This document shows positions 1-64,000 of a DNA stretch of 64,000 bases, piece by piece. The first letter of the stretch is position 1; every line of letters starts with the position of its first letter. The translations under genes were made by a program, and so were the position numbers. Origin of the DNA: Caldilineaceae bacterium (GTDB taxonomy: Bacteria > Chloroflexota > Anaerolineae > Caldilineales > Caldilineaceae); assembly GCA_022842065.1 (NCBI GenBank), contig JALHQH010000009.1, positions 130,243-194,242 of the forward strand. The letters run 5' to 3'. The notes below the pieces were generated by a model. That model made no database searches and was not told where the DNA came from. It saw nothing but the letters and a program-made list of their open reading frames with translations.

Positions 1-2
1 TT

Positions 3-308
3 GAAGCTGTGCCAATTGAGCGGTTTGTACCCATTCCTGCTGGCGCGGATGCGCGCCGCCTGGTGATTGGTCGATTTGGCAAGATTGATGTCTACGTGCT
101 TGATCCGTACACGATTGCGTTAAGTAAACTGGATCGAGGCTTCGATTCCGATCTTGAAGACATCTTGTTTTTGATCCGTCGAAATCATATTACCTTTCCA
201 CAGCTTGAACTTATCGTTGTAGACGCTTTAACGCGCGCACACGAATTTGATATGATTGCGGCGGATGTCCGCGCACATCTACAGACTGTATGTACTATGC
301 TCGACTAA
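3..308 (+). CDS. 3' end of a nucleotidyltransferase-like protein (partial)
   Basis: The reading frame is open from the left edge of the window (it can be read from base 3) and stops at 306-308, so the 5' part is missing. About 100 residues are visible. The stretch with DVYVLDPYTIALSKLDRG followed by an acidic helix resembles the C-terminal half of DUF6036/AbiEii-like nucleotidyltransferase proteins, which are often antitoxin- or toxin-like partners. No catalytic GS motif is visible because it would lie upstream. It ends 40 bases before the next gene on the same strand. The family call is from memory of the pattern and is weak; function is not established. Confidence 0.5.
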   Translation, partial: EAVPIERFVPIPAGADARRLVIGRFGKIDVYVLDPYTIALSKLDRGFDSDLEDILFLIRRNHITFPQLELIVVDALTRAHEFDMIAADVRAHLQTVCTMLD

Positions 309-348
309 CCCCTATTACTGAACCTTCACCAATCACAAGGAGCAACCA

Positions 349-1347
349 ATGCAAGCCACTGCGCTGATCTGCACTGCGGAGCAACACTTTTCGCTCGAAA
401 CTTTTCCGGTGCCCCCCATCACCGCTAATCAAATCCGCACCCGCACCCTCTATTCGGGCGTCAGCGTCGGCACTGAGTTTGCGGTGATTCGGGGCAAGCT
501 GGACTGGGGGCCTTTTCCCGTCTGCACCGGCTATCAGGCGGTGGGTGTTGTGGACGAGGTTGGCAGTGAGGTGAGCCGCTTTCAGGTCGGTGATACCGTC
601 TACTATCGGCGCAATTTTATGGCGATGCAACTGGGCGACGCCAAGATCAACACCTGCGCCGGCACCCACACTTCGGTCGCGATCATTGAGTCCGACGCCG
701 AAGTCGAGATCCTGCCGCCCGGCGTTGATCCCGCCACCGGCTCCATGTTTGTGATGCCGTCGGTGGGTTATAACGCGGTTGATATGGCGGGGGTGAGGAT
801 GGGCGATGTGGTGGCGGTGCATGGCGTTGGGTTGATCGGGCTGGGTGCCCTGGTGGCGGCGCGACTGCGTGGGGCGATCACGATTGCGATTGACCTAGAC
901 GAAGGGCGGCTAGCATTGGCGCGGTCGATGGGGGCTGACCATACGCTCAACAGCGGTGATGGCGATCTGACCAAACGTGTCCAGGCGATCAAAACCGGTG
1001 GGGCTGATGTCGTCTTTGAAGCCACTGGCATTCCGGCCTGTCTTGATCCCGCGTTTGCCCTCTGCCGGCTACATGGCAAATTTGTCTTCTTGGGCAACTA
1101 TGGCAACGCGCCCATCTCCTTCCACTTTCTCGTGCCTCACGGCAAACAGCTCACCGCTTTTTTCCCCTGCAATGATGGGTTGGCCCCTTGTCGTGACGCT
1201 GTCCTACGCAACATCGGCAGCGGTGCGATCCCCTGGGCGAAGACGATTACCCACCGCATCACTGCCGCTGAAGCGCCCGCCCTGTATGAAGCGATCAACC
1301 GCAATGCCATCCCCGAGATGATGGGCGCGGTCATTCAGTGGGGATAA
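349..1347 (+). CDS. MDR-family NAD-dependent dehydrogenase (zinc-alcohol-dehydrogenase-like)
   Basis: A 332-residue medium-chain dehydrogenase. The N-terminal GroES-like part carries SGVSVGTE where classical zinc alcohol dehydrogenases have the GxCGTD catalytic-zinc cysteine, as in the bacteriochlorophyllide-dehydrogenase-like subgroup, so the catalytic zinc site is probably absent or altered. The Rossmann motif HGVGLIGLG begins near residue 157 and is followed by an acidic residue (AIDLDEGR), which favours NAD(H) over NADP(H). The start is supported by AAGGAG ending six bases before the ATG. It lies 40 bases before an epimerase/dehydratase gene on the same strand, so the pair may act on the same sugar or polyol. 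Substrate unknown. Confidence 0.85.
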   Translation: MQATALICTAEQHFSLETFPVPPITANQIRTRTLYSGVSVGTEFAVIRGKLDWGPFPVCTGYQAVGVVDEVGSEVSRFQVGDTVYYRRNFMAMQLGDAKINTCAGTHTSVAIIESDAEVEILPPGVDPATGSMFVMPSVGYNAVDMAGVRMGDVVAVHGVGLIGLGALVAARLRGAITIAIDLDEGRLALARSMGADHTLNSGDGDLTKRVQAIKTGGADVVFEATGIPACLDPAFALCRLHGKFVFLGNYGNAPISFHFLVPHGKQLTAFFPCNDGLAPCRDAVLRNIGSGAIPWAKTITHRITAAEAPALYEAINRNAIPEMMGAVIQWG

Positions 1348-1351
1348 AGCA

Positions 1352-1386
1352 TCTAATCCACGAAGACACACGAAGGCACACGAAAC
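1352..1386. repeat. CACGAAG-rich intergenic repeat
   Basis: Tandem-like copies of a CACGAAG/CACACGAA motif fill the gap between the dehydrogenase and epimerase genes. The same motif family recurs, as inverted arms, at 36467-36529 and 57141-57218, so this is a dispersed repeat and not gene-specific control DNA. Confidence 0.7.
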
Positions 1387-1387
1387 A

Positions 1388-2230
1388 ATGATGAAAACCA
1401 TTTTGATTACGGGCGTTAGCGGCTTTATTGGGCGGGCACTAGCCCAGGCGTTGGCCTCAACCCATCAAGTAATCGGCCTTTCGCGCAAGGCGGTGGCAAT
1501 CCCCGGCGTCACCACGCTTACCGGTGACTTTGCCGAGCCCCATGATCTGACCAAACTCAATGACTACACCATTGAGGTGTTGATCCACCTGGGCGCGGTG
1601 ACCGGTGGTTGCAATGAGGAGGATGGGCTGCGCGTCAATGTGGCCGGCACCCATCACCTACTGCGCTACTTGATTGGCCGTGGCTGTCGCAAATTTGTCT
1701 TGGCTAGTTCGATTGCCGTCGTCGGCTTGCAGTCGATCCACTTTCGCCCCCTGCAACTGCCCATGCCCGACGAACATCCCTGCCTCGACCGTGATGGCTA
1801 TGGCTTCTCCAAATATATGATGGAAGAGATGACCCGCTACCTCGCCCGCCAGAACGACGCACTCGACTTGATCAACCTGCGGCTGGCCAGCATTGTGCCT
1901 GATGACCAACCAGCGAACCTGCGCAGCGCCGGTCCGCTTGGCCCGTGGGCGATTGCCTCGATTACCAAGATGTATCTGAGTGATACCGTCCGTTGTCTGA
2001 CCTTAGCCGCCCAAGCACCCCACAAAGCAGGTGTGCGGATCATGAATGCCGTGGGTACGCAGGCCGCCGTGGCCGATCCCGTACCGATTATCCTGCGTAG
2101 CTGGTATGGCGCAGAGGTTGAACAGTGGGATCTATCGCACTATGAACAATCAGGCCACGAGCGGGATGCCCTGTATGATACGCGGCGCATTGCTGGCGAA
2201 CTGGGCTTTGTGCCGGAACGAAGTTTTTAG
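1388..2230 (+). CDS. NAD-dependent epimerase/dehydratase (extended SDR)
   Basis: A 280-residue extended short-chain dehydrogenase/reductase. TGVSGFIG at residues 8-15 is the GxxGxxG nucleotide-binding motif; ASSIAVVG supplies the catalytic serine strand and YGFSKYMME the YxxxK pair. Such proteins epimerise, dehydrate or reduce nucleotide sugars or free sugar acids in the cytoplasm. Two adjacent ATG codons exist (1388 and 1391); the upstream region is a short repeat rich in CACGAAG units and has no clear ribosome-binding site, so the start is uncertain by one codon. It follows the MDR dehydrogenase and converges on the minus-strand GH3 gene. Substrate not determinable. Confidence 0.82.
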   Translation: MMKTILITGVSGFIGRALAQALASTHQVIGLSRKAVAIPGVTTLTGDFAEPHDLTKLNDYTIEVLIHLGAVTGGCNEEDGLRVNVAGTHHLLRYLIGRGCRKFVLASSIAVVGLQSIHFRPLQLPMPDEHPCLDRDGYGFSKYMMEEMTRYLARQNDALDLINLRLASIVPDDQPANLRSAGPLGPWAIASITKMYLSDTVRCLTLAAQAPHKAGVRIMNAVGTQAAVADPVPIILRSWYGAEVEQWDLSHYEQSGHERDALYDTRRIAGELGFVPERSF

Positions 2231-2271
2231 CGGGGAAAATAGGCCGCGGATAAACGCGGCCTATTTTTACA

Positions 2272-4071
2272 TCAGTAGCGCAGTCCAAAGCCGAAGGGAA
2301 ACAGGGGATTCTCCGAGTCGTAGGGAAGATCTTCTTTTTGTTGGCGCACGGCCGCCATCGATGAGGGCAATTCAAAGGGCAACTTGCCGGTGGGGGCAAA
2401 GTTGCCAAAGATGACATCGAGCACGGCCTCGTCGCTGGCGCCAAAGTTGGCCAGCAGGGCGGCGCTCTGCTCGGCAATTTCGGGGATCACCGCCGGGCGA
2501 TCCAGGTAGATGTCCACAACCGTCGGTACTTGGGCGAGGATCGCCAGAATGCGACTTTTCTCCGGCTCCTTAAAATCCAGATCACCGGCATGAAATAGTG
2601 CTTCTAGAAAGTCACCGCCGGTGCGCGGTTGCCACGGACAGGTGAGCCGCAGAATCGCCAGATCGGCCTCGGCCACCGTTTCGACGACATCGCCATAGTG
2701 GGCCGCCACCGCTGGGTTGATCTTTTCGATGTAGATCTTAGGCCGACCGGTGAGGGGCAAGACGGGAGCCGCCGCGGCCAATCCATTCTTCAGCAGCACC
2801 ACCGCTTTGCGCTGGGCCAATGCCCCGGCCGCCCGAAATTCTGGCTTGCCTACCGTCGCCAACGATTGCTCCAGATCCAGATAGGGATTGTCGAACAGCC
2901 CCAAGCGGAATTTTTCGCGCAACAACCGCCGTACCGATTCGTCGATCCGCGCCTCGCTGAGCTGGCCGCTCTGCACCAGTTCGATGATCAATTCGGGGCA
3001 ATCTTCGCCACCAAATTGGTCAACCCCGGCATCAATGATCTTTTTCACCCGCCCCAGCAGGCTGAGCTCCTCAACGCCCCAGGCCCGCGCAAACATCGTG
3101 CGCCCCATGATCTCGCGATCGGTCACCAGCCCCCAATCACTACAGACGACACCCTCAAAGCCATAGTGATCGCGCAACAGATCGGTGATCACCCCCTTGC
3201 TAAAGCCAAAACCGACTTCCTCATATTTGGTCCCAATCGGCATCCCATAATAGGGCATGATCTGCGCGGTGCCGGCGGCAAAGGCGGCTTCAAAGGGAAT
3301 CAGGTGGTAGTCAAAGTTGTCGCCAGGATAGACCTGTTCGCGACCATAGGGGAAGTGGGCATCTTCGCCGTCCATTTGCGGCCCGCCGCCGGGGAAATGT
3401 TTGGTCATACAGGCGACGCTTTGCTTGCCCAGCGTTGCGCCTTGAAAGCCCCGAATATAAGCAGCAGTCAGGCGCGCACTGAGGTGGGCATCCTCGCCAA
3501 AGGTGCCATTGTTGCGTGCCCAACGGGGCTCGGTGGCCAGATCGGCCATGGGGTGCAGCGCCACGCGGATGCCGACGGCCACATACTCCTGGCGCGCAAT
3601 ATCGCCAAATTCCTCAACCACCCTTTCCTCGCCAATCGCGGCCAGCCCGTGCTGTTCCGGCCATTGCGAAAAGTTGCTGGCCATAAAGCTGGTCTGCGGG
3701 TTTTCACTAAAGGCGTGGCGCGGGTCGGCGGAGATGGTCACCGGAATGCCGAGCCTACTCTCTTCGGCCACCTTTTGCAGCCGATTGTGCCATTCGACAG
3801 TCTTGGCTGTTTCGGGCAGCGCATGGACATTAAAGTGATTCAGGTGGCGTTGACAAACCGCGTCGACAATCGACCCGCGAAAGGGGCCGGGCGGCGGTTC
3901 CAGCGTGCCATCCGGGTTAACTGCCGCAATGTTATGAAACATCAACCCCGCCTTCTCCGCCAGCGTCATCTGGCCAAGCAGATCCTCGACCCGTTCTTCG
4001 ATGGGACGGGTGGGATCTTCATACGGGTCAAGCCGACCATTCTTGTTGAGATCGCGAAAAGTCGTGTCCAT
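2272..4071 (-). CDS. Glycoside hydrolase family 3 (beta-glycosidase-like)
   Basis: A 599-residue GH3 enzyme, predicted to hydrolyse beta-linked glucosides, xylosides or related sugars. The TIM-barrel domain begins with a DLxGQMTLAEKAGLMF segment; KHFPGGGPQ is the KH-containing substrate loop; VVCSDWG places the nucleophile at Asp312. A second alpha/beta domain follows and the protein ends at FPFGFGLRY, so the fibronectin-III tail of larger GH3 enzymes is absent. The start at 4071 is chosen over an upstream in-frame ATG because GGAGGA lies five bases before it. No signal peptide is visible, so a cytoplasmic enzyme acting on imported oligosaccharides is likely. Exact substrate unknown. Confidence 0.92.
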   Translation of the reverse strand: MDTTFRDLNKNGRLDPYEDPTRPIEERVEDLLGQMTLAEKAGLMFHNIAAVNPDGTLEPPPGPFRGSIVDAVCQRHLNHFNVHALPETAKTVEWHNRLQKVAEESRLGIPVTISADPRHAFSENPQTSFMASNFSQWPEQHGLAAIGEERVVEEFGDIARQEYVAVGIRVALHPMADLATEPRWARNNGTFGEDAHLSARLTAAYIRGFQGATLGKQSVACMTKHFPGGGPQMDGEDAHFPYGREQVYPGDNFDYHLIPFEAAFAAGTAQIMPYYGMPIGTKYEEVGFGFSKGVITDLLRDHYGFEGVVCSDWGLVTDREIMGRTMFARAWGVEELSLLGRVKKIIDAGVDQFGGEDCPELIIELVQSGQLSEARIDESVRRLLREKFRLGLFDNPYLDLEQSLATVGKPEFRAAGALAQRKAVVLLKNGLAAAAPVLPLTGRPKIYIEKINPAVAAHYGDVVETVAEADLAILRLTCPWQPRTGGDFLEALFHAGDLDFKEPEKSRILAILAQVPTVVDIYLDRPAVIPEIAEQSAALLANFGASDEAVLDVIFGNFAPTGKLPFELPSSMAAVRQQKEDLPYDSENPLFPFGFGLRY

Positions 4072-4140
4072 TTTTCCTCCGCATTTTGGTGGTATCGTGC
4101 GACAGGGTAGCAGATTGTGTCTTATCACCTATAAGACATA

Positions 4141-4194
4141 GGGATGCCATCTCGTAGGGGCATGGCATGCCATGCCCCTACGAGATGGCATCCC
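4141..4194. repeat. Perfect 54-bp palindrome
   Basis: Two 27-base arms form a perfect inverted repeat with no loop, beginning GGGATGCCAT and ending ATGGCATCCC. It lies between the start of the GH3 gene and the end of the aminotransferase gene, both on the minus strand. It could fold as a terminator-like cruciform but has no following T-tract on the minus strand. It fits the dispersed palindromic elements elsewhere in this window. Confidence 0.85.
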
Positions 4195-4203
4195 GATCTT
4201 AAT

Positions 4204-5370
4204 CTACCCCTTCATCCGCTTCATGCGCTCGCTGGCTTTGTTGAGCGTCTCCAGCTTTTTGGCAAAGGCGAAACGAATGCTACGTTCGCCATAACCCGGC
4301 AACGAATAGAAGCTGGTCCCCGGCACGACGGCCACGCCGACCTCGGTGGTCATCCAGTGGGCAAAGCGTTTGGAATCCCACTGGGCTTGGGGGATGTCGA
4401 GTTGATTGTATTCCGCCATCGTATAGTAAGCGCCTTCGGGCAGAATCGCGGAAAAGCCGACATCTTCCAAAATACCCATGATCGTATCGCGGCGCACATG
4501 GTAGTCACGGGTCATCTCTTCGTAGTAGCTGGCGGGCAGATCGAGGGCCGCGGCGGCCGCATGTTGCAAGGGGGTGGGCGCACAGATCGTCATGTAGTCG
4601 TGAATTTTGCGCACCGTCTGCGCCACCGATGTCGGCGCGATAATATGGCCCAAGCGCCACCCGGTGACCGCAAAGGTCTTGCCAAAGCCGCTGACGGTGA
4701 TCGTACGGTCGCGCAGGGCTTCAATGCCACCGGGGGCTTGATGGACGCGGCCATCGTAGAGAATGCGGTCGTAGATCTCATCGGTGATCAGGATCAAATT
4801 GTGTTTGAGTACCAGCGCCACCAGATCCGCGATCTCTCCTTCATCAAAGACGCGGCCAGTGGGGTTGTGGGGTGTGTTGAAGAGCAGGGCCTTGGTGCGG
4901 GGGGTGATCGCCGCTTCGATCTTCGTCGGATCCAGGCGATAGCCGGGGGCTTCGAGGGCCACCGACACCGGGTTAATCCCCATCATGATCGCGGCGGGGC
5001 GCACATTTTCATGGGCCGGTTCGATCAAGATCGCTTCGTCGCCCGGTTCGAGCACCGCGGTCATCGCGACGGCCAACCCTTCGGTTACGCCGCAGACCAC
5101 GGTGACATTGACATCCGGCTCAACCGTCCAGCCCAGGGTTTTGGTGTAATGGGCGGCTAACTTCTGGCGCAGGGCGGGCACGCCCCAGGTGATCGCGTAT
5201 TGGTTTTGCCCACTGCGAATCGCCTCAATCGCGGCCTCGGTAATCGCCGCGGGTGGGTCAAAATCGGGAAAGCCCTGGCTGAGATTAATCGCCTGATGTT
5301 GGATGGCCAGGCGCGTCATCTCCCGAATGGTCGATTCGCCAAACATAGCCGTTCGTTGCGCGGATTGCAT
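4204..5370 (-). CDS. Class I/II pyridoxal-phosphate aminotransferase
   Basis: A 388-residue fold-type I aminotransferase of the kynurenine/methionine/aromatic group. It has LSQGFPDFDPP near the N-terminus, NPTG, TDEIYD, and the cofactor lysine in SGFGKTF (Lys231), with the substrate-carboxylate arginine in the SIRFAFA region. It transfers an amino group between an amino acid and a 2-oxo acid in the cytosol. The start at 5370 is preferred because AAAGGAA precedes it at normal spacing, whereas the longer frame runs into a short tandem repeat (5401-5430). It lies upstream of GH3 in the same direction, separated by a palindrome, so co-transcription is possible but not shown. Confidence 0.9.
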   Translation of the reverse strand: MQSAQRTAMFGESTIREMTRLAIQHQAINLSQGFPDFDPPAAITEAAIEAIRSGQNQYAITWGVPALRQKLAAHYTKTLGWTVEPDVNVTVVCGVTEGLAVAMTAVLEPGDEAILIEPAHENVRPAAIMMGINPVSVALEAPGYRLDPTKIEAAITPRTKALLFNTPHNPTGRVFDEGEIADLVALVLKHNLILITDEIYDRILYDGRVHQAPGGIEALRDRTITVSGFGKTFAVTGWRLGHIIAPTSVAQTVRKIHDYMTICAPTPLQHAAAAALDLPASYYEEMTRDYHVRRDTIMGILEDVGFSAILPEGAYYTMAEYNQLDIPQAQWDSKRFAHWMTTEVGVAVVPGTSFYSLPGYGERSIRFAFAKKLETLNKASERMKRMKG

Positions 5371-5400
5371 AGAAAAAGTTCCTTTATTAACAGGTGGAAG

Positions 5401-5430
5401 GGTAGATCGGTAAATCGGTAGATCGGTAAG
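5401..5430. repeat. 8-bp tandem repeat, unit GGTARATC
   Basis: Nearly four copies of an eight-base unit (GGTAGATC alternating with GGTAAATC) lie just upstream of the aminotransferase start. This is one of several short tandem arrays in the window with seven- or eight-base units. Confidence 0.75.
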
Positions 5431-5745
5431 TATAGCCATTATGCCGGAAATCGGACTTTCCTAATAATTTTTATAGGGATGGTAGGGGATTACATGCCAT
5501 TTGGTTTATAATCGCAAATACCACGAATCTGTGCTAAAATGGCAACCGCGACGATTGCCAGCCAGAGTTGCCCCGACCCTTTGCCGATGCCGGCGGTTTT
5601 GCCATGGCCGCGCACCCCCTCATATTTTGGATCTGACAAACATGAACTACATCACAGCAGGGCAGCCTCTTTCATCATTGGTATGGAAGCGCTGCGCTCC
5701 TTCATCTTTAATCGCAGCGCGCATGCACGCAAGAAAGGCTACCAA

Positions 5746-6573
5746 ATGAACGTTCACTGGACAGCAGCAGATATTGTCGTCAACGGGGTGCAATTGCACT
5801 ACCAGCGCACGGGGCAAGGCGATAAACCGCCCTTCGTGCTGATTCACGGCTTTTCGGACACGGGGCGGCTCTGGACGCAGACCGCGCGCGATCTAGAGGC
5901 CGACTATGATGTGATCATGCCGGATATGCGCGGGCATGGGGGTTCCACGCGGGTGCAGCTTGGCGACGAGGTGGATATGGCGGCGGATGTGGCGGAGCTG
6001 ATTCGCCAGCTGGGGTTGGATCGCCCGATTGTCGGCGGCCACTCGATGGGCGCGATGGTCACCTATCAACTGGCGTTGCGCTTCCCGACCTTGGTGCGCG
6101 CCTTCTTTCTCGAAGACCCGGCCTGGTGGATCACGCCGCCGGCACGCGTGCCCGGTGTCGAAAATCCGATGGTCACCTGGGCCAAGCGCGTCTCCAGCCA
6201 GCCCCTGGCCGAGTTGCTGGCCGCGTATCACCAGGATCACCCCACCTGGTCCGCAGATCTGATCCAGCTGATGTGTGAATCCAAAACCCAGCTCGACCCC
6301 ACCATCGCCGAGATCATGACGGCGCGGATGCACTCGAAAGAATATGACTGGCAGACCACCCTGCAAACAATCACCCAGCCCATGTTGCTGATGGCCGCCA
6401 ACCCGGCCCTGGGTGGCATCGTCACCCCGGAAATTGTGGCGAAGGTGCGCGAACTGAATCCCAAGGTGCAGATTGCCCAGGTGCCGGATGTGGGGCATCT
6501 GATTCGGTTTGATAATTATGGGGCTTTTCGGGCGGCGTTAGGGGCGTTTTTGCAACAAGTGGGCGCGGCGTGA
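5746..6573 (+). CDS. Alpha/beta hydrolase
   Basis: A 275-residue alpha/beta-fold hydrolase, probably an esterase, lactonase or C-C hydrolase. HGFSDTG is the oxyanion-hole loop, GGHSMGA holds the nucleophile Ser100, PDMRGHGGS is the typical preceding loop, and VGHLIRF gives the general-base His251. No signal peptide is seen, so it is probably cytoplasmic. The frame is open upstream to 5539, but the ATG at 5746 is preferred because AAAGG lies eight bases before it and the conserved domain starts soon after. It is a single gene followed by a strong terminator. Substrate not predictable. Confidence 0.88.
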   Translation: MNVHWTAADIVVNGVQLHYQRTGQGDKPPFVLIHGFSDTGRLWTQTARDLEADYDVIMPDMRGHGGSTRVQLGDEVDMAADVAELIRQLGLDRPIVGGHSMGAMVTYQLALRFPTLVRAFFLEDPAWWITPPARVPGVENPMVTWAKRVSSQPLAELLAAYHQDHPTWSADLIQLMCESKTQLDPTIAEIMTARMHSKEYDWQTTLQTITQPMLLMAANPALGGIVTPEIVAKVRELNPKVQIAQVPDVGHLIRFDNYGAFRAALGAFLQQVGAA

Positions 6574-6598
6574 GGCGTAGCTGGGCTTCGTGGATTAG

Positions 6599-6636
6599 AA
6601 AACCATCAAGTGTCAAGTGGCACTTGATGGTTTTTT
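6599..6636 (+). terminator. Intrinsic terminator of the hydrolase gene
   Basis: Arms 6601-6612 and 6621-6632 (AACCATCAAGTG and its complement) pair around an eight-base loop, extendable by A-T pairs, and the hairpin runs into six T residues. This is a textbook factor-independent terminator 26 bases after the hydrolase stop codon. Confidence 0.9.
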
Positions 6637-6649
6637 GATTGATTCTCCG

Positions 6650-6757
6650 CTACCCAACCCGCTCCCTCTGCCAATCAGCAATGTTGCGCGCTGCGGCGTC
6701 AAAGGCGATGCCCAGTAGAATAATCGGTTTACCGCCGTTGCGGTAGGGCCAGAAGCA
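6650..6757 (-). pseudogene. C-terminal remnant of an AAA/PD-(D/E)XK nuclease-type protein
   Basis: On the minus strand a short open stretch encodes PYRNGGKPIILLGIAFD followed by AAARNIADWQRE and a stop at 6650-6652. This resembles the C-terminal strand and helix of AAA-ATPase/PD-(D/E)XK proteins (DUF1703-like), which end with a GKxIxxLGIxFD..RNI.DW motif. Upstream the frame is closed by a stop inside the adjacent terminator hairpin and there is no start codon, so this is a leftover of about 36 codons. Recognition rests on the motif alone. Confidence 0.5.
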
Positions 6758-6794
6758 AAAAGCAGCCCGACTTTCATCGAAAGTCGGGCTGCTT
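6757..6794 (-). terminator. Intrinsic terminator of the minus-strand ABC operon
   Basis: Sixteen-base arms 6760-6775 and 6779-6794 pair around a three-base loop. Read on the minus strand, the hairpin is followed by a run of T residues. It lies 29 bases after the stop of the last permease gene, so it ends the import operon. Confidence 0.88.
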
Positions 6795-6823
6795 GATCCT
6801 GCGTATGCTGTAATGCGAGCTTG

Positions 6824-7711
6824 CTACCCCTTCAACCCCGTCATCACCACGCCGCGGATCATCAGCCGTTGGGCCAGGAAGAAGACGGTGAGGGTGGGGA
6901 TGACCATGAGGAAGGACATGGCCATCATCAGCGGGATCTGGGTATTATAGAGCTCGCGGAAAAAGCTGACGCCCAGGGCCAGGGTATATTTGTCGGGGTT
7001 GGTCAGGAAGATCAGCGGGCCGTAGAAATCATTCCAGACGCCCTGAAAGGTAAAGACCGCGACGGTGGCTAGTGCCGGTTTACACAGGGGCATCATGATC
7101 TGCCACCAGATGCGCCAGCGATTCGCCCCATCGAGAATCGCCGCTTCTTCCAGTTCAATCGGAATCGTCATAAAGAATTGGCGCAGCAAGAAGATGTTAA
7201 AGGCACCGCCGCCAAAGAAGGCCGGCACCGTTAGCGGATAGAAGCTGTCCAGCCAGCCAATCTTGTTGTAGATAATGTAGAGGGGAATCAGGGTCACCGC
7301 ACCCGGCAACATGATCGACGCCAGCACCAACATAAACCATAGATCGCGCCCTGGAAATTTAATCCGGGCAAAACCATAGGCACAGAGTGAGGCCGCCAGA
7401 ATCGAGCCCAGGGTCACCGTTAGGGTAATCATGACCGTGTTCCAGAGCCAGCGCGGAAAGTTCATCCCATCATAAAACCAGCCGTCGGGAAAATTTTGCC
7501 AACGAAAGGTCTCGGGGATAAAGGTGGGGGGGAAAACATAGACCTCGGCATTTTCCTTCAAGGCCGTGGTAATCAACCAGAAAAGGGGCAACAAAAAGAC
7601 CAGGGCCCCCCCGATCAACAGCGCATAGATCAGGATGATGTAAAGTGTGCGTTGCGGGCGGTCAAGTCGGATATCGCCAAAACTCAGATAGTTTTCCTTG
7701 CCTTCGACCAT
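6824..7711 (-). CDS. Carbohydrate ABC transporter permease, MalG type
   Basis: A 295-residue inner-membrane permease of the CUT1 sugar importer family. Six hydrophobic segments are visible; the EAA loop that contacts the ATPase reads EEAAILDGANRWRIWWQI, and the protein ends with the family-typical RGVVMTGLKG. It is the last gene of a three-gene minus-strand operon, two bases after the MalF-type partner. No ATP-binding gene follows before the terminator, so the system presumably uses a shared MsiK/UgpC-type ATPase encoded elsewhere. Substrate class: oligosaccharide or sugar derivative. Confidence 0.93.
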   Translation of the reverse strand: MVEGKENYLSFGDIRLDRPQRTLYIILIYALLIGGALVFLLPLFWLITTALKENAEVYVFPPTFIPETFRWQNFPDGWFYDGMNFPRWLWNTVMITLTVTLGSILAASLCAYGFARIKFPGRDLWFMLVLASIMLPGAVTLIPLYIIYNKIGWLDSFYPLTVPAFFGGGAFNIFLLRQFFMTIPIELEEAAILDGANRWRIWWQIMMPLCKPALATVAVFTFQGVWNDFYGPLIFLTNPDKYTLALGVSFFRELYNTQIPLMMAMSFLMVIPTLTVFFLAQRLMIRGVVMTGLKG

Positions 7712-7713
7712 CT

Positions 7714-8670
7714 TTACTTGACCTCATTTTCATAGAAGACCCAGAGGGCCGAACTGCGGAAAACTAACAATGTCAGTACCAGGACGATGGCCAGCAAAAA
7801 CCAGGCCATTGCCGCCGCCATGCCCATCTGGGTGAAGCGGAAGGCCCGTTCGTAGACCATCAGGCTATAGAAGTAGGTGGAAAAGAGCGGCCCGCCTTGG
7901 GTGAGGACAAACGCTTCGGTGAAATATTGGAAGGCCCCAATCAACCCCATCACCAAGTTAAAAAAGATTGTGGGTGTCATCAGCGGCAAGGTGATAAACC
8001 GAAAAAGCTGCCGGCTATTCGCGCCATCAATCTTGGCCGCTTCATAGAAGGATTCGGGAATGCCCTGTAAGCCGGCCAGGTAGACCACCATCCCGCCGCC
8101 GACGCTCCACAGGCTGACCAGGACCAGCGACGCCAATGCCGAGTCCGGTTCACCCAAAAAGCGCGAGGTGGGCAGGCCGACTCCCTTCAACATCGCGTTG
8201 AGCAAGCCATAATCGGGGTTCAACAGCCAGCCCCAGAGCACTGCACTAGCCACCGCCGGCACAATCGTTGGGATATAGAAGGTGGTGCGAAAAAAGTGCA
8301 TCCCGCGCACCCGCTGATTCAAGAGCAAGGCCAACAGGAACGCGCCCAAAATTCCCAACGGCACCGCGGTTAGCGCATAGGTGAAAGTCACCTGCACCGC
8401 CTGCCAGAAATTGGGCTCTTTGGTGAACATGTTGACATAGTTGCGCACGCCGATCCACTCGGGCGCCCGCAAGATCGGGTATTTGGTAAAACTAATATAA
8501 AACGAAGCAATCATCGGGCCGATGGTAAAGAACAACAGGCCGAGCACAACCGGCATGATAAACAGATAGCCCTCAATCGTGTCCCGTCCACGCTTCGTCG
8601 CGACAAAGCGCGTCAAAAAGGACTTTTCTGTTTTTAAGGGGCGCGATGATGTATGGGTCGCAACGGCCAT
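7714..8670 (-). CDS. Carbohydrate ABC transporter permease, MalF type
   Basis: A 318-residue permease with six predicted membrane helices and the EAA loop YEAAKIDGANSRQLFRFI. It pairs with the following MalG-type subunit in a CUT1 importer. The start at 8670 is chosen because GGAGG lies eight bases upstream; a longer frame exists only because the adjacent tandem repeat (ISLSR units) happens to be open. The gene is separated from the binding-protein gene by a repeat-filled gap, which could lower permease expression relative to the binding protein. Confidence 0.92.
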   Translation of the reverse strand: MAVATHTSSRPLKTEKSFLTRFVATKRGRDTIEGYLFIMPVVLGLLFFTIGPMIASFYISFTKYPILRAPEWIGVRNYVNMFTKEPNFWQAVQVTFTYALTAVPLGILGAFLLALLLNQRVRGMHFFRTTFYIPTIVPAVASAVLWGWLLNPDYGLLNAMLKGVGLPTSRFLGEPDSALASLVLVSLWSVGGGMVVYLAGLQGIPESFYEAAKIDGANSRQLFRFITLPLMTPTIFFNLVMGLIGAFQYFTEAFVLTQGGPLFSTYFYSLMVYERAFRFTQMGMAAAMAWFLLAIVLVLTLLVFRSSALWVFYENEVK

Positions 8671-8692
8671 GTGGCCAACCTCCAGGGCGAAT

Positions 8693-8785
8693 GACAGGGA
8701 GATACGAGACAAGGAGATACGAGACAGGGAGATACGAGACACGAGAAATTAGATTACTCCGTATCTCGTATCTCGTATCTATATA
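8693..8785. repeat. Short tandem repeats GAGATACGAGACA and GTATCTC
   Basis: Three to four imperfect units containing GAGATACGAGACA (8693-8746) are followed by GTATCTC units (8761-8782) that are complementary to them, so the RNA could fold. The array lies between the binding-protein gene and the first permease gene of the operon. Related GAGACAC units occur in-frame inside the synthetase gene at 20204-20264. Confidence 0.8.
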
Positions 8786-10141
8786 TTACGCGTTCTCATC
8801 CAGACAATTCTGGATCGTCGTGTCGGCTTCGACAAAGGCTTCTTCCGCGCTCTTCTCACCGCGGATGACCGCTTCGAGGGCGGCCCCATAAGCCTGGTTG
8901 ACCACGCCCACGTAGAAGCTGCCGCAATCCGCCGGGTGATCCATGACAGGGAGCAGGGCATCATCGGCACCGTTGACAAAGGCCATAAAATTCTGCGGCG
9001 GGGTGACCAGCCCTTCCATCCAGTCGCTCTGTTCGGCAAGAGAGCGCAGCAACGGCACAATGATCTCGGCCTTGGTCATCTTGCTCTGTACATCCGGGGT
9101 GATAATGTTCTTGACATATTGATAGGCCAGTTCCGGTTGGCTACCGGCGGCGTAGACCGACATGCCCCAGGTACCCATCCCTGTGCGATGTTTGCCATCG
9201 GGCATGAGGGGCATCAGTTGCACATCCCATTCAAACTTGTCGCCGACATTGTCGCGAATGGGGGTGCGCAAGGCTTGAATGTGCGTGTAGATCGCGGCCC
9301 GCCCCAACTGGAATGAATCACCACCGACATCCAGGCCGAGCGGTTGGGCAATGTTGTGTTCGGTCCACAGGTTCGCATAGGCCTGCAACCCTTCGAGCGT
9401 CTTCGGGTCCGACCAGGTCGATTTGCCATCGGCCAGGATCTTGCCGCCGTAGCCTTCCACCCAGGGGTAAAGGGTCGCCCACCAGTTCCAGGTGGCGTTG
9501 GAGAGGCCCCAGTACATGGGGTTGCCATTGGCGTCTTGCTCTAACGCCGTGATCTTCTGGCAGTTGGTAATCAGATCCTCCCAGGTCCAGGTATCGGTGG
9601 GCAGTTCGGCCCCGGCCTGATCAAACAGGGTCTTGTTGTAATACATGGTGACCACATCCAAGCCGGAGGGCAGGAAGTGAATCTCATTGTCAACCGTGCC
9701 CAAGCCCAGCATGGCCGGGAAGACATCGGTCAAATCGACATCGGCATCGCCTTCGGCCAGGGGCTTCAGGTCGAGCGAAACATCATTTTTGGCAAAGGGC
9801 ACCGCATAAAGATCGGCGGTGAAGAAGATATCGGCCAGTGTGCCCGCGGCGGCCTGGGCGTAGACCAACTCGGCCAAATCGCCGCTGATATATTCGAATT
9901 TGGTCGTCACGTCCGGATATTTGGCAATCGTGGCTTCGCTCAAAAATTCGTTGACCGTCTCCACGGGTGGGCCTTTGGCGACCAGGACGCGTAATTCCCC
10001 GGCCATCTGGGCCGGTGTCCCGGTCTCTGCACCCTCGCTTGCCGGCGCAGCAACGGGGGCCGCACAGGCGACCAGCAGAGCGCCGGTGCCGACAATGCCG
10101 GCCGCTTTCAGAAAATTACGACGAGACAATTGATTACTCAT
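8786..10141 (-). CDS. Extracellular sugar-binding lipoprotein of ABC importer
   Basis: A 451-residue family-1 extracellular solute-binding protein. The N-terminus carries a twin-arginine-like SRRNFLK motif and a lipobox (LVAC), giving a lipid-anchored cysteine at residue 26, so it sits on the outer face of the cytoplasmic membrane. The mature part begins with an Ala/Pro/Glu-rich linker and then a periplasmic-binding-protein fold. The start at 10141 follows GGAGGA with eight-base spacing. It is the first gene of the operon with two permeases downstream; the separation by a repeat is typical of operons that need more binding protein than permease. The sugar is not predictable from sequence. Confidence 0.93.
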   Translation of the reverse strand: MSNQLSRRNFLKAAGIVGTGALLVACAAPVAAPASEGAETGTPAQMAGELRVLVAKGPPVETVNEFLSEATIAKYPDVTTKFEYISGDLAELVYAQAAAGTLADIFFTADLYAVPFAKNDVSLDLKPLAEGDADVDLTDVFPAMLGLGTVDNEIHFLPSGLDVVTMYYNKTLFDQAGAELPTDTWTWEDLITNCQKITALEQDANGNPMYWGLSNATWNWWATLYPWVEGYGGKILADGKSTWSDPKTLEGLQAYANLWTEHNIAQPLGLDVGGDSFQLGRAAIYTHIQALRTPIRDNVGDKFEWDVQLMPLMPDGKHRTGMGTWGMSVYAAGSQPELAYQYVKNIITPDVQSKMTKAEIIVPLLRSLAEQSDWMEGLVTPPQNFMAFVNGADDALLPVMDHPADCGSFYVGVVNQAYGAALEAVIRGEKSAEEAFVEADTTIQNCLDENA

Positions 10142-10450
10142 TACTTGGTTCCTCCAGGATAAAAGATGATGGAAAACAGCGTACATGGTGAAAAATTATT
10201 ATCTGCAACACGCAGCTCCGCCAGCCCACTAACCCGCGCCCAGGGGGAGAATGGCCCAGGGGAGAATGGTCAAGGGGCAGTTGCTGCTTGCGCGCTTCTA
10301 CCAAACAGTTCCTTCCCTGCGGGAGACTTAGGGAAGGCTGACTTGCATACCATCCGATCATTGAGCAACAGGCAAGCACATAAAGCCTTATACGGTATAA
10401 TCAGGTTTGGTGGTAAGGACTCGATCATTCGTCGGCAGAAGTTGATGATT

Positions 10451-10460
10451 TGGTATACCA
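10451..10460. promoter_or_regulatory. Operator-like palindrome TGGTATACCA
   Basis: A perfect ten-base palindrome sits immediately downstream of the minus-strand -10 element, overlapping the expected transcription start; a second GTATAC box lies four bases away (10463-10468). The position fits repressor binding, and the TGGTATAC core recurs at the promoters near 10666, 41584 and 41703. The regulator is not in this window; GntR or LacI families are possible. Confidence 0.55.
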
Positions 10461-10461
10461 T

Positions 10462-10491
10462 AGTATACGCCAGCTTAGAAGCAGGTGTCAA
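10462..10491 (-). promoter_or_regulatory. Sigma-70-type promoter of the minus-strand ABC operon
   Basis: On the minus strand, TTGACA (10491-10486) and TATACT (10467-10462) are separated by 18 bases. The -35 is a perfect consensus match and the -10 matches five of six. It points toward the binding-protein gene starting at 10141. Confidence 0.75.
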
Positions 10492-10727
10492 ACGCCAAGC
10501 GCGTGACCTGTAACAGGCGTAAATGGCTGTTTTGGCTGGGTTGGCGCTGCACCCCCATGCCGTGTGCGTCCCAAATTTTCGCAAACAAGGTGACTGTCAC
10601 CTTTCTCCCCCTTTTGTGGTAGACCCCACATAGGGGCTATCGACCTGGAAAATTCGGCGCTTTATGGTATACTTCCGCACTCCCCCTACCCAATCGCCAC
10701 CCAGACTAGAAAGGGTTCGACCAACCT

Positions 10728-11741
10728 ATGCCCATCCAGATTCTTTCCACTCGCGAACTGAGCGCTAAACAACTCGCTAGTATCCATGCCATCGTGCCGG
10801 ACGCCGAAATTGTCCACTTCTGGGCCAAAAGTGGCAGTGAGATTGAGCAGGCCCTTACCCCCAACATCGAAGTGCTTTTCACCGGTCGCGGTGACTATTC
10901 CTTTGCCAATGCGACCGGCCTGCGCTGGGTACAGATGGAAAATGCCGGCATCGATCACATCCACAACACCCCGCTGTGGAACACAACCTTGCCCATTGCC
11001 AGTGCCAATGGGGCCCACCTGCCCCATCTGCCCGAATATGTGCTCACCATGTTGCTGGCCTGGGCGCACCGCCTGCCCCAACTTTTTGACTTTCAAGCCA
11101 AGGGCTATTGGTTCCCCAACGGGCGCATCCATGAACTGTGGCCACGCCCGGTCTATGGACGCACGCTGGGCATTGTCGGCTATGGCGCGATTGGCCGCGA
11201 CCTCGCCCGCATGGCCAAGGCGATGGGGATGCGCATCCTCGCCACGCGGCGGTCAGGCGCTTCCCTGCGCTACGATGGCTACAGCCCCGCCGGCCTGGGT
11301 GACCCCGAAGGTGTTTTGCCCGAAGCCTGGTTTACCCTGGACGAGTTGCCCGCCCTGTTGCGCCAGAGTGATTATGTGGTGCTCGGCGTGCCGCTGGTTG
11401 CCAATACGCACCACCTCATCGGCGCGGCGGAGCTGGCGCAGATGCAGCCCCACGCTCTGCTGATCAACATCGGCCGTGGCGGCTTGATCGATCAGGATGC
11501 CTTGCTTGCCGCGTTACAACAGGGGCGCATCGGTGGCGCGGTGCTCGATGTGACGACGCCGGAGCCATTGCCGGCAGATCACCCCCTATGGCAACAGGAA
11601 AATGTGCTGATCACCCCGCACATCGCCGGTCATATCGAACACCACTTTGACAATGTGGTCGATCTCTTTGCCGAGAATTTACGCCGCGATCTGGCCGGTG
11701 AACCCTTGTACAATTTGGTGGCGCGTGATTTGGGTTACTAA
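10728..11741 (+). CDS. D-isomer-specific 2-hydroxyacid dehydrogenase
   Basis: A 337-residue member of the NAD-dependent D-2-hydroxyacid dehydrogenase family, interconverting 2-oxo acids and D-2-hydroxy acids (glyoxylate/hydroxypyruvate or phosphoglycerate type). VGYGAIGRD is the nucleotide-binding motif; the catalytic set is Arg250 in NIGRGG, the Glu in TPEPL, and His298 in ITPHIAGH. The length is normal for the family and no ACT domain follows. A TATACT box lies 55 bases upstream, next to the same TGGTATAC motif seen at the divergent sugar operon, suggesting shared control. It stands alone and is followed by repeats. Confidence 0.92.
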   Translation: MPIQILSTRELSAKQLASIHAIVPDAEIVHFWAKSGSEIEQALTPNIEVLFTGRGDYSFANATGLRWVQMENAGIDHIHNTPLWNTTLPIASANGAHLPHLPEYVLTMLLAWAHRLPQLFDFQAKGYWFPNGRIHELWPRPVYGRTLGIVGYGAIGRDLARMAKAMGMRILATRRSGASLRYDGYSPAGLGDPEGVLPEAWFTLDELPALLRQSDYVVLGVPLVANTHHLIGAAELAQMQPHALLINIGRGGLIDQDALLAALQQGRIGGAVLDVTTPEPLPADHPLWQQENVLITPHIAGHIEHHFDNVVDLFAENLRRDLAGEPLYNLVARDLGY

Positions 11742-11745
11742 GCGC

Positions 11746-11860
11746 CGCAGGTTGAAACCTGCGTCTACCGTCAGCCGCCACTCCGTGGCTAAGTTCTGCT
11801 GAATGGGAAAACTTAGCCACGGAGTGGCGGCTGACGGTAGACCGGCCTTTTAAGGCCGGT
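11746..11860. repeat. Composite palindromic element, copy 1
   Basis: Three nested hairpins: a small one with CGCAGGTT arms (11746-11763), a perfect 31-base stem (11765-11795 with 11810-11840) around a 14-base loop, and an ACCGGCCTT/AAGGCCGGT hairpin (11841-11860). A rearranged copy with the same modules overlaps the 3' end of the synthetase gene (21871-22010). The stem could also stop transcription of the upstream dehydrogenase gene. Confidence 0.88.
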
Positions 11861-11956
11861 TGTCATCCCCTCATCTTGCCATCCCCTCATCTTGTCATCC
11901 CCTCATCTTGCCATCCCCTCATCTTGTCATCCCCTCATCTTGCCATCCCCTCACCT
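11861..11956. repeat. 16-bp tandem repeat, six copies
   Basis: Six head-to-tail units TGYCATCCCCTCATCT run without gaps; the third base alternates strictly T and C, so the real period is 32 bases repeated three times. The last unit has one extra change. There are no spacers, so it is not a CRISPR array. Confidence 0.92.
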
Positions 11957-12013
11957 TACACTCCTTACCAAAATTTGTTCACGATCCCGTCACGCTTTTT
12001 TATGCTAATTAGC

Positions 12014-12041
12014 TTGACATGTTCTAAAATTTCCTGACAAT
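12014..12041 (+). promoter_or_regulatory. Candidate promoter of the synthetase gene
   Basis: TTGACA at 12014-12019 and GACAAT at 12036-12041 are 16 bases apart, in an AT-rich segment about 75 bases before the start codon. The -35 is perfect and the -10 matches four of six consensus bases. No other candidate in the gap is as good. Confidence 0.5.
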
Positions 12042-12117
12042 AAGATCGAAGATAACTAGATTACATAACTGTATGGTTTTGCGATAGGCTTTGTGTATAT
12101 TGGTCAAGGAAAAGGTA

Positions 12118-15100
12118 ATGAGATCGACGATCATGATGAATGTGCTACCGTCTGCCGTGCAATTGCCCCCTAACCGCCGGTCCGATGGCGAGTGTAAGGC
12201 AAACGGCATTCATGAACTGTTTGAGGCCCAGGCCGCATGCACGCCAGCTGCGGTGGCGGTGGCCTTTGTTGATAATGAACCTGCGGATCCCGGGGCTGCG
12301 CCTGAGCTTCTTGCCACCTTAACCTATGCTGAACTCAACCAGCGCGCCAATCAACTCGCTCACTACCTGCAAGCGTTAGGCATTAGCGGGGTCACCGCTG
12401 AAAAGGGCACCGAGCCATTGGTCGGCCTCTGTGTCGAACGCTCGCTAGAGATGGTAATTGCCCTGCTGGCGATCTTCAAAGCGGGCGCAGCCTACGTGCC
12501 GCTCGATCCGACTTATCCCCAAGAGCGTCTGGCCTTTATGCTAGCGGATGCCAATGTTACTCTGCTCTTGACCCAAGCCGCCTTACAGGATCGCCTGCCA
12601 CCGACCACCGCACCTGTTGTCGATCTGAATCTGGCTGGGCCACAAATTGCGCAGCAACCAACCACCACTCCAATCCACCCGGTATCGCCCCAGCAGCTAG
12701 CCTATGTGATCTACACTTCTGGCTCGACTGGCCGGCCCAAAGGGGTGTTAATCGAGCATGGCGGACTGTGCAATCTTGCTGCCGTGCAACAGCAAACCTT
12801 TGCGCTGCGCCCTGGTCAGCGGGTCTTACAATTCGCCTCGCTCAACTTTGATGCGTCGATCTGGGAAATCTGCATGGCGCTTTGTACCGGCGCAACGCTC
12901 TATGTTGCCCCCAGGCGCGCCTTGTTGCCTGGTCCAACCTTAACCCAACTGCTGGTTGAGCATGCCATCACCCATCTCACCCTCGTGCCCTCCGCGCTTG
13001 CCACCCTCGACCCCGCCCAGCTGCCTGATCTACAGACAGTGATCGTCGCTGGGGAAGCGTGTCCCGCGCCCTTAGTGCGCCGCTGGTTGCCCGGTCGGCG
13101 CTTTTTTAACGCCTACGGCCCAACCGAAACCACGGTCTGTGCCACCATTATGGCCTGTACCGAGACGATGACCTTTGAGACTGCCCCCCCGATTGGCACA
13201 CCGATTGCCAATGTGCAGATCTACATTCTCGACGAACAAGGCAACGAGTTGCCTGACGGCGCGGAAGGGGAACTTTATATCGGTGGCTCCACCCTGGCGC
13301 GCGGCTATCTGAACCGCCCTGACTTAACGGCTGAACGTTTTATCGACGCCCCCTTTGGGGCCGGTCGGCTCTACCGCACGGGTGACCTGGCGCGCCGGCT
13401 GCCGGATGGCAACATCGACTTCCTGGGGCGCATTGATCACCAGGTCAAGCTCCGCGGCTTTCGGATTGAATTAGGGGAGATTGAAGCGCTGCTGGCCGCA
13501 GATCCCCGAGTACAGACGGCGATCGTCGTGGCGCGGCTCACCACCAGTGATCAGCCGCAGTTGGTCGCTTACCTTGTTTTAGCCGACCAGGAACATCGTG
13601 ACCCAGCGGCAACCCGCGCTGCGCTCCGCCAGCTTTTACAGCGCCAATTGCCCGACTATATGATTCCCGCGGCCTTTGTGCTGTTGCCCGCCTTGCCGTT
13701 GATGCCCAACGGCAAAGTCGACCGCCACGCGCTGCCGGCCCCCGCGGATGACGCGTTTGCCACGGGTACCTTTACTCCACCCCAAACGGCTACCGAGATC
13801 GCCCTCGGGGCGATCTGGGCCGACGTGTTGGGTTTACAGCAAGTCGGGCAGACGACCAACTTTTTTGCCGCCGGTGGCCATTCCCTGCTCGCGACGGGCG
13901 TGATTGCCCGCGCCCGTGCCGTCTTTGGGCTCGCGTTGCCCATGACCGCCCTCTTTGCAGCACCGACCTTGGCCGAACTGGCCACGGTGATCGATGGGCT
14001 GCAAGGGTCTGCCGCGCCCTGTTTGCTACCCCCCATGATCGCCGGTGAACGCCCTGCGCTTCTGCCGCTCTCCTATGCCCAACAGCGCCTCTGGTTCTTG
14101 GACCAGTTGGAAGGGCCGAGTGCCACCTATAACATTGCCTTGCCCCTGCGCCTGCATGGTCCCCTCGTGGTGGATGCGCTCCAAGCCGCCTTGCAAGCCC
14201 TGGTTGACCGCCACGAAGTATTGCGCACCACTTTCCTGGCGGTGGATGGGGTGGCGCAACAACAGATCGCCCCGGTGCTCACCCTGTCGCTCCCCGTGGT
14301 AACCCTGGAAAATGCCGCCGATTCGGCAGCGGCCCTGCAAGCGTTGTTGGAAAGGGCGGCCTGGCAACCCTTTGACCTGGCGACCGGCCCACTGGTGCGC
14401 ACGACGCTCTACCGCTTGCACGCCAACGAACATGTGCTGTTGCTGGCTTTCCATCACATCATCATTGATGGCTGGTCTATGGGCATCCTGCTGCATGAAT
14501 TGGATGCTTATTACCGCGCGTCTGGCACTGGTGAAGGGCTTCCCTTGCCCCCTTTGCCGCTGCAATATACCGACTTTGCGCTCTGGCAACGCGCCTGGTT
14601 GCAAGGTGCAATCCTCGATCAGCAGCGCGCGTATTGGGCGCAACAACTGGCCGATGCCCCGACGCTGCTTGCCCTGCCCACCGATTTCTCACGTCCAGCC
14701 GTGCAGACCTTTCAGGGTGGGGTGGTGGACTTTCGCTTGGATGCAGCGTTAACCACGGCGCTGCAAACCCTGAGCCAAAGCCACAGCGTGACCCCTTTTA
14801 TGGTCATCTATGCCGCCTTTGCGACCCTGTTGGCCCGTTATAGTGGCCAGACCGATCTGGTGATCGGTACCACCGTTGCCAATCGCCAGCAGCGTGAACT
14901 TGAACCCCTGATCGGCTTCTTTGTCAACACCCTGCCCCTGCGGATAAAGCTAGGGGACGAACCCACTGGTGCCGCACTCTTAACCCGTGTGCGCGAATTG
15001 ACGCTCGCAGCCTATGCCCACCAGGATCTGCCCTTTGAGCAACTGGTGGCTGAACTCCAGGTCGAACGCAATCCACGTTATGCGCCGCTCTGCCAGGTGA

Positions 15101-18100
15101 TGTTGACCTTTGACAACACGCGCAGTTCGGCCCAGCGTTTGGGTGATCTGGCGGTGGTGCCGGTTGGGCTGGCGAGTCGCGTCGCCAAATTTGATCTGAC
15201 CCTGAGCCTGACCGAGGGGGCTGATACCATCCAGGCCAGCTTGGAGTACAACAGTGACCTCTTCACCGCGGCGACGATTGCGCGGATGGCCGGCCATTTC
15301 CAGGTGCTCCTTGCCGCGCTGGTGACTGATACCACCACGCCCGTTACCCAACTCCCGCTGCTCACCGCGGCTGAACGTCATCAACTGCTGGTGACGTGGA
15401 ACAACACCGCAACCGCTTACCCCCGCGACAAAACGATTCACGATCTCTTCGCCGCCCAAGCCGCCCGCACCCCCGACGCCATCGCCCTGGTTTTTGCCGG
15501 CGCTGATTCACGTATCACGCATCACGCATCACTAACCTATGCCAAACTCGATGCCCGTGCCAATCAACTCGCCCACCACCTGCAGCACCTGGGGATCGCA
15601 CCAGGCAGCCTGGTTGGTCTCTGTCTGGAGCGCTCGCCACTGTTGATCGTAGGCATCCTCGGGATTCTCAAAGCGGGGTGCGCCTACCTGCCGCTCGACC
15701 CGACTTATCCACAGGACCGGCTGGCCCTCATGGTGGCCGATAGCGCCACACCGCTGATCCTAACCCAGGCTACGCTACAGGCGCACCTGCCCCAGACCGT
15801 GCCAGCCCTCTGTTTAGAGACAGCTTGGCCGCAGATTGCTACCCAACCCACCGCCCCATTACCGGCCGCGGTGACGCCTAACTCTACGGCCGAAAGTCTG
15901 GCCTATGTTATGTACACCTCCGGCTCCACCGGCCAACCCAAAGGGGTCTGTGTGACTCATCGCAATGTGGTGCGCCTGGTCCAGCAGACCAATTTTGTGA
16001 ACTTGACCGCCGATGAGGTTTTCCTCCAACTGGCCCCGATTGCCTTTGACGCGGCGACCTTTGAAATTTGGGGCGCGCTGCTCAATGGCGCGCGCCTGGT
16101 GGTCATGGCCCCTGGCCAACCGTCACTCGCAGCCATCGGTGAGACGATTCAGCACTATGGGGTCACCACCCTCTGGTTGACGGCCGGCCTCTTCCACCTG
16201 ATGGTCGATGAGCAGCTTGACGCCCTGCGTCCCCTACGTCAACTCTTGGCCGGCGGTGATCAGCTTTCGGTTCCCCATGTGGAACGGGTGCTGCAGGCAT
16301 TGCCCCACTGCCGCCTGATCAACGGTTACGGTCCCACCGAAAACACCACCTTTACCTGTTGTTACACTTTTCCGTCCGATACCCCAGTCGGTGCCACTGC
16401 GCCCATCGGGCGACCAATCGCCAATACCCAAGTCTACCTGCTCGACCAACAGTTGCAACCCGTTCCCATCGGCGTGCCGGGTGAACTTTACGCCGGGGGT
16501 GATGGCGTGGCGCAGGGGTATCTCAACCGCCCTGCCTTGACCGCTGAACGGTTTATCCCCAATCCGTTTGCATACAGTTTGTCTGGTATATCACAAAGGT
16601 TATACAAAACCGGCGACTTGGCCCGCTGGTTGCCAGATGGGAACATTGAATTCCTCGGTCGGCTTGATGGGCAGGTGAAAATCCGCGGTTTCCGCATCGA
16701 ACTGGGGGAAATTGAAGCGACCCTGGCCCAACATGCGCGGGTGCGCGCTGTGGTTGTGCTGGCGCGCCAGGTCGCCGATGCGCTAGGGGCTGAGAAGCAG
16801 TTGGTGGCTTATGTGGTACCCGCCGCGCCGCCGAATGATTTGCCGAATGATTTGCCGAATGATTTGCCGAATGATTTGCCGAATGATTTGCCGGGCGATT
16901 TACTAGGCACCTTGCGCCCCTTCCTGCAAAATAAACTCCCCGACTACATGGTCCCCACGCATTTTTTGCTCCTAGACCGTTTGCCGTTGACGCCCAATGG
17001 CAAGATCGATCGCCAGGCGTTGCCGGCTCCCGCTGCGCAAGCATCGGCCTCCGCAGCCGGCTTTGCCCCACCCCAAACCCCGTCCGAAGCGCGCTTGGCA
17101 ACGCTGTGGGCGCAGTTGTTGGGTGTCGCGCAGGTTGGGCGCACCGACAACTTTTTTGACCTGGGCGGGCACTCGCTCTTGGCCACGCAACTTGTTGCGC
17201 GCGTGCGGACGGCCTTCGCGGTCGAAATTGGGGTGCGCACCCTCTTTGAAGCACCCACCGTCGGGGCGCTCGGCGCAGTCATCGATGCGCAGCGGCGCAC
17301 CGACCAAGTTGCCCAACTGCCCGCGCTAACGGTGGCGACACTGCGCCCGGCACGCCCCACCCCTTTACCCTTATCCTTTGCCCAGCAGCGGCTCTGGTTT
17401 GTGGATCAACTGGAAGGGGCCAACGCGATCTACAATATCCCCTTCGCGCTGCACCTGCGCGGTCAACTGGATCTTGAAGCGCTGCAGCAGGCCTTAAATG
17501 CGGTTATCGCCCGGCATGAAAGCTTGCGCACCACTTTCCCCGCACCTAATGGCATCGCCCAACAACTCATTGCCGGGCGGCTTGAACTGGCTTTGCCCCT
17601 GGTGGATCTACAAGGGGCCGCGGTGAGCAGTGACCCTGATGAACAAGCCGCCCTGCTTCATGCACAGCTTCAGGCTGCGATCTGGCTACCCTTTGATCTG
17701 GCCACCGGGCCGCTCTTGCGCGCCACCCTCTACCGGCTGGACGCTACCGATCATCTGCTCGTCGTCACCTTTCACCACATCATTGCTGATGGCTGGTCGC
17801 TGGACATTTTTCTGCATGAACTGGCGGTGTACTATGGTGCAGACGGCACCGAGATTGCCACCGCACTGCCGGCTCTCCCCCTGCACTATGCGGATTACAC
17901 CTGCTGGCAACAGGCTTGGCTCCAAGGGGCGGTATTGGAACAACAACGGACCTACTGGCGGCAGCAACTGGCCAACGCGCCCACGCTGTTGTCCCTGCCC
18001 ACCGATCAGCCCCGTCCGGCGATCCAACGCTACCAGGGCAGTACCGTCGCCCAGACGATTGGGACTGAATTGACCGCAGCCCTGCACCACCTGAGTCGCA

Positions 18101-21100
18101 CCCAGGGGGTGACGTTATTTATGACGCTCTACGCCGCCTATGCAACCTTGTTGGCTCGGTATAGCGACCAGGAAGATCTGGTGATCGGCACGCCGATTGC
18201 CAACCGCCAACAGCGCGAGTGGGAATCGTTGATCGGCTTCTTTGTCAACACCCTGCCCCTGCGCGCCGACTTGACCAACAATCCCTCCGTGGCCGAACTG
18301 CTGCAACGGGTGCGCCGCCTGACGCTCGACGCCTATAGCCATCAGGATCTCCCCTTTGAGCAGTTGATCAGTGACCTCCAGATCGAACGCAGCCTGAGCC
18401 ATGCCCCCCTCTTCCAGGTGATGTTGGCCTTTAACAACACCCCCCTTTCCCCGCCACCCTTTGGTGAATTGACCCTAACGCCACTTGAGCTGGAGAGCGT
18501 CGTCGCCAAATTCGACCTGACGCTGCAGCTCAGTGAAGTCGGGGGCGAATTGCAGGCGCGTTGGGAGTATAACTGCGATCTCTTCAGCCGCGCGACGATT
18601 GAACGCATGGCCGGCCACTTTACTGTGCTGCTGATGGGCATGGTCGCCGACCCCGCCACGCCCGTCCAACAGTTGCCCCTGCTCACCACCGCCGAGCGTC
18701 AACAACTGCTGGTCACCTGGAACCAGACCGCACGCCCCTACCCGCAAGACCAACTGATTCACCAGCTATTCGAAGCGCAAGCCGCCCACACGCCCCATGC
18801 CCTGGCTGTGATTTTTGACGCAGCGCTGGACCGCGCCCAAGTGTCACCCTGCCACCCTGTCACCTTGTCACCTTGTCACCCCCCGCAAGTACTCGCCGCG
18901 GCTGCCACCCTGTCACCTTGCCACTCTGCCACCCTCACCTACCACCAACTCAACGCCCAGGCCAACCAACTCGCCCACGCCTTGCGACGGCAAGGGGTAG
19001 GGCCAGGGACATTGGTCGGTCTCTGTGTGGAACGATCCACGGCGATGCTGGTGGGGCTGCTGGGCATTCTCAAGGCTGGCGCGGCCTATGTGCCACTCGA
19101 TCCAGCCTATCCCCAAGACCGTTTGACCATGATCAGCGCAGAAGCGGGGCTCGCCCTGATTGTGACCCAACAGGGGCTGCTCGACCGCTGTCCCCCCGCC
19201 GCGGGCGCACCGATCTGCTTGGACCGCGATTGGGTGGCGATCAATGGGCTGTGTACCGACAACCCACCCGCGCTGGCCCAATCAACCGATCTGGCCTATG
19301 TGATCTACACCTCCGGCTCGACTGGACGGCCCAAAGGGGTGATGGTCACCCACCAGAACTTGGTCCACTCGACGGTTGCCCGCTTTCACACGTATACGGC
19401 ACCCGTGGGGCGCTTCTTGCTGCTCTCGTCCTTTGCCTTTGACAGCTCGGTTGCCGGCATCTTCTGGACACTCTGCCAGGGGGGCGCGCTGGTATTGCCC
19501 CGCCCCGATGACGAGAAAGATCTGGCACAGTTGGCGCGGCTGATCAGCGACCACCAGATCACCCACCTGCTGGCGTTGCCCTCCCTCTATAACCTGCTGC
19601 TCACTTACAGCGGGGCTGAACAGCTACGTTCGTTGCAGGTGGCGATTGTCGCGGGCGAGGCCTGTCCGCCGACCTTGCCCGCTCAGCACTACGCCGCTTT
19701 GCCTGCGGCCACCCTCTACAACGAATATGGTCCCACCGAGGGCACCGTCTGGAGCACGGTTTACCAGGTGCCCCAGGATTGGGCGGGCAGTCAAGTACCC
19801 ATCGGCTATCCGATTGCGAATATGCAGCTTTACGTGTTGGACCGTCACCGTCAACCGGTCGGGCTGGGCGTGCCGGGGGAACTCTATATCGGCGGCGCGG
19901 GCATCACCCCTGGCTATCTAAAGCGCCCCGACCTCACCGCGGAAAAATTTGTGCCCAATCCCCTCAACCCGGCACAACCAACTGAGCGGCTCTACCGCAC
20001 CGGCGATTTGGTGCGTTACCTGCCCGATGGTGCGCTCGAGTTCTTGGGGCGCATCGATCACCAGGTGAAGCTGCGCGGCTTTCGGATTGAGTTGAATGAG
20101 ATTGCCACGCTCCTGCTGCAACATCCCCAGGTGCAGGATGCAACGGTGATTGTGCGCACCGATGGGGCGGGTGAGGGAAGATTGGTGGCTTATGTCACGG
20201 CCAGGGAGACACGAGACACGAGACAAGGAGAGACGAGACACGAGACACGAGAAGGGGAGACACGCGACTTGCGGGCTTTTTTGCAGAGTAAGTTGCCGGG
20301 TTATATGGTGCCGGCGGCTTTTGTTTGGTTGACGGCGTTGCCGCTGACGCCGAATGGTAAAGTGGATCGCCGGGCCTTGCCTGCGCCGGATGTGCTGCAA
20401 TCCAATCTGGGGCGCGCCTATGTTGCCCCGCGCACGGCGGTTGAGCGCCAGGTGGCAGCAATCTGGCAGAGGTTATTGGGGGTGGCCCAAGTCAGTGTTG
20501 ATGACGATTTCTTTGCCTTGGGCGGTCATTCTTTGCTGCTGGCGCAGTTGGCGGCGCAACTGGGGTTAACCTTCCAGCGTGAGCTCTCCCTGCGCACCCT
20601 CTTTCAGGCCCCCACGTTGGCGGCGATGAGTGTCGCTATCACCAACGCACCGCCTCAAACGGGGGTGGTGAGGTCACCAGTGGCTCCCTTGCCACTGAAG
20701 TCATCACCCTATCTGCACTACAGCACCGAACCGCTTGCCACCGCCATCAAAGCCGGGCGAATCGCCGGGGTGACGGCGGCGGCGTTGGCCTATTGGCCGG
20801 ATGGGTTGATCGCACAACATGGCCTCTCGCCGCAGTGGGTGATGGACGAACTCGTGCATCGTCGCCCCACGGTTGCCAGCATTCTCGACACCGCGTGGGG
20901 GCGGATTGCCACCATCCTGCTACCCCGCCTGCATTCCGAACTTTATCTGGATCCCACCTTGCCGGCGGCGATTGGTGAGGCGCTGGCCTTTGCCGGTGAA
21001 ATCGGCGCCCAAAGTGTCTCGCTGACCGGGTTGCTGCCGTCGGCCACCGACTATGGGCGCAAGCTTACCCAGGCCATAGAGGGACGCACTGACCTGCCCC

Positions 21101-21936
21101 AGCTTACCACCGGCCACGCCATGACTGCCGCGGCGGTGGTGCTGAATGTCGAACAGATCCTCCACGAAGCCCGGCGCACGTTGGCACAGGAACGGGTTGT
21201 TTGCCTGGGGCTGGGTTCGATTGGGCTGAGCAGTTTACGCTTGCTACTGCAAGTAGCGCCCCATCCTCAAACGATCATGCTCTGTGATCTGGCGGCTAAG
21301 CTCGAACAATTGCAGGCGATTGGCCGTGAGTTAGTTGAGATCTACGGCTTTCAAGGCGAGATCCAGATCATCGCGGTACAACAGGAATTGCCCCCCGCCG
21401 TCTATACGGCAAGCCTGATTATCGGTGCCACGAATGTGCCCGACGTGTTGGATGTAGACCGTTTACGGCCCGGCACTTTGCTGGTTGACGATTCCGGCCC
21501 TCACTGTTTTGATCCGCAGCGCGCCATCGCTCGCTTTGCGCAGCAGCACGACCTGCTCTTTACCGAGGGGGGCGCGATCCAACTGCCGCAGCCGATCCAC
21601 CAAACCTTTTACACGCCGGCAGCGGTGGCAAACATCTTCGCCGCCAGTGCGCATGACAATCCACAACTGATGATGGGCTGCGTCCTGTCGAGCTTGCTGA
21701 GCACCAAGGCGCATGGGTTGCCGCCCACCATCGGCAGCGTCGCACCCGACCTGGCGCTGGCCTACTATCAAAGGATCAAAACTTTAGGCATCCATGCAGC
21801 GTCATTACATTGTGGGGACTATCATTTCACTGCCGCCGCCGTCGCTCAGTTTCGTCAACAGGCTGCTGGTACAGTGTCAGCTAAGTTCTGCGGAATTAGT
21901 CACGGAGTGGCGGCAGAAGGTAGGCCAGCCTTTTAA
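12118..21936 (+). CDS. Non-ribosomal peptide synthetase, three modules, with AAR-like terminal reductase domain
   Basis: A 3272-residue synthetase with order A1-T1-C2-A2-T2-C3-A3-T3-R. The ATG at 12118 follows AAGGA at seven bases. ATP-binding YTSGSTG motifs begin near residues 199, 1266 and 2397; carrier serines in GGHSLL are Ser589, Ser1686 and Ser2805; condensation motifs HHIIIDG and HHIIADG lie near 779 and 1886. There is no epimerase, methyltransferase or thioesterase. Pocket residues read DAWTIAAVCK (Phe code), DAFWLGGTFK (Val-like) and DSALIAEVWK (unassigned). From about 2862 the chain matches cyanobacterial acyl-ACP reductase (AAR): TTGHAMTAAAVV, then LGLGSIG, then MMGCVLSS with Cys3188 where AAR has its active cysteine. 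Reductive release as a tripeptide aldehyde is inferred. In-frame tandem repeats occupy several linkers, and the last dozen or so residues come from a repeat element. No phosphopantetheinyl transferase or MbtH gene is nearby. Confidence 0.92.
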   Translation: MRSTIMMNVLPSAVQLPPNRRSDGECKANGIHELFEAQAACTPAAVAVAFVDNEPADPGAAPELLATLTYAELNQRANQLAHYLQALGISGVTAEKGTEPLVGLCVERSLEMVIALLAIFKAGAAYVPLDPTYPQERLAFMLADANVTLLLTQAALQDRLPPTTAPVVDLNLAGPQIAQQPTTTPIHPVSPQQLAYVIYTSGSTGRPKGVLIEHGGLCNLAAVQQQTFALRPGQRVLQFASLNFDASIWEICMALCTGATLYVAPRRALLPGPTLTQLLVEHAITHLTLVPSALATLDPAQLPDLQTVIVAGEACPAPLVRRWLPGRRFFNAYGPTETTVCATIMACTETMTFETAPPIGTPIANVQIYILDEQGNELPDGAEGELYIGGSTLARGYLNRPDLTAERFIDAPFGAGRLYRTGDLARRLPDGNIDFLGRIDHQVKLRGFRIELGEIEALLAADPRVQTAIVVARLTTSDQPQLVAYLVLADQEHRDPAATRAALRQLLQRQLPDYMIPAAFVLLPALPLMPNGKVDRHALPAPADDAFATGTFTPPQTATEIALGAIWADVLGLQQVGQTTNFFAAGGHSLLATGVIARARAVFGLALPMTALFAAPTLAELATVIDGLQGSAAPCLLPPMIAGERPALLPLSYAQQRLWFLDQLEGPSATYNIALPLRLHGPLVVDALQAALQALVDRHEVLRTTFLAVDGVAQQQIAPVLTLSLPVVTLENAADSAAALQALLERAAWQPFDLATGPLVRTTLYRLHANEHVLLLAFHHIIIDGWSMGILLHELDAYYRASGTGEGLPLPPLPLQYTDFALWQRAWLQGAILDQQRAYWAQQLADAPTLLALPTDFSRPAVQTFQGGVVDFRLDAALTTALQTLSQSHSVTPFMVIYAAFATLLARYSGQTDLVIGTTVANRQQRELEPLIGFFVNTLPLRIKLGDEPTGAALLTRVRELTLAAYAHQDLPFEQLVAELQVERNPRYAPLCQVMLTFDNTRSSAQRLGDLAVVPVGLASRVAKFDLTLSLTEGADTIQASLEYNSDLFTAATIARMAGHFQVLLAALVTDTTTPVTQLPLLTAAERHQLLVTWNNTATAYPRDKTIHDLFAAQAARTPDAIALVFAGADSRITHHASLTYAKLDARANQLAHHLQHLGIAPGSLVGLCLERSPLLIVGILGILKAGCAYLPLDPTYPQDRLALMVADSATPLILTQATLQAHLPQTVPALCLETAWPQIATQPTAPLPAAVTPNSTAESLAYVMYTSGSTGQPKGVCVTHRNVVRLVQQTNFVNLTADEVFLQLAPIAFDAATFEIWGALLNGARLVVMAPGQPSLAAIGETIQHYGVTTLWLTAGLFHLMVDEQLDALRPLRQLLAGGDQLSVPHVERVLQALPHCRLINGYGPTENTTFTCCYTFPSDTPVGATAPIGRPIANTQVYLLDQQLQPVPIGVPGELYAGGDGVAQGYLNRPALTAERFIPNPFAYSLSGISQRLYKTGDLARWLPDGNIEFLGRLDGQVKIRGFRIELGEIEATLAQHARVRAVVVLARQVADALGAEKQLVAYVVPAAPPNDLPNDLPNDLPNDLPNDLPGDLLGTLRPFLQNKLPDYMVPTHFLLLDRLPLTPNGKIDRQALPAPAAQASASAAGFAPPQTPSEARLATLWAQLLGVAQVGRTDNFFDLGGHSLLATQLVARVRTAFAVEIGVRTLFEAPTVGALGAVIDAQRRTDQVAQLPALTVATLRPARPTPLPLSFAQQRLWFVDQLEGANAIYNIPFALHLRGQLDLEALQQALNAVIARHESLRTTFPAPNGIAQQLIAGRLELALPLVDLQGAAVSSDPDEQAALLHAQLQAAIWLPFDLATGPLLRATLYRLDATDHLLVVTFHHIIADGWSLDIFLHELAVYYGADGTEIATALPALPLHYADYTCWQQAWLQGAVLEQQRTYWRQQLANAPTLLSLPTDQPRPAIQRYQGSTVAQTIGTELTAALHHLSRTQGVTLFMTLYAAYATLLARYSDQEDLVIGTPIANRQQREWESLIGFFVNTLPLRADLTNNPSVAELLQRVRRLTLDAYSHQDLPFEQLISDLQIERSLSHAPLFQVMLAFNNTPLSPPPFGELTLTPLELESVVAKFDLTLQLSEVGGELQARWEYNCDLFSRATIERMAGHFTVLLMGMVADPATPVQQLPLLTTAERQQLLVTWNQTARPYPQDQLIHQLFEAQAAHTPHALAVIFDAALDRAQVSPCHPVTLSPCHPPQVLAAAATLSPCHSATLTYHQLNAQANQLAHALRRQGVGPGTLVGLCVERSTAMLVGLLGILKAGAAYVPLDPAYPQDRLTMISAEAGLALIVTQQGLLDRCPPAAGAPICLDRDWVAINGLCTDNPPALAQSTDLAYVIYTSGSTGRPKGVMVTHQNLVHSTVARFHTYTAPVGRFLLLSSFAFDSSVAGIFWTLCQGGALVLPRPDDEKDLAQLARLISDHQITHLLALPSLYNLLLTYSGAEQLRSLQVAIVAGEACPPTLPAQHYAALPAATLYNEYGPTEGTVWSTVYQVPQDWAGSQVPIGYPIANMQLYVLDRHRQPVGLGVPGELYIGGAGITPGYLKRPDLTAEKFVPNPLNPAQPTERLYRTGDLVRYLPDGALEFLGRIDHQVKLRGFRIELNEIATLLLQHPQVQDATVIVRTDGAGEGRLVAYVTARETRDTRQGETRHETREGETRDLRAFLQSKLPGYMVPAAFVWLTALPLTPNGKVDRRALPAPDVLQSNLGRAYVAPRTAVERQVAAIWQRLLGVAQVSVDDDFFALGGHSLLLAQLAAQLGLTFQRELSLRTLFQAPTLAAMSVAITNAPPQTGVVRSPVAPLPLKSSPYLHYSTEPLATAIKAGRIAGVTAAALAYWPDGLIAQHGLSPQWVMDELVHRRPTVASILDTAWGRIATILLPRLHSELYLDPTLPAAIGEALAFAGEIGAQSVSLTGLLPSATDYGRKLTQAIEGRTDLPQLTTGHAMTAAAVVLNVEQILHEARRTLAQERVVCLGLGSIGLSSLRLLLQVAPHPQTIMLCDLAAKLEQLQAIGRELVEIYGFQGEIQIIAVQQELPPAVYTASLIIGATNVPDVLDVDRLRPGTLLVDDSGPHCFDPQRAIARFAQQHDLLFTEGGAIQLPQPIHQTFYTPAAVANIFAASAHDNPQLMMGCVLSSLLSTKAHGLPPTIGSVAPDLALAYYQRIKTLGIHAASLHCGDYHFTAAAVAQFRQQAAGTVSAKFCGISHGVAAEGRPAF
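15511..15532. repeat. Heptamer repeat CGYATCA inside adenylation domain 2
   Basis: Three seven-base units (CGTATCA, CGCATCA, CGCATCA) lie in frame near the front of A2, between the LVF strand and LTYAKLD. The same linker in A3 carries a different array, while A1 has none. The encoded residues SRITHHAS are not conserved in A domains. Confidence 0.8.
16831..16890. repeat. 12-bp tandem repeat, five copies, in adenylation domain 2
   Basis: Five perfect CCGAATGATTTG units encode a PNDL repeat between the LVAYVV strand and the LRPFLQNKLPDYMVP segment of A2. The unit is a multiple of three, so copy number can change without frameshift. The equivalent A3 position carries another array. Confidence 0.93.
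18843..18937. repeat. Octamer repeat CCYTGYCA inside adenylation domain 3
   Basis: Two blocks (18843-18878 and 18903-18937) of eight-base CCCTGTCA-type units are translated as SPCHPVTLS-like residues at the front of A3. The same octamer forms the pure intergenic array at 44459-44530. The encoded stretch adds a non-conserved loop before LTYHQLN. Confidence 0.9.
20204..20264. repeat. GAGACAC-type repeat inside adenylation domain 3
   Basis: Units of GAGACACGAGACA type are translated as an Arg/Glu/Thr-rich loop (ETRDTRQGETRHETR) between LVAYV and LRAFLQSKLPGYMVP of A3. The array is related to the intergenic one at 8693-8746 and sits at the same domain position as the PNDL repeat of A2. Confidence 0.88.
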
Positions 21937-22010
21937 GGCTGGCATCTGACCCGCAGGTTGAAACCTGCGGCTACCATCTGCCGTCACTCCGTGACTCGAT
22001 CCGCACGGCA
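21871..22010. repeat. Composite palindromic element, copy 2, overlapping the synthetase stop
   Basis: It shares modules with 11746-11860: GCTAAGTTCTGC, CACGGAGTGGCGGC, a GCCAGCC/GGCTGGC hairpin around TTTTAA (21925-21943), a CGCAGGTT hairpin and the GCCGTCACTCCGTGAC arm. The synthetase stop codon (21934-21936) lies inside one hairpin, so the final codons are element sequence. Confidence 0.85.
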
Positions 22011-22096
22011 GACCATCCTGTTAAACTCGCAAAACTTGGCTGACACTCTACGAGATACCGAGATTCATAAACCTTTTTGGAAGAGGTGAATTTTCT

Positions 22097-24256
22097 ATGT
22101 TTCCACTTGTTCCCGTGGCGCTGGCGGGAGGCGTACTGACCGCCGGCCTGAAAGTTCTACAAAAACGCAAAGTACAAGCCCGACAGCACAACTTGATCAC
22201 CACATTGGCGGACATGGTGCCGGCATCGCAAGTAGCAGCACTTGATCAAAAGCAGCCGCCGGTGTGGTCGGGCGCGACCCAAACGGTTGCGGCAACGCTT
22301 GCCAAGCTTGATGACCGTTACCAGCATTTTTTCCAAACGCAAATCGACCCGTTGTTGATCAGTCGTACCCGCCGCGCCCAGTTGGCCGACTTAGCCGCCG
22401 GTCGCGAACAAGCGGTTGGGGCAGCGGAGCAGTCGATCAACCGTCACATTGGGATTGGCGTCGGCGCGGTGGCAACGGTGGGGCTGGCATATCTAACCGC
22501 GCTGCCCTTGGCCCCGCTGGTGATTGCCACCGGCTTCTATCTCACCATTCCCCTCTTTCGCATCGGTTGGCAGATTGCCACCAAAGAGCGGCGCGTGAGC
22601 GTGGCCCATCTGCTGGCACTTTATTTTACCGGCATGTGGCTGGGCGGCTACTACACCATCGGTGCCGTGGGTATGATCTTACTCGGCTTGGCGCAAAAGG
22701 TGATGGTGATCTGTGAAAACAGCATGCGCGACAATCTCGTCAACATCTTTGGACAGCAGCCCCAGCAGGTGTGGGTGCTGATCGATGGGGTGGAGACCGA
22801 GATCGCCTTTGCCAATCTGCGCGTGGATGATATTCTCGTGCTCGATGTAGGCCAGATGGTGCCGATCGACGGGGTGATCGTCCAGGGCATGGCCTCGATT
22901 GACGAACATATGTTGACGGGGGAGGCACAGCCAGTCGAAAAAGGGGTGGGTGATCAAGTCCTCGCCGCGACGATTGTGCTGAGTGGGCGGCTGCAGGTGC
23001 GCGTCGAAAAGACAGGCAGTGAGACCACTGCGGCCAAGATCGGCGAAGTGCTCAACCGCAATGAGGAATATCGCCTGGCCACCGAGCAGAAGGCGATTGC
23101 GATTGCCGAGAAGTCGTTGGTGCCCATGTTGGCCGCTGGGGCCGTTGCCCTGCCCCTGGCCGGGGTCGGCGGGATGTTTGCCATGTTGGGCAGCAATTTT
23201 ACCATGAATATGGTGGCGCTGCGCCCGCTCACGATCCTGAACTTTTTTAATACCGCCTCGCAGGTCGGCATTCTCATTAAAGATGCCGACGCGCTGGAAC
23301 GGCTTAACGCGATCACCGCCGTTGTCTTTGACAAAACCGGCACGCTCACCTCGACAGAGCCACACGTGAGGGCGATTCACACCTATAACGGCAAAACCCA
23401 GGACGAGGTGTTGACCCTGGCCGCCGCCGCCGAACATCGCCAGAGCCATCCGATTGCCCACGCGATTCTGGCTGCCGCGGCAGAACGCAACTTAGCCCTG
23501 CCTGCTGTGGAAGAAGCCGCCTATCAAGTTGGCTATGGGTTGCAGGTGCAGGTGGCTGGGCAGCAGATCCGGGTCGGCAGCCTACGTTTTCTCCAGAGTG
23601 AAGGCATCGCCCTACCCGCTGCGATTGATGCTTTGCAGGGGGCAGCACAGGCGCTGGGCCATGCCCTGGTCTATGTCGCTGTCGATGAACTGCTGGCCGG
23701 TGCGCTTGAATTAGAGAGCACCATCCGCCCGGAAGCCAAGGCGGTGGTCGAACAGTTGCAGGCGCAGGGCCTGACCCTCTACATCATCTCCGGCGATCAC
23801 GAGGCCCCCACTCGCCAACTGGCCGGGGAACTGGGGATTGATCACTATTTTGCCGGCGTCTTGCCGGCCGATAAAGCCGGTTTGGTCAGTGACCTACAGG
23901 CCGCAGGGCATAAAGTCTGTTTTGTCGGTGACGGCATCAACGATGCGATTGCCCTGCGCAAGGCGGATGTGTCGGTGTCACTGCGCGGGGCAACCACCGC
24001 CGCCACCGATACCGCGCAGGTCGTGTTGATGAACGCTGATCTGCGCCAACTACACGCGCTCTTTACGCTGGGACGCAAACTGGAGCAGAGCATTGCCTTC
24101 AACTTCAGTGTCGCCACCGCTTTCAGTTTGCTGAGCGGAGGCAGCATCCTCTTCTTGCACCTGAAATTTGTCGCGGTAGAGGTGCTCGCCGCCACCCAAC
24201 TGTTAACCGGTGTACGGATCGCCAGTAAGCCGTTGATCGAGCGGGGGCAAGAGTAG
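22097..24256 (+). CDS. P1B-like P-type ATPase lacking the CPx motif
   Basis: A 719-residue P-type ATPase. The actuator loop LTGEAQPVEK, phosphorylation site DKTGTLT (Asp412), an HP dipeptide in SHPIAHAIL and hinge GDGINDAIAL mark it as P1B-like. In place of the membrane CPC/SPC/TPC metal motif that should lie about 24 residues before GILIK it has GSNFTMNMVALRP, with no cysteine. There is no N-terminal heavy-metal-binding domain; instead a soluble region of about 115 residues precedes four hydrophobic segments. The GAGGTGA ribosome-binding site supports the ATG at 22097. It follows the synthetase by 160 bases on the same strand, so it may be co-transcribed and could serve the peptide product or a metal linked to it; that is inference. 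Substrate unknown. Confidence 0.88.
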   Translation: MFPLVPVALAGGVLTAGLKVLQKRKVQARQHNLITTLADMVPASQVAALDQKQPPVWSGATQTVAATLAKLDDRYQHFFQTQIDPLLISRTRRAQLADLAAGREQAVGAAEQSINRHIGIGVGAVATVGLAYLTALPLAPLVIATGFYLTIPLFRIGWQIATKERRVSVAHLLALYFTGMWLGGYYTIGAVGMILLGLAQKVMVICENSMRDNLVNIFGQQPQQVWVLIDGVETEIAFANLRVDDILVLDVGQMVPIDGVIVQGMASIDEHMLTGEAQPVEKGVGDQVLAATIVLSGRLQVRVEKTGSETTAAKIGEVLNRNEEYRLATEQKAIAIAEKSLVPMLAAGAVALPLAGVGGMFAMLGSNFTMNMVALRPLTILNFFNTASQVGILIKDADALERLNAITAVVFDKTGTLTSTEPHVRAIHTYNGKTQDEVLTLAAAAEHRQSHPIAHAILAAAAERNLALPAVEEAAYQVGYGLQVQVAGQQIRVGSLRFLQSEGIALPAAIDALQGAAQALGHALVYVAVDELLAGALELESTIRPEAKAVVEQLQAQGLTLYIISGDHEAPTRQLAGELGIDHYFAGVLPADKAGLVSDLQAAGHKVCFVGDGINDAIALRKADVSVSLRGATTAATDTAQVVLMNADLRQLHALFTLGRKLEQSIAFNFSVATAFSLLSGGSILFLHLKFVAVEVLAATQLLTGVRIASKPLIERGQE

Positions 24257-24300
24257 CGCGGCGGTAGTGGAATGCTTGATACATATCCAACCTGTAACTT

Positions 24301-24329
24301 TTTACAAGTTGTAGTTTTTGTGCTACACT
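24301..24329 (+). promoter_or_regulatory. Promoter of the toxin-antitoxin operon
   Basis: TTTACA (24301-24306) and TACACT (24324-24329) are exactly 17 bases apart and only seven bases before the toxin ATG, so the transcript has almost no leader. Confidence 0.65.
24303..24313. promoter_or_regulatory. Palindromic operator candidate of the toxin-antitoxin operon
   Basis: TACAA-G-TTGTA is an 11-base inverted repeat overlapping the -35 box and spacer. Type II antitoxins commonly repress their own operon from such sites. Confidence 0.5.
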
Positions 24330-24335
24330 TTTTCT

Positions 24336-24671
24336 ATGAATCAGCCAACAGTCGAAGTCCTTGAATATCTAGCTGAAGAGGGGTGTAATCCATTTCGAGA
24401 ATGGCTAGAAGCGCTGGCTGATCGTGAGGCCCGTGCTCGCATACGTGTCCGTATCAACCGCATTCGCTTAGGCAATTTTGGTGACTGCAAATCGGTTGGC
24501 GGTGGTGTCAGCGAACTGCGTATTCCTTATGGTCCTGGTTATCGTGTGTATTTTGGCAAGCAAGGGAACACGGTGGTTGTCTTGTTATGTGCCGGCGATA
24601 AACGTACACAGTCGCGGGACATTGAACTTGCTCAGCTGCGCTGGCAAGATTATTTGCGGAGATCTATATGA
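24336..24671 (+). CDS. Type II toxin, RelE/HigB family (Gp49-like)
   Basis: A 111-residue toxin of the RelE/ParE superfamily, HigB/Gp49-like branch, expected to act as a ribosome-dependent mRNA endonuclease. Visible family features are NPFREWLEAL near the N-terminus, ARIRVRINRIRLGNFGD, the ELRIPYGPGYRVYFG strand pair and LLCAGDKRTQSRDI near the C-terminus. The ATG at 24336 is preferred over an upstream TTG because the promoter -10 lies between them. The toxin precedes the antitoxin, as in higBA loci, and the stop overlaps the antitoxin start (ATGA). It lies just after the P-type ATPase and may be a recent insertion. Confidence 0.87.
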   Translation: MNQPTVEVLEYLAEEGCNPFREWLEALADREARARIRVRINRIRLGNFGDCKSVGGGVSELRIPYGPGYRVYFGKQGNTVVVLLCAGDKRTQSRDIELAQLRWQDYLRRSI

Positions 24672-24967
24672 ACACAGTTACAGCTCGGTATGATGATGGC
24701 TTGCGTTCAGCCTTGCACGATCCGGCTGAGGCTGCTGCCTATCTTGATGCAGCCTTGGCTGAAGGAGACATGGACGAATTTCTACTAGCTCTCCGTGATG
24801 TGGCTGAAGCGAGGGGAATGACACAAGTGGCACGTACGGCCAACCTCAACCGCGAAAACCTCTATCGTATGCTGACGTCGAATGGAAATCCACAGTTGTC
24901 TAGTCTTAACGCGCTATTGCATAGCTTAGGCTTGCGTCTTGCCATAGAGGTGAGCGTCCCACTGTGA
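24668..24967 (+). CDS. Type II antitoxin, HigA-like helix-turn-helix protein
   Basis: A 99-residue antitoxin whose start overlaps the toxin stop by four bases. The N-terminal half (DPAEAAAYLDAALAEGD) matches addiction-module antidote proteins paired with Gp49-like toxins; the C-terminal half contains an XRE-type helix-turn-helix (GMTQVARTANLNRENLYRML, near residues 50-69). It should neutralise the toxin by direct binding and repress the operon, probably through the palindrome at 24303-24313. Confidence 0.87.
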   Translation: MNTVTARYDDGLRSALHDPAEAAAYLDAALAEGDMDEFLLALRDVAEARGMTQVARTANLNRENLYRMLTSNGNPQLSSLNALLHSLGLRLAIEVSVPL

Positions 24968-25133
24968 GCTGCTAGCCCAGATCTACTGTGTGATCTTTAT
25001 TCGCAGTATCCATCCACGCAAAATAGACAGGGACGACGCGGTTAAATTAGAATAGAGCGCTGCCGGTCATGCTGGCTGGCGCATATAGCACCATCGATCT
25101 AACGTAACCACCTTCTCACCAAAGTAGGCGACC

Positions 25134-26426
25134 TTGCTCTCCACCCTGCGTCTGTTCAGTGCGCGGATTGACCGCACCTTTACGACTCCGTTGACGCCTG
25201 ATGTGCGGCGTAACATGTACATGGAATTGCTGGCGTCGGTCGCCTATGGCATCTTCTATGCCGCCGCCATCCAATACATTCCCGTCGTTTTACGCCGCCT
25301 GGGCGCATCCTCGGATTTGTTGGCCCTCTACACCGCACAGACCTATCTCGGCTCGATCCTCACCTCGCTCAGTATTGTGCTGATGCGCCGGCGGCGGCCC
25401 AAAAATTTTGTCACCCTCTGTTGGTTGATGGCGCGCAGCCTTTTTCTGCTCTTTGCGCTGGTGACGCAAGTGCACTGGTTGCTGGTGGTCACCGCCTTCT
25501 TCTGGCTGCTGGAGGCGTTTCCATCGCCCGGCTATACCCGCATCATCCAGGTAATCTACCCGGAGCGGGTGCGCGGCCAGATCCTCTCGGTGGTGCGCCT
25601 GGGTATGGTGAGCGCAATTCTATTGGCCACCCCCCTTGCCGGCTGGGCGCTTGATCAGGTGGGCTATCGAGTGCTCTTTCCGATTGCGGGCGTGCTGGGT
25701 ATCTGTGCCACGTTGCTTTTTAACCAATTACGCGTTGATGAAGGGCCGCTGCCGCCGCGTGAAACCCGCTCGGTGCCGAGCCTCTGGCAACTGGCGCGCC
25801 ATAATCGTCCCTTTACCATCCATCTGCTCTCCTTTACTGTCTATGGCATGGGCGGCCTGCTGGGCTATCCGCTCTACGCCATTGTCCAGGTGGATCGACT
25901 TCAGCTTTCCTACACGCAGATTGGTTTCTTAGGCTTGGGCCAATCGGTAGCTTGGCTGGTCGGCTTTTTAATCTGGGGCCGCCTGGTTGACCGGAAAGGC
26001 GGTTTGCCGGTTTTGCGCCTGAACCAGTTGATCTCGGTGATCATCCCCCTCACCTATATCTGGGCGACCGCTGACTGGATGTTGCTGCCGGCCTTTATCG
26101 TCCAGGGGTTGATTAGCGCTGGGGTCGATATCGGGCTGATCAGCACCTGTATTCAACTGGCCGACAAAGAAAAGGTGGTCGAGTACGCCGCGATCCAGGC
26201 AACGATCATCGGGCTGCGCGGGCTGATCACTCCCTTTCTGGGCGCGGCCCTGCTGCGGCTCGGGGTTGCCGACACCTATATTTTTGCCCTGGGCGCCGGC
26301 TTGATCTTCCTCTCGTGGTTGATCCTGCTGCGGGTCGAAGGGACCCCCGCCACCCCCCAGAACTTGTCGATCCGCCGTTCGTTGCGCGCCCGCTGGCCCT
26401 TACGCTGGCGCTTTCCCCGGTTATAG
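25134..26426 (+). CDS. Major facilitator superfamily transporter
   Basis: A 430-residue membrane protein with about twelve hydrophobic segments in two halves, typical of MFS transporters. The charged loop RRRRPKNF after the third helix and GRLVDRKGG between helices 8 and 9 match the MFS loop motifs. The start is uncertain: TTG at 25134 keeps the LTPDVRRN cytoplasmic lead-in, while the first ATG (25215) would begin almost in the first helix. There is no good ribosome-binding site. It stands alone between the toxin-antitoxin pair and a repeat-rich gap. Substrate and direction are unknown. Confidence 0.82.
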   Translation: MLSTLRLFSARIDRTFTTPLTPDVRRNMYMELLASVAYGIFYAAAIQYIPVVLRRLGASSDLLALYTAQTYLGSILTSLSIVLMRRRRPKNFVTLCWLMARSLFLLFALVTQVHWLLVVTAFFWLLEAFPSPGYTRIIQVIYPERVRGQILSVVRLGMVSAILLATPLAGWALDQVGYRVLFPIAGVLGICATLLFNQLRVDEGPLPPRETRSVPSLWQLARHNRPFTIHLLSFTVYGMGGLLGYPLYAIVQVDRLQLSYTQIGFLGLGQSVAWLVGFLIWGRLVDRKGGLPVLRLNQLISVIIPLTYIWATADWMLLPAFIVQGLISAGVDIGLISTCIQLADKEKVVEYAAIQATIIGLRGLITPFLGAALLRLGVADTYIFALGAGLIFLSWLILLRVEGTPATPQNLSIRRSLRARWPLRWRFPRL

Positions 26427-26655
26427 AAGGCCCATTGAGCGGATCAATCTGCCCTGAAAAATCTGCGCCCATCCGCCTAATCCGTAAAATCCGCGTTCTA
26501 TAACCATATCACCTAGCCGAAAATCCGCGGTTTTACAAGATCGCCGTGCGGTTGTTATAATGATCGGTAGCCTTGCCGCCCAGTTTGCCCTGGTCGCTGC
26601 CCGACCCAGCGCGACCATTCGCAATTAACCATTAATTGTGGTTCAATGGGATCTT

Positions 26656-26804
26656 AGGGGGTTGACAAGATCGCCCTGGGCTAAAGCCGCAGGGCTACCG
26701 AACAACGCCGGGTAAACCCGGCTAAGGGAGGGGGGTACCCGGCGTGGTTCGGTAGCCCGGGTGCCCACTGGCCGCGTTGACGGCGGGGCGGGATGGCAAC
26801 CCCC
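26656..26804. repeat. 149-bp palindromic element, copy 1
   Basis: Ends in GGGGGTTGACA and GGCAACCCCC, with inner CTGGGCTAAAGCCGCAG and CCGGGTAAACCCGG modules. A second copy with the same modules and the same length lies at 49513-49661 in opposite orientation. It has no coding capacity. Confidence 0.85.
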
Positions 26805-26814
26805 TGAATTCCGG

Positions 26815-26843
26815 TTGAGCCTTAATTGTTTTCCATTAATTAT
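26815..26843 (+). promoter_or_regulatory. Candidate promoter of the dioxygenase/enolase operon
   Basis: TTGAGC (26815-26820) and AATTAT (26838-26843) are 17 bases apart, 33 bases before the ATG at 26876. The -10 match is only four of six, so this is tentative. Confidence 0.4.
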
Positions 26844-26875
26844 TCATCCTGCGTTTTCTATCACAGGGGTATCAT

Positions 26876-27760
26876 ATGCAAACCAATGGCGTTACCAACG
26901 CTTTCCCGCGTCCCTTTCCCGCGTTGACCCCGGCGCAACGCTATCATCTTGATGTTTATGGCTATGTGGTGGTCGAAAAGACGCTGACCGAAAATGAAGT
27001 CGGCACCTTGCGTGAGGCGTTACAAAAGCTCAAACGCGACATAATCGCCACTGGTGACCCAACCAGCGCGGTGGTGCGCAATGCCCGTGCCTCCGTCTAC
27101 AAACCGCATCACATCCACTTTGCCCACGTCATGGAGAGTGATCCCGCCGTGCTCGACTATCTCACCCATCCGCGCCTCGTGGCGATGGCCGAAGAACTGG
27201 TCGGCGGTTCGGTGCGGATCGAAGAATCAGAGGCGATTATCAACGCCCGCGACCCCAACGCCGATCCCAATGCGCCCGTTACCTTTGGCTTCCACACCGG
27301 TACCCGCCCTCAATATGGCACCTACACCGAAAATGGACTTTATCACTGCAACTTTGTCAAAACCCTGACCAACCTCACCGACCTCGGCCCCGACGATGGC
27401 GGCACGGTCGTCATTGTCGGTAGCCACAAAGTCCAATGTGCCGAACGAGACATCATCGCCTGCGCGTATGAAGACCCGTCGCTGATCCACCAGGTGATCG
27501 CCCCTGCCGGCTCAACCTTGCTCTTTGGCGAGGCGTTGATCCACGCCACCGGGCGCATTCGCAGCGACCGAGAGCGCGTGATCATCATCGGCGGTTACAC
27601 CCCGCCAATGTTCCAAGCGTGGCAAGGGCAAGAACCAAGTGCCGAGTTTGTGGCGCAAACCCCGGAAGCCCTACGTCCGCTGGTCTCCGGCAGCGACAAA
27701 TGGCACTGGCAACAGCGCTTCCGCACGCTCGCCATGCAACCAGAAGGTAATACTTACTAA
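26876..27760 (+). CDS. PhyH-like Fe/2-oxoglutarate dioxygenase with H-x-G in place of H-x-D
   Basis: A 294-residue protein of the phytanoyl-CoA dioxygenase fold. The family landmark GPDDGGTVVIVGSHK and the distal histidine in ALIHATGRIR (His223) are clear. At the usual H-x-D iron site it reads FHTGTRP, with His140 and Gly142, so the carboxylate ligand is missing unless another residue supplies it. Loss of this carboxylate is known in Fe/2-oxoglutarate halogenases, but an H-x-G-type PhyH subgroup of unknown activity may also exist. It is the first gene of a run with an enolase-superfamily protein and sugar oxidoreductases. Cytoplasmic; substrate unknown. Confidence 0.82.
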   Translation: MQTNGVTNAFPRPFPALTPAQRYHLDVYGYVVVEKTLTENEVGTLREALQKLKRDIIATGDPTSAVVRNARASVYKPHHIHFAHVMESDPAVLDYLTHPRLVAMAEELVGGSVRIEESEAIINARDPNADPNAPVTFGFHTGTRPQYGTYTENGLYHCNFVKTLTNLTDLGPDDGGTVVIVGSHKVQCAERDIIACAYEDPSLIHQVIAPAGSTLLFGEALIHATGRIRSDRERVIIIGGYTPPMFQAWQGQEPSAEFVAQTPEALRPLVSGSDKWHWQQRFRTLAMQPEGNTY

Positions 27761-27800
27761 TCCTGTCCCACAGGGACGCCTAACTTGAGGAAACTCTGCA

Positions 27801-28976
27801 ATGAAAATCGAATCGGTCGACTTTTTTTATCTCTCCATGCCCGAAGTGTTCGACATCGGTGACGGCAGTCAAGATGCCGTGCTGGTGCGCGTGACCGCCG
27901 GTGGTTATGAAGGCTGGGGCGAATGTGAAGCTTCCCCCTTGCCCTCGATTGCGGCCTATGTCGCGCCTATGTCCCATAGCGCCTGTAAACCGCTCTCTGT
28001 CTCCGTATTGGGCCAACCACTCAACGATGTGGCCGACATCTACCGCATCGGCGACCTTGTGCGCGCCGACAGCCAGGATATCCTGCAAACTGATCACACG
28101 CTCTCTGGGATCGATATGGCCCTATGGGATCTGCTGGGCAAAAAGCTCAGCGAACCGGCCTGGAAACTGCTCGGCTATGACCGCGCCTACCCCAAACTGC
28201 CCTACGCGTCGATGCTTTTTGGCAACACACCCCAGGAGACGCTCGAAAAGGGGCGCAACGCCCGCGCCCAAGGTTATCGCGCCGCCAAATTTGGTTGGGG
28301 ACCCATCGGCCTCGGCAGCGCGCAACAGGACGCTGATCACTTCGTCGCCGCGCGCGAAGGACTTGGCGAAGAAGGTATCCTGCTGATCGATATCGGTACC
28401 GTCTGGCGTGATAATGTCGAACGGGCGGCCCAATCACTGCCGGCACTACAAGCCTGTCGCGCCACCTGGCTGGAAGAGCCCTTTGTCTCCGGTGCGTTGA
28501 CCGCTTATCACGCCCTGGCCCAGCAGAGTGGCACGGTCAAATTGGCCGGCGGTGAAGGCAGCCACAACTACTACATGGCCCAACAGATGATCGACTACGC
28601 CGGCCTTGGTTATGTCCAGATCGACGCCGGACGCATCGGTGGCCTCAGTGTTTCTAAACAGGTCGCCGACTATGCCCATGCCCGCGGCGTCACCTATGTC
28701 AACCATACCTTTACCTCGCACCTGGCCTTAAGCGCCTCGTTGCAACCTTTTGCCGGTCTGCAAGCCGACGAGATCTGCGAATACCCGGTTGAGCTAAAAT
28801 CGCTGGCCGTGGCGATCACCGAGAATCACCTGGAACGCGACGGGGACGGTTATGTCCATGCCCCCGCCGCCCCCGGCCTCGGCATGACCGTGAATCGCGC
28901 CGGGTTGCAGGAGTACCTGGTAGACCTGGAAATCCGCGTCAAAGGCCAGGTGCTCTACCGCACGCCGGCGCTATAA
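27801..28976 (+). CDS. Enolase-superfamily (mandelate racemase/muconate lactonising) enzyme
   Basis: A 391-residue enolase-superfamily protein, probably a sugar-acid dehydratase or racemase. Landmarks in order: catalytic Lys163 in AAKFGWGP, metal ligands Asp197 (LLIDIGT), Glu225/226 (WLEEPF) and Glu252 (AGGEGSHN), and His302 in YVNHTFTSH. This Lys/His pair is typical of the mandelate-racemase and acid-sugar-dehydratase branches. GAGGA precedes the ATG. It lies 40 bases after the dioxygenase gene and before a conserved unknown gene, so the group probably works on one acid-sugar pathway. Confidence 0.9.
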   Translation: MKIESVDFFYLSMPEVFDIGDGSQDAVLVRVTAGGYEGWGECEASPLPSIAAYVAPMSHSACKPLSVSVLGQPLNDVADIYRIGDLVRADSQDILQTDHTLSGIDMALWDLLGKKLSEPAWKLLGYDRAYPKLPYASMLFGNTPQETLEKGRNARAQGYRAAKFGWGPIGLGSAQQDADHFVAAREGLGEEGILLIDIGTVWRDNVERAAQSLPALQACRATWLEEPFVSGALTAYHALAQQSGTVKLAGGEGSHNYYMAQQMIDYAGLGYVQIDAGRIGGLSVSKQVADYAHARGVTYVNHTFTSHLALSASLQPFAGLQADEICEYPVELKSLAVAITENHLERDGDGYVHAPAAPGLGMTVNRAGLQEYLVDLEIRVKGQVLYRTPAL

Positions 28977-28987
28977 GGACTGACGAC

Positions 28988-29019
28988 CGACCACACGACG
29001 AAACGACCACACGACGAAA
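28988..29019. repeat. 16-bp direct repeat, two copies
   Basis: Two adjacent perfect copies of CGACCACACGACGAAA lie between the enolase-superfamily gene and the next gene; a third partial copy precedes them. The region has no ribosome-binding consensus, so the next gene may be weakly translated or use another signal. Confidence 0.8.
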
Positions 29020-29033
29020 CGGCCACATCAACT

Positions 29034-29720
29034 ATGCCAACAATTTCCCGTTCTGTTTACCGTGCCCAAGCCAAACCCGATCAGGCTGACTCTGCGCTTA
29101 ATCGTTTATGTGACCTGGCCACGGCGCTAACGCTGGGCACCGCCCCCGGCGATCTGATGACCGTCAGCCTGCTGCGCTGGGGGTTACATATCTTTGCCTA
29201 CTGGGAGAGTGTAGATCAACCCCTTGCCCCGGAAATGCTCTTTCCTGGGCTGGACGATCTGCTCGAAACGTGGCCGGGGGCGACGCCCAATGGCGATATG
29301 GGGCGTACCTTTGTGCCGATGATGGATATCTTCCACTATCTCGCACCCGAAAATCTGGCTGGTGATGCGGTGGATGCCTGGCGGCGCAAAGCCCCGGTTG
29401 ACCAAGCATGGGGCCGGCTAGCACGCCTGCAACCGCCTATGGTGAGTAGCTACATCTTTCTGCACTATCAGTTACAAGAGGAAAAACCAGGCATCGGCGA
29501 CAAATATGGGGTGATCAGCCTGCACGAAGATCTGATCTTCTTCTACCAGGAACAGCCCGCTGTGGTCGAGGCCGCAACCATTCCAGGCCAACTGCGCACC
29601 GCCAATACGCCCGATCACTGGCACGATATTATGTTCCCCCACTTCCACCTGTGGGACGATGCACCCCCCGGCCAGGAGATCTGGCGCGTGATCGACCCCG
29701 TCTTACATCGGACGGTCTAA
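29034..29720 (+). CDS. Conserved protein of unknown function in the sugar-acid cluster
   Basis: A 228-residue protein I do not recognise. It lacks a signal peptide and membrane segments. Notable stretches are RWGLHIFAYWES, MMDIFHYL, SSYIFLHYQLQEEKPG, GDKYGVISLHE and a histidine-rich end (HWHDIMFPHFHLW), which look like conserved surface or metal-contact segments. The alternation of aromatic residues suggests a beta-rich or ferredoxin-like fold, as in sugar mutarotases, but this is speculation. It lies between an enolase-superfamily enzyme and a PhyH dioxygenase on the same strand, so a role in the same catabolic route is likely. Confidence 0.75.
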   Translation: MPTISRSVYRAQAKPDQADSALNRLCDLATALTLGTAPGDLMTVSLLRWGLHIFAYWESVDQPLAPEMLFPGLDDLLETWPGATPNGDMGRTFVPMMDIFHYLAPENLAGDAVDAWRRKAPVDQAWGRLARLQPPMVSSYIFLHYQLQEEKPGIGDKYGVISLHEDLIFFYQEQPAVVEAATIPGQLRTANTPDHWHDIMFPHFHLWDDAPPGQEIWRVIDPVLHRTV

Positions 29721-29782
29721 ACCGCAACGTATTTGTCCCGTAGGGACAATTGACCTTAGGGCCAAAATAAAGGGAGGATAAC

Positions 29783-30508
29783 ATGTCGGATAATACACAA
29801 TGGTTAACCCCGGCGCAGGTCGCCGGTTATCACGAAACGGGCTATGTCATCGTTGACAACCTGATCGACGCTGAGACCGCACGCCAGTGGAAGGAACAAC
29901 TCAAGACGCGGCTGGCCCAAGATGGTAAATTAAACGAGCCTTCCGGCGTGCGCGTCTGGATGGCCGAGACGATGGATCCTTTTACCCACGAGCATGTGCT
30001 GGCTGAAAAAATCGGGGCAATCCTGGCCCAGTTGATCGGCCCCAATGTGGAGTTTCTCAGCGTCAAGGCGGTCTTCAAAAATGCCACGACCACCTTTAAC
30101 TCGCCCTGGCATCAGGATTGGTTCTACTGGCAGGGCAGCACCAAACTTTCGATCTGGCTGGCCCTTGACGATGCCACCCCAGAAAATGGCTGTTTACGCC
30201 TGATCCCCGGCAGCCAACGGCACCACTTTACCCCGCAAAATATCGATGATGGCCACGGCTTTTCACTGCGCATTCCCGATGCCGAGTTGGCCGACTGGCC
30301 GGAAGTGACCGTTCCCGTTGCGCGCGGCAGCGCCGTGATCTTTCACGATCTGGCCCTGCACAGCTCCTGCCCTAACATCAACGGCCAGGATCGCTGGTCG
30401 GTGATCGCCACCTATCGCGATGCCGGGGAACTTGATTCTTCCACCGTCTGGCGTAACTCGCTCGTCATGCGCGGGGAAAGCGTTAATCCAGGAGCGACCT
30501 ATGCGTGA
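29783..30508 (+). CDS. PhyH-family Fe(II)/2-oxoglutarate dioxygenase
   Basis: A 241-residue phytanoyl-CoA-dioxygenase-like enzyme, expected to hydroxylate a small metabolite with Fe(II), O2 and 2-oxoglutarate. The iron triad is His110 and Asp112 (WHQDWFYW) plus His193 (DLALHSSCPN), with the 2-oxoglutarate arginine in RWSVIATYR. GENGCLR-like ENGCLRLIPGSQ is the family signature. AGGGAGGA precedes the ATG. The 3' end overlaps the next gene by eight bases, showing tight coupling with a Gfo/Idh/MocA oxidoreductase. Substrate not predictable. Confidence 0.9.
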   Translation: MSDNTQWLTPAQVAGYHETGYVIVDNLIDAETARQWKEQLKTRLAQDGKLNEPSGVRVWMAETMDPFTHEHVLAEKIGAILAQLIGPNVEFLSVKAVFKNATTTFNSPWHQDWFYWQGSTKLSIWLALDDATPENGCLRLIPGSQRHHFTPQNIDDGHGFSLRIPDAELADWPEVTVPVARGSAVIFHDLALHSSCPNINGQDRWSVIATYRDAGELDSSTVWRNSLVMRGESVNPGATYA

Positions 30509-31541
30509 AGCAACGACCCCCTACCGCGTTGGTCTGGTCGGTACTGGTGGCATCGCGCGTGCCCACGGTGGGGCCTGTCAAGCGCTGGACAGTGTCGAGC
30601 TAGCCGCGATCTGCGATCTCTCCGCTGCCGCGCTCGACCGTTTTGGGGATGAATTTGGCGTCACCCAGCGTTATCTCAGCCTGGACCAAATGTTGGCGGA
30701 GGCTGCGCTCGACATTGTGATCATCTGCAACTGGGGCGTACACCACGCCGCGACCGGGATCCAGCTAGCCCAGTCGCGCCAGGTGCAGGCGATCCTCTGC
30801 GAAAAGCCCTTTACCAGCACCGCGGCCGAAGCTCAGGCATTGGTTGACGCGGCGCAGACCAATGGCATCCTGCTCGCCGAGGCCTTTAAGTTTCGTCATC
30901 ACCCCCTGCACCTGCATGCCAAAACGTTGGTTGACAGTGGCGCGATCGGCGCGGTAATGACAATTCGCAGCACCTTTTGCACTGGCGGCAACGGGGCCGG
31001 CCCGGAGACCCGTCGCCCCGAAAACAACTGGCGCTTTAACAAAGCGCAGGGCGGCGGCAGCATCTATGATCTCGCCTGTTACGCCATCCACCACGCTCGT
31101 TTTATCTTTGACGCCGAGCCGGTACATGTTTTTGCCGCCCAACAGTCGGGCATCGAAGTTGATGATGGCGCGGCGATCACGCTGGTCTTCCCAGAGGAGC
31201 GCACCGCCCAAATTTCGGTCAGCTTCAACAGTTGGCAATCGCAATATGCGGAAATCTGCGGTACGCGGGGGATGATCAGGCTCGACAAAGCGTGGAACAA
31301 CGAAAATCAGCCGACCGCCCTGGAACTCTGGCGACCCGACAACACGCCGCCGGGGCCGACTGTCACTGAATTTGCCCCAGTTAACCAATTTGCGCTGCAG
31401 CTCCAACATCTCTGCGATTGTCTCACCACCGGCGCGCCCCATCGAATTGCGCCTCAAAATAGCATAGGGCAAATGCGCGTCATTGACGCCATCTTTGCGT
31501 CGATGGCGACGGGGCAAGTGGCGGAAGTCGTGAAGCCCTAG
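30501..31541 (+). CDS. Gfo/Idh/MocA-family oxidoreductase
   Basis: A 346-residue NAD(P)-dependent oxidoreductase acting on sugars, inositols or related polyols. VGLVGTGGIARAH near residue 10 is the nucleotide-binding motif and CEKPFTST holds the conserved EKP lysine; the C-terminal half is the usual open beta-sheet substrate domain. The start at 30501 is chosen because CCAGGAG precedes it and because the longer frame would overlap the upstream gene by almost 90 bases. It is translationally coupled to the dioxygenase, which suggests oxidation or demethylation of the same sugar-like substrate. Confidence 0.9.
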   Translation: MREATTPYRVGLVGTGGIARAHGGACQALDSVELAAICDLSAAALDRFGDEFGVTQRYLSLDQMLAEAALDIVIICNWGVHHAATGIQLAQSRQVQAILCEKPFTSTAAEAQALVDAAQTNGILLAEAFKFRHHPLHLHAKTLVDSGAIGAVMTIRSTFCTGGNGAGPETRRPENNWRFNKAQGGGSIYDLACYAIHHARFIFDAEPVHVFAAQQSGIEVDDGAAITLVFPEERTAQISVSFNSWQSQYAEICGTRGMIRLDKAWNNENQPTALELWRPDNTPPGPTVTEFAPVNQFALQLQHLCDCLTTGAPHRIAPQNSIGQMRVIDAIFASMATGQVAEVVKP

Positions 31542-31557
31542 TCGCTGTGCCGGACTA

Positions 31558-31566
31558 TGCTATAAT
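31558..31566 (+). promoter_or_regulatory. Extended -10 promoter element
   Basis: TGCTATAAT is a perfect extended -10 (TGnTATAAT) about 44 bases before the AAA/nuclease gene. No good -35 is present, as is common for extended -10 promoters. Confidence 0.5.
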
Positions 31567-31609
31567 TTAGCGTAGTAAAAATCGGCGGCGAACAAAGGAA
31601 TGAGTTACC

Positions 31610-33208
31610 ATGCGCAAATTTTCATCTTATGGCCCCATCGACACGGATCTAAACTACTATGTCCCGCGGCAAGCGTTGGTCGACCACGCGCTGGCCCACC
31701 TGTTGGGTGAAGACGCGACCAAAGGCGGTCACTACATCACTGTCTGGGCGCCGCGGCAACGGGGCAAGACTTGGATCATGCAGCAAGTTTTGTGGCGGTT
31801 ACAAACCGAACCCCAGTATGCTGGATTTGACGTGCTGAAGATCAACCTCGAACATTTAAAAATGGAACGGGACGTCATCCAGGTTATCCAAGCCATTACC
31901 GAGGAAATCACGGCAAAACTGGGTATCGCTCAGCTGCAGGTCACAAGTTTGAAAGAATTCTATAATGTTTTTCAACCCGATGTCCTGAAAAAACCACTTA
32001 TTCTCATCTTAGACGAATTTGATGCCCTCATGCCAGAGGCGATCAGTGGGATTGTCGGCGTCTTTCGCAACATCTATAACAGCCGCCGCGATCAAATAGG
32101 TAAAACCACGGGTGAAAAAGAGTATCTGCTGCACGGGGTCGCCTTGATTGGCGTGCGCAGTGTCTTAGGGGTCGAGAATCGCACCGGCTCGCCCTTCAAT
32201 GTCCAACGCAGCCTGCACATTCCCAACTTAACCTTGGCCGAAGTAGAAACGATGTTCCGCTGGTACACGGCGGAAAGTGGACAAACAATCGAGCCGACTG
32301 TTATTGCTCAACTCTATGACGAACTGCGTGGTCAGCCGGGCTTAACGTCCTGGTTTGGTGAGTTGTTGACCGAGACTTATAACAAACATAACCCAACCAT
32401 TACAGCCAACGATTTTGCGATTGCTTATGCGGCGGCCACCAATTTTCTGCCCAATGCCAATATTCTCAACATCTTGAGCAAGGCCAAAACCGAGCCTTAT
32501 CGTGACTTTGTGCTCGAAATGTTCCAAACGCATGACAAGGTCGAGTTCAAATATGATGACCCGCGCATCAATTTTCTTTATATGAATGGTGTGATTGACG
32601 AAGAAGTGGTTGATGAGACGAATTACTATGTGCGTTTCCCCTGCCCTTTTGTCCATAAACGGCTCTTTAACCATTTCTCTCACGAACTTTTCCGCCAGTT
32701 AGGCCAGGTAGAGAAGCCCTTTGAAGATCTGACTGATACTGTTTCTGAAAGCTATCTCCATGTCGGTAACCTGATGCGCCGCTATGAACAATATCTACGT
32801 GAGAACCGGAGTTGGCTCTTCAAGGACGCGCCGCGCAAGAGTGACCTGCGTCTCTATGAAGCGGTCTATCATTTCAACCTCTATCGCTATCTGGCCGATT
32901 TTTTAGACAGTTACGATGGGCGCGTCTACCCTGAATTCCCCACCGGTAATGGTCAGATTGACCTGTTGATCCAACATGCTGGGTTGATTCATGGCCTGGA
33001 GTTAAAAAGTTTTACCAATCGCCCCGACTATCAGCGCGCCTTGCAACAAGCGGCAGCATATGGCGCGCAACTGGGACTAACCCTGATCTGGCTGGTGCTC
33101 TTTGTCGATGCTGTCGATGATGCCAGCCGTGCCCGCTACGAGGCACCCTATCTCGATCCGCAATCTAACGTTACCGTCAACCCTGTCTTTGTTGCCACGG
33201 TGGCGTAA
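31610..33208 (+). CDS. AAA-type ATPase with C-terminal PD-(D/E)XK nuclease-like domain
   Basis: A 532-residue protein. The N-terminal AAA-like ATPase has Walker A in APRQRGKTW (Lys53) and Walker B in LILILDEFDAL (around residue 130), with the winged-helix-like follow-up TLAEVETMFRWY. The C-terminal 110 residues carry GNGQIDLLI...GLELKS, the D...ExK core of a PD-(D/E)XK nuclease. Such proteins form a large lineage-expanded family in Chloroflexota and cyanobacteria, with unknown biological role; a defence, selfish or DNA-repair function is possible. AAAGGAA precedes the ATG. It has its own promoter and interrupts the sugar genes, so it is probably an independent, mobile-like unit. Confidence 0.82.
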   Translation: MRKFSSYGPIDTDLNYYVPRQALVDHALAHLLGEDATKGGHYITVWAPRQRGKTWIMQQVLWRLQTEPQYAGFDVLKINLEHLKMERDVIQVIQAITEEITAKLGIAQLQVTSLKEFYNVFQPDVLKKPLILILDEFDALMPEAISGIVGVFRNIYNSRRDQIGKTTGEKEYLLHGVALIGVRSVLGVENRTGSPFNVQRSLHIPNLTLAEVETMFRWYTAESGQTIEPTVIAQLYDELRGQPGLTSWFGELLTETYNKHNPTITANDFAIAYAAATNFLPNANILNILSKAKTEPYRDFVLEMFQTHDKVEFKYDDPRINFLYMNGVIDEEVVDETNYYVRFPCPFVHKRLFNHFSHELFRQLGQVEKPFEDLTDTVSESYLHVGNLMRRYEQYLRENRSWLFKDAPRKSDLRLYEAVYHFNLYRYLADFLDSYDGRVYPEFPTGNGQIDLLIQHAGLIHGLELKSFTNRPDYQRALQQAAAYGAQLGLTLIWLVLFVDAVDDASRARYEAPYLDPQSNVTVNPVFVATVA

Positions 33209-33307
33209 GCAATTACCAATGGCGCAAAGCGCCCGCACAGCGAACACCTAATCATCCATCACCCAACCACGCTCCCCAAGCACCAACCCTTTTCATGTGG
33301 AGGCACC

Positions 33308-34423
33308 ATGACCAAACCATTACGCGTCGCCATCATCGGCCATACTGGGCGTGGCGGCTATGGCCACTATTTGGACCGCGCTTTTACCGGCGTCACCGGC
33401 ACCGAAGTTGTCGCCCTGGCTGATCCCGATCCAGCGGGGCGGGCGAGGGCCCTGCAAAGCAGCGGTGCCGCCCGTAGTTATGCGGATTACCACGAGATGT
33501 TGCGCATCGAGCAGCCTGACATCGCTGTCGTCGCCAGCCGTGAGATCGGCGATCATCTGGAAATGGTGTTGGCCGCGGCTGAACAGGGCGCCCACATCTA
33601 TCTGGAAAAACCGGCCGCCGCTTCCCCCGCCGAGGTTGACCAGATGATGGCAGCGTGCGCAAAAAACAATTTGCGCCTAATTGTCGCCCATCCGTGGCGC
33701 GGCCACCCACCCATCCAGCATGTCGCCATCCCGTTGATCCGTGGGGGCAAGATTGGCGAACCGCGGCTGGCACGCATCTATGGCATGGGTGGCGAACATG
33801 GGGGTGACCAGCTTTTCATCGACCTCTGTCCCCACTTTTTCGATTTTCTCTGGCAACTTTTTGGCACGCCCCTCTGGTGCCACGCCCATCTCACCCAAGA
33901 TGGCCGCAGTGTCACCCCCGCCGATCTCAAACCGGGGGCCGAGGGCATGGGGTTGGTGGCGGGTAATGGCATCAAGGCCTACTATGCCTTCGGTTCCACC
34001 AGCGCGCCGACCGGTTTTGCCGCTGATTTTGAATCGTATCAAGGCGACGGCAAAGAGATCCCTTACCGCATTGATATTCACGGCACCGAAGGCACGCTGT
34101 CGATCCCCGGCCCGATGAGCAACCAGCCGGACATCTATTTCCACCCACTCGTCAATCCTGGCCTTTTTAATGACAGCCGCTGGGAAGTGATCCCCGCTGA
34201 ACCTCCGCCCGATGAGCACAAATGGGTTAACGCCCACCAACGGATGGCCGCGTCAATGGTGGCCATGTTACGGGGCGAAGAACCTGAGTATGAACTGGTT
34301 CAAGGTGAAAATGCGCGGCTCTATCTGGAGATGGCGATGATGGCCCACGCTTCTCATCTTGCCGGCGCGCGGGTGGCCTATCCACTGGGCAGCGCAACGA
34401 ATCCGTTTGACACGTGGCAGTAG
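33308..34423 (+). CDS. Gfo/Idh/MocA-family oxidoreductase
   Basis: A 371-residue sugar oxidoreductase. The N-terminus reads AIIGHTGRGGYGHYLD, a slightly unusual glycine-rich nucleotide-binding loop, followed by YLEKPAAAS with the conserved EKP lysine. HPWRGHPPIQH and LFIDLCPHFFDFLWQLFG belong to the substrate domain, the latter containing the DxxxH pair. TGGAGG precedes the ATG. It is placed upstream of two dioxygenase genes and probably oxidises an unusual sugar or sugar acid released in the same pathway. Exact substrate unknown. Confidence 0.88.
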   Translation: MTKPLRVAIIGHTGRGGYGHYLDRAFTGVTGTEVVALADPDPAGRARALQSSGAARSYADYHEMLRIEQPDIAVVASREIGDHLEMVLAAAEQGAHIYLEKPAAASPAEVDQMMAACAKNNLRLIVAHPWRGHPPIQHVAIPLIRGGKIGEPRLARIYGMGGEHGGDQLFIDLCPHFFDFLWQLFGTPLWCHAHLTQDGRSVTPADLKPGAEGMGLVAGNGIKAYYAFGSTSAPTGFAADFESYQGDGKEIPYRIDIHGTEGTLSIPGPMSNQPDIYFHPLVNPGLFNDSRWEVIPAEPPPDEHKWVNAHQRMAASMVAMLRGEEPEYELVQGENARLYLEMAMMAHASHLAGARVAYPLGSATNPFDTWQ

Positions 34424-34439
34424 CAAGTATCGTAAGTAG

Positions 34440-34510
34440 ACCGCAGTGTAGTCTGCATCCCCTGATGCAGACACTCGTTCGCATCTGAGGATGCGAACTA
34501 CACGTTGCGG
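34440..34510. repeat. Twin small hairpins
   Basis: Two consecutive hairpins with TCTGCATC and TTCGCATC arms are enclosed by complementary CGCAGTGTAG/CTACACGTTGCG flanks. This is another dispersed palindromic repeat, between the oxidoreductase and dioxygenase genes. Confidence 0.7.
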
Positions 34511-34637
34511 ACGACTGATGATTAATTTGCCCCACAGCACGCAGTGTTAATCCCAATCCCTGTGCTCTCCATACGCGCTGTGTGCTCTGTGGCTAATTTT
34601 ACCCCATCGCAACCCAACCAAAGGAGAAGAGGAACCA

Positions 34638-35471
34638 ATGATTGTTACCCCAACTGCACCTGTGGATGCTGCGGGCATCTCACCGACCGAGCGTTTTTTC
34701 TTTGAGACCAATGGCTATCTGGTGTTGGAAAATTTTCTGGACAGTGAGCATGTGGCGCGGCTGCAAGGGGCACTGGATCGCGTCGTGGCCCAGCGGCGCC
34801 AATGGCAGGCCGACGGTGTGCCGCACACTGGCATGACTCGCCTCATGGGCGCACAGAGTACCCGCCTCTTTTATATTCTCGATGACGATCCACTCTTCCT
34901 GGAACTGCTTGACTGGCCACCGATGTTAGCGTATGTACGCGCCCTGCTCAACCCCAAACCACATCACCACGCCTCGGATGCGATTGTCGAAGTCGCCGGT
35001 GAACTGGAGCAGCGCGGCCCTGGTTGGCATCTGGATGGCCACGACAACGGCTTTCGCAACCTGGGGCGACCGATCCCGCTGCTGCAACTCAAGCTCGGTT
35101 ACTATCTCACCGACATGTGTGAACCGGGGCAGGGTAACCTAACCGTGGTGCCTGGTAGCCACAAGGCGACCAGCGAACCACCTGCTGAAGACTTGCGCAG
35201 TCGCGACCTCTTTCCTGGTGCGCTGGAAGTCTGCGCCCCCGCTGGCTCGGCGATTCTCTTTCACAATGCGCTCTGGCACACCGCCGGCATCTTTCGTAAA
35301 CCCGCCAGCCGCCGCGTGATTCTCTACTACGCCTATGAACACCCGTGGATGGTGGCGTCCCAAGAGCACTGGAGCTATCCCAAGGAATTTTACAATCAAC
35401 GGCTCTCGGTGGACCAGCGCAAGCTCTTTCATGGCTTTGTTTTCGACCCGCCAGAGGCCAGGTGGGGGTGA
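34638..35471 (+). CDS. PhyH-family Fe(II)/2-oxoglutarate dioxygenase
   Basis: A 277-residue dioxygenase of the phytanoyl-CoA dioxygenase family. The iron ligands are His131 and Asp133 (WHLDGHDNG) with a distal histidine in ALWHTAGIF; PGQGNLTVVPGSHK is the signature and RRVILYYAYE carries the 2-oxoglutarate arginine. AAAGGAGAAGAGGAA gives a strong ribosome-binding site. It belongs to a different branch from the LFGYLV paralogues in this window, closer to the enzyme at 29783. It is in line with a sugar oxidoreductase upstream. Substrate unknown. Confidence 0.9.
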   Translation: MIVTPTAPVDAAGISPTERFFFETNGYLVLENFLDSEHVARLQGALDRVVAQRRQWQADGVPHTGMTRLMGAQSTRLFYILDDDPLFLELLDWPPMLAYVRALLNPKPHHHASDAIVEVAGELEQRGPGWHLDGHDNGFRNLGRPIPLLQLKLGYYLTDMCEPGQGNLTVVPGSHKATSEPPAEDLRSRDLFPGALEVCAPAGSAILFHNALWHTAGIFRKPASRRVILYYAYEHPWMVASQEHWSYPKEFYNQRLSVDQRKLFHGFVFDPPEARWG

Positions 35472-35485
35472 CATACATGGAACGC

Positions 35486-35556
35486 GGATGTAGCGGATAA
35501 GCGCGGATAAAATCTGTGTAAATCCGCCTCATCTGCAAAATCCGCGTTCTATTCCG
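35486..35556. repeat. AATCCGCGTTCTA-family inverted repeat (imperfect)
   Basis: GGAACGCGGAT and AATCCGCGTTCTA arms face each other across an AT-rich middle. Related copies lie at 26484-26502, 41439-41496 and 50782-50850. Confidence 0.7.
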
Positions 35557-35587
35557 ACCCATTCATTGAACATATAGGAGGTTACTA

Positions 35588-36448
35588 ATGGAAAAACTTG
35601 TACTGACACCCCAACAACTGAACTTTATGGATCTCTTCGGCTATCTGGTCTTCCCTGGCTTGCTGAATGACTGCATCGACCGCATTATTGAAGAATTTGA
35701 AGCGGTCTTTGCAACGCATGGTGGTGGTCACAACGGCAAACCCCATGATGGCACGGCGCGCTCGTGTATTCTGCCCTTTGTCGATCAGCGCGCCTACCTC
35801 GCCGCGCTGATCGATGACCCCCGGATTGACGGCATCTTTACCAGCCTGCTGGGCGCGGATTACAACTACCTGGGCAGCGACGGCAATTTCTATGTCGGTG
35901 ACACCAACTGGCATTCGGACACGGACTGGAGCGGGCGAATGCGTGGCAAACCACCGCGCATCTTCTACAAACTGGCCCTCTATCTCGACCCGGTGACGGC
36001 TGACTCCGGCGCGCTGCGGGTGATCCCCGGCAGCCAACATTACGGGGATCGTTTTGCCGAAGCCTTGCAAGCCAACCTGCGCGGCGCGCCGGAGACTCTG
36101 GGCATGGGTGGCGATCAGGTGCCGGCGATTGCGCTGACCAGTAACCCTGGCGACGTGGTGGTCTTTAACCAGAACACCAAACATAGCGCCTGGGGAGGTG
36201 GCAACCGCCGCCGCATGTTCACGATCAATTGCACCGCGCACTACAGCGATGACGAACTGCCCCTGTTGCGCAACGAAGTCGCCGCCTTTGCCCGCTTCTG
36301 GGTTGACTCGGTCTACGGCGAAGCGATGTTGCGCACCGCCACCCCGGCGCGTATGGTCCACCTGGCCCAACCGCTGGCGCAGCAGGATCACCTGGTCGAA
36401 GAAGTCCGCAAAGCCAAATTAACCATGAAAGAACCTGCGCGCGGGTAA
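35588..36448 (+). CDS. PhyH-family dioxygenase, LFGYLV subgroup
   Basis: A 286-residue Fe(II)/2-oxoglutarate dioxygenase. Iron ligands His109 and Asp111 lie in WHSDTDWSG; the second histidine is in NQNTKHSAWGG and the arginine follows in NRRRMFTIN. It starts with a QLNFMDLFGYLVFPGLL segment shared with the paralogues at 44561, 50947 and 57270, so these four come from repeated duplication. The C-terminal end ARGxx and the ...LVEEVRKAKLTMKEPARG tail are also shared. ATAGGAGG precedes the ATG. It is followed by an SDR gene after a repeat. Substrate unknown. Confidence 0.9.
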   Translation: MEKLVLTPQQLNFMDLFGYLVFPGLLNDCIDRIIEEFEAVFATHGGGHNGKPHDGTARSCILPFVDQRAYLAALIDDPRIDGIFTSLLGADYNYLGSDGNFYVGDTNWHSDTDWSGRMRGKPPRIFYKLALYLDPVTADSGALRVIPGSQHYGDRFAEALQANLRGAPETLGMGGDQVPAIALTSNPGDVVVFNQNTKHSAWGGGNRRRMFTINCTAHYSDDELPLLRNEVAAFARFWVDSVYGEAMLRTATPARMVHLAQPLAQQDHLVEEVRKAKLTMKEPARG

Positions 36449-36466
36449 ATAGGCCAACATAAAATA

Positions 36467-36529
36467 TAAGCTATCCACGAAAACACACTAAGAAAAGACC
36501 TTGCTTCGTGTGTTTTCGTGGATAGCTTA
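36467..36529. repeat. Inverted repeat with CACGAAAACACAC arms
   Basis: Perfect 22-base arms (36467-36488 and 36508-36529) around a 19-base loop. The sequence belongs to the CACGAAG/CACACGAA family seen at 1352-1386 and 57141-57218. It lies between the dioxygenase and SDR genes. Confidence 0.88.
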
Positions 36530-36579
36530 CAGCCCACTACGTGACCATATTTGTTTGAAATGGTCATAAAGGATAACTG

Positions 36580-37455
36580 ATGAATATGACGAATGATCTG
36601 ACCGCGCACACTCCCCAAACGAACGCCCGTGTACTCGACTGTCGTCCGAGTATTAACGGCAAGGTGGCCTTTGTCACCGGCGGTTTTGGGGGCATTGGCC
36701 GGGCGTCGATTGCGGCGCTGTTAGCCCACGGTGCGCATGTCGCCTTTACCTATGCTGAAGGCCGCGAAACTGGGGCTGATATCGCCCAACTAGTTGCCAC
36801 CGATCCCGATCATCTCTCCGCCCATGCCCTGGACTTGCGCTCGCTGACCTCAATTGAGCATTGCCTGGAGGAGGTAATGGCCCGCTGGCAGCGCATCGAC
36901 ATTCTGGTCAACAATGCCGCGGTCGGTTCGGCCACCGTCGCTGCCTATGCCGACGGCGCGGCGGAACAAGACTCGGCCATGCTCGCGATCAACGCCGATG
37001 GCACGCTTAAGGTCTGCCAGACCTTTCTGGCGCTGATGCACGAGCACCTCACCACTCGCCCGCTCAAGATCATCAACCTGAGTTCCGTTGGCGGTGGGAT
37101 CCAAACCTTCCCCGGCTTCCGCCTCTCTGATGGTATGAGCAAAGCTGCCGTCGCTTTTCTCACTAGGCAACTGGCCGCGGAACTGACCCAGACGCAGGTT
37201 GATGTCTTTGCCATCTGCCCCGGCGCGACCGACACCCCCATGTTTCAAGCCAGCACCCTCGGGGCCATGAACCCTGCCGAGCGGGCCGCATTTACCTACG
37301 CCCTGCCCAAACATCGACTGATCGCCCCCGCTGAGATCGCCAACCTGATTGTCCTCCTCGCTTCGGGCTATTCCACCCCGCTGCATGGCGCGGTGATCGA
37401 TGCCTCGATGGGGCTGGGCGTGAGGCCGGGGTTGATTACCGAGCGGGGACATTAG
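36580..37455 (+). CDS. Short-chain dehydrogenase/reductase family protein lacking catalytic Tyr
   Basis: A 291-residue classical-size SDR. TGGFGGIGRAS (near residue 29) is the nucleotide-binding motif, NNAAVGS follows, and NLSSVGGG carries the serine. Where the catalytic YxxxK is expected it reads DGMSK, with Asp184 in place of Tyr and Lys188 kept, so ordinary hydride-transfer chemistry is doubtful. CPGATDTPMFQA is the usual post-active-site loop. AAAGGA precedes the ATG. It may be a modified enzyme or a non-catalytic partner. It lies between a dioxygenase and a normal SDR on the same strand. Confidence 0.82.
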   Translation: MNMTNDLTAHTPQTNARVLDCRPSINGKVAFVTGGFGGIGRASIAALLAHGAHVAFTYAEGRETGADIAQLVATDPDHLSAHALDLRSLTSIEHCLEEVMARWQRIDILVNNAAVGSATVAAYADGAAEQDSAMLAINADGTLKVCQTFLALMHEHLTTRPLKIINLSSVGGGIQTFPGFRLSDGMSKAAVAFLTRQLAAELTQTQVDVFAICPGATDTPMFQASTLGAMNPAERAAFTYALPKHRLIAPAEIANLIVLLASGYSTPLHGAVIDASMGLGVRPGLITERGH

Positions 37456-37576
37456 CCACCCCCTTTTCCGCGCTTTCCCACCACTTTCCCCCTAGTGTAT
37501 AATGACCACCAATTACCCAATCCCCAATCAAAGCAAAAACTCAAAACCCCACCTAAAAGAAAGCTGTTAAAAACGC

Positions 37577-38365
37577 ATGACTATTGATGATGCAACGTTC
37601 CTCCGTGGCCGCAGGGCGATCGTGACCGGCGGGGCGACGGGGATTGGCCGGGCGATTACGATTGCCCTGGCCCAAGCGGGGGCCGATGTGGCCGTGGGTT
37701 CGCGCAAGGCCAGCCTCAGCGCCTTTGCCGATGTGATCGATGGGCTCGCCGGCCGGATCGTGGCGCTGCCGCTCGATGTGACCTCGTCCGCCGCGGTGGC
37801 GACCTTTTATGGGGCCGTGCGCAGCGAGTTTGGCCAGGTGGACATCCTGGTCAACTCGGCGGGGGTGATGCCGGATCATCTGCTTGCCGAACATCCCGAT
37901 GAACTGTGGGAGCAGACGATCAACGTCAACCTCAACGGCGTCTACCGCATGTGTAAGGCCATCTTGCCCGATCTGATCGCGCAAGGGTGGGGGCGCATCA
38001 TTAACGTGGCGTCGACCGCGGCGTCGGTCAGCGCGCCGGGTTTTGGCGCGTATAGCGCCTCGAAAGCCGGCGTCTTGGGGTTGACGCGTGCGGTGGCCCT
38101 GGAAGGCGCGCCCCATGGCGTCACCTGTAACGCGATTAGCCCCGGTTGGGTGGAAACCGAGATGGCCATCGCCGCAATCAAACGCTATGCCGCAGCCGAA
38201 GGCCGCGACTTTGACGAATACATCGGCGCGATCAAACAGAGCAACCCCCAAAAGCGCATGATCCAGCCCGCCGAGATCGGCGCGCTCACCCTCTATCTCT
38301 GCCGCGACGACGCGCTGGCGATGACCATGCAAGATCTGATCTTCGCGGCAGGTTCGTTGTGGTAG
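37577..38365 (+). CDS. Short-chain dehydrogenase/reductase
   Basis: A 262-residue classical SDR. TGGATGIGRA near residue 18 binds the nucleotide, NSAGVMP is the NNAG equivalent, NVASTAASVSAPGF carries the serine and YSASK gives Tyr159 and Lys163. SPGWVETEM is the PG loop. The motif after the second strand (GSRKASL) with arginine and serine suggests NADP(H). The start codon has only a weak upstream ribosome-binding site. It probably oxidises or reduces a sugar, polyol or hydroxy acid in the same catabolic region. Substrate unknown. Confidence 0.9.
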   Translation: MTIDDATFLRGRRAIVTGGATGIGRAITIALAQAGADVAVGSRKASLSAFADVIDGLAGRIVALPLDVTSSAAVATFYGAVRSEFGQVDILVNSAGVMPDHLLAEHPDELWEQTINVNLNGVYRMCKAILPDLIAQGWGRIINVASTAASVSAPGFGAYSASKAGVLGLTRAVALEGAPHGVTCNAISPGWVETEMAIAAIKRYAAAEGRDFDEYIGAIKQSNPQKRMIQPAEIGALTLYLCRDDALAMTMQDLIFAAGSLW

Positions 38366-38384
38366 CCTGGCCCTGATCGCCCGG

Positions 38385-38490
38385 CGATCAATCGCCGGGC
38401 TAGTAGCAACGCCCGCTGAAGCGGGCTGAGGCCACCGAAAAAGCCCGCTTCAGCGGGCGTTGCTACTAGCCGTGGGGCTTCAGCCCACGG
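38385..38490. repeat. Composite palindromic element with 28-base stem
   Basis: Perfect 28-base arms (38400-38427 and 38442-38469) rich in CGCCCGCTGAAGCGGGC enclose a 14-base loop; smaller CCCGGCGAT and CCGTGGGCTT-type hairpins flank them. Architecture resembles the element at 11746-11860, with a different sequence. Confidence 0.88.
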
Positions 38491-38558
38491 CGGCCCCAAT
38501 ATATCTCGGCTTTTAGCCTAGCATTTATGCCCAGGCGCAACAATCAAAGGAGCAACCC

Positions 38559-39338
38559 ATGAGCGACGCAACGACCATCGAACAACAACTGGCACAACTA
38601 AAGCAGGATGGCTTTCTGCTGCTGAAAAATGCGCTGGATCCAGCCATCGTAGCGCAGTGGAAGGAAGTGCTTTATGATCTCTACGCGCGCAAACAATATG
38701 AGATCAGCAACGGCGTCGGCAACGTTGCCTTTGAGAAGTTGCTGCTGATCCAGCCGGAGCCGGCCAAAGCGCTGATGCGCCACCCCAGCACCGCCCCCTA
38801 TCTCAAGGCGATCCTGGGCCAGCAGTGCCAGTTGCGCAGCCTGCGTGCCCATGTCAACCCCGGCGCGTACACGCAAGAGTGGCATATGGATTTTTACGAC
38901 TACTACTATCAGGCCGAGAAAGCCGCGGGGGAGCAACCGCTGGTCGGGCTGTGCATGAATGCCACCTTCTATCTCACCGATAATACCCCAGAACATGGGC
39001 GGCTGACCTTTGTTAAAGGCTACATGGATCAACCAGTGCCCGACGCGCTGCGCCCCAATCTGCATTACACCGAGGATCGCAACGACCCCTTCCAGCGCTG
39101 GTGCGAGGAACAAGATCGCGTTGATCTGCACCCAATGGCGGGCGATGCGGTGATCTTCTTTAGCCACATTCCCCACCAGGGCGCAAAATTTGGCATTGAC
39201 CCCGAAGGGCAGATGCGCGCTAACATTGTGCTCCACTATCAGCAAAATCCCATGTTCCCTGGCATCCGCTTCGTGAGCGATCCCCAGTTTACACTAGAGA
39301 CATTGGGCTACCGCGGCACCTTCCCTTTTGCCGATTAA
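38559..39338 (+). CDS. PhyH-family Fe(II)/2-oxoglutarate dioxygenase
   Basis: A 259-residue dioxygenase. Iron ligands are His109 and Asp111 (WHMDFYDYY) with the distal histidine in FFSHIPHQGAKFG and an arginine in MRANIVLHY. TPEHGRLTFVKGYM replaces the usual PGSH signature with KGYM, a mild departure. CAAAGGAG precedes the ATG. It stands between the SDR gene and an enolase-superfamily gene, each separated by palindromic repeats. It is more distant from the four LFGYLV paralogues. Substrate unknown. Confidence 0.87.
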   Translation: MSDATTIEQQLAQLKQDGFLLLKNALDPAIVAQWKEVLYDLYARKQYEISNGVGNVAFEKLLLIQPEPAKALMRHPSTAPYLKAILGQQCQLRSLRAHVNPGAYTQEWHMDFYDYYYQAEKAAGEQPLVGLCMNATFYLTDNTPEHGRLTFVKGYMDQPVPDALRPNLHYTEDRNDPFQRWCEEQDRVDLHPMAGDAVIFFSHIPHQGAKFGIDPEGQMRANIVLHYQQNPMFPGIRFVSDPQFTLETLGYRGTFPFAD

Positions 39339-39350
39339 TGAGCCAGACTA

Positions 39351-39414
39351 GGTGACAGTCACGGTCCACAAGGATCGGAGGCTACAAAACACTTTGTGGA
39401 CCGTGACTGTCACC
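39351..39414. repeat. Inverted repeat, 21-base arms
   Basis: Perfect arms (39351-39371 and 39394-39414) beginning GGTGACAGTCACGG surround a 22-base loop, 12 bases after the dioxygenase stop. A related GGTGACTGTCACC lies at 10590-10602. Confidence 0.85.
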
Positions 39415-39446
39415 TGCGTTACCCTGAATAGAAAGCAGGAACCAGC

Positions 39447-40580
39447 ATGAAAATCAGTGAAGTGCGTCTCTATGTGCTCGAAGCGCCAGAGGGGCAGGGT
39501 GGCTCGGCCCTTAAGTTGATCCAGGTGGCGAATTTGACACGCATCCAGTACACGCATACCCGGATCGATGCCAGTCAACCGTTGCGCCAACATTTTCTCG
39601 AAGTGGTCACCGATGAGGGCATCAGTGGCCGCTGTACCACCACCATGTTGCCCCACCAGGTCGAGATCCTGCGCAATCAAGTGCTCGGGGAAGATGTCTA
39701 CCGCCGCGAGCATCTTTTCCAACTCTTGCAAAAGGGCACCCGTTGGCTCTATCAGTCGCCTGGCTGGTTTGGTGACTTTGACAACTGTCTGTGGGACATT
39801 TTGGGCAAAGCCGCCGGCTTGCCGGTCTACGCATTGGTCGGCAAAGTGCGTGACCGCTTCCCGGTCTATCTCACCAGCGGCGACGCAGGGGTGACTGAGT
39901 ATCTGCGCCACATTGAGCAGGGGCGGCAGATGGGGATCAACGCCTATAAATTCCACTCCTACAAAGGCGGCAAGGCGGATATCCCGATCTTCCAACAGGT
40001 GCGAAGGGAAGTGGGCAACGACTACGCGCTGATCAACGACCCGGTCTGCTCCTATGACCTGCGTGAAGCGATTGAGGTGGGCCATGTGATGGAAGAACTG
40101 GGCTTTGTCTGGCTGGAAGAGCCTTTCCATGAGCAGAAGCTCAACCTCTACCAGACCCTCTGCCGCGAACTTACCATCCCAGTGATGGCGAATGAGATGT
40201 TGATGCACGATCTGACGCTCTCCGCCCAGTGGTTGATCCAGGGCGGCACCGACCGGCTGCGTGCGAATGCGCGGCACGGCACGACCCAAGTGCTCAAACT
40301 GGCGCACTTTGCTGAACTCTATGGCACGAATATTGAGCTAAATGGCCAGGGCGGCTTGGCCGGTTTGATCCACGCCCATCTTGGTTGCTGTATCGACAAC
40401 ACCGATTTCTACGAATATTTCTTTATGCGCGCCGACGGCAACCGTGCTGGTGGTGAACTGTGGGGACTAACCAATGGGCCGCTGATTGTCGACGGCCACA
40501 TCGCGCCGCCGGATGGACCGGGGTGGGGCGCCGAGTGGGATGAAGATCGGTTTCATGCCTGTGTGGTGGCGGAGCATTAA
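39447..40580 (+). CDS. Enolase-superfamily enzyme (mandelate-racemase type)
   Basis: A 377-residue enolase-superfamily member, likely a sugar-acid dehydratase. INAYKFHSYKGG places the catalytic lysine at residue 168; LINDPV, VWLEEPFHE and MANEML supply the three metal ligands. The C-terminal half has IELNGQGGLAGLIHAHLGC in place of a simple NxH motif. The N-terminus is atypical, with QYTHTRIDASQPLRQHFLEV. AGGAACC precedes the ATG at a slightly long spacing. It pairs with the SDR 110 bases downstream and the dioxygenase upstream. It differs from the enzyme at 27801, so two acid-sugar substrates are likely. Confidence 0.88.
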   Translation: MKISEVRLYVLEAPEGQGGSALKLIQVANLTRIQYTHTRIDASQPLRQHFLEVVTDEGISGRCTTTMLPHQVEILRNQVLGEDVYRREHLFQLLQKGTRWLYQSPGWFGDFDNCLWDILGKAAGLPVYALVGKVRDRFPVYLTSGDAGVTEYLRHIEQGRQMGINAYKFHSYKGGKADIPIFQQVRREVGNDYALINDPVCSYDLREAIEVGHVMEELGFVWLEEPFHEQKLNLYQTLCRELTIPVMANEMLMHDLTLSAQWLIQGGTDRLRANARHGTTQVLKLAHFAELYGTNIELNGQGGLAGLIHAHLGCCIDNTDFYEYFFMRADGNRAGGELWGLTNGPLIVDGHIAPPDGPGWGAEWDEDRFHACVVAEH

Positions 40581-40582
40581 TG

Positions 40583-40664
40583 CTCGTTGCACCGGTCTCC
40601 GGTGGAATGCCGGTAGGACGCAGAGCGTCCTACCGGCATTCCACGCCGAGCGTGGTTACGAGCA
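40583..40664. repeat. Inverted repeat, 20-base arms with 3-base loop
   Basis: Perfect arms 40602-40621 and 40625-40644 (GTGGAATGCCGGTAGGACGC and complement), with outer GCTCGT/ACGAGC pairing. It lies between the enolase-superfamily and SDR genes, and a false upstream frame of the SDR runs through it. Confidence 0.88.
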
Positions 40665-40690
40665 AAAACAGCAGCCAAAAGGAGTCTAGA

Positions 40691-41419
40691 GTGAATTTAC
40701 AAGGCAAAACAATTCTGATCGTTGGCGGTGCCGCGGGGATTGGTCAGGCGACGGCGCGGCTCTGTGCGGAGCGGGGGGCCAAGGTAATTGTGGCCGACTT
40801 TAATGCGGCAGAGGGCACGGCAACGGCGCAGGCGATTAACGGCACCTTTATCCAGGTCGATGTGACGGCTGAGACGAGTGTCCAGGCGCTCTGTCAACAG
40901 ATTGCGCATAGCCATGAAAAGCTAGATGGCCTGATCCAAACCGCCGGTATCCTTAAAGGGGCATATCTGCCGCTTGAAGCGTTTGACCTGGCCACTTTCC
41001 GCCAGGTGCTTGATGTCAACACGGTGGGGAGTTTTCTCTGCGCCAAATATGCGACGCCGCTGCTCAAGCGGGGCCACCTGCCGGTGATTATTCTGATCTC
41101 CTCGCCCGCGGCCTATGGGGTTAGCTCCTCCTATGCCTATGCGGTGAGCAAAGGGGGCGTCAGCGCCCTGGGCACAACCATGGCCGGCAAACTCGCGCCG
41201 GAAGGGATTCGGGTCAACGTGGTCTTCCCCGGTGGGATCAACACTGCCATGAAACGCTCTGTGATCGAAGCCGATGCCATGCGCCAGGGGCAAGATCCAC
41301 AGGCAGTGTTGGATGCACAGACCGGCGGGCTGGGTGATCCGATGGGGGTGGCGCGCGTGCTCGCCTGGCTGGTCAGCGACGAAGCCGATTATGTGCGCGG
41401 CTCGATTAGTACGCGGTAG
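40691..41419 (+). CDS. Short-chain dehydrogenase/reductase (GTG start)
   Basis: A 242-residue classical SDR. VGGAAGIGQAT near residue 11 binds the nucleotide and VIVADFNAAEG after strand two, with aspartate, favours NAD(H). QTAGILKG is the NNAG equivalent, ILISSPAAYG the serine strand, and YAVSK gives Tyr150 and Lys154. The GTG at 40691 is preferred because AAAAGGAG lies nine bases upstream and the longer frame crosses a palindromic repeat. It ends at GSISTR, missing the usual D-G-G tail (VDGG), so it is slightly short. Probably a sugar or polyol dehydrogenase acting with the adjacent enzyme. Confidence 0.88.
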   Translation: MNLQGKTILIVGGAAGIGQATARLCAERGAKVIVADFNAAEGTATAQAINGTFIQVDVTAETSVQALCQQIAHSHEKLDGLIQTAGILKGAYLPLEAFDLATFRQVLDVNTVGSFLCAKYATPLLKRGHLPVIILISSPAAYGVSSSYAYAVSKGGVSALGTTMAGKLAPEGIRVNVVFPGGINTAMKRSVIEADAMRQGQDPQAVLDAQTGGLGDPMGVARVLAWLVSDEADYVRGSISTR

Positions 41420-41438
41420 CATCGATAATAATAAAAAA

Positions 41439-41496
41439 ATAGAACGCGGATTTTGCGGATTTACGCTGCTTTTTATCCGCAAAATCCGCGTTCTAT
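41439..41496. repeat. AATCCGCGTTCTA-family perfect inverted repeat
   Basis: Perfect 22-base arms (41439-41460 and 41475-41496) enclose a 14-base loop. It lies 20 bases after the SDR stop and could terminate that transcript, but it is one of a dispersed family. Confidence 0.88.
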
Positions 41497-41564
41497 ATCT
41501 GTGCGTATCTGTGTTTTTTCTGGCTAACCACTCTCCCGCTCCGCTAATAACAGAAAAAAGTGAC

Positions 41565-41593
41565 TTGACGCCCTTTTTTTGCTGGTATACAAT
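41565..41593 (+). promoter_or_regulatory. Promoter copy 1 of the import cluster
   Basis: TTGACG (41565-41570) and TACAAT (41588-41593) are 17 bases apart, each matching five of six consensus bases. The motif TGGTATAC overlaps the -10. Inverted ACTTGAC (41562-41568) and GTCAAGT (41601-41607) flank it, a plausible repressor-binding arrangement. Confidence 0.75.
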
Positions 41594-41683
41594 ATACGAA
41601 GTCAAGTTTTGCAAAGTACGAACATTGGCTGCTCCCTATCCAGCTCAACATTTTTATCATTTAACCAAACAGAAAAAAGTGAC

Positions 41684-41712
41684 TTGACGCCCTTTTTTTG
41701 CTGGTATACAAT
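41684..41712 (+). promoter_or_regulatory. Promoter copy 2 of the import cluster
   Basis: Exact repeat of copy one, 119 bases downstream, again with 17-base spacing and the overlapping TGGTATAC. Either copy could drive the gene at 41961. Confidence 0.75.
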
Positions 41713-41960
41713 ATACGAAGTCAAGTTTTGCAAAGTACGAACATTGGCTGCTCCCTATCCAGCTCAACATTTTTATCATTTAACCAAGCCGCCTGGGTGT
41801 TTAAGCGCGCACGCTGTTCTAGCGCGATTTTCCCTCTAAGCGCGTTCTGTTGAACTATCGATTCATTCGGTCACAAAGCACTATCTGCTTGAAAGATACA
41901 TCTTTCTGACAACTGCATCTCTATCATGTGCCTTGTTTTGTTTAGTTCGAGGAGGAACTG

Positions 41961-43361
41961 ATGAATCCTAATGGATTGAGTCGTCGCACGTTCTTGAAGT
42001 TCACCGCTGGGACAATGGGGATTGGCGTTTTGACGGCCTGTATGCCGGCGGCACCGGCGCAACCGGCTGCCGACCAAGCCGCCGCCGCGCCGGAAACACA
42101 AGAAGGCATCTTCTGGGGTTTGCAATACGATCCCCATGTGGAGACCTATAAACGGTTGGCCGACATGTTCAAAGAGAAGAGCGGCATGACCTTGACGGTG
42201 GAACCGCAAGCCTGGCCCTTGGAGACTAAGCTGATCGCCGCCCTCTCCGCTGGCACCCAGCCCGATGTCCTCTGTATCATGGGCAAAGTCATGATCCCGT
42301 TACACGTGCAAAAGGCGGTGATGCCACTGAAAGAGGTCGTTTATGATGCGCTCGGCGTTGCGCCTAACGAAGCCTTCTTCCCAGAACCGATCCAAGCTTA
42401 TTCGTGGGCCGGTGATATTTACGGCGTGCCGGTTGAATCCAACCAGGCGGGCAGCATGGTCAACGTGCCGGTCGATGATGTCGAAAAAGCCGGTCTCTCC
42501 GACCAATATCCGCCGACGAACGGTCAGCCCTGGTTCGAAAGCTATGAGTCGATGTGGGAGCTGGCCCAAGCCTTGCAAGTAGAAAAAGATGGCAAGGTTG
42601 AGCGCTGGGGCCTGAGCAGCAAGGGGTGGGATAACCATAGCTATCTGGGCATTGTGCGCAGCCTACTGGCCAAGGATGGCATGGATTGGTGGGATCAAGA
42701 AGGGGCCAAATTCAATATTGATAGTGAAGCGGGTGTCAAGGCCATGGAACTCTTCGCCGAAACCCCCGTGAAGATGGGCATTGAAACGGAACTGGATCAA
42801 ACCCAAATCGACGCAGCCTTAGCCGGCAAAGTGGCCGTCTCGCGCGGCAATGGCACCCCAACCGTCCAAGGGCGTGATCTAGGCTATAACTTCAAGCTCT
42901 GTGGCGCGCCACCACCGGTTGCGGGCGAAAAGCCGCTCTATGTCGGGGAAGCCGGCTGGGGTTTTGCCGCGCCCAAAACGGCCAAGAACCAGCAAATTGC
43001 AGTCGAGTTTCTCAAGATGATGTGCAGCCTGGATGGTCAACGCGAATATGCCAAGATCTATAGTGGCCTCCTCGCCCCGGCCTGGAAGGGACTGGTGGGC
43101 AAATTTGACCATTTTGTTGACTCCAGTGATGACAGCCCGAATGTGGGCGGTGCTAAGATCATGCAAGAGATATTGTCCCCGCAAACCGGCTACTACGGCG
43201 AAGCGTTTGGCTACCCTCAAGAAGTGGACGGCATTGGTGGCGAGATCTGCTCACTGGTACGCCAGGGCAAGTTGACCGCAGCCGAAGCGGCTAAGCAATA
43301 TCAGGAACGGTGCGAAGCGCAGTACAAACAATTCTTGGAGGATGTCAAGAAGGTGGGATAG
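41961..43361 (+). CDS. Extracellular sugar-binding lipoprotein (paralogue 1)
   Basis: A 466-residue ABC solute-binding protein. SRRTFLKF is a twin-arginine-like leader and LTAC places the lipidated cysteine at residue 27; a short Ala/Pro/Gln linker follows. The mature part starts GLQYDPHVETYKRLADMF and shares most residues with the proteins at 45424 and 46984, so the three are tandem paralogues. GAGGAGG precedes the ATG. It is followed by a MalG-type permease but no MalF-type gene, so it probably shares the MalF subunit at 48510. Ligand class is carbohydrate or a derivative; exact ligand unknown. Confidence 0.93.
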   Translation: MNPNGLSRRTFLKFTAGTMGIGVLTACMPAAPAQPAADQAAAAPETQEGIFWGLQYDPHVETYKRLADMFKEKSGMTLTVEPQAWPLETKLIAALSAGTQPDVLCIMGKVMIPLHVQKAVMPLKEVVYDALGVAPNEAFFPEPIQAYSWAGDIYGVPVESNQAGSMVNVPVDDVEKAGLSDQYPPTNGQPWFESYESMWELAQALQVEKDGKVERWGLSSKGWDNHSYLGIVRSLLAKDGMDWWDQEGAKFNIDSEAGVKAMELFAETPVKMGIETELDQTQIDAALAGKVAVSRGNGTPTVQGRDLGYNFKLCGAPPPVAGEKPLYVGEAGWGFAAPKTAKNQQIAVEFLKMMCSLDGQREYAKIYSGLLAPAWKGLVGKFDHFVDSSDDSPNVGGAKIMQEILSPQTGYYGEAFGYPQEVDGIGGEICSLVRQGKLTAAEAAKQYQERCEAQYKQFLEDVKKVG

Positions 43362-43369
43362 GTGGTGTT

Positions 43370-43497
43370 CATTAACAATTGTCAATTGACAATTGTTAAT
43401 GACTTACGCAGCGCACGGCGGCTGAGCTTCGTCCTGAGCCGGTCGAAGGGCGTGTCGAAGCCAGAGAGCGCTGCGTAAGTCCTATTGTTAATGAACG
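43370..43497. repeat. Nested palindromic repeat with TTAACAATTG ends
   Basis: Outer ends TTCATTAACAAT and ATTGTTAATGAA enclose GACTTACGCAGCGC arms (43401-43414 and 43468-43481) and a CTTCGTCCTGAGC/GGTCGAAGG core of a type widespread in bacteria. The TTAACAATTGTC module recurs at 48402-48456. It lies between the binding-protein and permease genes. Confidence 0.8.
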
Positions 43498-43538
43498 TAG
43501 GTGCCAAGAATGTTCGTATCGTAAAGGGAACAGTGATC

Positions 43539-44393
43539 ATGGCTACCACACATCGGCGTCGTATACCTTGGCGACCAAGTTTTGCGCTGGATCAGCTACT
43601 GACCCATCTACTGTTGTTGGTGATGGTGGCGGTAGCCATCGTACCCTTTGTATGGATGCTCTTTGCCTCCTTCAAAAATTTTAAAGAACTGGTCAGTTCG
43701 GGCGATCTGCTACCCCACGTCTGGACCCTCAACAACTATCGCGAGATCGTCAACCGGATCAATTTCCCCAGTGCCTTTGCCAATAGTGTCATCGCTGCCG
43801 TCGCCGTGACCGCGGCTACGCTCTTTACATCGGCGGCGCTGGGTTATATCTTTGCCAAGTATCATTTTTGGGGCAAGGAACAGCTCTTTTTGCTGCTACT
43901 CTCGACGCTGATGGTGCCCTTTGCGGTGGTCATGGTGCCGCTCTATATTACGATCACCAGCTTTGGGCTGGCCAACAGTCTGGGTGGCGTGATCATTACG
44001 GGACTCTGGTCGTCCTTTGGTATGTTTATGTTGCGCCAGTTTATGGAGACGATCCCCTCCGAGCTGATTGACGCCGCGCGCATCGATGGCGCTTCGGAGT
44101 GGCGTATCTTTGGCCAGATTGTGCTGCCGCTTTCGAGCGCGCCGCTGGCCGCGCTGGCCGTTTTTGCTTTTCTGGGGAACTGGGACAGCTACCTCTGGCC
44201 GTTGGTGGTGCTAAACAGCCCAGATAAACAGACTTTGCCGCAGGTGCTGGCTGGTCTGCGCAACCTCTGGCTTACCCGGTACGAAATGTGGTCGGCTGGA
44301 TCGATGTTAACGGTCTTCCCCGTTATGATCGTCTATGCCTTGGCCTCCAAGTATTTTATTCGTGGCATTGCCATGACTGGGTTGAAGGCGTGA
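43539..44393 (+). CDS. Carbohydrate ABC transporter permease, MalG type (copy 1)
   Basis: A 284-residue six-helix permease. The EAA loop reads IDAARIDGASEWRIFGQI and the end is RGIAMTGLKA. The stretch from AALGYIFAKYHFWGKE onward is nearly identical, also at DNA level, to the permease at 49730, so one is a duplicate. The start at 43539 is supported by AAAGGGAA upstream; the longer frame begins in the palindromic repeat. There is no adjacent MalF partner, so it may share the one at 48510 or be a redundant copy. Confidence 0.92.
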   Translation: MATTHRRRIPWRPSFALDQLLTHLLLLVMVAVAIVPFVWMLFASFKNFKELVSSGDLLPHVWTLNNYREIVNRINFPSAFANSVIAAVAVTAATLFTSAALGYIFAKYHFWGKEQLFLLLLSTLMVPFAVVMVPLYITITSFGLANSLGGVIITGLWSSFGMFMLRQFMETIPSELIDAARIDGASEWRIFGQIVLPLSSAPLAALAVFAFLGNWDSYLWPLVVLNSPDKQTLPQVLAGLRNLWLTRYEMWSAGSMLTVFPVMIVYALASKYFIRGIAMTGLKA

Positions 44394-44458
44394 GCAGCTC
44401 GCGTGTGAGACATACTCAACTGTTTTGACCGGATGACACAGTGAAATCAAGCGGCAGA

Positions 44459-44530
44459 CCCTGTCACCCTGTCACCCTGTCACCCTGTCACCCTGTCACC
44501 CTGTCACCCTGTCACCCTGTCACCTTGTCA
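44459..44530. repeat. Octamer tandem repeat CCCTGTCA, nine units
   Basis: Eight perfect units and one with a single change run without interruption. In one frame the array reads as PCHPVTLS repeats and fakes an N-terminal extension of the following dioxygenase. The same octamer occurs in frame inside the synthetase gene (18843-18937). Confidence 0.93.
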
Positions 44531-44560
44531 TTTTTTCTATTACTTGAATCGAGAAATACC

Positions 44561-45376
44561 ATGCAACTAACCGAAGCACAAATTAACCATTTTAATACCT
44601 TTGGCTATCTCGCCATCCGCCAACTCTTCTCACCCGCTGAAACGGCCCGCATTATCGAGGGCTTTGAGTGGTCGATCCAGAACCGCGGTGGTGGCATGAA
44701 CCATGATGGCAGCAAGCGTACCATGTTTGGCGGACCGATTGAACACACGCCGGAGATGTGCGCCATTCTCGACCACCCTGATATCCTGGGCTTGATCGGT
44801 GGTGTGATTGGCGAGGATTTTAACTATTGCAGCGGTGATGGCAACTACTACACCGGCAGCACGCGCTGGCACCCCGACGGCAACTGGGGCCAACTCTTTG
44901 CTGTCAAGGTTGCCTTCTACCTCGACCCGTTGACGCGTGACACCGGTTGTCTGCGCGTCATCCCCGGCAGTCAGCATCCCGATCATTATATCCGCCGCGA
45001 GAAGATCAATGTCAATAACTCGGAGGAACTCTTTGGTGTGCCGCCCAATGAGTTTCCCGGCAACGTGGCGTTGGAAACCCAGCCGGGCGATGTTTTGATC
45101 TTTAACCACGACACCTTTCATGCTGCTTTTGGGGGCCACGAACGGCGGCGCATGTTCACCATGAACTGCACTCGCCGCGCCAAGAACCCCGAAGACCTGG
45201 CCACCGCCCACAAATATCTGAGCATTCATTCGGCCGGCGCGGGCAATTTTGACACCGGTGCAGGCATGTTCTTCCCCACCATGATCGATACCGCCAATGA
45301 AAAGCGGATGGTTCACCTCGAACAACCCATCGCCATCCACGACGAATTGTTTCCCCATTTGGCCCGACGGCGCTAA
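44561..45376 (+). CDS. PhyH-family dioxygenase, LFGYLV-like subgroup
   Basis: A 271-residue Fe(II)/2-oxoglutarate dioxygenase, paralogous to those at 35588, 50947 and 57270 (NHFNTFGYLAIRQLF start, GDGNYYTGSTRWH core). Iron ligands are His104 and Asp106 (WHPDGNWG), with the distal histidine in HDTFHAAFGG and the arginine in RRRMFTMN. The ATG at 44561 is preferred over an upstream in-frame GTG that would translate the octamer repeat; its ribosome-binding site (GAGAAA) is weak. The gene sits between permease and binding-protein genes of the import cluster, so its substrate is probably what the cluster imports. Confidence 0.9.
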   Translation: MQLTEAQINHFNTFGYLAIRQLFSPAETARIIEGFEWSIQNRGGGMNHDGSKRTMFGGPIEHTPEMCAILDHPDILGLIGGVIGEDFNYCSGDGNYYTGSTRWHPDGNWGQLFAVKVAFYLDPLTRDTGCLRVIPGSQHPDHYIRREKINVNNSEELFGVPPNEFPGNVALETQPGDVLIFNHDTFHAAFGGHERRRMFTMNCTRRAKNPEDLATAHKYLSIHSAGAGNFDTGAGMFFPTMIDTANEKRMVHLEQPIAIHDELFPHLARRR

Positions 45377-45423
45377 GGTTCGACTATCGTTCGTACTGTT
45401 TTGTTGCTTCCAAGGAGGAAACC

Positions 45424-46839
45424 ATGGACATCAATGGAGTGAGTCGACGAAGTTTTCTGAAGTTCGCAGCCGGAACAGTGAGTGTCAGCGTCTTGGCGGC
45501 CTGTATGCCGGCCGCCCCCGCTGCAGTGCCAGCCCAACAAGAATCCGCCAGCGGTGGAGCTGCCGTTCCAGAGGCCAAAGCCGGTGTGTTGTGGGGCTTG
45601 CAATACGATCCCCATGTGGAGACCTATAAGCGGCTGGCAGAGTTATTCAAGGAGCAGAGTGGCATCACATTGGCGGTGGAACCACAAGGTTGGCCGCTGG
45701 AAACCAAACTAATCGCCGCGCTCTCGGCGGGCACCCAGCCCGATGTGATCTGCATTATGGGCAAGGTGATGATCCCGCTGCACATTCAGAAGGCGATGAT
45801 GCCGCTCAAAGAGAGTGTCTATGACGCGCAAGGCGTTGATCCGACGAAGGACTTTATCGGTGACGCCATCGGTGCCTACACGTGGGAAGGCGAACTTTAT
45901 GGCGTACCCACGGAGGTCAACAGCGTCGGCAGTTTTGTCAACGTGCCGGTGGATGATGTCAAAAAAGCGGGTCTTGAAACAGCTTATCCACCGACGAATG
46001 GTGAACCCTTCTTTGCCAGCTATGAGTCCATGTGGGAGTTGGCCAAGGCGTTGCAGGTGGAAAAAGATGGCAAGGTCGAACGTTGGGGGCTAAGCAGCAA
46101 AGGCTGGGATAACCAGAGCTATTTGGGCATCCTACGTACCTTGCTGGCCAAAGATGGCACCGATTGGTGGGACAACGACGCCAAGAAATTCAACATCAAC
46201 AGCGAAGCCGGGGTCAAAGCGATGCAACTCTTTGTCGAAACGCCGGTTGCGCTGGGCATTGAAACCGAGCTGGACCAAAATCACTCCGATGCGGCAATGG
46301 CCGGTAAAGTAGCGCTGGCGCGTGGCTCCACAGGGCCGGCGCTGCAAGGCCGGGCGCTGGGCTACAACTTCTTAATGAGTGGCGTACCCAAGGTGATTGG
46401 CGACGAGCCACCCCTCTTGGTCGGCGAGGCCGGTTGGGGTTTTGCTGCCCCCAAAAATGCCCTGAATCCAGAGGTTGCTCTGGAATTCTTGCGCATGATG
46501 GCGACTGAAGCAGGGCAGCGCACCTATTCTATGATCTATAGCGGCTTGGTGCCGGCCTGGGCTGGGCTGGTCGGCAAGTTTGATCATTTTGCCGATTCCA
46601 GTGCAGAAAGTCCTAATGTGCTCTATGCCAAGCTTAGTATGGATCATCTGCTGCCCCAAACCCAATATTATGGCGAAGGCTTCGGCTACCCAGCCGAGGT
46701 GGATGGCATCGGGGGTGAAATCTGCTCGGAGGTGCGGCAGGGTAAACTGACCGCAGCGGACGCGGTCCAGCAATATCAGGAACGCGCTGAAGCACAATAT
46801 AAACAATTCTTGGAAGACACGAAGAAAGTGACCGGATAG
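45424..46839 (+). CDS. Extracellular sugar-binding lipoprotein (paralogue 2)
   Basis: A 471-residue solute-binding protein with leader SRRSFLKF and lipobox LAAC (Cys27). It shares with its neighbours the GLQYDPHVETYKRLA start, LETKLIAALSAGTQPDV, ERWGLSSKGWDN and the EAQYKQFLEDTKK end. Differences cluster in the ligand half, for example VALGIETELDQNHSDAAM against VKMGIETELDQTQIDAAL, which may change specificity. AAGGAGGAAACC precedes the ATG. It is followed directly by a third paralogue with no permease between them, an unusual layout. Confidence 0.93.
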   Translation: MDINGVSRRSFLKFAAGTVSVSVLAACMPAAPAAVPAQQESASGGAAVPEAKAGVLWGLQYDPHVETYKRLAELFKEQSGITLAVEPQGWPLETKLIAALSAGTQPDVICIMGKVMIPLHIQKAMMPLKESVYDAQGVDPTKDFIGDAIGAYTWEGELYGVPTEVNSVGSFVNVPVDDVKKAGLETAYPPTNGEPFFASYESMWELAKALQVEKDGKVERWGLSSKGWDNQSYLGILRTLLAKDGTDWWDNDAKKFNINSEAGVKAMQLFVETPVALGIETELDQNHSDAAMAGKVALARGSTGPALQGRALGYNFLMSGVPKVIGDEPPLLVGEAGWGFAAPKNALNPEVALEFLRMMATEAGQRTYSMIYSGLVPAWAGLVGKFDHFADSSAESPNVLYAKLSMDHLLPQTQYYGEGFGYPAEVDGIGGEICSEVRQGKLTAADAVQQYQERAEAQYKQFLEDTKKVTG

Positions 46840-46983
46840 GCTCGGTTAGGTACGTCAATCCAACAAAGCTGGGTTGCTGGGTGATTCGTAGCGAACAAGC
46901 CACACGTATCACCCAGCACGCAGGTAAGTAATTTATTTGTTAGAGAGTCTTACATTGTTTTCATCCATTGCAAGGAGCGAGTT

Positions 46984-48393
46984 ATGAAAGCACAAGCACT
47001 GACGCGACGCAGTTTCTTAAAGTATACAGCAGGCGCGGTGGGTGTGGGGGCATTAGCGGCTTGTATGCCGGCCGCCCCCGCGGCGGCACCGGCTCAACAA
47101 GAAGCCAGCGCTGGGGCAGCCCCCGAGGCCCAAGCCGGCGTCTTCTGGGGTTTGCAATATGACCCCCATGTCGAGACCTATAAACGGCTGGCCGATATGT
47201 ACAAAGAGCAAAGCGGCGTTACACTGGCCGTCGAACCGCAAGCATGGCCGCTGGAGACCAAGTTGATTGCCGCCCTCTCCGCCGGCACCCAACCCGATGT
47301 GATTTGCATTATGGGCAAGGTGTTGATCCCGCTGCACATTCAAAAGGCGCTGATGCCCTTAAAAGAGAGCGTCTACGATGCCCAGGGTGTTGACCCGGCC
47401 AATGATTTCATCGGTGATGGCATTGGTGCCTATACCTGGGAAGGTGAACTCTATGGCGTGCCCACCGAAGTCAATGGTGTGGGTCATGTCGTCAATGTGC
47501 CGGTCGATGATGTCAAAAAAGCCGGGCTGGAGGGGCAATATCCACCCACCAATGGCGCGCCCTTCTTTGAGAGCTATGATGCCATGTGGGAGCTAGCCAA
47601 AGCACTGCAAGTGGAAAAAGATGGCAAGGTCGAACGTTGGGGGCTGAGCAGCAAGGGCTGGGACAACCAGAGCTATCTGGGCATCCTGCGTACCTTACTC
47701 GCCAAAGATGGCGTTGATTGGTGGGATAACGACGCCAAAAAGTTTAACATTAACAGCGAAGCCGGTGTCAAGGCGATGGAACTCTTTGCCGAAACGCCGG
47801 TCAAAATGGGGATCGAGACGGAGTTGGATCAGACGCAGATCGATGCAGCACTGGCCGGCAAGGTCGCGCTGGCGCGCGGCAATGGCACCCCAGCAGTGCA
47901 AGGCCGCGAACTTGGCTACAACTTCTTCTTGACCGGCGTGCCTAAGATCAATGGCGCGGATGCCCCGTTCCTTGTCGGGGAGGCCGGCTGGGGTTTTGCC
48001 GCGCCCAAGAATTCCAAGAATCCCGATATTTCACAGGGCTTCCTGCGTATGATGTGTACCGAGGAAGGGCAGCGCGGCTACTCGGCGATCTATGGCGGCA
48101 TTATCCCGGCGTGGAAAGGGCTGGTCGGCAAGTTCGATTTCTTCGCCGACCCCAGCGAAGATAGCCCGAATGTGATGGCTGCCAAGTTGGTGCAAGAGTA
48201 TCTGTTGCCGCAGACGCAGTATTATGGGGAAGGCTTTGGCTTCCCCGCGGAAGTAGACGGTATTGGCGGGGAGATCTGCTCGCTGGTGCGCCAGGGCAAG
48301 CTCACTGCGGCGGAAGCAGTCGCACAGTATCAAGAGCGTGCGGAAGCGCAATATAATCAATACTTGGAAGATGTGAAAAAGGTAACCGGCTAG
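46984..48393 (+). CDS. Extracellular sugar-binding lipoprotein (paralogue 3)
   Basis: A 469-residue solute-binding protein with leader TRRSFLKY and lipobox LAAC (Cys27). It is closely similar to the proteins at 41961 and 45424; its VKMGIETELDQTQIDAAL segment is identical to that of paralogue 1, so 1 and 3 are perhaps the closest pair there, whereas VERWGLSSKGWDNQSYLGILRTLLAKDG matches paralogue 2. This mosaic suggests gene conversion among them. CAAGGAGC precedes the ATG. It leads directly into the MalF and MalG genes and is therefore the most likely partner of that permease pair. Confidence 0.93.
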   Translation: MKAQALTRRSFLKYTAGAVGVGALAACMPAAPAAAPAQQEASAGAAPEAQAGVFWGLQYDPHVETYKRLADMYKEQSGVTLAVEPQAWPLETKLIAALSAGTQPDVICIMGKVLIPLHIQKALMPLKESVYDAQGVDPANDFIGDGIGAYTWEGELYGVPTEVNGVGHVVNVPVDDVKKAGLEGQYPPTNGAPFFESYDAMWELAKALQVEKDGKVERWGLSSKGWDNQSYLGILRTLLAKDGVDWWDNDAKKFNINSEAGVKAMELFAETPVKMGIETELDQTQIDAALAGKVALARGNGTPAVQGRELGYNFFLTGVPKINGADAPFLVGEAGWGFAAPKNSKNPDISQGFLRMMCTEEGQRGYSAIYGGIIPAWKGLVGKFDFFADPSEDSPNVMAAKLVQEYLLPQTQYYGEGFGFPAEVDGIGGEICSLVRQGKLTAAEAVAQYQERAEAQYNQYLEDVKKVTG

Positions 48394-48401
48394 GATGTAA
48401 G

Positions 48402-48456
48402 GCATTAACAATTAATAATTGTCAATTGTCAATTGACAATTATTAATTGTTAATGC
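48402..48456. repeat. Perfect 26-base-arm inverted repeat, AT-rich
   Basis: Arms 48402-48427 and 48431-48456 (GCATTAACAATTAATAATTG start) pair perfectly around a three-base loop. It lies between the binding-protein and MalF-type permease genes and could stop or protect transcripts to lower permease expression. It shares the TTAACAATT/TCAATTGACAATT modules of 43370-43497. Confidence 0.88.
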
Positions 48457-48509
48457 GTTGCACCTACCCCCGCCTTGTTTGGTTTGTTACATCCTAGGGA
48501 GGAGATCAT

Positions 48510-49469
48510 ATGGCAAAAGGTGCGACAATGCTCGCGGGTGGTCGCCCGCTCCCCATGAAAAGTAAACGCGGCCTCGGCTATGCGGTGCGCAAGACCCTGC
48601 GTAAGCCGCAATTTTGGTTTGGGGTTACCATTATTATCCCCACCTTGCTTTGGTATTGGTTTTTTGCCTATCAACCGATCATTCTGGCCTTTCGCCTGGC
48701 GGTGGTCAAATATCAGCTGCTAGACCCAGCCGGTAGCCCCTTTGTGGGCTTGGATAATTTTCGCCAACTCTTTGCGAATCCGCTCTTTCTGGTCTCGATC
48801 CGCAACACACTTGTCTGGGCGCTCTTCTCATTTGTCGCCATGTTGCCGATCAGCCTGCTGATTTCCGTCTGTTTGGTCAATGTGCGGCGTGGGCGTAATA
48901 TTTATCAGGGCATTCTCTTTCTCCCGGTTGTGATCTCCCTGGTGGCAATCGCGCTCCTGTTTCGCATGTTGATGGATCCAGAAGTCGGCCAGCTTAACCG
49001 CATTCTAGAAGGCATCGGCTTGCCGCCTTTTCAATGGCTCTCCAGCTCGGACACCGCGCTGGCAACGGCCGTCGGCATTGGCGTTTGGAAAGGGCTGGGC
49101 TTTTATGTGGTCATCTTAACCGCCGGCATGTTGAATATCCCGATGGAGCTGCAAGATGCGGCCACGGTGGATGGCGTTACGGGCTGGCAACGCTTCAGGT
49201 TTATGACCCTGCCGCTGCTCTCCCATACGTTGGCGTTGATCATGGTGATTCTGGCGATTGGCGCGTTGCAGGAATTTACCGGTGTCTTTGTGCTCACCAA
49301 TGGGGGGCCGGGCAATGCCACCTACATGTACAACCTGCTCATCTATCAAGAAGCTTTTCAGGACATTCGTTTTGGCACGGCCACCGCGGCCGCGCTGATT
49401 CAATTTGTCTTTATCATCTTTATCAGTATCTTACAACTACGGCTGATCCGGCCGTCATGGTCGTATTGA
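48510..49469 (+). CDS. Carbohydrate ABC transporter permease, MalF type
   Basis: A 319-residue six-helix permease with EAA loop LQDAATVDGVTGWQRFRFM and GGPGNATYMYNLLIYQEAF before the last helix. It is the only MalF-type subunit for the three paralogous binding proteins and the two near-identical MalG genes. GGGAGGAGATCAT precedes the ATG. The downstream MalG gene is 260 bases away, beyond a palindromic element, so the two may be expressed unevenly. Confidence 0.93.
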   Translation: MAKGATMLAGGRPLPMKSKRGLGYAVRKTLRKPQFWFGVTIIIPTLLWYWFFAYQPIILAFRLAVVKYQLLDPAGSPFVGLDNFRQLFANPLFLVSIRNTLVWALFSFVAMLPISLLISVCLVNVRRGRNIYQGILFLPVVISLVAIALLFRMLMDPEVGQLNRILEGIGLPPFQWLSSSDTALATAVGIGVWKGLGFYVVILTAGMLNIPMELQDAATVDGVTGWQRFRFMTLPLLSHTLALIMVILAIGALQEFTGVFVLTNGGPGNATYMYNLLIYQEAFQDIRFGTATAAALIQFVFIIFISILQLRLIRPSWSY

Positions 49470-49512
49470 GAAATGACGGGTTACGTTTCTTTTGTGGTTC
49501 AGCCCGATCTCA

Positions 49513-49661
49513 AGGGGTTGACATTTCCGCCCCGCCGTAAACGCGCCCAGTGGGCACCCGGGCTAGGGAACAACGCCGGGTAAACCCGGCTACAGGAGCC
49601 GGGTTTACCCGGCGTTGTTCCCTAGCCCTGCGGCTTTAGCCCAGGGTGAGCGTGTCACCCC
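49513..49661. repeat. 149-bp palindromic element, copy 2 (inverted relative to copy 1)
   Basis: Starts AGGGGTTGACA, ends TGTCACCCCCT; the core is a near-perfect long hairpin with GGGAACAACGCCGGGTAAAC arms and a five-base loop. The sequence in reverse complement matches 26656-26804 module by module. It separates MalF from MalG. Confidence 0.87.
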
Positions 49662-49686
49662 CTACATTCTGATAGAACCTCTTTTG

Positions 49687-49715
49687 TAACTCGTAATTCG
49701 TAACTCGTAATTCGA
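49687..49715. repeat. Heptamer repeat TAAYTCG
   Basis: Four alternating units TAACTCG/TAATTCG lie just before the ribosome-binding site of the MalG-type gene. It belongs to the seven-base class of short tandem arrays in this window. Confidence 0.8.
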
Positions 49716-49729
49716 AAGGTGTATGCGCA

Positions 49730-50593
49730 ATGCAAGTCACCCAACTTCGTCCTCGCCAAGCCCGCCCGTGGATCTCCCATGCTACCTTGGGTCAGTTTGT
49801 TTCCCATGCCGTGTTGTTGTTTATGGCGGTACTGGCGATCGTTCCCTTTATCTGGATGATCTTCGCCTCGTTCAAAACCTTTAAAGACCTCGTCAGCTCA
49901 ACCCAAATGCTGCCCGAAGTCTGGACGATGAACAACTACATCGAGATCGCTAGCCGGATCAACTTTCCGGTCGCCTTCTTTAACAGCATCCTGGCCGCCA
50001 CCATCGTGACGCTCTTTACCCTCTTGACATCGGCGGCCCTAGGGTATATCTTTGCCAAGTATCATTTTTGGGGCAAGGAGAAGCTCTTTTTGCTGTTGCT
50101 TTCGACCCTGATGGTGCCCTTTGCGGTGGTCATGGTGCCACTCTATATTACGATCACCAGCTTTGGGCTGGCCAACAGCCTGAGCGGCATTATCATTACC
50201 GGGCTATGGTCCTCCTTTGGCATGTTTATGTTGCGCCAGTTTATGGAGACGATTCCCTCCGAGTTGATTGACGCCGCGCGCATTGATGGCGCCTCAGAAT
50301 GGCGCATCTTTGGGCAGATTGTGCTGCCGCTCTCGGGCGCGCCCCTGGCCGCGCTGGCCGTCTTCGCCTTCTTGGGCAATTGGGACAGCTATCTGTGGCC
50401 CTTGGTTGTCCTTAGCAGCCCGGAAAAGCAAACGCTGCCATTGGTGCTGGCCGGGCTGCGTAATCTCTGGTGGACGCGCTACGAAATGTGGTCAGCCGGC
50501 TCGATGCTGACGGTGGTGCCGGTGATGTTACTCTATAGTCTGGCCTCTAAATATTTCATTCGCGGTATTGCCATGACCGGACTCAAGGCTTGA
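49730..50593 (+). CDS. Carbohydrate ABC transporter permease, MalG type (copy 2)
   Basis: A 287-residue six-helix permease. The EAA loop IDAARIDGASEWRIFGQI and tail RGIAMTGLKA are identical to those at 43539, and long DNA stretches in the middle differ only at scattered positions. The N-terminal 50 residues diverge more. It forms the natural pair with the MalF gene at 48510. GAAAGGTG precedes the ATG, although another ATG lies out of frame just upstream. An ATPase subunit is absent. Confidence 0.93.
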   Translation: MQVTQLRPRQARPWISHATLGQFVSHAVLLFMAVLAIVPFIWMIFASFKTFKDLVSSTQMLPEVWTMNNYIEIASRINFPVAFFNSILAATIVTLFTLLTSAALGYIFAKYHFWGKEKLFLLLLSTLMVPFAVVMVPLYITITSFGLANSLSGIIITGLWSSFGMFMLRQFMETIPSELIDAARIDGASEWRIFGQIVLPLSGAPLAALAVFAFLGNWDSYLWPLVVLSSPEKQTLPLVLAGLRNLWWTRYEMWSAGSMLTVVPVMLLYSLASKYFIRGIAMTGLKA

Positions 50594-50640
50594 TGCCGCG
50601 TCACTGCCAACCGCTTAACCATCTTAAATTGTAACTACTC

Positions 50641-50748
50641 ACCCCCTCCTAACCTCCCCCAGGTTGGGGGAGGAACTGTCACGCCGCTATGGGTTCCTCC
50701 CCTTAACAGCACCCAAGGGGTACCCTGGTTAGGAGGGGGGGGAGTAGT
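50641..50748. repeat. CCCCTCCTAACC imperfect palindrome
   Basis: ACCCCCTCCTAACC and GGTTAGGAGGGGGG ends enclose CCTCCCCCAGG/GGGGGAGGAA and CAGCACCCAAGGGG modules. This type of repeat is common in many genomes; here it stands 50 bases after the permease gene. Confidence 0.75.
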
Positions 50749-50781
50749 ACAACAACGTTAAATTAGGTTGGCAGTCGGTTC

Positions 50782-50850
50782 TATAGACGCGGATTCAGGA
50801 GACGCAGATCGGGTGGCCTATCATCCGCGTTTTCTTAATCCGCGTCTATA
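50782..50850. repeat. AATCCGCGTCTATA inverted repeat
   Basis: Arms TATAGACGCGGATT (50782-50795) and its exact complement (50837-50850) enclose a second, weaker GACGCAGAT/ATCCGCGTT pair. Related to the AATCCGCGTTCTA family. Confidence 0.8.
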
Positions 50851-50946
50851 CACCGGCTGGCTTATCTAATTTAACGATGTCGTAGTAGTTACCCTAAATT
50901 TGACCCCATTACGCGATGTTGTGCGCTAGCAAGGAGATTTTGTGTT

Positions 50947-51759
50947 ATGCTGACCGAGGAACAAAAACGCTTTTTCGAGACCTTTGGCTATCTTGTCCTG
51001 CCAGGGCTAGTCCGGGAAGAGATTGATTGGATCACCGAGGAATTTGAAGCGGTCTTTAGCGATCGCGGCGTCCTTCATGATGGCAGCAAGCGTTCGACGG
51101 TGGTGCCATTTATTGACCAACGCCGCCGCTTATGTACCCTCCTCGATCATCCCAAGATTGAAGGGTTGATCGGCAGCTTGCTGGGTGACGATTTCAACTA
51201 TGTTGGTGGCGACGGCAACTTTTACGCCGGTGACACCGCCTGGCATAGTGATGGCTTTCACCATGTCGGCAAATTTCTCAAAGTGGCGCTCTATCTTGAT
51301 CCAGTGGGACGTGATAGCGGCTGTCTGCGCGTTATCCCCGGTAGCCATCGTATTGATCTATACGATACATGGGAAGCTCGTCAAGCGCGCAAAGCCGATG
51401 AACTATGGGGCATTGACCAACGGGATGTCCCGCATGTCGCTTTGGAATCGCAACCTGGCGATGTGGTGGCCTTTAACCACAATCTCATGCACGCCTCGTT
51501 TGGCGGTAGCACCCGACGCCGTATGTTCACCTTGAACAATTGCGCCCACTGCACCACTACAGCGGAGATTGAGGATCTAGAAAAGTATGTGGCGTCCCAC
51601 GCCCGTTTCTGGATCGACCACATGCATTCGGATGTGATGCGCCAAACTGCTTCGCCGGCGCGTCAGGTGCATTTGCAACAGGTGATTGATCATGAAACCC
51701 ATCTGTCGGCGCTTTCGGCTAAGGCGCGGGCGGAAATGGCCGAATCTTCACGCGGGTAA
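50947..51759 (+). CDS. PhyH-family dioxygenase, LFGYLV-like subgroup
   Basis: A 270-residue Fe(II)/2-oxoglutarate dioxygenase very similar to the one at 57270 across its whole length. Iron ligands are His100 and Asp102 (WHSDGFHHVG), with the distal histidine in HNLMHASFGG and the arginine in TRRRMFTLN. SGCLRVIPGSH is the signature. CAAGGAG precedes the ATG. The stop is two bases before the next gene, a metallo-hydrolase, so the two are co-translated. Placement next to an importer suggests oxidation of an imported compound. Substrate unknown. Confidence 0.92.
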   Translation: MLTEEQKRFFETFGYLVLPGLVREEIDWITEEFEAVFSDRGVLHDGSKRSTVVPFIDQRRRLCTLLDHPKIEGLIGSLLGDDFNYVGGDGNFYAGDTAWHSDGFHHVGKFLKVALYLDPVGRDSGCLRVIPGSHRIDLYDTWEARQARKADELWGIDQRDVPHVALESQPGDVVAFNHNLMHASFGGSTRRRMFTLNNCAHCTTTAEIEDLEKYVASHARFWIDHMHSDVMRQTASPARQVHLQQVIDHETHLSALSAKARAEMAESSRG

Positions 51760-51761
51760 CC

Positions 51762-52580
51762 ATGATGCAAACACAATCGCTCGTTGAAATCATTACCGAA
51801 ACCCAAGTCGCACCTGGCGCGGTGATGGCCTGGTGGCTGGGGGGCACGGGTTTTGTCTTCAAGACGCCTGCCGGCACACAGCTTTATGTTGATCCCTATC
51901 TCAGCAATTGCGTCTCGGGCATCTTTGGCATTGAGCGTGGCTTTCCCACGCCGATCCGCGCCGAAGCTGCGCGCCCCGATCTGGTCATCGCCACCCACTG
52001 GCATGAGGATCATCTTGATCCCGAGAGCATTCCGATCATCGCCCGCCATAGCCAGACAAAATTTCTGGCGCCACCCTCGTGCATCGCCCGCATGGCCGGT
52101 TGGGGGATCGCGCGTGACCGGATGACTGGCCTCACCGTCGGCCAAACCCATACCTTCCACGATGTGCAGAGCACGGCGGTGCCCGCGCGCCATGTGGCCG
52201 GCGTTCCTGGCTGGGAGACCGATGACGCGATTGGCCTCATTTTCGACTTTGGCGGGCTGCGCATCTATCACAGTGGCGATACCGAATACGATCTGCGTCT
52301 GCGCGGGTTGGCGTACAACCAACCAGTGCCGATCCATACTGCCATGCTCGTCATCAATGGTGCTGGTGGCAACATGAACGCCTATGAAGCCGCCCTGCTT
52401 GCCTGGCAACTCGGCGTCAAAACTGTGATCCCCATGCATCATCGCCTGTGGCAAGATTTCACCGGCGGTGAACAAGCAACGCTCGACCCGCAACTGCTGG
52501 TTGATACCTATCGCCGGTTGGGCGGCACTGGTGAGGTAAAGTTATTAGCGGTGGGCGAAGGGGTCGAGTTGCGACCGTAA
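51762..52580 (+). CDS. Metallo-beta-lactamase-fold hydrolase, UlaG-like
   Basis: A 272-residue metallo-hydrolase. HWHEDHLD (His79, His81, Asp83, His84) is the HxHxDH metal motif; the third-ligand region is in ARHVAGV, IYHSGDTEYD holds the bridging aspartate and MHHRLW the last histidine. The overall layout resembles UlaG-type lactonases (L-ascorbate 6-phosphate lactonase), so ring opening of a sugar-acid lactone is a reasonable guess. Two ATG codons start the gene; it follows the dioxygenase by two bases. The dioxygenase could produce the lactone or ester this enzyme opens, which is inference. Confidence 0.87.
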   Translation: MMQTQSLVEIITETQVAPGAVMAWWLGGTGFVFKTPAGTQLYVDPYLSNCVSGIFGIERGFPTPIRAEAARPDLVIATHWHEDHLDPESIPIIARHSQTKFLAPPSCIARMAGWGIARDRMTGLTVGQTHTFHDVQSTAVPARHVAGVPGWETDDAIGLIFDFGGLRIYHSGDTEYDLRLRGLAYNQPVPIHTAMLVINGAGGNMNAYEAALLAWQLGVKTVIPMHHRLWQDFTGGEQATLDPQLLVDTYRRLGGTGEVKLLAVGEGVELRP

Positions 52581-52679
52581 GCCATCAAGCCACCTGGATG
52601 GGCCGCCAAGGCGTACGACGAAGCGCATATACCGACATCGATTGTCTTATTTTTAGAGAACCAACAGGAGGAAAAGCAG

Positions 52680-54014
52680 ATGATCTATCGTAAACTTTCG
52701 CGCCGTGGATTTCTACAGGCAACGGCAGTTGGTAGTATGGGGATGGCGCTGGCCGCGTGCGCCGTACCGATGGCACCAGCGTCGGATCCAGCCGCGGGTG
52801 GGGCCGCGTCTGGGCCATATCAAGGGAAGTTCGTTGTGATGTCAGCCGGCAACCCAGACCAGAATGAACCGTTGATCAAAGCGATCGAGGAAGCGCATCC
52901 TGGTGTCGAAATTGAATGGCGTGGGCTGACCAGTGAGCGTTTCACCGAGTTGTTTGCCGCCTCCGAAGTGGCCGGTGACCAGATCGATATGATGGATCTC
53001 AACGGCCAGGATTTGCGGCGTTATGCGGTGGGCAATAAACTGGTCGATCTCTCGGAACTTGGGTACAAAGATCGTTTCCGCGATGTTGGCCTAACGACCT
53101 ACACGATCACGGGCAAACTGTGGGCATTGCCCCGTGGCGGCATTAGCGGCTTCCCCTTCCTCTGTAACAAGAAAATTCTGGATGCGATTGGCGTGACGAA
53201 AGAGCCGGAAAGTTACGCCGAAGTGTTGGAGATGACGGGCGCGCTCAAGGAGGCCGGTTATGCGCCCTTTGTCCACGCCGGCAAGAATATCTATTTGTGG
53301 CCAATCTGGCAATTCTTTGCTTATGCCCAGACGTCTGGTAACGATCCGGTTGAAAAAACCTACAAGGTACTCAGCGGTGAGACCAAGTTTACCGACGCCG
53401 ATCATGTCGCTGGGTTGGAGATTTTGGCCAACTACACCAACGACGGCATGTTTATCGATGGCATCAACAGCCTGGACAGTGACGGCGCTTGGCTCGCCTT
53501 TTCGCAGGGAAAAGCCGCCTTTTGGTATGAACATTCCTGGCGAGTAGGGCTCTATCGCGATGGCGACTACCCTGAATTGGATCTCTCCCTGATCCCGCCG
53601 CTACGCTCGGTGGAAGATCCGAATATCAAGCGCATGTTGCCGGGCGGCACAGGCTCAGCCACCGGTATTTATGCCAAGATTGCCCCCGAACGCCTTGACT
53701 TGGCCTTTGAAATTCTCGACTTGATGACCAGTGATCAATGGGTTAAGTGGTCCAACGATACCAACAAAGACCCGGTCTCCACCAATAAAAATGTGCAGGC
53801 CAGTGATGACGAGTTGGCGGTGAAGTATGCCACCGAGTGCGCTGACAATCAGTTTACCTATTTGGATTGGTTCTGGCCGCCCGAAATCACCCGCGCCTAC
53901 CAGGAAAACCAACAGGCAATAGTAGCGGGTGCCAAAAATCCTGGGGAGGCAGCCGAAGCCATCCAAAAGGCGCTGGATGATCTCTATAAGGATGGCTATA
54001 CGTTCGAAATTTAG
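52680..54014 (+). CDS. Extracellular sugar-binding lipoprotein of second importer
   Basis: A 444-residue solute-binding protein with leader LSRRGFLQ and lipobox LAAC (Cys27). It is not a close relative of the three tandem paralogues: the mature part starts YQGKFVVMSAGNPDQNEPLI and belongs to another branch of family-1 binding proteins. AGGAGGAAAAG precedes the ATG. MalF- and MalG-type genes follow at 92 and 16 bases, so this is a compact, complete importer except for the ATPase. Ligand likely a sugar or glycoside. Confidence 0.93.
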   Translation: MIYRKLSRRGFLQATAVGSMGMALAACAVPMAPASDPAAGGAASGPYQGKFVVMSAGNPDQNEPLIKAIEEAHPGVEIEWRGLTSERFTELFAASEVAGDQIDMMDLNGQDLRRYAVGNKLVDLSELGYKDRFRDVGLTTYTITGKLWALPRGGISGFPFLCNKKILDAIGVTKEPESYAEVLEMTGALKEAGYAPFVHAGKNIYLWPIWQFFAYAQTSGNDPVEKTYKVLSGETKFTDADHVAGLEILANYTNDGMFIDGINSLDSDGAWLAFSQGKAAFWYEHSWRVGLYRDGDYPELDLSLIPPLRSVEDPNIKRMLPGGTGSATGIYAKIAPERLDLAFEILDLMTSDQWVKWSNDTNKDPVSTNKNVQASDDELAVKYATECADNQFTYLDWFWPPEITRAYQENQQAIVAGAKNPGEAAEAIQKALDDLYKDGYTFEI

Positions 54015-54106
54015 GTGATCGTGTTGCGGATTGGGTAGCGAGGATTGTAATGAGTTTCGGCTACTATACTCGCTACCCAAAGCACCCTACTACAGGAGCA
54101 CCAAAT

Positions 54107-55000
54107 ATGTCAGCACTCACAACACGCCCGCGGCCACGCCGCGATTGGGCACCCTATCTTTGGGTCCTGCCCGCTCTGTTGCTCTATGTGATCTTTAAGC
54201 TGGCACCGATGATCAGCGGTCTCTACCTCGCACTGCTCCAATGGGATGGCATCGAGCCGGCTAAGTTTGTAGGGCTACAGAATTTCCAGCGGATGCTGGA
54301 GGATGAAGTGATCAGCTTGGCATTGTGGAACAATGTCAAATACGCCGTCGGCACTGTGGTGGGCAAGACGGTACTTGCGCTCTTTTTAGCCTTGCTGCTC
54401 AACCAAGCCTTGCGTGGACGCACTGTCTATCGCACGGCGCTCTTTATGCCGGTTGTCATGTCCTTTGTGGTGGTTGGCATCTTGTGGACTTGGCTTTATA
54501 ATACACAATTTGGCTTGGTCAACACGCTACTGCGTGGCATGGGGCTTGAGGCGCTGATTGCCGACTGGCTGGGGGACACGCGCATAGCCCTCTGGTCACT
54601 GGTCATTGTGGATATCTGGAAGTGGTATGGCTTTCACATGGTCATCTTTTTGGCCGGCTTGCAGACGATCCCACTTGAGCTTTACGAAGCTGCGCGTATC
54701 GACGGTGCATCACGCCGGCAACAATTTTGGCGGATCACCTTGCCGCTCTTGCAGCCGGTGATGTTGGTGAATGTCACGCTCTCGCTGATGGGCGGTTTTA
54801 ATGTTTTTGACATTCCCTATGTAATGACGGAAGGCGGACCGGCCAATTCGACGATGGTAATGGCCATGCACATCTACGTACGCGGCTTCAAGTTCTACAA
54901 ATTTGGTTATGCCGCGGCCATGTCCTATGTGTTGCTCACGCTGGTGACCATCTTGGCGGCCATTCAAATGCGTCTGATGTCACGCAACAGTGTCGAATAA
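54107..55000 (+). CDS. Carbohydrate ABC transporter permease, MalF type
   Basis: A 297-residue six-helix permease with EAA loop LYEAARIDGASRRQQFWRI and TEGGPANSTMVMAMHIYVRGF. The start at 54107 follows AGGAGC; a longer frame exists but has no ribosome-binding site. It is 16 bases before the MalG-type gene, and the pair belongs to the binding protein at 52680. No close duplicate of this pair is present in the window, unlike the neighbouring system. Confidence 0.93.
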   Translation: MSALTTRPRPRRDWAPYLWVLPALLLYVIFKLAPMISGLYLALLQWDGIEPAKFVGLQNFQRMLEDEVISLALWNNVKYAVGTVVGKTVLALFLALLLNQALRGRTVYRTALFMPVVMSFVVVGILWTWLYNTQFGLVNTLLRGMGLEALIADWLGDTRIALWSLVIVDIWKWYGFHMVIFLAGLQTIPLELYEAARIDGASRRQQFWRITLPLLQPVMLVNVTLSLMGGFNVFDIPYVMTEGGPANSTMVMAMHIYVRGFKFYKFGYAAAMSYVLLTLVTILAAIQMRLMSRNSVE

Positions 55001-55016
55001 GGAGAAGCAACTCATC

Positions 55017-55922
55017 ATGCGCAAAACAACCCTGCTACAACCTGCGGTGGCCGCTGAGCAGCAACGCCCGGTAAGGCATGCGGCGCTCAGCTCTTTGCAG
55101 CTTGAAGCCCAACTTACGCGCGTGCTCACCCATCTGATTCTGCTCTTTTTTACCATCCTCATTGTCTATCCCGTGGGTTGGATGTTTCTCGCTTCGCTCA
55201 AATCCAACAGCGAGATCGTCACGAATGTCTGGGGCTTGCCTCAAACACTGCAGTGGGAAAATTACCGCGGGGCTTGGGAAAGCGGCAAACTGGGCTATGC
55301 TTTGTTCAACAGCGTGGTGGTTTCGCTGGGCACAGTGCTCCTGGTGACGCTCTTTGGCGCGCTGGCCGCCTTTGCCTTTGCCAAGTTTCACTTTCGCTAT
55401 GCGCTGGCCCTCTTTCTGCTCTTTGTCTTCACGATGCACGCACCCGCCCCGGTGATTCCGCTTTATGTGATGCTGGTCAAGTTAGGGCTGACGGATAGCT
55501 GGCTCGGGTTGATTCTACCGCTGGCCGCCGGTGGTATTCCGCTCTCCATCTTTGTCTTCCGTGCCTATTTCCAGTCGCTCCCCGGCGAATTGTTAGATGC
55601 CGCCCGTGTCGATGGCTGCACTCACGCTCGCGCTTTTTGGCTGGTTGTGCTGCCGCTCTCCGGCCCGGCGATTGCCACCGTTGCCATCCTCCAATTTGTC
55701 GGGGCCTGGAATGAGTACTTTCTCGCGCTAATTCTAGTCCGCTCGGCGGAAATGCGCACGATGCCGCTGGCGATCCAAGTTTTCTTCTATGCTTGGGGGC
55801 GCACCGAGTGGCAGCAAGTCTTTGCGGCGCTCAGTATTGGTTCGCTGCCGATGATTTTGCTCTATATCATTATGCAACGTCAATTTATTCAAGGGTTAAC
55901 CGCTGGTTCAATTAAAGGGTAA
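55017..55922 (+). CDS. Carbohydrate ABC transporter permease, MalG type
   Basis: A 301-residue six-helix permease with EAA loop LLDAARVDGCTHARAFWLV and an end QFIQGLTAGSIKG. The start at 55017 follows GGAGAA by ten bases; an upstream GTG would overlap the MalF gene. It completes the second plus-strand importer. A sugar oxidoreductase gene follows 32 bases later, so the uptake and first metabolic step are probably co-expressed. Confidence 0.93.
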   Translation: MRKTTLLQPAVAAEQQRPVRHAALSSLQLEAQLTRVLTHLILLFFTILIVYPVGWMFLASLKSNSEIVTNVWGLPQTLQWENYRGAWESGKLGYALFNSVVVSLGTVLLVTLFGALAAFAFAKFHFRYALALFLLFVFTMHAPAPVIPLYVMLVKLGLTDSWLGLILPLAAGGIPLSIFVFRAYFQSLPGELLDAARVDGCTHARAFWLVVLPLSGPAIATVAILQFVGAWNEYFLALILVRSAEMRTMPLAIQVFFYAWGRTEWQQVFAALSIGSLPMILLYIIMQRQFIQGLTAGSIKG

Positions 55923-55954
55923 TTTAGTTTAATCGCCTATTTGGAGCACCCAAA

Positions 55955-57031
55955 ATGAATCCTGTCAAAATTGCCTTTGCCGGTGTCGGCTATATGGGGC
56001 AAGTGGCGCATCTTCGCAATTATGTAAACCGTGATGACTGTCAGGTTGTGGCGATTGCCGAGCCACGTCCAGAACTGGCACGCAAAGTTGCCCAACACTA
56101 CGACATCCCCAAGGTCTATAGCGATCATCGCGATCTGCTCAATGACCCCGAAGTCCAGGCCGTGGTTGCCAGCCAACCCCACCTGCGTAACGGTCATCTA
56201 GCCATCCCCTTGTTGCGCGCCGGTAAGGCAGTTTTTGTCGAAAAACCGATGGCGGGCTCGCTACGTGAGGCAGACGCCATGCAGGCTGCCGCCGTGTCCG
56301 GTAATACCTTTGTCATGGTCGGCTTGATGAAACGCCATGACACCGCGGCCTTGGCCGCGCGCGAACTGCTGCAGGGGTTGCTCCGCAGCGGCGAGTGGGG
56401 GCACCTACTGCGGGTGCGTGCCCATTGCTTTGGCGGTGACTGGATTCATGATGCATTGCCGCCGTTTACGACCCAGGAAAGTGTACCAGACGATCCAACC
56501 TTCCAACCGATCTATCCAGCATGGATGGATGGTGAAGAGGCGCGCCACTTCCAGAACTATCTCAACATCATGGCGCACAATGTCAATCTGGTGCGCTATC
56601 TTTACCCCGAACCCTTGACCGTACAGACCGTCGTGGCACGGCGCGATAACCGCCTGCTCCACACCGCCGTGCTGACAAGCGCGGCCGGGGTCCTTGTTGA
56701 GCTGGCGGGCGGTTCAGTACGCAGCCACGAATGGCAAGAAGAGACCCATTTCTACTTTGAGCAAGGCTGGGTGAAACTCTATACGCCGACACCACTCAAC
56801 CGCCAAACACGCGGGCGCGTTGAATTTTATCGTAGCGCCGACGGCAAAAGCGGCCAATATCAGGAGATTATCCCCCCCATTGACTGGGCCTTCCGCCGCC
56901 AGGCCGATCACTTTATTGCTTGTGTACGGGACGGGCGCGAACCGGTTAGCAGCGGCCGCGATACGCTCCACGATATGCAGCTTATGGAGGAGATCTTTCG
57001 GAAGATGACGCTGGTGGATGGGGGCGGGTAA
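55955..57031 (+). CDS. Gfo/Idh/MocA-family oxidoreductase
   Basis: A 358-residue sugar oxidoreductase. AFAGVGYMGQVAH near residue 6 is the nucleotide-binding motif and FVEKPMAGS carries the EKP lysine. HFQNYLNIMAHNVNLVRYLYP belongs to the C-terminal substrate domain, with the conserved HxxN. TTGGAGC precedes the ATG. As the gene directly after the permeases it probably oxidises or epimerises the imported sugar or its derivative. It is distinct from the two other family members at 30501 and 33308. Confidence 0.9.
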   Translation: MNPVKIAFAGVGYMGQVAHLRNYVNRDDCQVVAIAEPRPELARKVAQHYDIPKVYSDHRDLLNDPEVQAVVASQPHLRNGHLAIPLLRAGKAVFVEKPMAGSLREADAMQAAAVSGNTFVMVGLMKRHDTAALAARELLQGLLRSGEWGHLLRVRAHCFGGDWIHDALPPFTTQESVPDDPTFQPIYPAWMDGEEARHFQNYLNIMAHNVNLVRYLYPEPLTVQTVVARRDNRLLHTAVLTSAAGVLVELAGGSVRSHEWQEETHFYFEQGWVKLYTPTPLNRQTRGRVEFYRSADGKSGQYQEIIPPIDWAFRRQADHFIACVRDGREPVSSGRDTLHDMQLMEEIFRKMTLVDGGG

Positions 57032-57140
57032 ACTTGTTTGCGCATTTAAAGTGATGTCAGTTTGAAACCAATCCATTTATCCACTAAGCAGCTAAAGGGC
57101 GGAGCCCTATTTCACACGGAAGAAACAGCGGCGGACGCCA

Positions 57141-57218
57141 TGTTTCTTAGTAGACACACGAAGATTTCGCCTTTACTTCGTGTGTCTTCGTGTACCTTCG
57201 TGGATCATCTAAAATTAC
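57141..57218. repeat. CACACGAAG-family inverted repeat
   Basis: AGACACACGAAG and CTTCGTGTGTCT arms, with a further CTTCGTGTACCTTCGTGGAT tail, form a hairpin in the 238-base gap before the dioxygenase gene. It is related to 1352-1386 and 36467-36529. Confidence 0.8.
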
Positions 57219-57269
57219 GATTTTCTAGCTGATTTCACTTTAGGACAGATCTGGAAAGCGACTCATACG

Positions 57270-58085
57270 ATGGCAATCACACCCCAACAAAAACACTTTT
57301 TCGACACTTTCGGCTATCTGGTTGTGCCCGGCCTGCTTAAAGACGAGATTGACTGGATCAGTGACGAGTTTGAGGCGGTCTTTCGTGATCGCGGCATTGT
57401 GCATGATGGCACGCAACGTTCCGTCGTTGTCCCCTTTATCGACCAACGCGCGCACCTTTGCACCCTGCTCGACCACCCTGCCATTGTCAACTTGATTGGC
57501 GGCTTGATCGGGGAGAATTTCAACTATCTGGGCGGCGATGGCAACTTCTACGCGGGCGACACCCGCTGGCACAGCGACGGTTTTCACCTGGTCGGCACCT
57601 ATCTCAAGGTCGCCTTTTACCTGGACCCAGTGGCTCGCAGCAGCGGTTGCCTGCGTGTCATCCCCGGTTCGCACCGTACTGATCTGCGCGATAGCTGGGC
57701 TGCGCGCAAAGCGCGGGATGCGACGACACTGTGGAACATTGCCGAAGATCAAGTGCCAGCCATTGCCTTGGAATCCCAGCCGGGCGACGTGGTGGCCTTT
57801 AATCACAATTTAATGCACGCCGCCTTTGGCGGTAGCAAACGCCGCCGCATGTTTACCATGAACAACTGCGCCCATTGCACCACGCCGGAAGAGATTCAGG
57901 AATTAGAGAATTTTATCGCGGCCAAAGCGCGCTTTTGGGTCGATCACTCCCACTCCGAGATCATGCGCAACACCGCTTCGCCGCAACGAATGCGCTTTCT
58001 GCAACAGGTGATTGACCATGAAGGTCACTTGCCTGCGCTCTCGGCCAAGGCGCGTTTAACCATGAGCGAGCCGGCGCGCGGCTAG
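57270..58085 (+). CDS. PhyH-family dioxygenase, LFGYLV-like subgroup
   Basis: A 271-residue Fe(II)/2-oxoglutarate dioxygenase, closest in this window to the protein at 50947. Iron ligands are His101 and Asp103 (WHSDGFHLVG), with the distal histidine in HNLMHAAFGG and the arginine in KRRRMFTMN. The ribosome-binding site is poor (GGAAAG at long spacing). It is followed after 21 bases by an RraA-like gene. Together with the importer and oxidoreductase upstream this forms a likely catabolic operon. Substrate unknown. Confidence 0.92.
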   Translation: MAITPQQKHFFDTFGYLVVPGLLKDEIDWISDEFEAVFRDRGIVHDGTQRSVVVPFIDQRAHLCTLLDHPAIVNLIGGLIGENFNYLGGDGNFYAGDTRWHSDGFHLVGTYLKVAFYLDPVARSSGCLRVIPGSHRTDLRDSWAARKARDATTLWNIAEDQVPAIALESQPGDVVAFNHNLMHAAFGGSKRRRMFTMNNCAHCTTPEEIQELENFIAAKARFWVDHSHSEIMRNTASPQRMRFLQQVIDHEGHLPALSAKARLTMSEPARG

Positions 58086-58106
58086 GTTACACTCAAGAGG
58101 TCAACC

Positions 58107-58892
58107 ATGACATTGTCTACCCAAATCCAACCGTTTGTAATACCCGATATTACCCGACCCGACCCGGCACTCTGTGATGCATTACGCCAGATTGGCAGCG
58201 CCACGGCCGCGGGTGAACTCTACAATCTTGGCGTCACCCATCCACATATGGCTGGACTCAGTTCCTGGCGCAAGGGCAAAACCATTGCCGGACCGGCGTT
58301 GACCCTGCAATGTATGCCTAAACGCCAGGATTTGACCGATAGCCAGGAGTACTCAACCCTTGGCATGTTGCACCATCATGTCATGTACCCAGCGCAACCG
58401 GGGGATATCGTTGTCGTTGATGGCAGGGGTGAAATGGAAGGGGGCATTTTCGGCGAGATGTTGCTCACCTACTTTGTCAAACGCGGCGGCACAGGTGTGG
58501 TGATCGATGGTTGCCTGCGCGATTGGCCCGATGTGCAAGGGTTAGATTTGGGTGTCTGGATGCGCGGTGTTTCGCCCAACCATGGTTTGCAAAATCGCAT
58601 CATGTTTTGGGGCGTCAATGTGCCCATCGCCTGTGCCAATGTGTTGGTGCTGCCCGGCGACATCATTGTGGCGGATGACGATGGCGCGATTGTGGTTCCG
58701 GTTAAACTCGCGCCAGAAGTCGTCAGACGGGCAAACGACAAAAAGGGTTGGGAGGAGTACACCCGTCTTAAATTGCATGAGGGGCAGGACATCCGCAGAT
58801 ACTATCCGCTTGATGCAGAAGCACAAGTTGAATATGCCGCCTGGCGGGCAGCACAAACAAAACCCGCACCGGCCAAGCCCACCGGGAAATGA
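58107..58892 (+). CDS. RraA-like family protein (HMG/CHA-type aldolase fold)
   Basis: A 261-residue RraA-family protein. The signature GGTGVVIDGCLRDWPDV gives Arg138 and Asp139, the metal- and substrate-binding pair of 4-hydroxy-4-methyl-2-oxoglutarate/4-carboxy-4-hydroxy-2-oxoadipate aldolases, and GEMLLTYFVKRG is the phosphate- or carboxylate-binding loop. The C-terminal end has an extra Ala/Pro/Lys-rich tail. In this context a retro-aldol or decarboxylation step late in sugar-acid catabolism is likely. RraA proper binds RNase E, but that role is not supported here. Confidence 0.87.
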   Translation: MTLSTQIQPFVIPDITRPDPALCDALRQIGSATAAGELYNLGVTHPHMAGLSSWRKGKTIAGPALTLQCMPKRQDLTDSQEYSTLGMLHHHVMYPAQPGDIVVVDGRGEMEGGIFGEMLLTYFVKRGGTGVVIDGCLRDWPDVQGLDLGVWMRGVSPNHGLQNRIMFWGVNVPIACANVLVLPGDIIVADDDGAIVVPVKLAPEVVRRANDKKGWEEYTRLKLHEGQDIRRYYPLDAEAQVEYAAWRAAQTKPAPAKPTGK

Positions 58893-58920
58893 GCGCCTAA
58901 ATCCAATCAAAACAAAGGAT

Positions 58921-59112
58921 GATTCCTGTGCTGCGCTAAAAGCAGCACTACTCAGCGCTGAGGCACGTTCACGCATGTTGCCTGGAGAACCGGAGCAACG
59001 TCCACGCCAGCAATGCCAGGCTCATGGTATCCCGATGGCAGAAGTCGCTTGGCAATCATTATGCAAATTAGCGGAGAGTCTCGGACTCAAGATGAAAGAA
59101 TGGGTCATATGA
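58921..59112 (+). pseudogene. C-terminal remnant of an Ldh-family (malate/ureidoglycolate/sulfolactate) dehydrogenase
   Basis: The frame encodes AALKAALLSAEARSRMLPGEPEQ and then HGIPMAEVAWQSLCKLAESLGL before a stop at 59110-59112. Ldh-family dehydrogenases of the YlbC/ComC type end with a LPGEPEWR...GIPL...W..L..LA..LG motif, which this matches well. Nothing upstream encodes the rest of the enzyme and there is no start codon signal, so it is a leftover of about 60 codons. The stop overlaps the start of the following gene. Confidence 0.6.
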
Positions 59113-60914
59113 TCACGATTACTGCCCGACAGGCTATCGACATTCCAGCTTGGGCGCTGCTGCAACGGCGTCTGTTGACCGACATGAGCGAAGCCGCGCT
59201 CTGGTTTGCCGACCGCTATCTTCGCCCCGACGGCACGCTGATCTGGGCGCGCACAGAATGGGCGGGGATGGATGGTTCAGACGATGCCTACGAAAGCGTC
59301 TATAATTTCCCTCTGCTCTACTTTTTGGGGGGCGATAGTCGTCTGCTGCCTTTGGCCCAACATGCCTGGGATGGGATCACCTGGCAATTTACCGGTTATG
59401 GCCAAATCCACCGCGAGTTTGATGCCTATTATGATTGGATGCACCACGGCGAGAGCTATCTCTTTCTCTACTATCTGAGTATGGCCGGCCCTTATGGCCT
59501 TAAGGAACGGGCGCGAGCCGAGCGCTTCGCCAATTTCTACACCGGTGATGACCCGGACGCGCCCAACTATGACCCGGCGCTACGCCTGATCCGCTCACCC
59601 TTGACCGGCAGCCGCGGACCTCGTTTTGTCACTACCGCCGAAGATTGGGCGGAGTTGCGTGGCATCTATTCACAATATAGCGCGCCTTTCACCGATCTGC
59701 CTGGGGTCCAGAACTACATCGCCGACTGGACTGATCCCGTGGTCTTTGCGCAAATTTTGGAAAAGTTCAACACCCATATTGCCCGTGGCGATGTCCCCCT
59801 CAATCTGCTCGCCACCACGTTGGTGACCCACGCCTTTCTTGTCACTGGCGACGAGCGCTATCGCCATTGGGTGCTCGATTATCTGGCCGCTTGGCACGAA
59901 CGCACGGCCCAAAATGGCGGCATCACGCCCGACAACGTGGGACTGAGTGGTCAGATCGGCGAATACAACGATGGCAAATGGTGGGGCGGCTATTATGGTT
60001 GGGGCTGGCCCCATGGCGGACGCACCTTGCTCGAAGCGACCGCTGCGGCCGGTATGAACGCGCTGCTGCTCAGCGGCGGCGCGACCGCACACCTTGATCT
60101 CTTCCGCAGCCAGTGGGATTGGCTATGGGCGCAGGGCAAAGAACAAAACGGCGAATGGCAGTTGCCCTTCTGGTATGATGACAAAGGGTGGCGCGAATAC
60201 CGTCCCGCTGACCCACGACTGCCCATCCTGGTTTGGAGCCTGACGCAGCGTGCCGCAGATCGCGAACGGGTTGAGCGCATTCTTGGTCAACAAGATTGGA
60301 ACACGGTCAACGAGACCGGTTGGGGTGACGAGGGCAACGTGCGCGCCTGGTATCGCTTTATCCATGGCAACCTCCCCACTTTCCCAGAACAAGTCTTACA
60401 CAGCGGCCAACGCCACCTGGCGCGACGATTGGCACAAATCCGCAGCGAGCCGACTGATCCGCAGCGGTGGCCCCCTGTAAGTCGCTGGGAAAACGATGTC
60501 CACCACTGGCTGAACCGCAACCCCGTCAGTTGTGAAGGATTGGTGCAGACCATGCTGGGCGCACCAATGCCCATCTATCATGGTGGGTTGCTCCATGCCC
60601 AGCTTGCCTATTTTGACGAAGCTGCCGCCCGCCCTGGCCTGCCTCCCGATGTGGCCGCGCTGGTCGAGCAGGTGGATGAACAGGGCGTGGTGGTGCAGTT
60701 GATCAACCTCAACCCACTACGCCGCGCGGTTGTGCGAGTGCAGGGGGGCGCCTTTGGCGAACACGTCATCACACTGGTGACTGATCTGGCAACAGGAGTG
60801 ACGACGGCGGTCAACGATCCAGCACTAGGCGTCGAACTTGCCCCTGCTGCTGGATTGCGCGCCCGCCTGGATTTACAACGTTTTGCGCGGACACCAGCCT
60901 ATCAACGATCGTAA
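59109..60914 (+). CDS. Large protein of unknown function, probable toroid-type glycan-active enzyme
   Basis: A 601-residue cytoplasmic protein I cannot assign to a named family. It is rich in Trp, Tyr and His, with YDWMHHGESYLFLYYLSMAGPY, QIGEYNDGKWWGGYYGWGWP and DEGNVRAWYRFIHGNLPTF; the spacing of helix-like segments suggests an (alpha/alpha)6-barrel, as in many glycoside hydrolases and polysaccharide lyases, followed by a small beta-sandwich (VVVQLINLNPLRRAVVRVQGG). No signal peptide. The start is uncertain: ATG 59109 or 59100, both without a good ribosome-binding site. It lies before a VanX-like peptidase and an alpha-galactosidase, so a carbohydrate substrate is likely. Confidence 0.75.
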   Translation: MITITARQAIDIPAWALLQRRLLTDMSEAALWFADRYLRPDGTLIWARTEWAGMDGSDDAYESVYNFPLLYFLGGDSRLLPLAQHAWDGITWQFTGYGQIHREFDAYYDWMHHGESYLFLYYLSMAGPYGLKERARAERFANFYTGDDPDAPNYDPALRLIRSPLTGSRGPRFVTTAEDWAELRGIYSQYSAPFTDLPGVQNYIADWTDPVVFAQILEKFNTHIARGDVPLNLLATTLVTHAFLVTGDERYRHWVLDYLAAWHERTAQNGGITPDNVGLSGQIGEYNDGKWWGGYYGWGWPHGGRTLLEATAAAGMNALLLSGGATAHLDLFRSQWDWLWAQGKEQNGEWQLPFWYDDKGWREYRPADPRLPILVWSLTQRAADRERVERILGQQDWNTVNETGWGDEGNVRAWYRFIHGNLPTFPEQVLHSGQRHLARRLAQIRSEPTDPQRWPPVSRWENDVHHWLNRNPVSCEGLVQTMLGAPMPIYHGGLLHAQLAYFDEAAARPGLPPDVAALVEQVDEQGVVVQLINLNPLRRAVVRVQGGAFGEHVITLVTDLATGVTTAVNDPALGVELAPAAGLRARLDLQRFARTPAYQRS

Positions 60915-60933
60915 ACAATCAGATTGAGGTAAG

Positions 60934-61797
60934 ATGACCAACACAACCAATGAAGATGCCCGGCGCACGTTCTGGGCGGCAAAAATGGATGAAGCCTATG
61001 AATTTATGGGGCAGATCCGTCAATATCCCGTAAATGAATGTGGCGAGCCAGTCGTTTCACTGGTGGACGCGGTACGGTCGGCAGGGGTGGAAGTCGCCTT
61101 CTCAGATCGCCCCCACGTTCAGGGTCTACCGCGGCTCTACTGGCTGCGCGCCGGCTTGATCGATGATTTTATCAATTGTTGCCGTGCCATGAATGAGCGC
61201 GGCTGGATCATGAAGGTGGAAGATGCCTTTCGCACCTTGACCATGCAGAAGTTCCTGGCCCGCGCGCCCTATACCTTCGACGTGGTGCTGGAACGGCTGC
61301 TCTGGGAATGTAACGGTGCGCAACCGCCGGTGGAATTGATGACGCGGCGAGTCGCGGCGTTAGTGGCGGCTGCACCGAAAGTAGGCACGCACATGTCGGG
61401 TAGTGCCATCGACATCTCAGTATTGGATCGCACGACGGGAAGTGAAATCGACCGTGGTCGCCCCTATCTGGAAATGTCCGAGTTGACTCCAATGGATTCG
61501 CCCTTTATCTCTGCTGCAGCCAGCGCCAACCGGGTGGCGATCACGGCGCTGATGGCAAACCATGGCTTTATCACCTATCCCTGGGAGTTTTGGCATTACA
61601 ACCAGGGCGATGCCTATGACCATTATCTCAACAAAACCGGCAAAGCCGCGCGCTACGGTGCAGTCGATGTAAATTTGGCCGATGGCAGCGTGCAAGCCAT
61701 TGCCGACCCGTTGACCCCGCTCAACTTGTACGCGGAGATCGAAAGCGAGATGCGGGCGGCAGTGGAACGACGGGCCACGAGGAGTAGCAAACGATGA
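60934..61797 (+). CDS. D-alanyl-D-alanine dipeptidase-like protein (VanX/M15D family)
   Basis: A 287-residue zinc peptidase of the VanX/DdpX type. THMSGSAIDISVLD supplies His153 and Asp160 (the SxHxxGxAxD motif), and YPWEFWHYNQ supplies catalytic Glu218 and zinc ligand His221. Such enzymes cleave D-Ala-D-Ala or related dipeptides. No signal peptide is visible, so it would act in the cytoplasm, for example on imported cell-wall fragments. TTGAGGTAAG precedes the ATG. It overlaps the alpha-galactosidase gene by four bases (ATGA), an unusual partnership of cell-wall and galactoside functions. Confidence 0.87.
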   Translation: MTNTTNEDARRTFWAAKMDEAYEFMGQIRQYPVNECGEPVVSLVDAVRSAGVEVAFSDRPHVQGLPRLYWLRAGLIDDFINCCRAMNERGWIMKVEDAFRTLTMQKFLARAPYTFDVVLERLLWECNGAQPPVELMTRRVAALVAAAPKVGTHMSGSAIDISVLDRTTGSEIDRGRPYLEMSELTPMDSPFISAAASANRVAITALMANHGFITYPWEFWHYNQGDAYDHYLNKTGKAARYGAVDVNLADGSVQAIADPLTPLNLYAEIESEMRAAVERRATRSSKR

Positions 61798-63935
61798 CAA
61801 CAAATCAAGCCACATGGTGCGAGCTAATCGTTCAAAACGAACCCCAGCCCACGCTCTGCTATCGCACGGCCATGACCGTCTACGAAGAATCGCTGATCCG
61901 TGGCCGCTTGGTCGGGCGTGCCTGGAATGGTGCCGGTTTTGTCAATGGCTGGGAAGAAGGGACACGCCTCGATCCTGCCAAACACCCGACACCCCAAGCT
62001 TTTTGGCTAGAAATCGATGGGCAGTTGTTGGCCTCGCATTGGGAATGGGTCAACCTGGCGCAAACCCAGGAAGCGACCGGGTTGCATGTGGTTCTGACCC
62101 TACGCCATACCCATCGCCCCGTGACCGTGGCGATCCATACGTTGCTCGATGGTACAGCAATCTTGACGCGTTGGTTGGCGGTCACGAACACAGGCACACA
62201 ACCCGCGGCACTGAGCGCCGCCTATCCGTGGAGTGGCGTCTTGCAGACAACCGCGCGTTGGCGCGCCCACTTGCCCAGTGCTGAATCCCCGCTCTATTCA
62301 TTGGGCTACATGGCAAACCCCCATTGGGGCAACGAGGGCGACTTTCGCTGGCACGATCTGCCGAATGCCACCTATCAAGTCAATGGGCGCTATCGCCGCG
62401 ACCGGCACCGCCATCCTATGTTTGTGTTGCGCAACAATGCCACCGGTGAGCATTTTATTGCCCAGTTGGCCTGGTCGGGTGGTTATGCTTTTGAATTCGA
62501 CTTGGATGCCGATCTAGGGACAACCGACCAAGCGGCGCGCCTCTTCTTTCGCGCCGGGCCGGATGCACCAGCACCGCAGCGCGTAATCGCTGCCGGGGAA
62601 ACGGTGAATACGCCCGAATTACATCTGGGCATGACCTTTGGTGATCTCGATACGGCGATCCAAGCGATGCACGACCATCTGCGGCGGAGCGTCTTTGCCC
62701 CACAACCGCGCGGGCGCGGTGGCTGGATCGAAGCAGGCATCGGCCCAGAAATTGAGATCACCGCCGCGCATGTCTTACACCAGATCGAATCGGCGGCAAC
62801 TTTTGGGGCTGAAGTCTTTTTTATCGACGCCAGTTGGTATGCCAAACCGCGCAGTCACTGGTGGCACACCGTGGGCGATTGGAGCGTGGATCGGGAACGT
62901 TTTCCGGATGGCATCAAGCCCTTCCGTGAGCGCGTGCACAGTCATGGCATGTTGTGGGGTTTGTGGATGGATGCCGAGCGCGTTGGCAAGGAAAGCCAAG
63001 TTTATCAAGAGCATCCTGATTGGCTAGCCGTGGCCTATGACCCAGAAACGCCGCTGGGCAATATGCTCGACCTGACCAAGCCGGAGGTAGCCCAGTGGAT
63101 GGAAGCGCAGATCAGCCGCGTGATCAGCGAGAACGATCTGGATTTTTTCCGACTCGATTACAACGTGGCATGGATGGGGCCGGGGGCACAGAATGAGCAG
63201 GCTGGCTTTATCGAGAATGGGCACTGGCGCTATTACGAGGCGCTCTATGCTATCTATGAGCGGCTGCGCGCCAAGTTCCCCAACGTCATCTTTGAAAATT
63301 GTGCCGGTGGCGGTGGGCGTACAGACATTGGTATGGTACGCCGTTTTAGCCACACCTGGGTCACAGATTGGCAGATTGCGCCGCGCGCCTTTACCATCAC
63401 CAACGGCATGACGATGGCGCTGCCGCCTGAATATGTGGATCGGCTGGTCGCTGGGCAAAATGGGCATCTCACCGGCGACTTCGATTTTCAGACGCGGCTG
63501 CTGCTCTTTGTGCGTCCAACCTTAGCCTTCTTCAACCCGCTGGGAGTCGGCTGGAATCCACAGCAATTGGAACGCTTGCGCCACTTTATCGATCTCTACA
63601 AAAACTTTGTGCGTCCCTATATGGACACAGGACGCATCTACCACCACACGCCAACCTTCACCGGGCCAGAACCACAAGGATGGGGGGTGCTTGAATTAGC
63701 CTCAGCTGATCGCACCAAAGCCATTGCCGGCGTCTTTCAGCTATCGGCACCGCAGCACCGTGAATATCTACTACGCCTGCGCGGACTTGATCTATCCCGT
63801 CGCTATCGGGTAATCTTTGACAACAGCAATCAGTGTTGTGAACTCGACGGCTTTACGTTGATGCACCGCGGCGTGTCGATCCGCGTGGAAGGCCCGCTGA
63901 CATCCGAATTATTGCTCCTAGAGGCGGTAGGCTAA
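61794..63935 (+). CDS. Alpha-galactosidase, glycoside hydrolase family 36
   Basis: A 713-residue GH36 retaining alpha-galactosidase. An N-terminal beta-supersandwich leads to the TIM barrel: FFIDASWYAKPRSHWWHTVGDW, then FFRLDYNVAW with the nucleophile Asp455, then ENCAGGGGRTD and SHTWVTDWQ with the acid/base Asp525, and a C-terminal beta-sandwich. No signal peptide, so it acts on imported alpha-galactosides or galactose-capped glycans. Translation is coupled to the upstream peptidase by a four-base overlap. It is the last complete gene in the window. Confidence 0.93.
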   Translation: MTTNQATWCELIVQNEPQPTLCYRTAMTVYEESLIRGRLVGRAWNGAGFVNGWEEGTRLDPAKHPTPQAFWLEIDGQLLASHWEWVNLAQTQEATGLHVVLTLRHTHRPVTVAIHTLLDGTAILTRWLAVTNTGTQPAALSAAYPWSGVLQTTARWRAHLPSAESPLYSLGYMANPHWGNEGDFRWHDLPNATYQVNGRYRRDRHRHPMFVLRNNATGEHFIAQLAWSGGYAFEFDLDADLGTTDQAARLFFRAGPDAPAPQRVIAAGETVNTPELHLGMTFGDLDTAIQAMHDHLRRSVFAPQPRGRGGWIEAGIGPEIEITAAHVLHQIESAATFGAEVFFIDASWYAKPRSHWWHTVGDWSVDRERFPDGIKPFRERVHSHGMLWGLWMDAERVGKESQVYQEHPDWLAVAYDPETPLGNMLDLTKPEVAQWMEAQISRVISENDLDFFRLDYNVAWMGPGAQNEQAGFIENGHWRYYEALYAIYERLRAKFPNVIFENCAGGGGRTDIGMVRRFSHTWVTDWQIAPRAFTITNGMTMALPPEYVDRLVAGQNGHLTGDFDFQTRLLLFVRPTLAFFNPLGVGWNPQQLERLRHFIDLYKNFVRPYMDTGRIYHHTPTFTGPEPQGWGVLELASADRTKAIAGVFQLSAPQHREYLLRLRGLDLSRRYRVIFDNSNQCCELDGFTLMHRGVSIRVEGPLTSELLLLEAVG

Positions 63936-64000
63936 AATCGATGTCTGTTAGTTTGTAAAGTATACAAGCATTACAGCCATCACTTTTTCATTTATCAACC
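63936..64000. other. Right edge of window, no gene seen
   Basis: These 65 bases after the alpha-galactosidase hold a GTATAC motif (AGTATACAAG near 63959) but no coding start or terminator hairpin. Confidence 0.6.

What the first reader, a model, noticed from the sequence alone, without database searches (positions are those of the whole stretch)
20700..21900. Synthetase ends in an acyl-ACP-reductase (AAR)-like domain
The region after the third carrier domain does not look like a thioesterase or a standard thioester reductase. It matches cyanobacterial AAR in order: a strand-helix unit ending VSLTGLLPS (AAR has ALGGFSS), LTTGHAMTAAAVV (AAR FTTGNTHTA), a GLGSIG nucleotide loop, LVDDSGP, TEGGAI (AAR LKGGIV) and MMGCVLSS with Cys3188 where AAR carries its active cysteine. 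AAR normally reduces fatty acyl-ACP to aldehyde, so this would be a different chemistry for releasing a non-ribosomal peptide as an aldehyde.
Basis: partly seen in the sequence, partly recalled or inferred. Interest (0 to 1): 0.88.

Follow-up and report, generated by a model that had tools for sequence, protein, structure and literature searches.

The report
Reductase-like release domain ends peptide synthetase
A bacterial enzyme that builds a three-amino-acid peptide, probably Phe-Val-His, ends in a cysteine-bearing, probably NAD-binding domain shaped like a fatty-aldehyde-making enzyme, but its nearest solved relative comes from a pathway whose product ends in an amide, so the released group is more likely an amide than an aldehyde and remains to be tested.

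The parts
12118..21936 (+). Non-ribosomal peptide synthetase A-PCP-C-A-PCP-C-A-PCP-TAD (ORF open from TTG 12091; ATG 12118 likely start, 3272 aa)
12208..13734 (+). Adenylation domain 1, code DAWTIAAVC(K), read as Phe (assignment recalled from the GrsA code)
14062..15390 (+). Condensation domain 1
15448..16524 (+). Adenylation domain 2 (core), code DAFWLGGTF(K), read as Val (recalled; the common Val code DALWIGGTFK differs at two places)
17092..17280 (+). Carrier protein (PCP) 2
17773..17793 (+). HHxxxDG catalytic motif of condensation domain 2
18904..20379 (+). Adenylation domain 3, code DSALIAEVW(K), a His code in PMC12283262
20521..20538 (+). GGHSLL phosphopantetheine site of PCP 3, the carrier that would hand the peptide to the terminal domain
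20704..21864 (+). Terminal TAD/AAR-like domain (ORF residues 2872-3258)
21115..21117 (+). His3009 of TTGH (266 of 276 TADs; Asn in 6 of 6 AARs)
21208..21225 (+). GLGSIG dinucleotide-binding loop
21286..21288 (+). Asp3066 after the second Rossmann strand (274 of 276 TADs), read as NAD(H)-type
   Evidence: the NAD(H) reading is inference
21487..21492 (+). Asp3133-Asp3134 of VDDS (second Asp in 265 of 276 TADs; Gly in 6 of 6 AARs)
21679..21681 (+).
22097..24256 (+). Neighbour: heavy-metal-type P-type ATPase (TIGR01525, 371.6 bits, cut-off 346.25) with DKTGT but no CPx motif; link to the synthetase unproven
25134..26426 (+). Neighbour: MFS transporter; link unproven

Best explanation
The region is a terminal domain of the carmabin-TAD family, built on the AAR fold, that takes the finished peptide from the third carrier protein onto Cys3197 as a thioester beside a bound NAD(H) and releases it, most likely as a C-terminal primary amide. 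The peptide is most likely Phe-Val-His with a free N-terminus. Shown by computation: family, fold, cysteine alignment, conserved residues, position after a carrier protein. Inferred: acyl transfer, NAD(H) binding in this protein, the amide product, the peptide sequence.
Against: No TAD has a published reaction that I could read; PMC10949194 says the enzymology had not been studied. The amide-linked pathways named there are all cyanobacterial; the window lies in a separate 12-sequence clade (support 1.0) with no product known to me. Nine of the 120 large homologues carry a second release domain beside TAD with its signature motif kept: a thioester reductase after TAD in P0021, P0030, P0052, a thioesterase after TAD in P0046, P0067, and a thioesterase between the last carrier and TAD in P0058, P0062, P0071, P0072. 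That is hard to square with TAD as the only releaser, and a reductase has nothing to do on an amide. Plain ammonolysis does not need the conserved NAD site. No ammonia-supplying gene was recognised among the 10 neighbours scanned.
Confidence: 0.53

Rival explanations
1. Reductive release: Cys3197 takes the peptide, NADH reduces the thioester, and a peptide aldehyde (Phe-Val-histidinal) leaves; it may stay as aldehyde or be processed further.
For: AAR fold and cysteine. 43 of 44 TADs in A1, the window included, match the PigE profile weakly; in the window the match falls in PigE's N-terminal part. The AAR-type domain of TamH makes C12 aldehyde from a carrier-bound acyl chain with NADH but not NADPH (PMC9594044, section 9). 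A thioester reductase after TAD (3 of 120 large homologues) could turn an aldehyde into an alcohol.
Against: The nearest pathways with a known product give amides. TAD has His and Asp where AAR has Asn and Gly. The window scores 13.4 bits against AAR model TIGR04058, cut-off 449.7. A thioesterase before or after TAD (6 of 120) is not explained by it either.
Confidence: 0.3
2. Redox-neutral hybrid, counted inside the amide reading: the thioester is first reduced to aldehyde, ammonia adds to give a hemiaminal, and the same cofactor takes the hydride back to give the amide.
For: It accounts for an AAR-like NAD(H) site being kept in a domain whose known pathways give amides. NAD and NADH forms were both crystallised.
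Against: No direct evidence; no ammonia source recognised here.
Confidence: 0.15
3. The domain is a non-releasing or auxiliary domain and the peptide is released by another enzyme, for example an alpha/beta hydrolase in trans such as that at 5539-6573.
For: Nine of 120 large homologues carry a second, apparently intact, release domain before or after TAD.
Against: All 25 core residues are kept in the window and no other release domain is on this protein. The hydrolase lies 5.5 kb away, beyond three genes on the other strand and one on the same strand.
Confidence: 0.08

Closest known systems
TAD from the carmabin biosynthetic pathway (PDB 9e4s, 9e4u, 9e4x, 9e50, 9e56; 'terminal amidation domain' is my recalled expansion)
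   Different: Cyanobacterial pathway with an amide product; the window is in a separate clade, on a three-module synthetase with a His-type last module.
Cyanobacterial acyl-ACP reductase AAR (PDB 6jzy, 6jzq, 6jzu, 6jzz; TIGR04058)
   Different: 17-20% identity, far below the family cut-off, Asn/Gly in place of His/Asp, a separate enzyme not fused to a synthetase in the six taken here.
AAR-type reductase domains of PigE and TamH
   Same: Weak profile match to the N-terminal part of PigE (5.8e-9); AAR-like and NADH-using in TamH (PMC9594044).
   Different: Fused to a transaminase, TamH acts on fatty acyl chains; a PigE-N-type protein (L087) is 21.5% identical to the window.
Canonical NRPS thioester reductase (PF07993)
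   Same: Also offloads with a nicotinamide cofactor (recalled).
   Different: No match in the window, while P0021 has both domains side by side; no catalytic cysteine (recalled).

Membership tests
Carmabin-type TAD | Same fold over the full domain | tested here: met
Carmabin-type TAD | Invariant cysteine reachable by pantetheine (Cys2238) | tested here: met
   C3197 aligned; Cys in 273 of 276 domains; reach in this protein not tested
Carmabin-type TAD | Dinucleotide site of the NAD(H) type | tested here: met
   GLGSIG and Asp3066 present; binding itself not tested
Carmabin-type TAD | Directly after a carrier protein at the end of a synthetase | tested here: met
   GGHSLL at 20521, domain from 20704 to near the end. 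Among relatives of 600 aa or more, 100 of 143 show such a carrier motif just before TAD
Carmabin-type TAD | Product with C-terminal amide | not testable with these tools
   Needs product analysis
AAR (TIGR04058) | AAR fold and active cysteine | tested here: met
AAR (TIGR04058) | Score above the curated family cut-off | tested here: not met
   13.4 bits against 449.7
AAR (TIGR04058) | Reduces fatty acyl-ACP to aldehyde | not testable with these tools
   Biochemistry needed
PigE/TamH fusion reductase | Fused class-III transaminase | tested here: not met
   No aminotransferase in the window protein; 34.8 bits against cut-off 850
Canonical thioester reductase (PF07993) | NAD_binding_4 domain | tested here: not met
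   No match; same library finds it in P0021
Thioesterase (PF00975) | Thioesterase domain | tested here: not met
   No match; found in P0046, P0062 and P0072

The most novel reading that the evidence does not exclude
TAD may use NAD as the nitrogen donor and not as a redox cofactor: the nicotinamide carboxamide attacks the peptidyl-Cys thioester, the imide is hydrolysed to peptide amide plus nicotinate adenine dinucleotide, and NAD synthetase re-amidates the latter. It would explain an NAD site beside a cysteine in a domain tied to amides, and why TAD genes sit near extra NAD-synthetase genes in four cyanobacteria, Robbsia and two alphaproteobacteria (7 of 80 loci); the two alphaproteobacterial copies are short forms without a glutaminase domain, which argues against their being ammonia donors. 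None lies in this window and 0 of 18 further loci had one. Other readings of the neighbour are extra NAD supply and self-resistance. No literature search was made for this idea.
Probability: 0.07. Interest if true: 0.92.

Novelty: new member of a known kind. Interest (0 to 1): 0.45.

Why it matters
C-terminal amides are a valued feature of peptides, and how synthetases make them with an AAR-like domain is open; the window offers a short, three-residue system with a predictable substrate for testing amide against aldehyde. If the predicted Phe-Val-His with free N-terminus is right, the product would carry the ATCUN arrangement (free amine, two amides, His third; recalled chemistry) that binds Cu(II) and Ni(II) tightly, which gives a simple assay and a possible role beside a metal-type P-type ATPase. 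The NAD-synthetase neighbours seen in some relatives turn the cofactor question into a direct labelling experiment.

Tried and rejected
Rejected: thioesterase or canonical reductase in the window (no Pfam match); an unrelated Rossmann enzyme (Z drops from 28.0 for the last AAR entry to 13.7); a new release fold (carmabin TAD solved).

Led nowhere: no whole genome is held for the window, so its host is unknown; 400 genomes of the phylum of G010 gave no relative above 49% identity. Paper searches did not return a paper on the TAD structures; I recall one from 2025 that calls it a putative terminal amidation domain and compares it with AAR, but I did not read it here. The MFS transporter beside TAD in cyanobacterium L007 is not a close relative of the one in the window. 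The window's P-type ATPase is not seen beside other TADs (only two weak partial matches in the loci searched), and an inverted repeat lies between it and the synthetase, so a shared operon is doubtful. A Gly-cleavage route to the amide (24 of 114 last modules have DILQ-type, Gly-like codes; Gly reading recalled) does not fit the window, whose last code is His-type.

Limits: one search kept 274 of 322 domains (48 partial ones dropped), and some proteins and loci are the same gene twice, so counts such as 273 of 276 are not independent. Distances in the model were not measured, so 'active site' for His3009 and Asp3134 is inference. Neighbour scans covered 70 genes and 88 of 133 further genes (very long and very short ones dropped), and only the 25 commonest families were shown. 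The NAD-synthetase profile was built partly from the neighbour copies of L009, L010, L011, L014 and L080 themselves; L039 and L079 were not in it. The Poisson figures use expectations that I estimated (about one to two copies per 5 Mb over 1.35 Mb) and treat loci as independent, which the four cyanobacteria and the two alphaproteobacteria are not; by lineage the count is 3, P about 0.003 to 0.02. Second NAD-synthetase genes also occur, not within the loci held, in 3 genomes with stand-alone TADs (G008, G015, G311). Of the 18 further loci one (L147) has the contig length of L055, so it is probably not new, and two (L148, L163) are cut by contig ends. Genome searches scored only the best few candidates per genome, so their tallies are lower bounds.

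Full report
What is there. One reading frame, 12091-21936 on the + strand, encodes a synthetase. Pfam shows three adenylation, two condensation and three carrier domains and nothing after the third carrier.

How it compares with AAR. I aligned 274 full-length homologous domains, the window, the carmabin chain, six cyanobacterial AARs and one PigE-N-type protein (48 partial domains were dropped). The cysteine is present in 273 of 276 TADs and 6 of 6 AARs; three actinobacterial TADs have Ser. TAD-specific residues are His3009 (266 of 276; AAR Asn), Asp3066 after the second strand (274 of 276; AAR has a gap there), Asp3134 (265 of 276; AAR Gly) and Ser3135 (273 of 276; AAR Gly). The window and the carmabin chain equal the consensus at all 25 core columns, as do 154 of 276. 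The seven TADs with Asp at the His place (P0075, P0077 to P0082) all have Tyr at the second Asp place (an eighth Tyr occurs without it), as expected if these two residues touch. AAR and the PigE-type protein are 19.6% (two AARs measured) and 21.5% identical to the window. The window falls in a 12-sequence clade with support 1.0, which includes a Thiothrix frame that shows only one module.

What it probably does. The cysteine next to a bound dinucleotide, with a pantetheine analogue bonded to it in a carmabin structure, makes acyl transfer from the carrier protein to C3197 the natural first step (inference from PDB titles; no biochemistry seen). For the released group there are two lines of evidence. 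Amide: the last enzyme for hectoramide B, HcaD, ends in a domain 83.5% identical to that of VatR, and carmabin A, vatiamide E/F and hectoramide B have terminal amides; the authors proposed ammonolysis and stated that the enzymology was unstudied (PMC10949194, passages). Aldehyde: the AAR-type domain of TamH makes C12 aldehyde from a carrier-bound chain with NADH, not NADPH (PMC9594044, section 9 read and passages), and PigE's profile is the nearest named family. Architecture speaks partly against TAD as sole releaser. Of 120 large homologues, 115 end in TAD. Three have a thioester reductase after it and two a thioesterase after it. Four more have a thioesterase between the last carrier and TAD: P0062 and P0072 by Pfam, P0058 and P0071 by the Pfam list and the GxSxG position. 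The signature motifs of the second domain are kept.

The peptide. The adenylation codes read DAWTIAAVC, DAFWLGGTF and DSALIAEVW. The first two are Phe and Val by recall. The third, DSALIAEVWK, is given among His-activating domains and said to accept beta-hydroxy-His (PMC12283262, passages). P0001 has the same three codes; P0002 keeps a Val-like second and the His third. Two other relatives with the His code, P0057 and P0059, are built differently. With no starter condensation domain the amine stays free, so the product should be H-Phe-Val-His-X, which has the ATCUN layout (recalled). A gene for a heavy-metal-type P-type ATPase follows 160 bp downstream (TIGR01525 above cut-off), but it lacks a CPx motif and an inverted repeat lies between, so I treat the link as a lead only.

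NAD synthetase beside TAD. In four unicellular cyanobacteria the gene right after the TAD synthetase is a glutamine-dependent NAD synthetase; these four genomes have two full-length copies each, while two cyanobacterial genomes without the neighbour have one. The neighbour copies separate from the others with support 1.0 and keep ICED and SGGxDS motifs. A profile built from these and other copies finds NAD synthetase in 7 of 80 TAD loci: the four, Robbsia (one gene away from TAD), and two alphaproteobacteria (one copy broken by a stop), in three lineages. The seven genomes each have another full copy. In the alphaproteobacterium L080 the neighbours are alcohol dehydrogenase, B12-mutase parts, short NAD synthetase, TAD-like gene, MFS transporter and a DJ-1/PfpI protein, with no synthetase among the eight genes scanned. 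Against generality: 0 of 18 further loci, 17 from the phylum of G010 and one from the cyanobacterial class search, and none in the window. This is the basis of the novel case, which stays a hypothesis.

Spread. TAD is sparse in sampled genomes: 2 of 291 in the class of G004, 2 of 398 in the phylum of G009, 13 of 400 in the phylum of G010; each sample includes the genome it was centred on, the cut-offs were 1e-30, 1e-30 and 1e-20, and these are lower bounds. The named-genome scan gave 90 confirmed loci, 80 kept, with record titles from cyanobacteria, proteobacteria, Chloroflexota, Planctomycetota, Opitutales, actinobacteria, Clostridia and others.

Verdict. It is a member of a family whose structure is already public; the aldehyde is a plausible rival, not the best-supported product. 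Its value lies in a compact system for settling what TAD does, and in two leads: the His-third tripeptide and the NAD-synthetase association in some relatives.

Noticed in passing
11740-11865 and 21880-22000: Two copies of a palindromic repeat (CACGGAGTGGCGGC core in both orientations) bracket the synthetase gene; the second copy encodes the last ~20 residues of the reading frame, which the model leaves at low confidence.
   Followed up: partly
11865-11960: Short tandem repeat of the type CATCCCCTCATCTTG just upstream of the synthetase.
   Followed up: no
L009 1873-3567, L010 11284-13050, L011 11239-12912, L014 11275-12954, L039 13668-15707, L080 8902-9750, L079 8887-9729: NAD-synthetase genes near TAD genes, with another full copy elsewhere in each genome; the L079 copy is broken by a stop.
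   Followed up: yes
P0021, P0030, P0052, P0046, P0067, P0058, P0062, P0071, P0072: Synthetases with a second, apparently intact, release domain next to TAD: reductase after it (3), thioesterase after it (2), thioesterase before it (4).
   Followed up: partly
L061, L064, L065: Actinobacterial TADs with Ser in place of the invariant Cys.
   Followed up: no
L036, L038, L039, L047: Stand-alone TAD genes in Hahella, Erwinia and Robbsia directly follow another gene; that gene is a luciferase-like monooxygenase in L036 and L038, and four of the 70 genes scanned match that family.
   Followed up: partly
L080 5680-13075: TAD-like gene among alcohol dehydrogenase, methylmalonyl-CoA-mutase-type and B12-binding genes with no synthetase among the eight genes scanned, pointing to an acyl-CoA substrate.
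   Followed up: partly
L155-L162: Three large genomes of the phylum of G010 (10.7-13.7 Mb) carry two or three stand-alone TAD genes each, one of them (L162) partial.
   Followed up: no
L024 11229-12338: A sulfotransferase gene directly follows the TAD synthetase in an Opitutales genome; five of 70 neighbour genes match that family.
   Followed up: no
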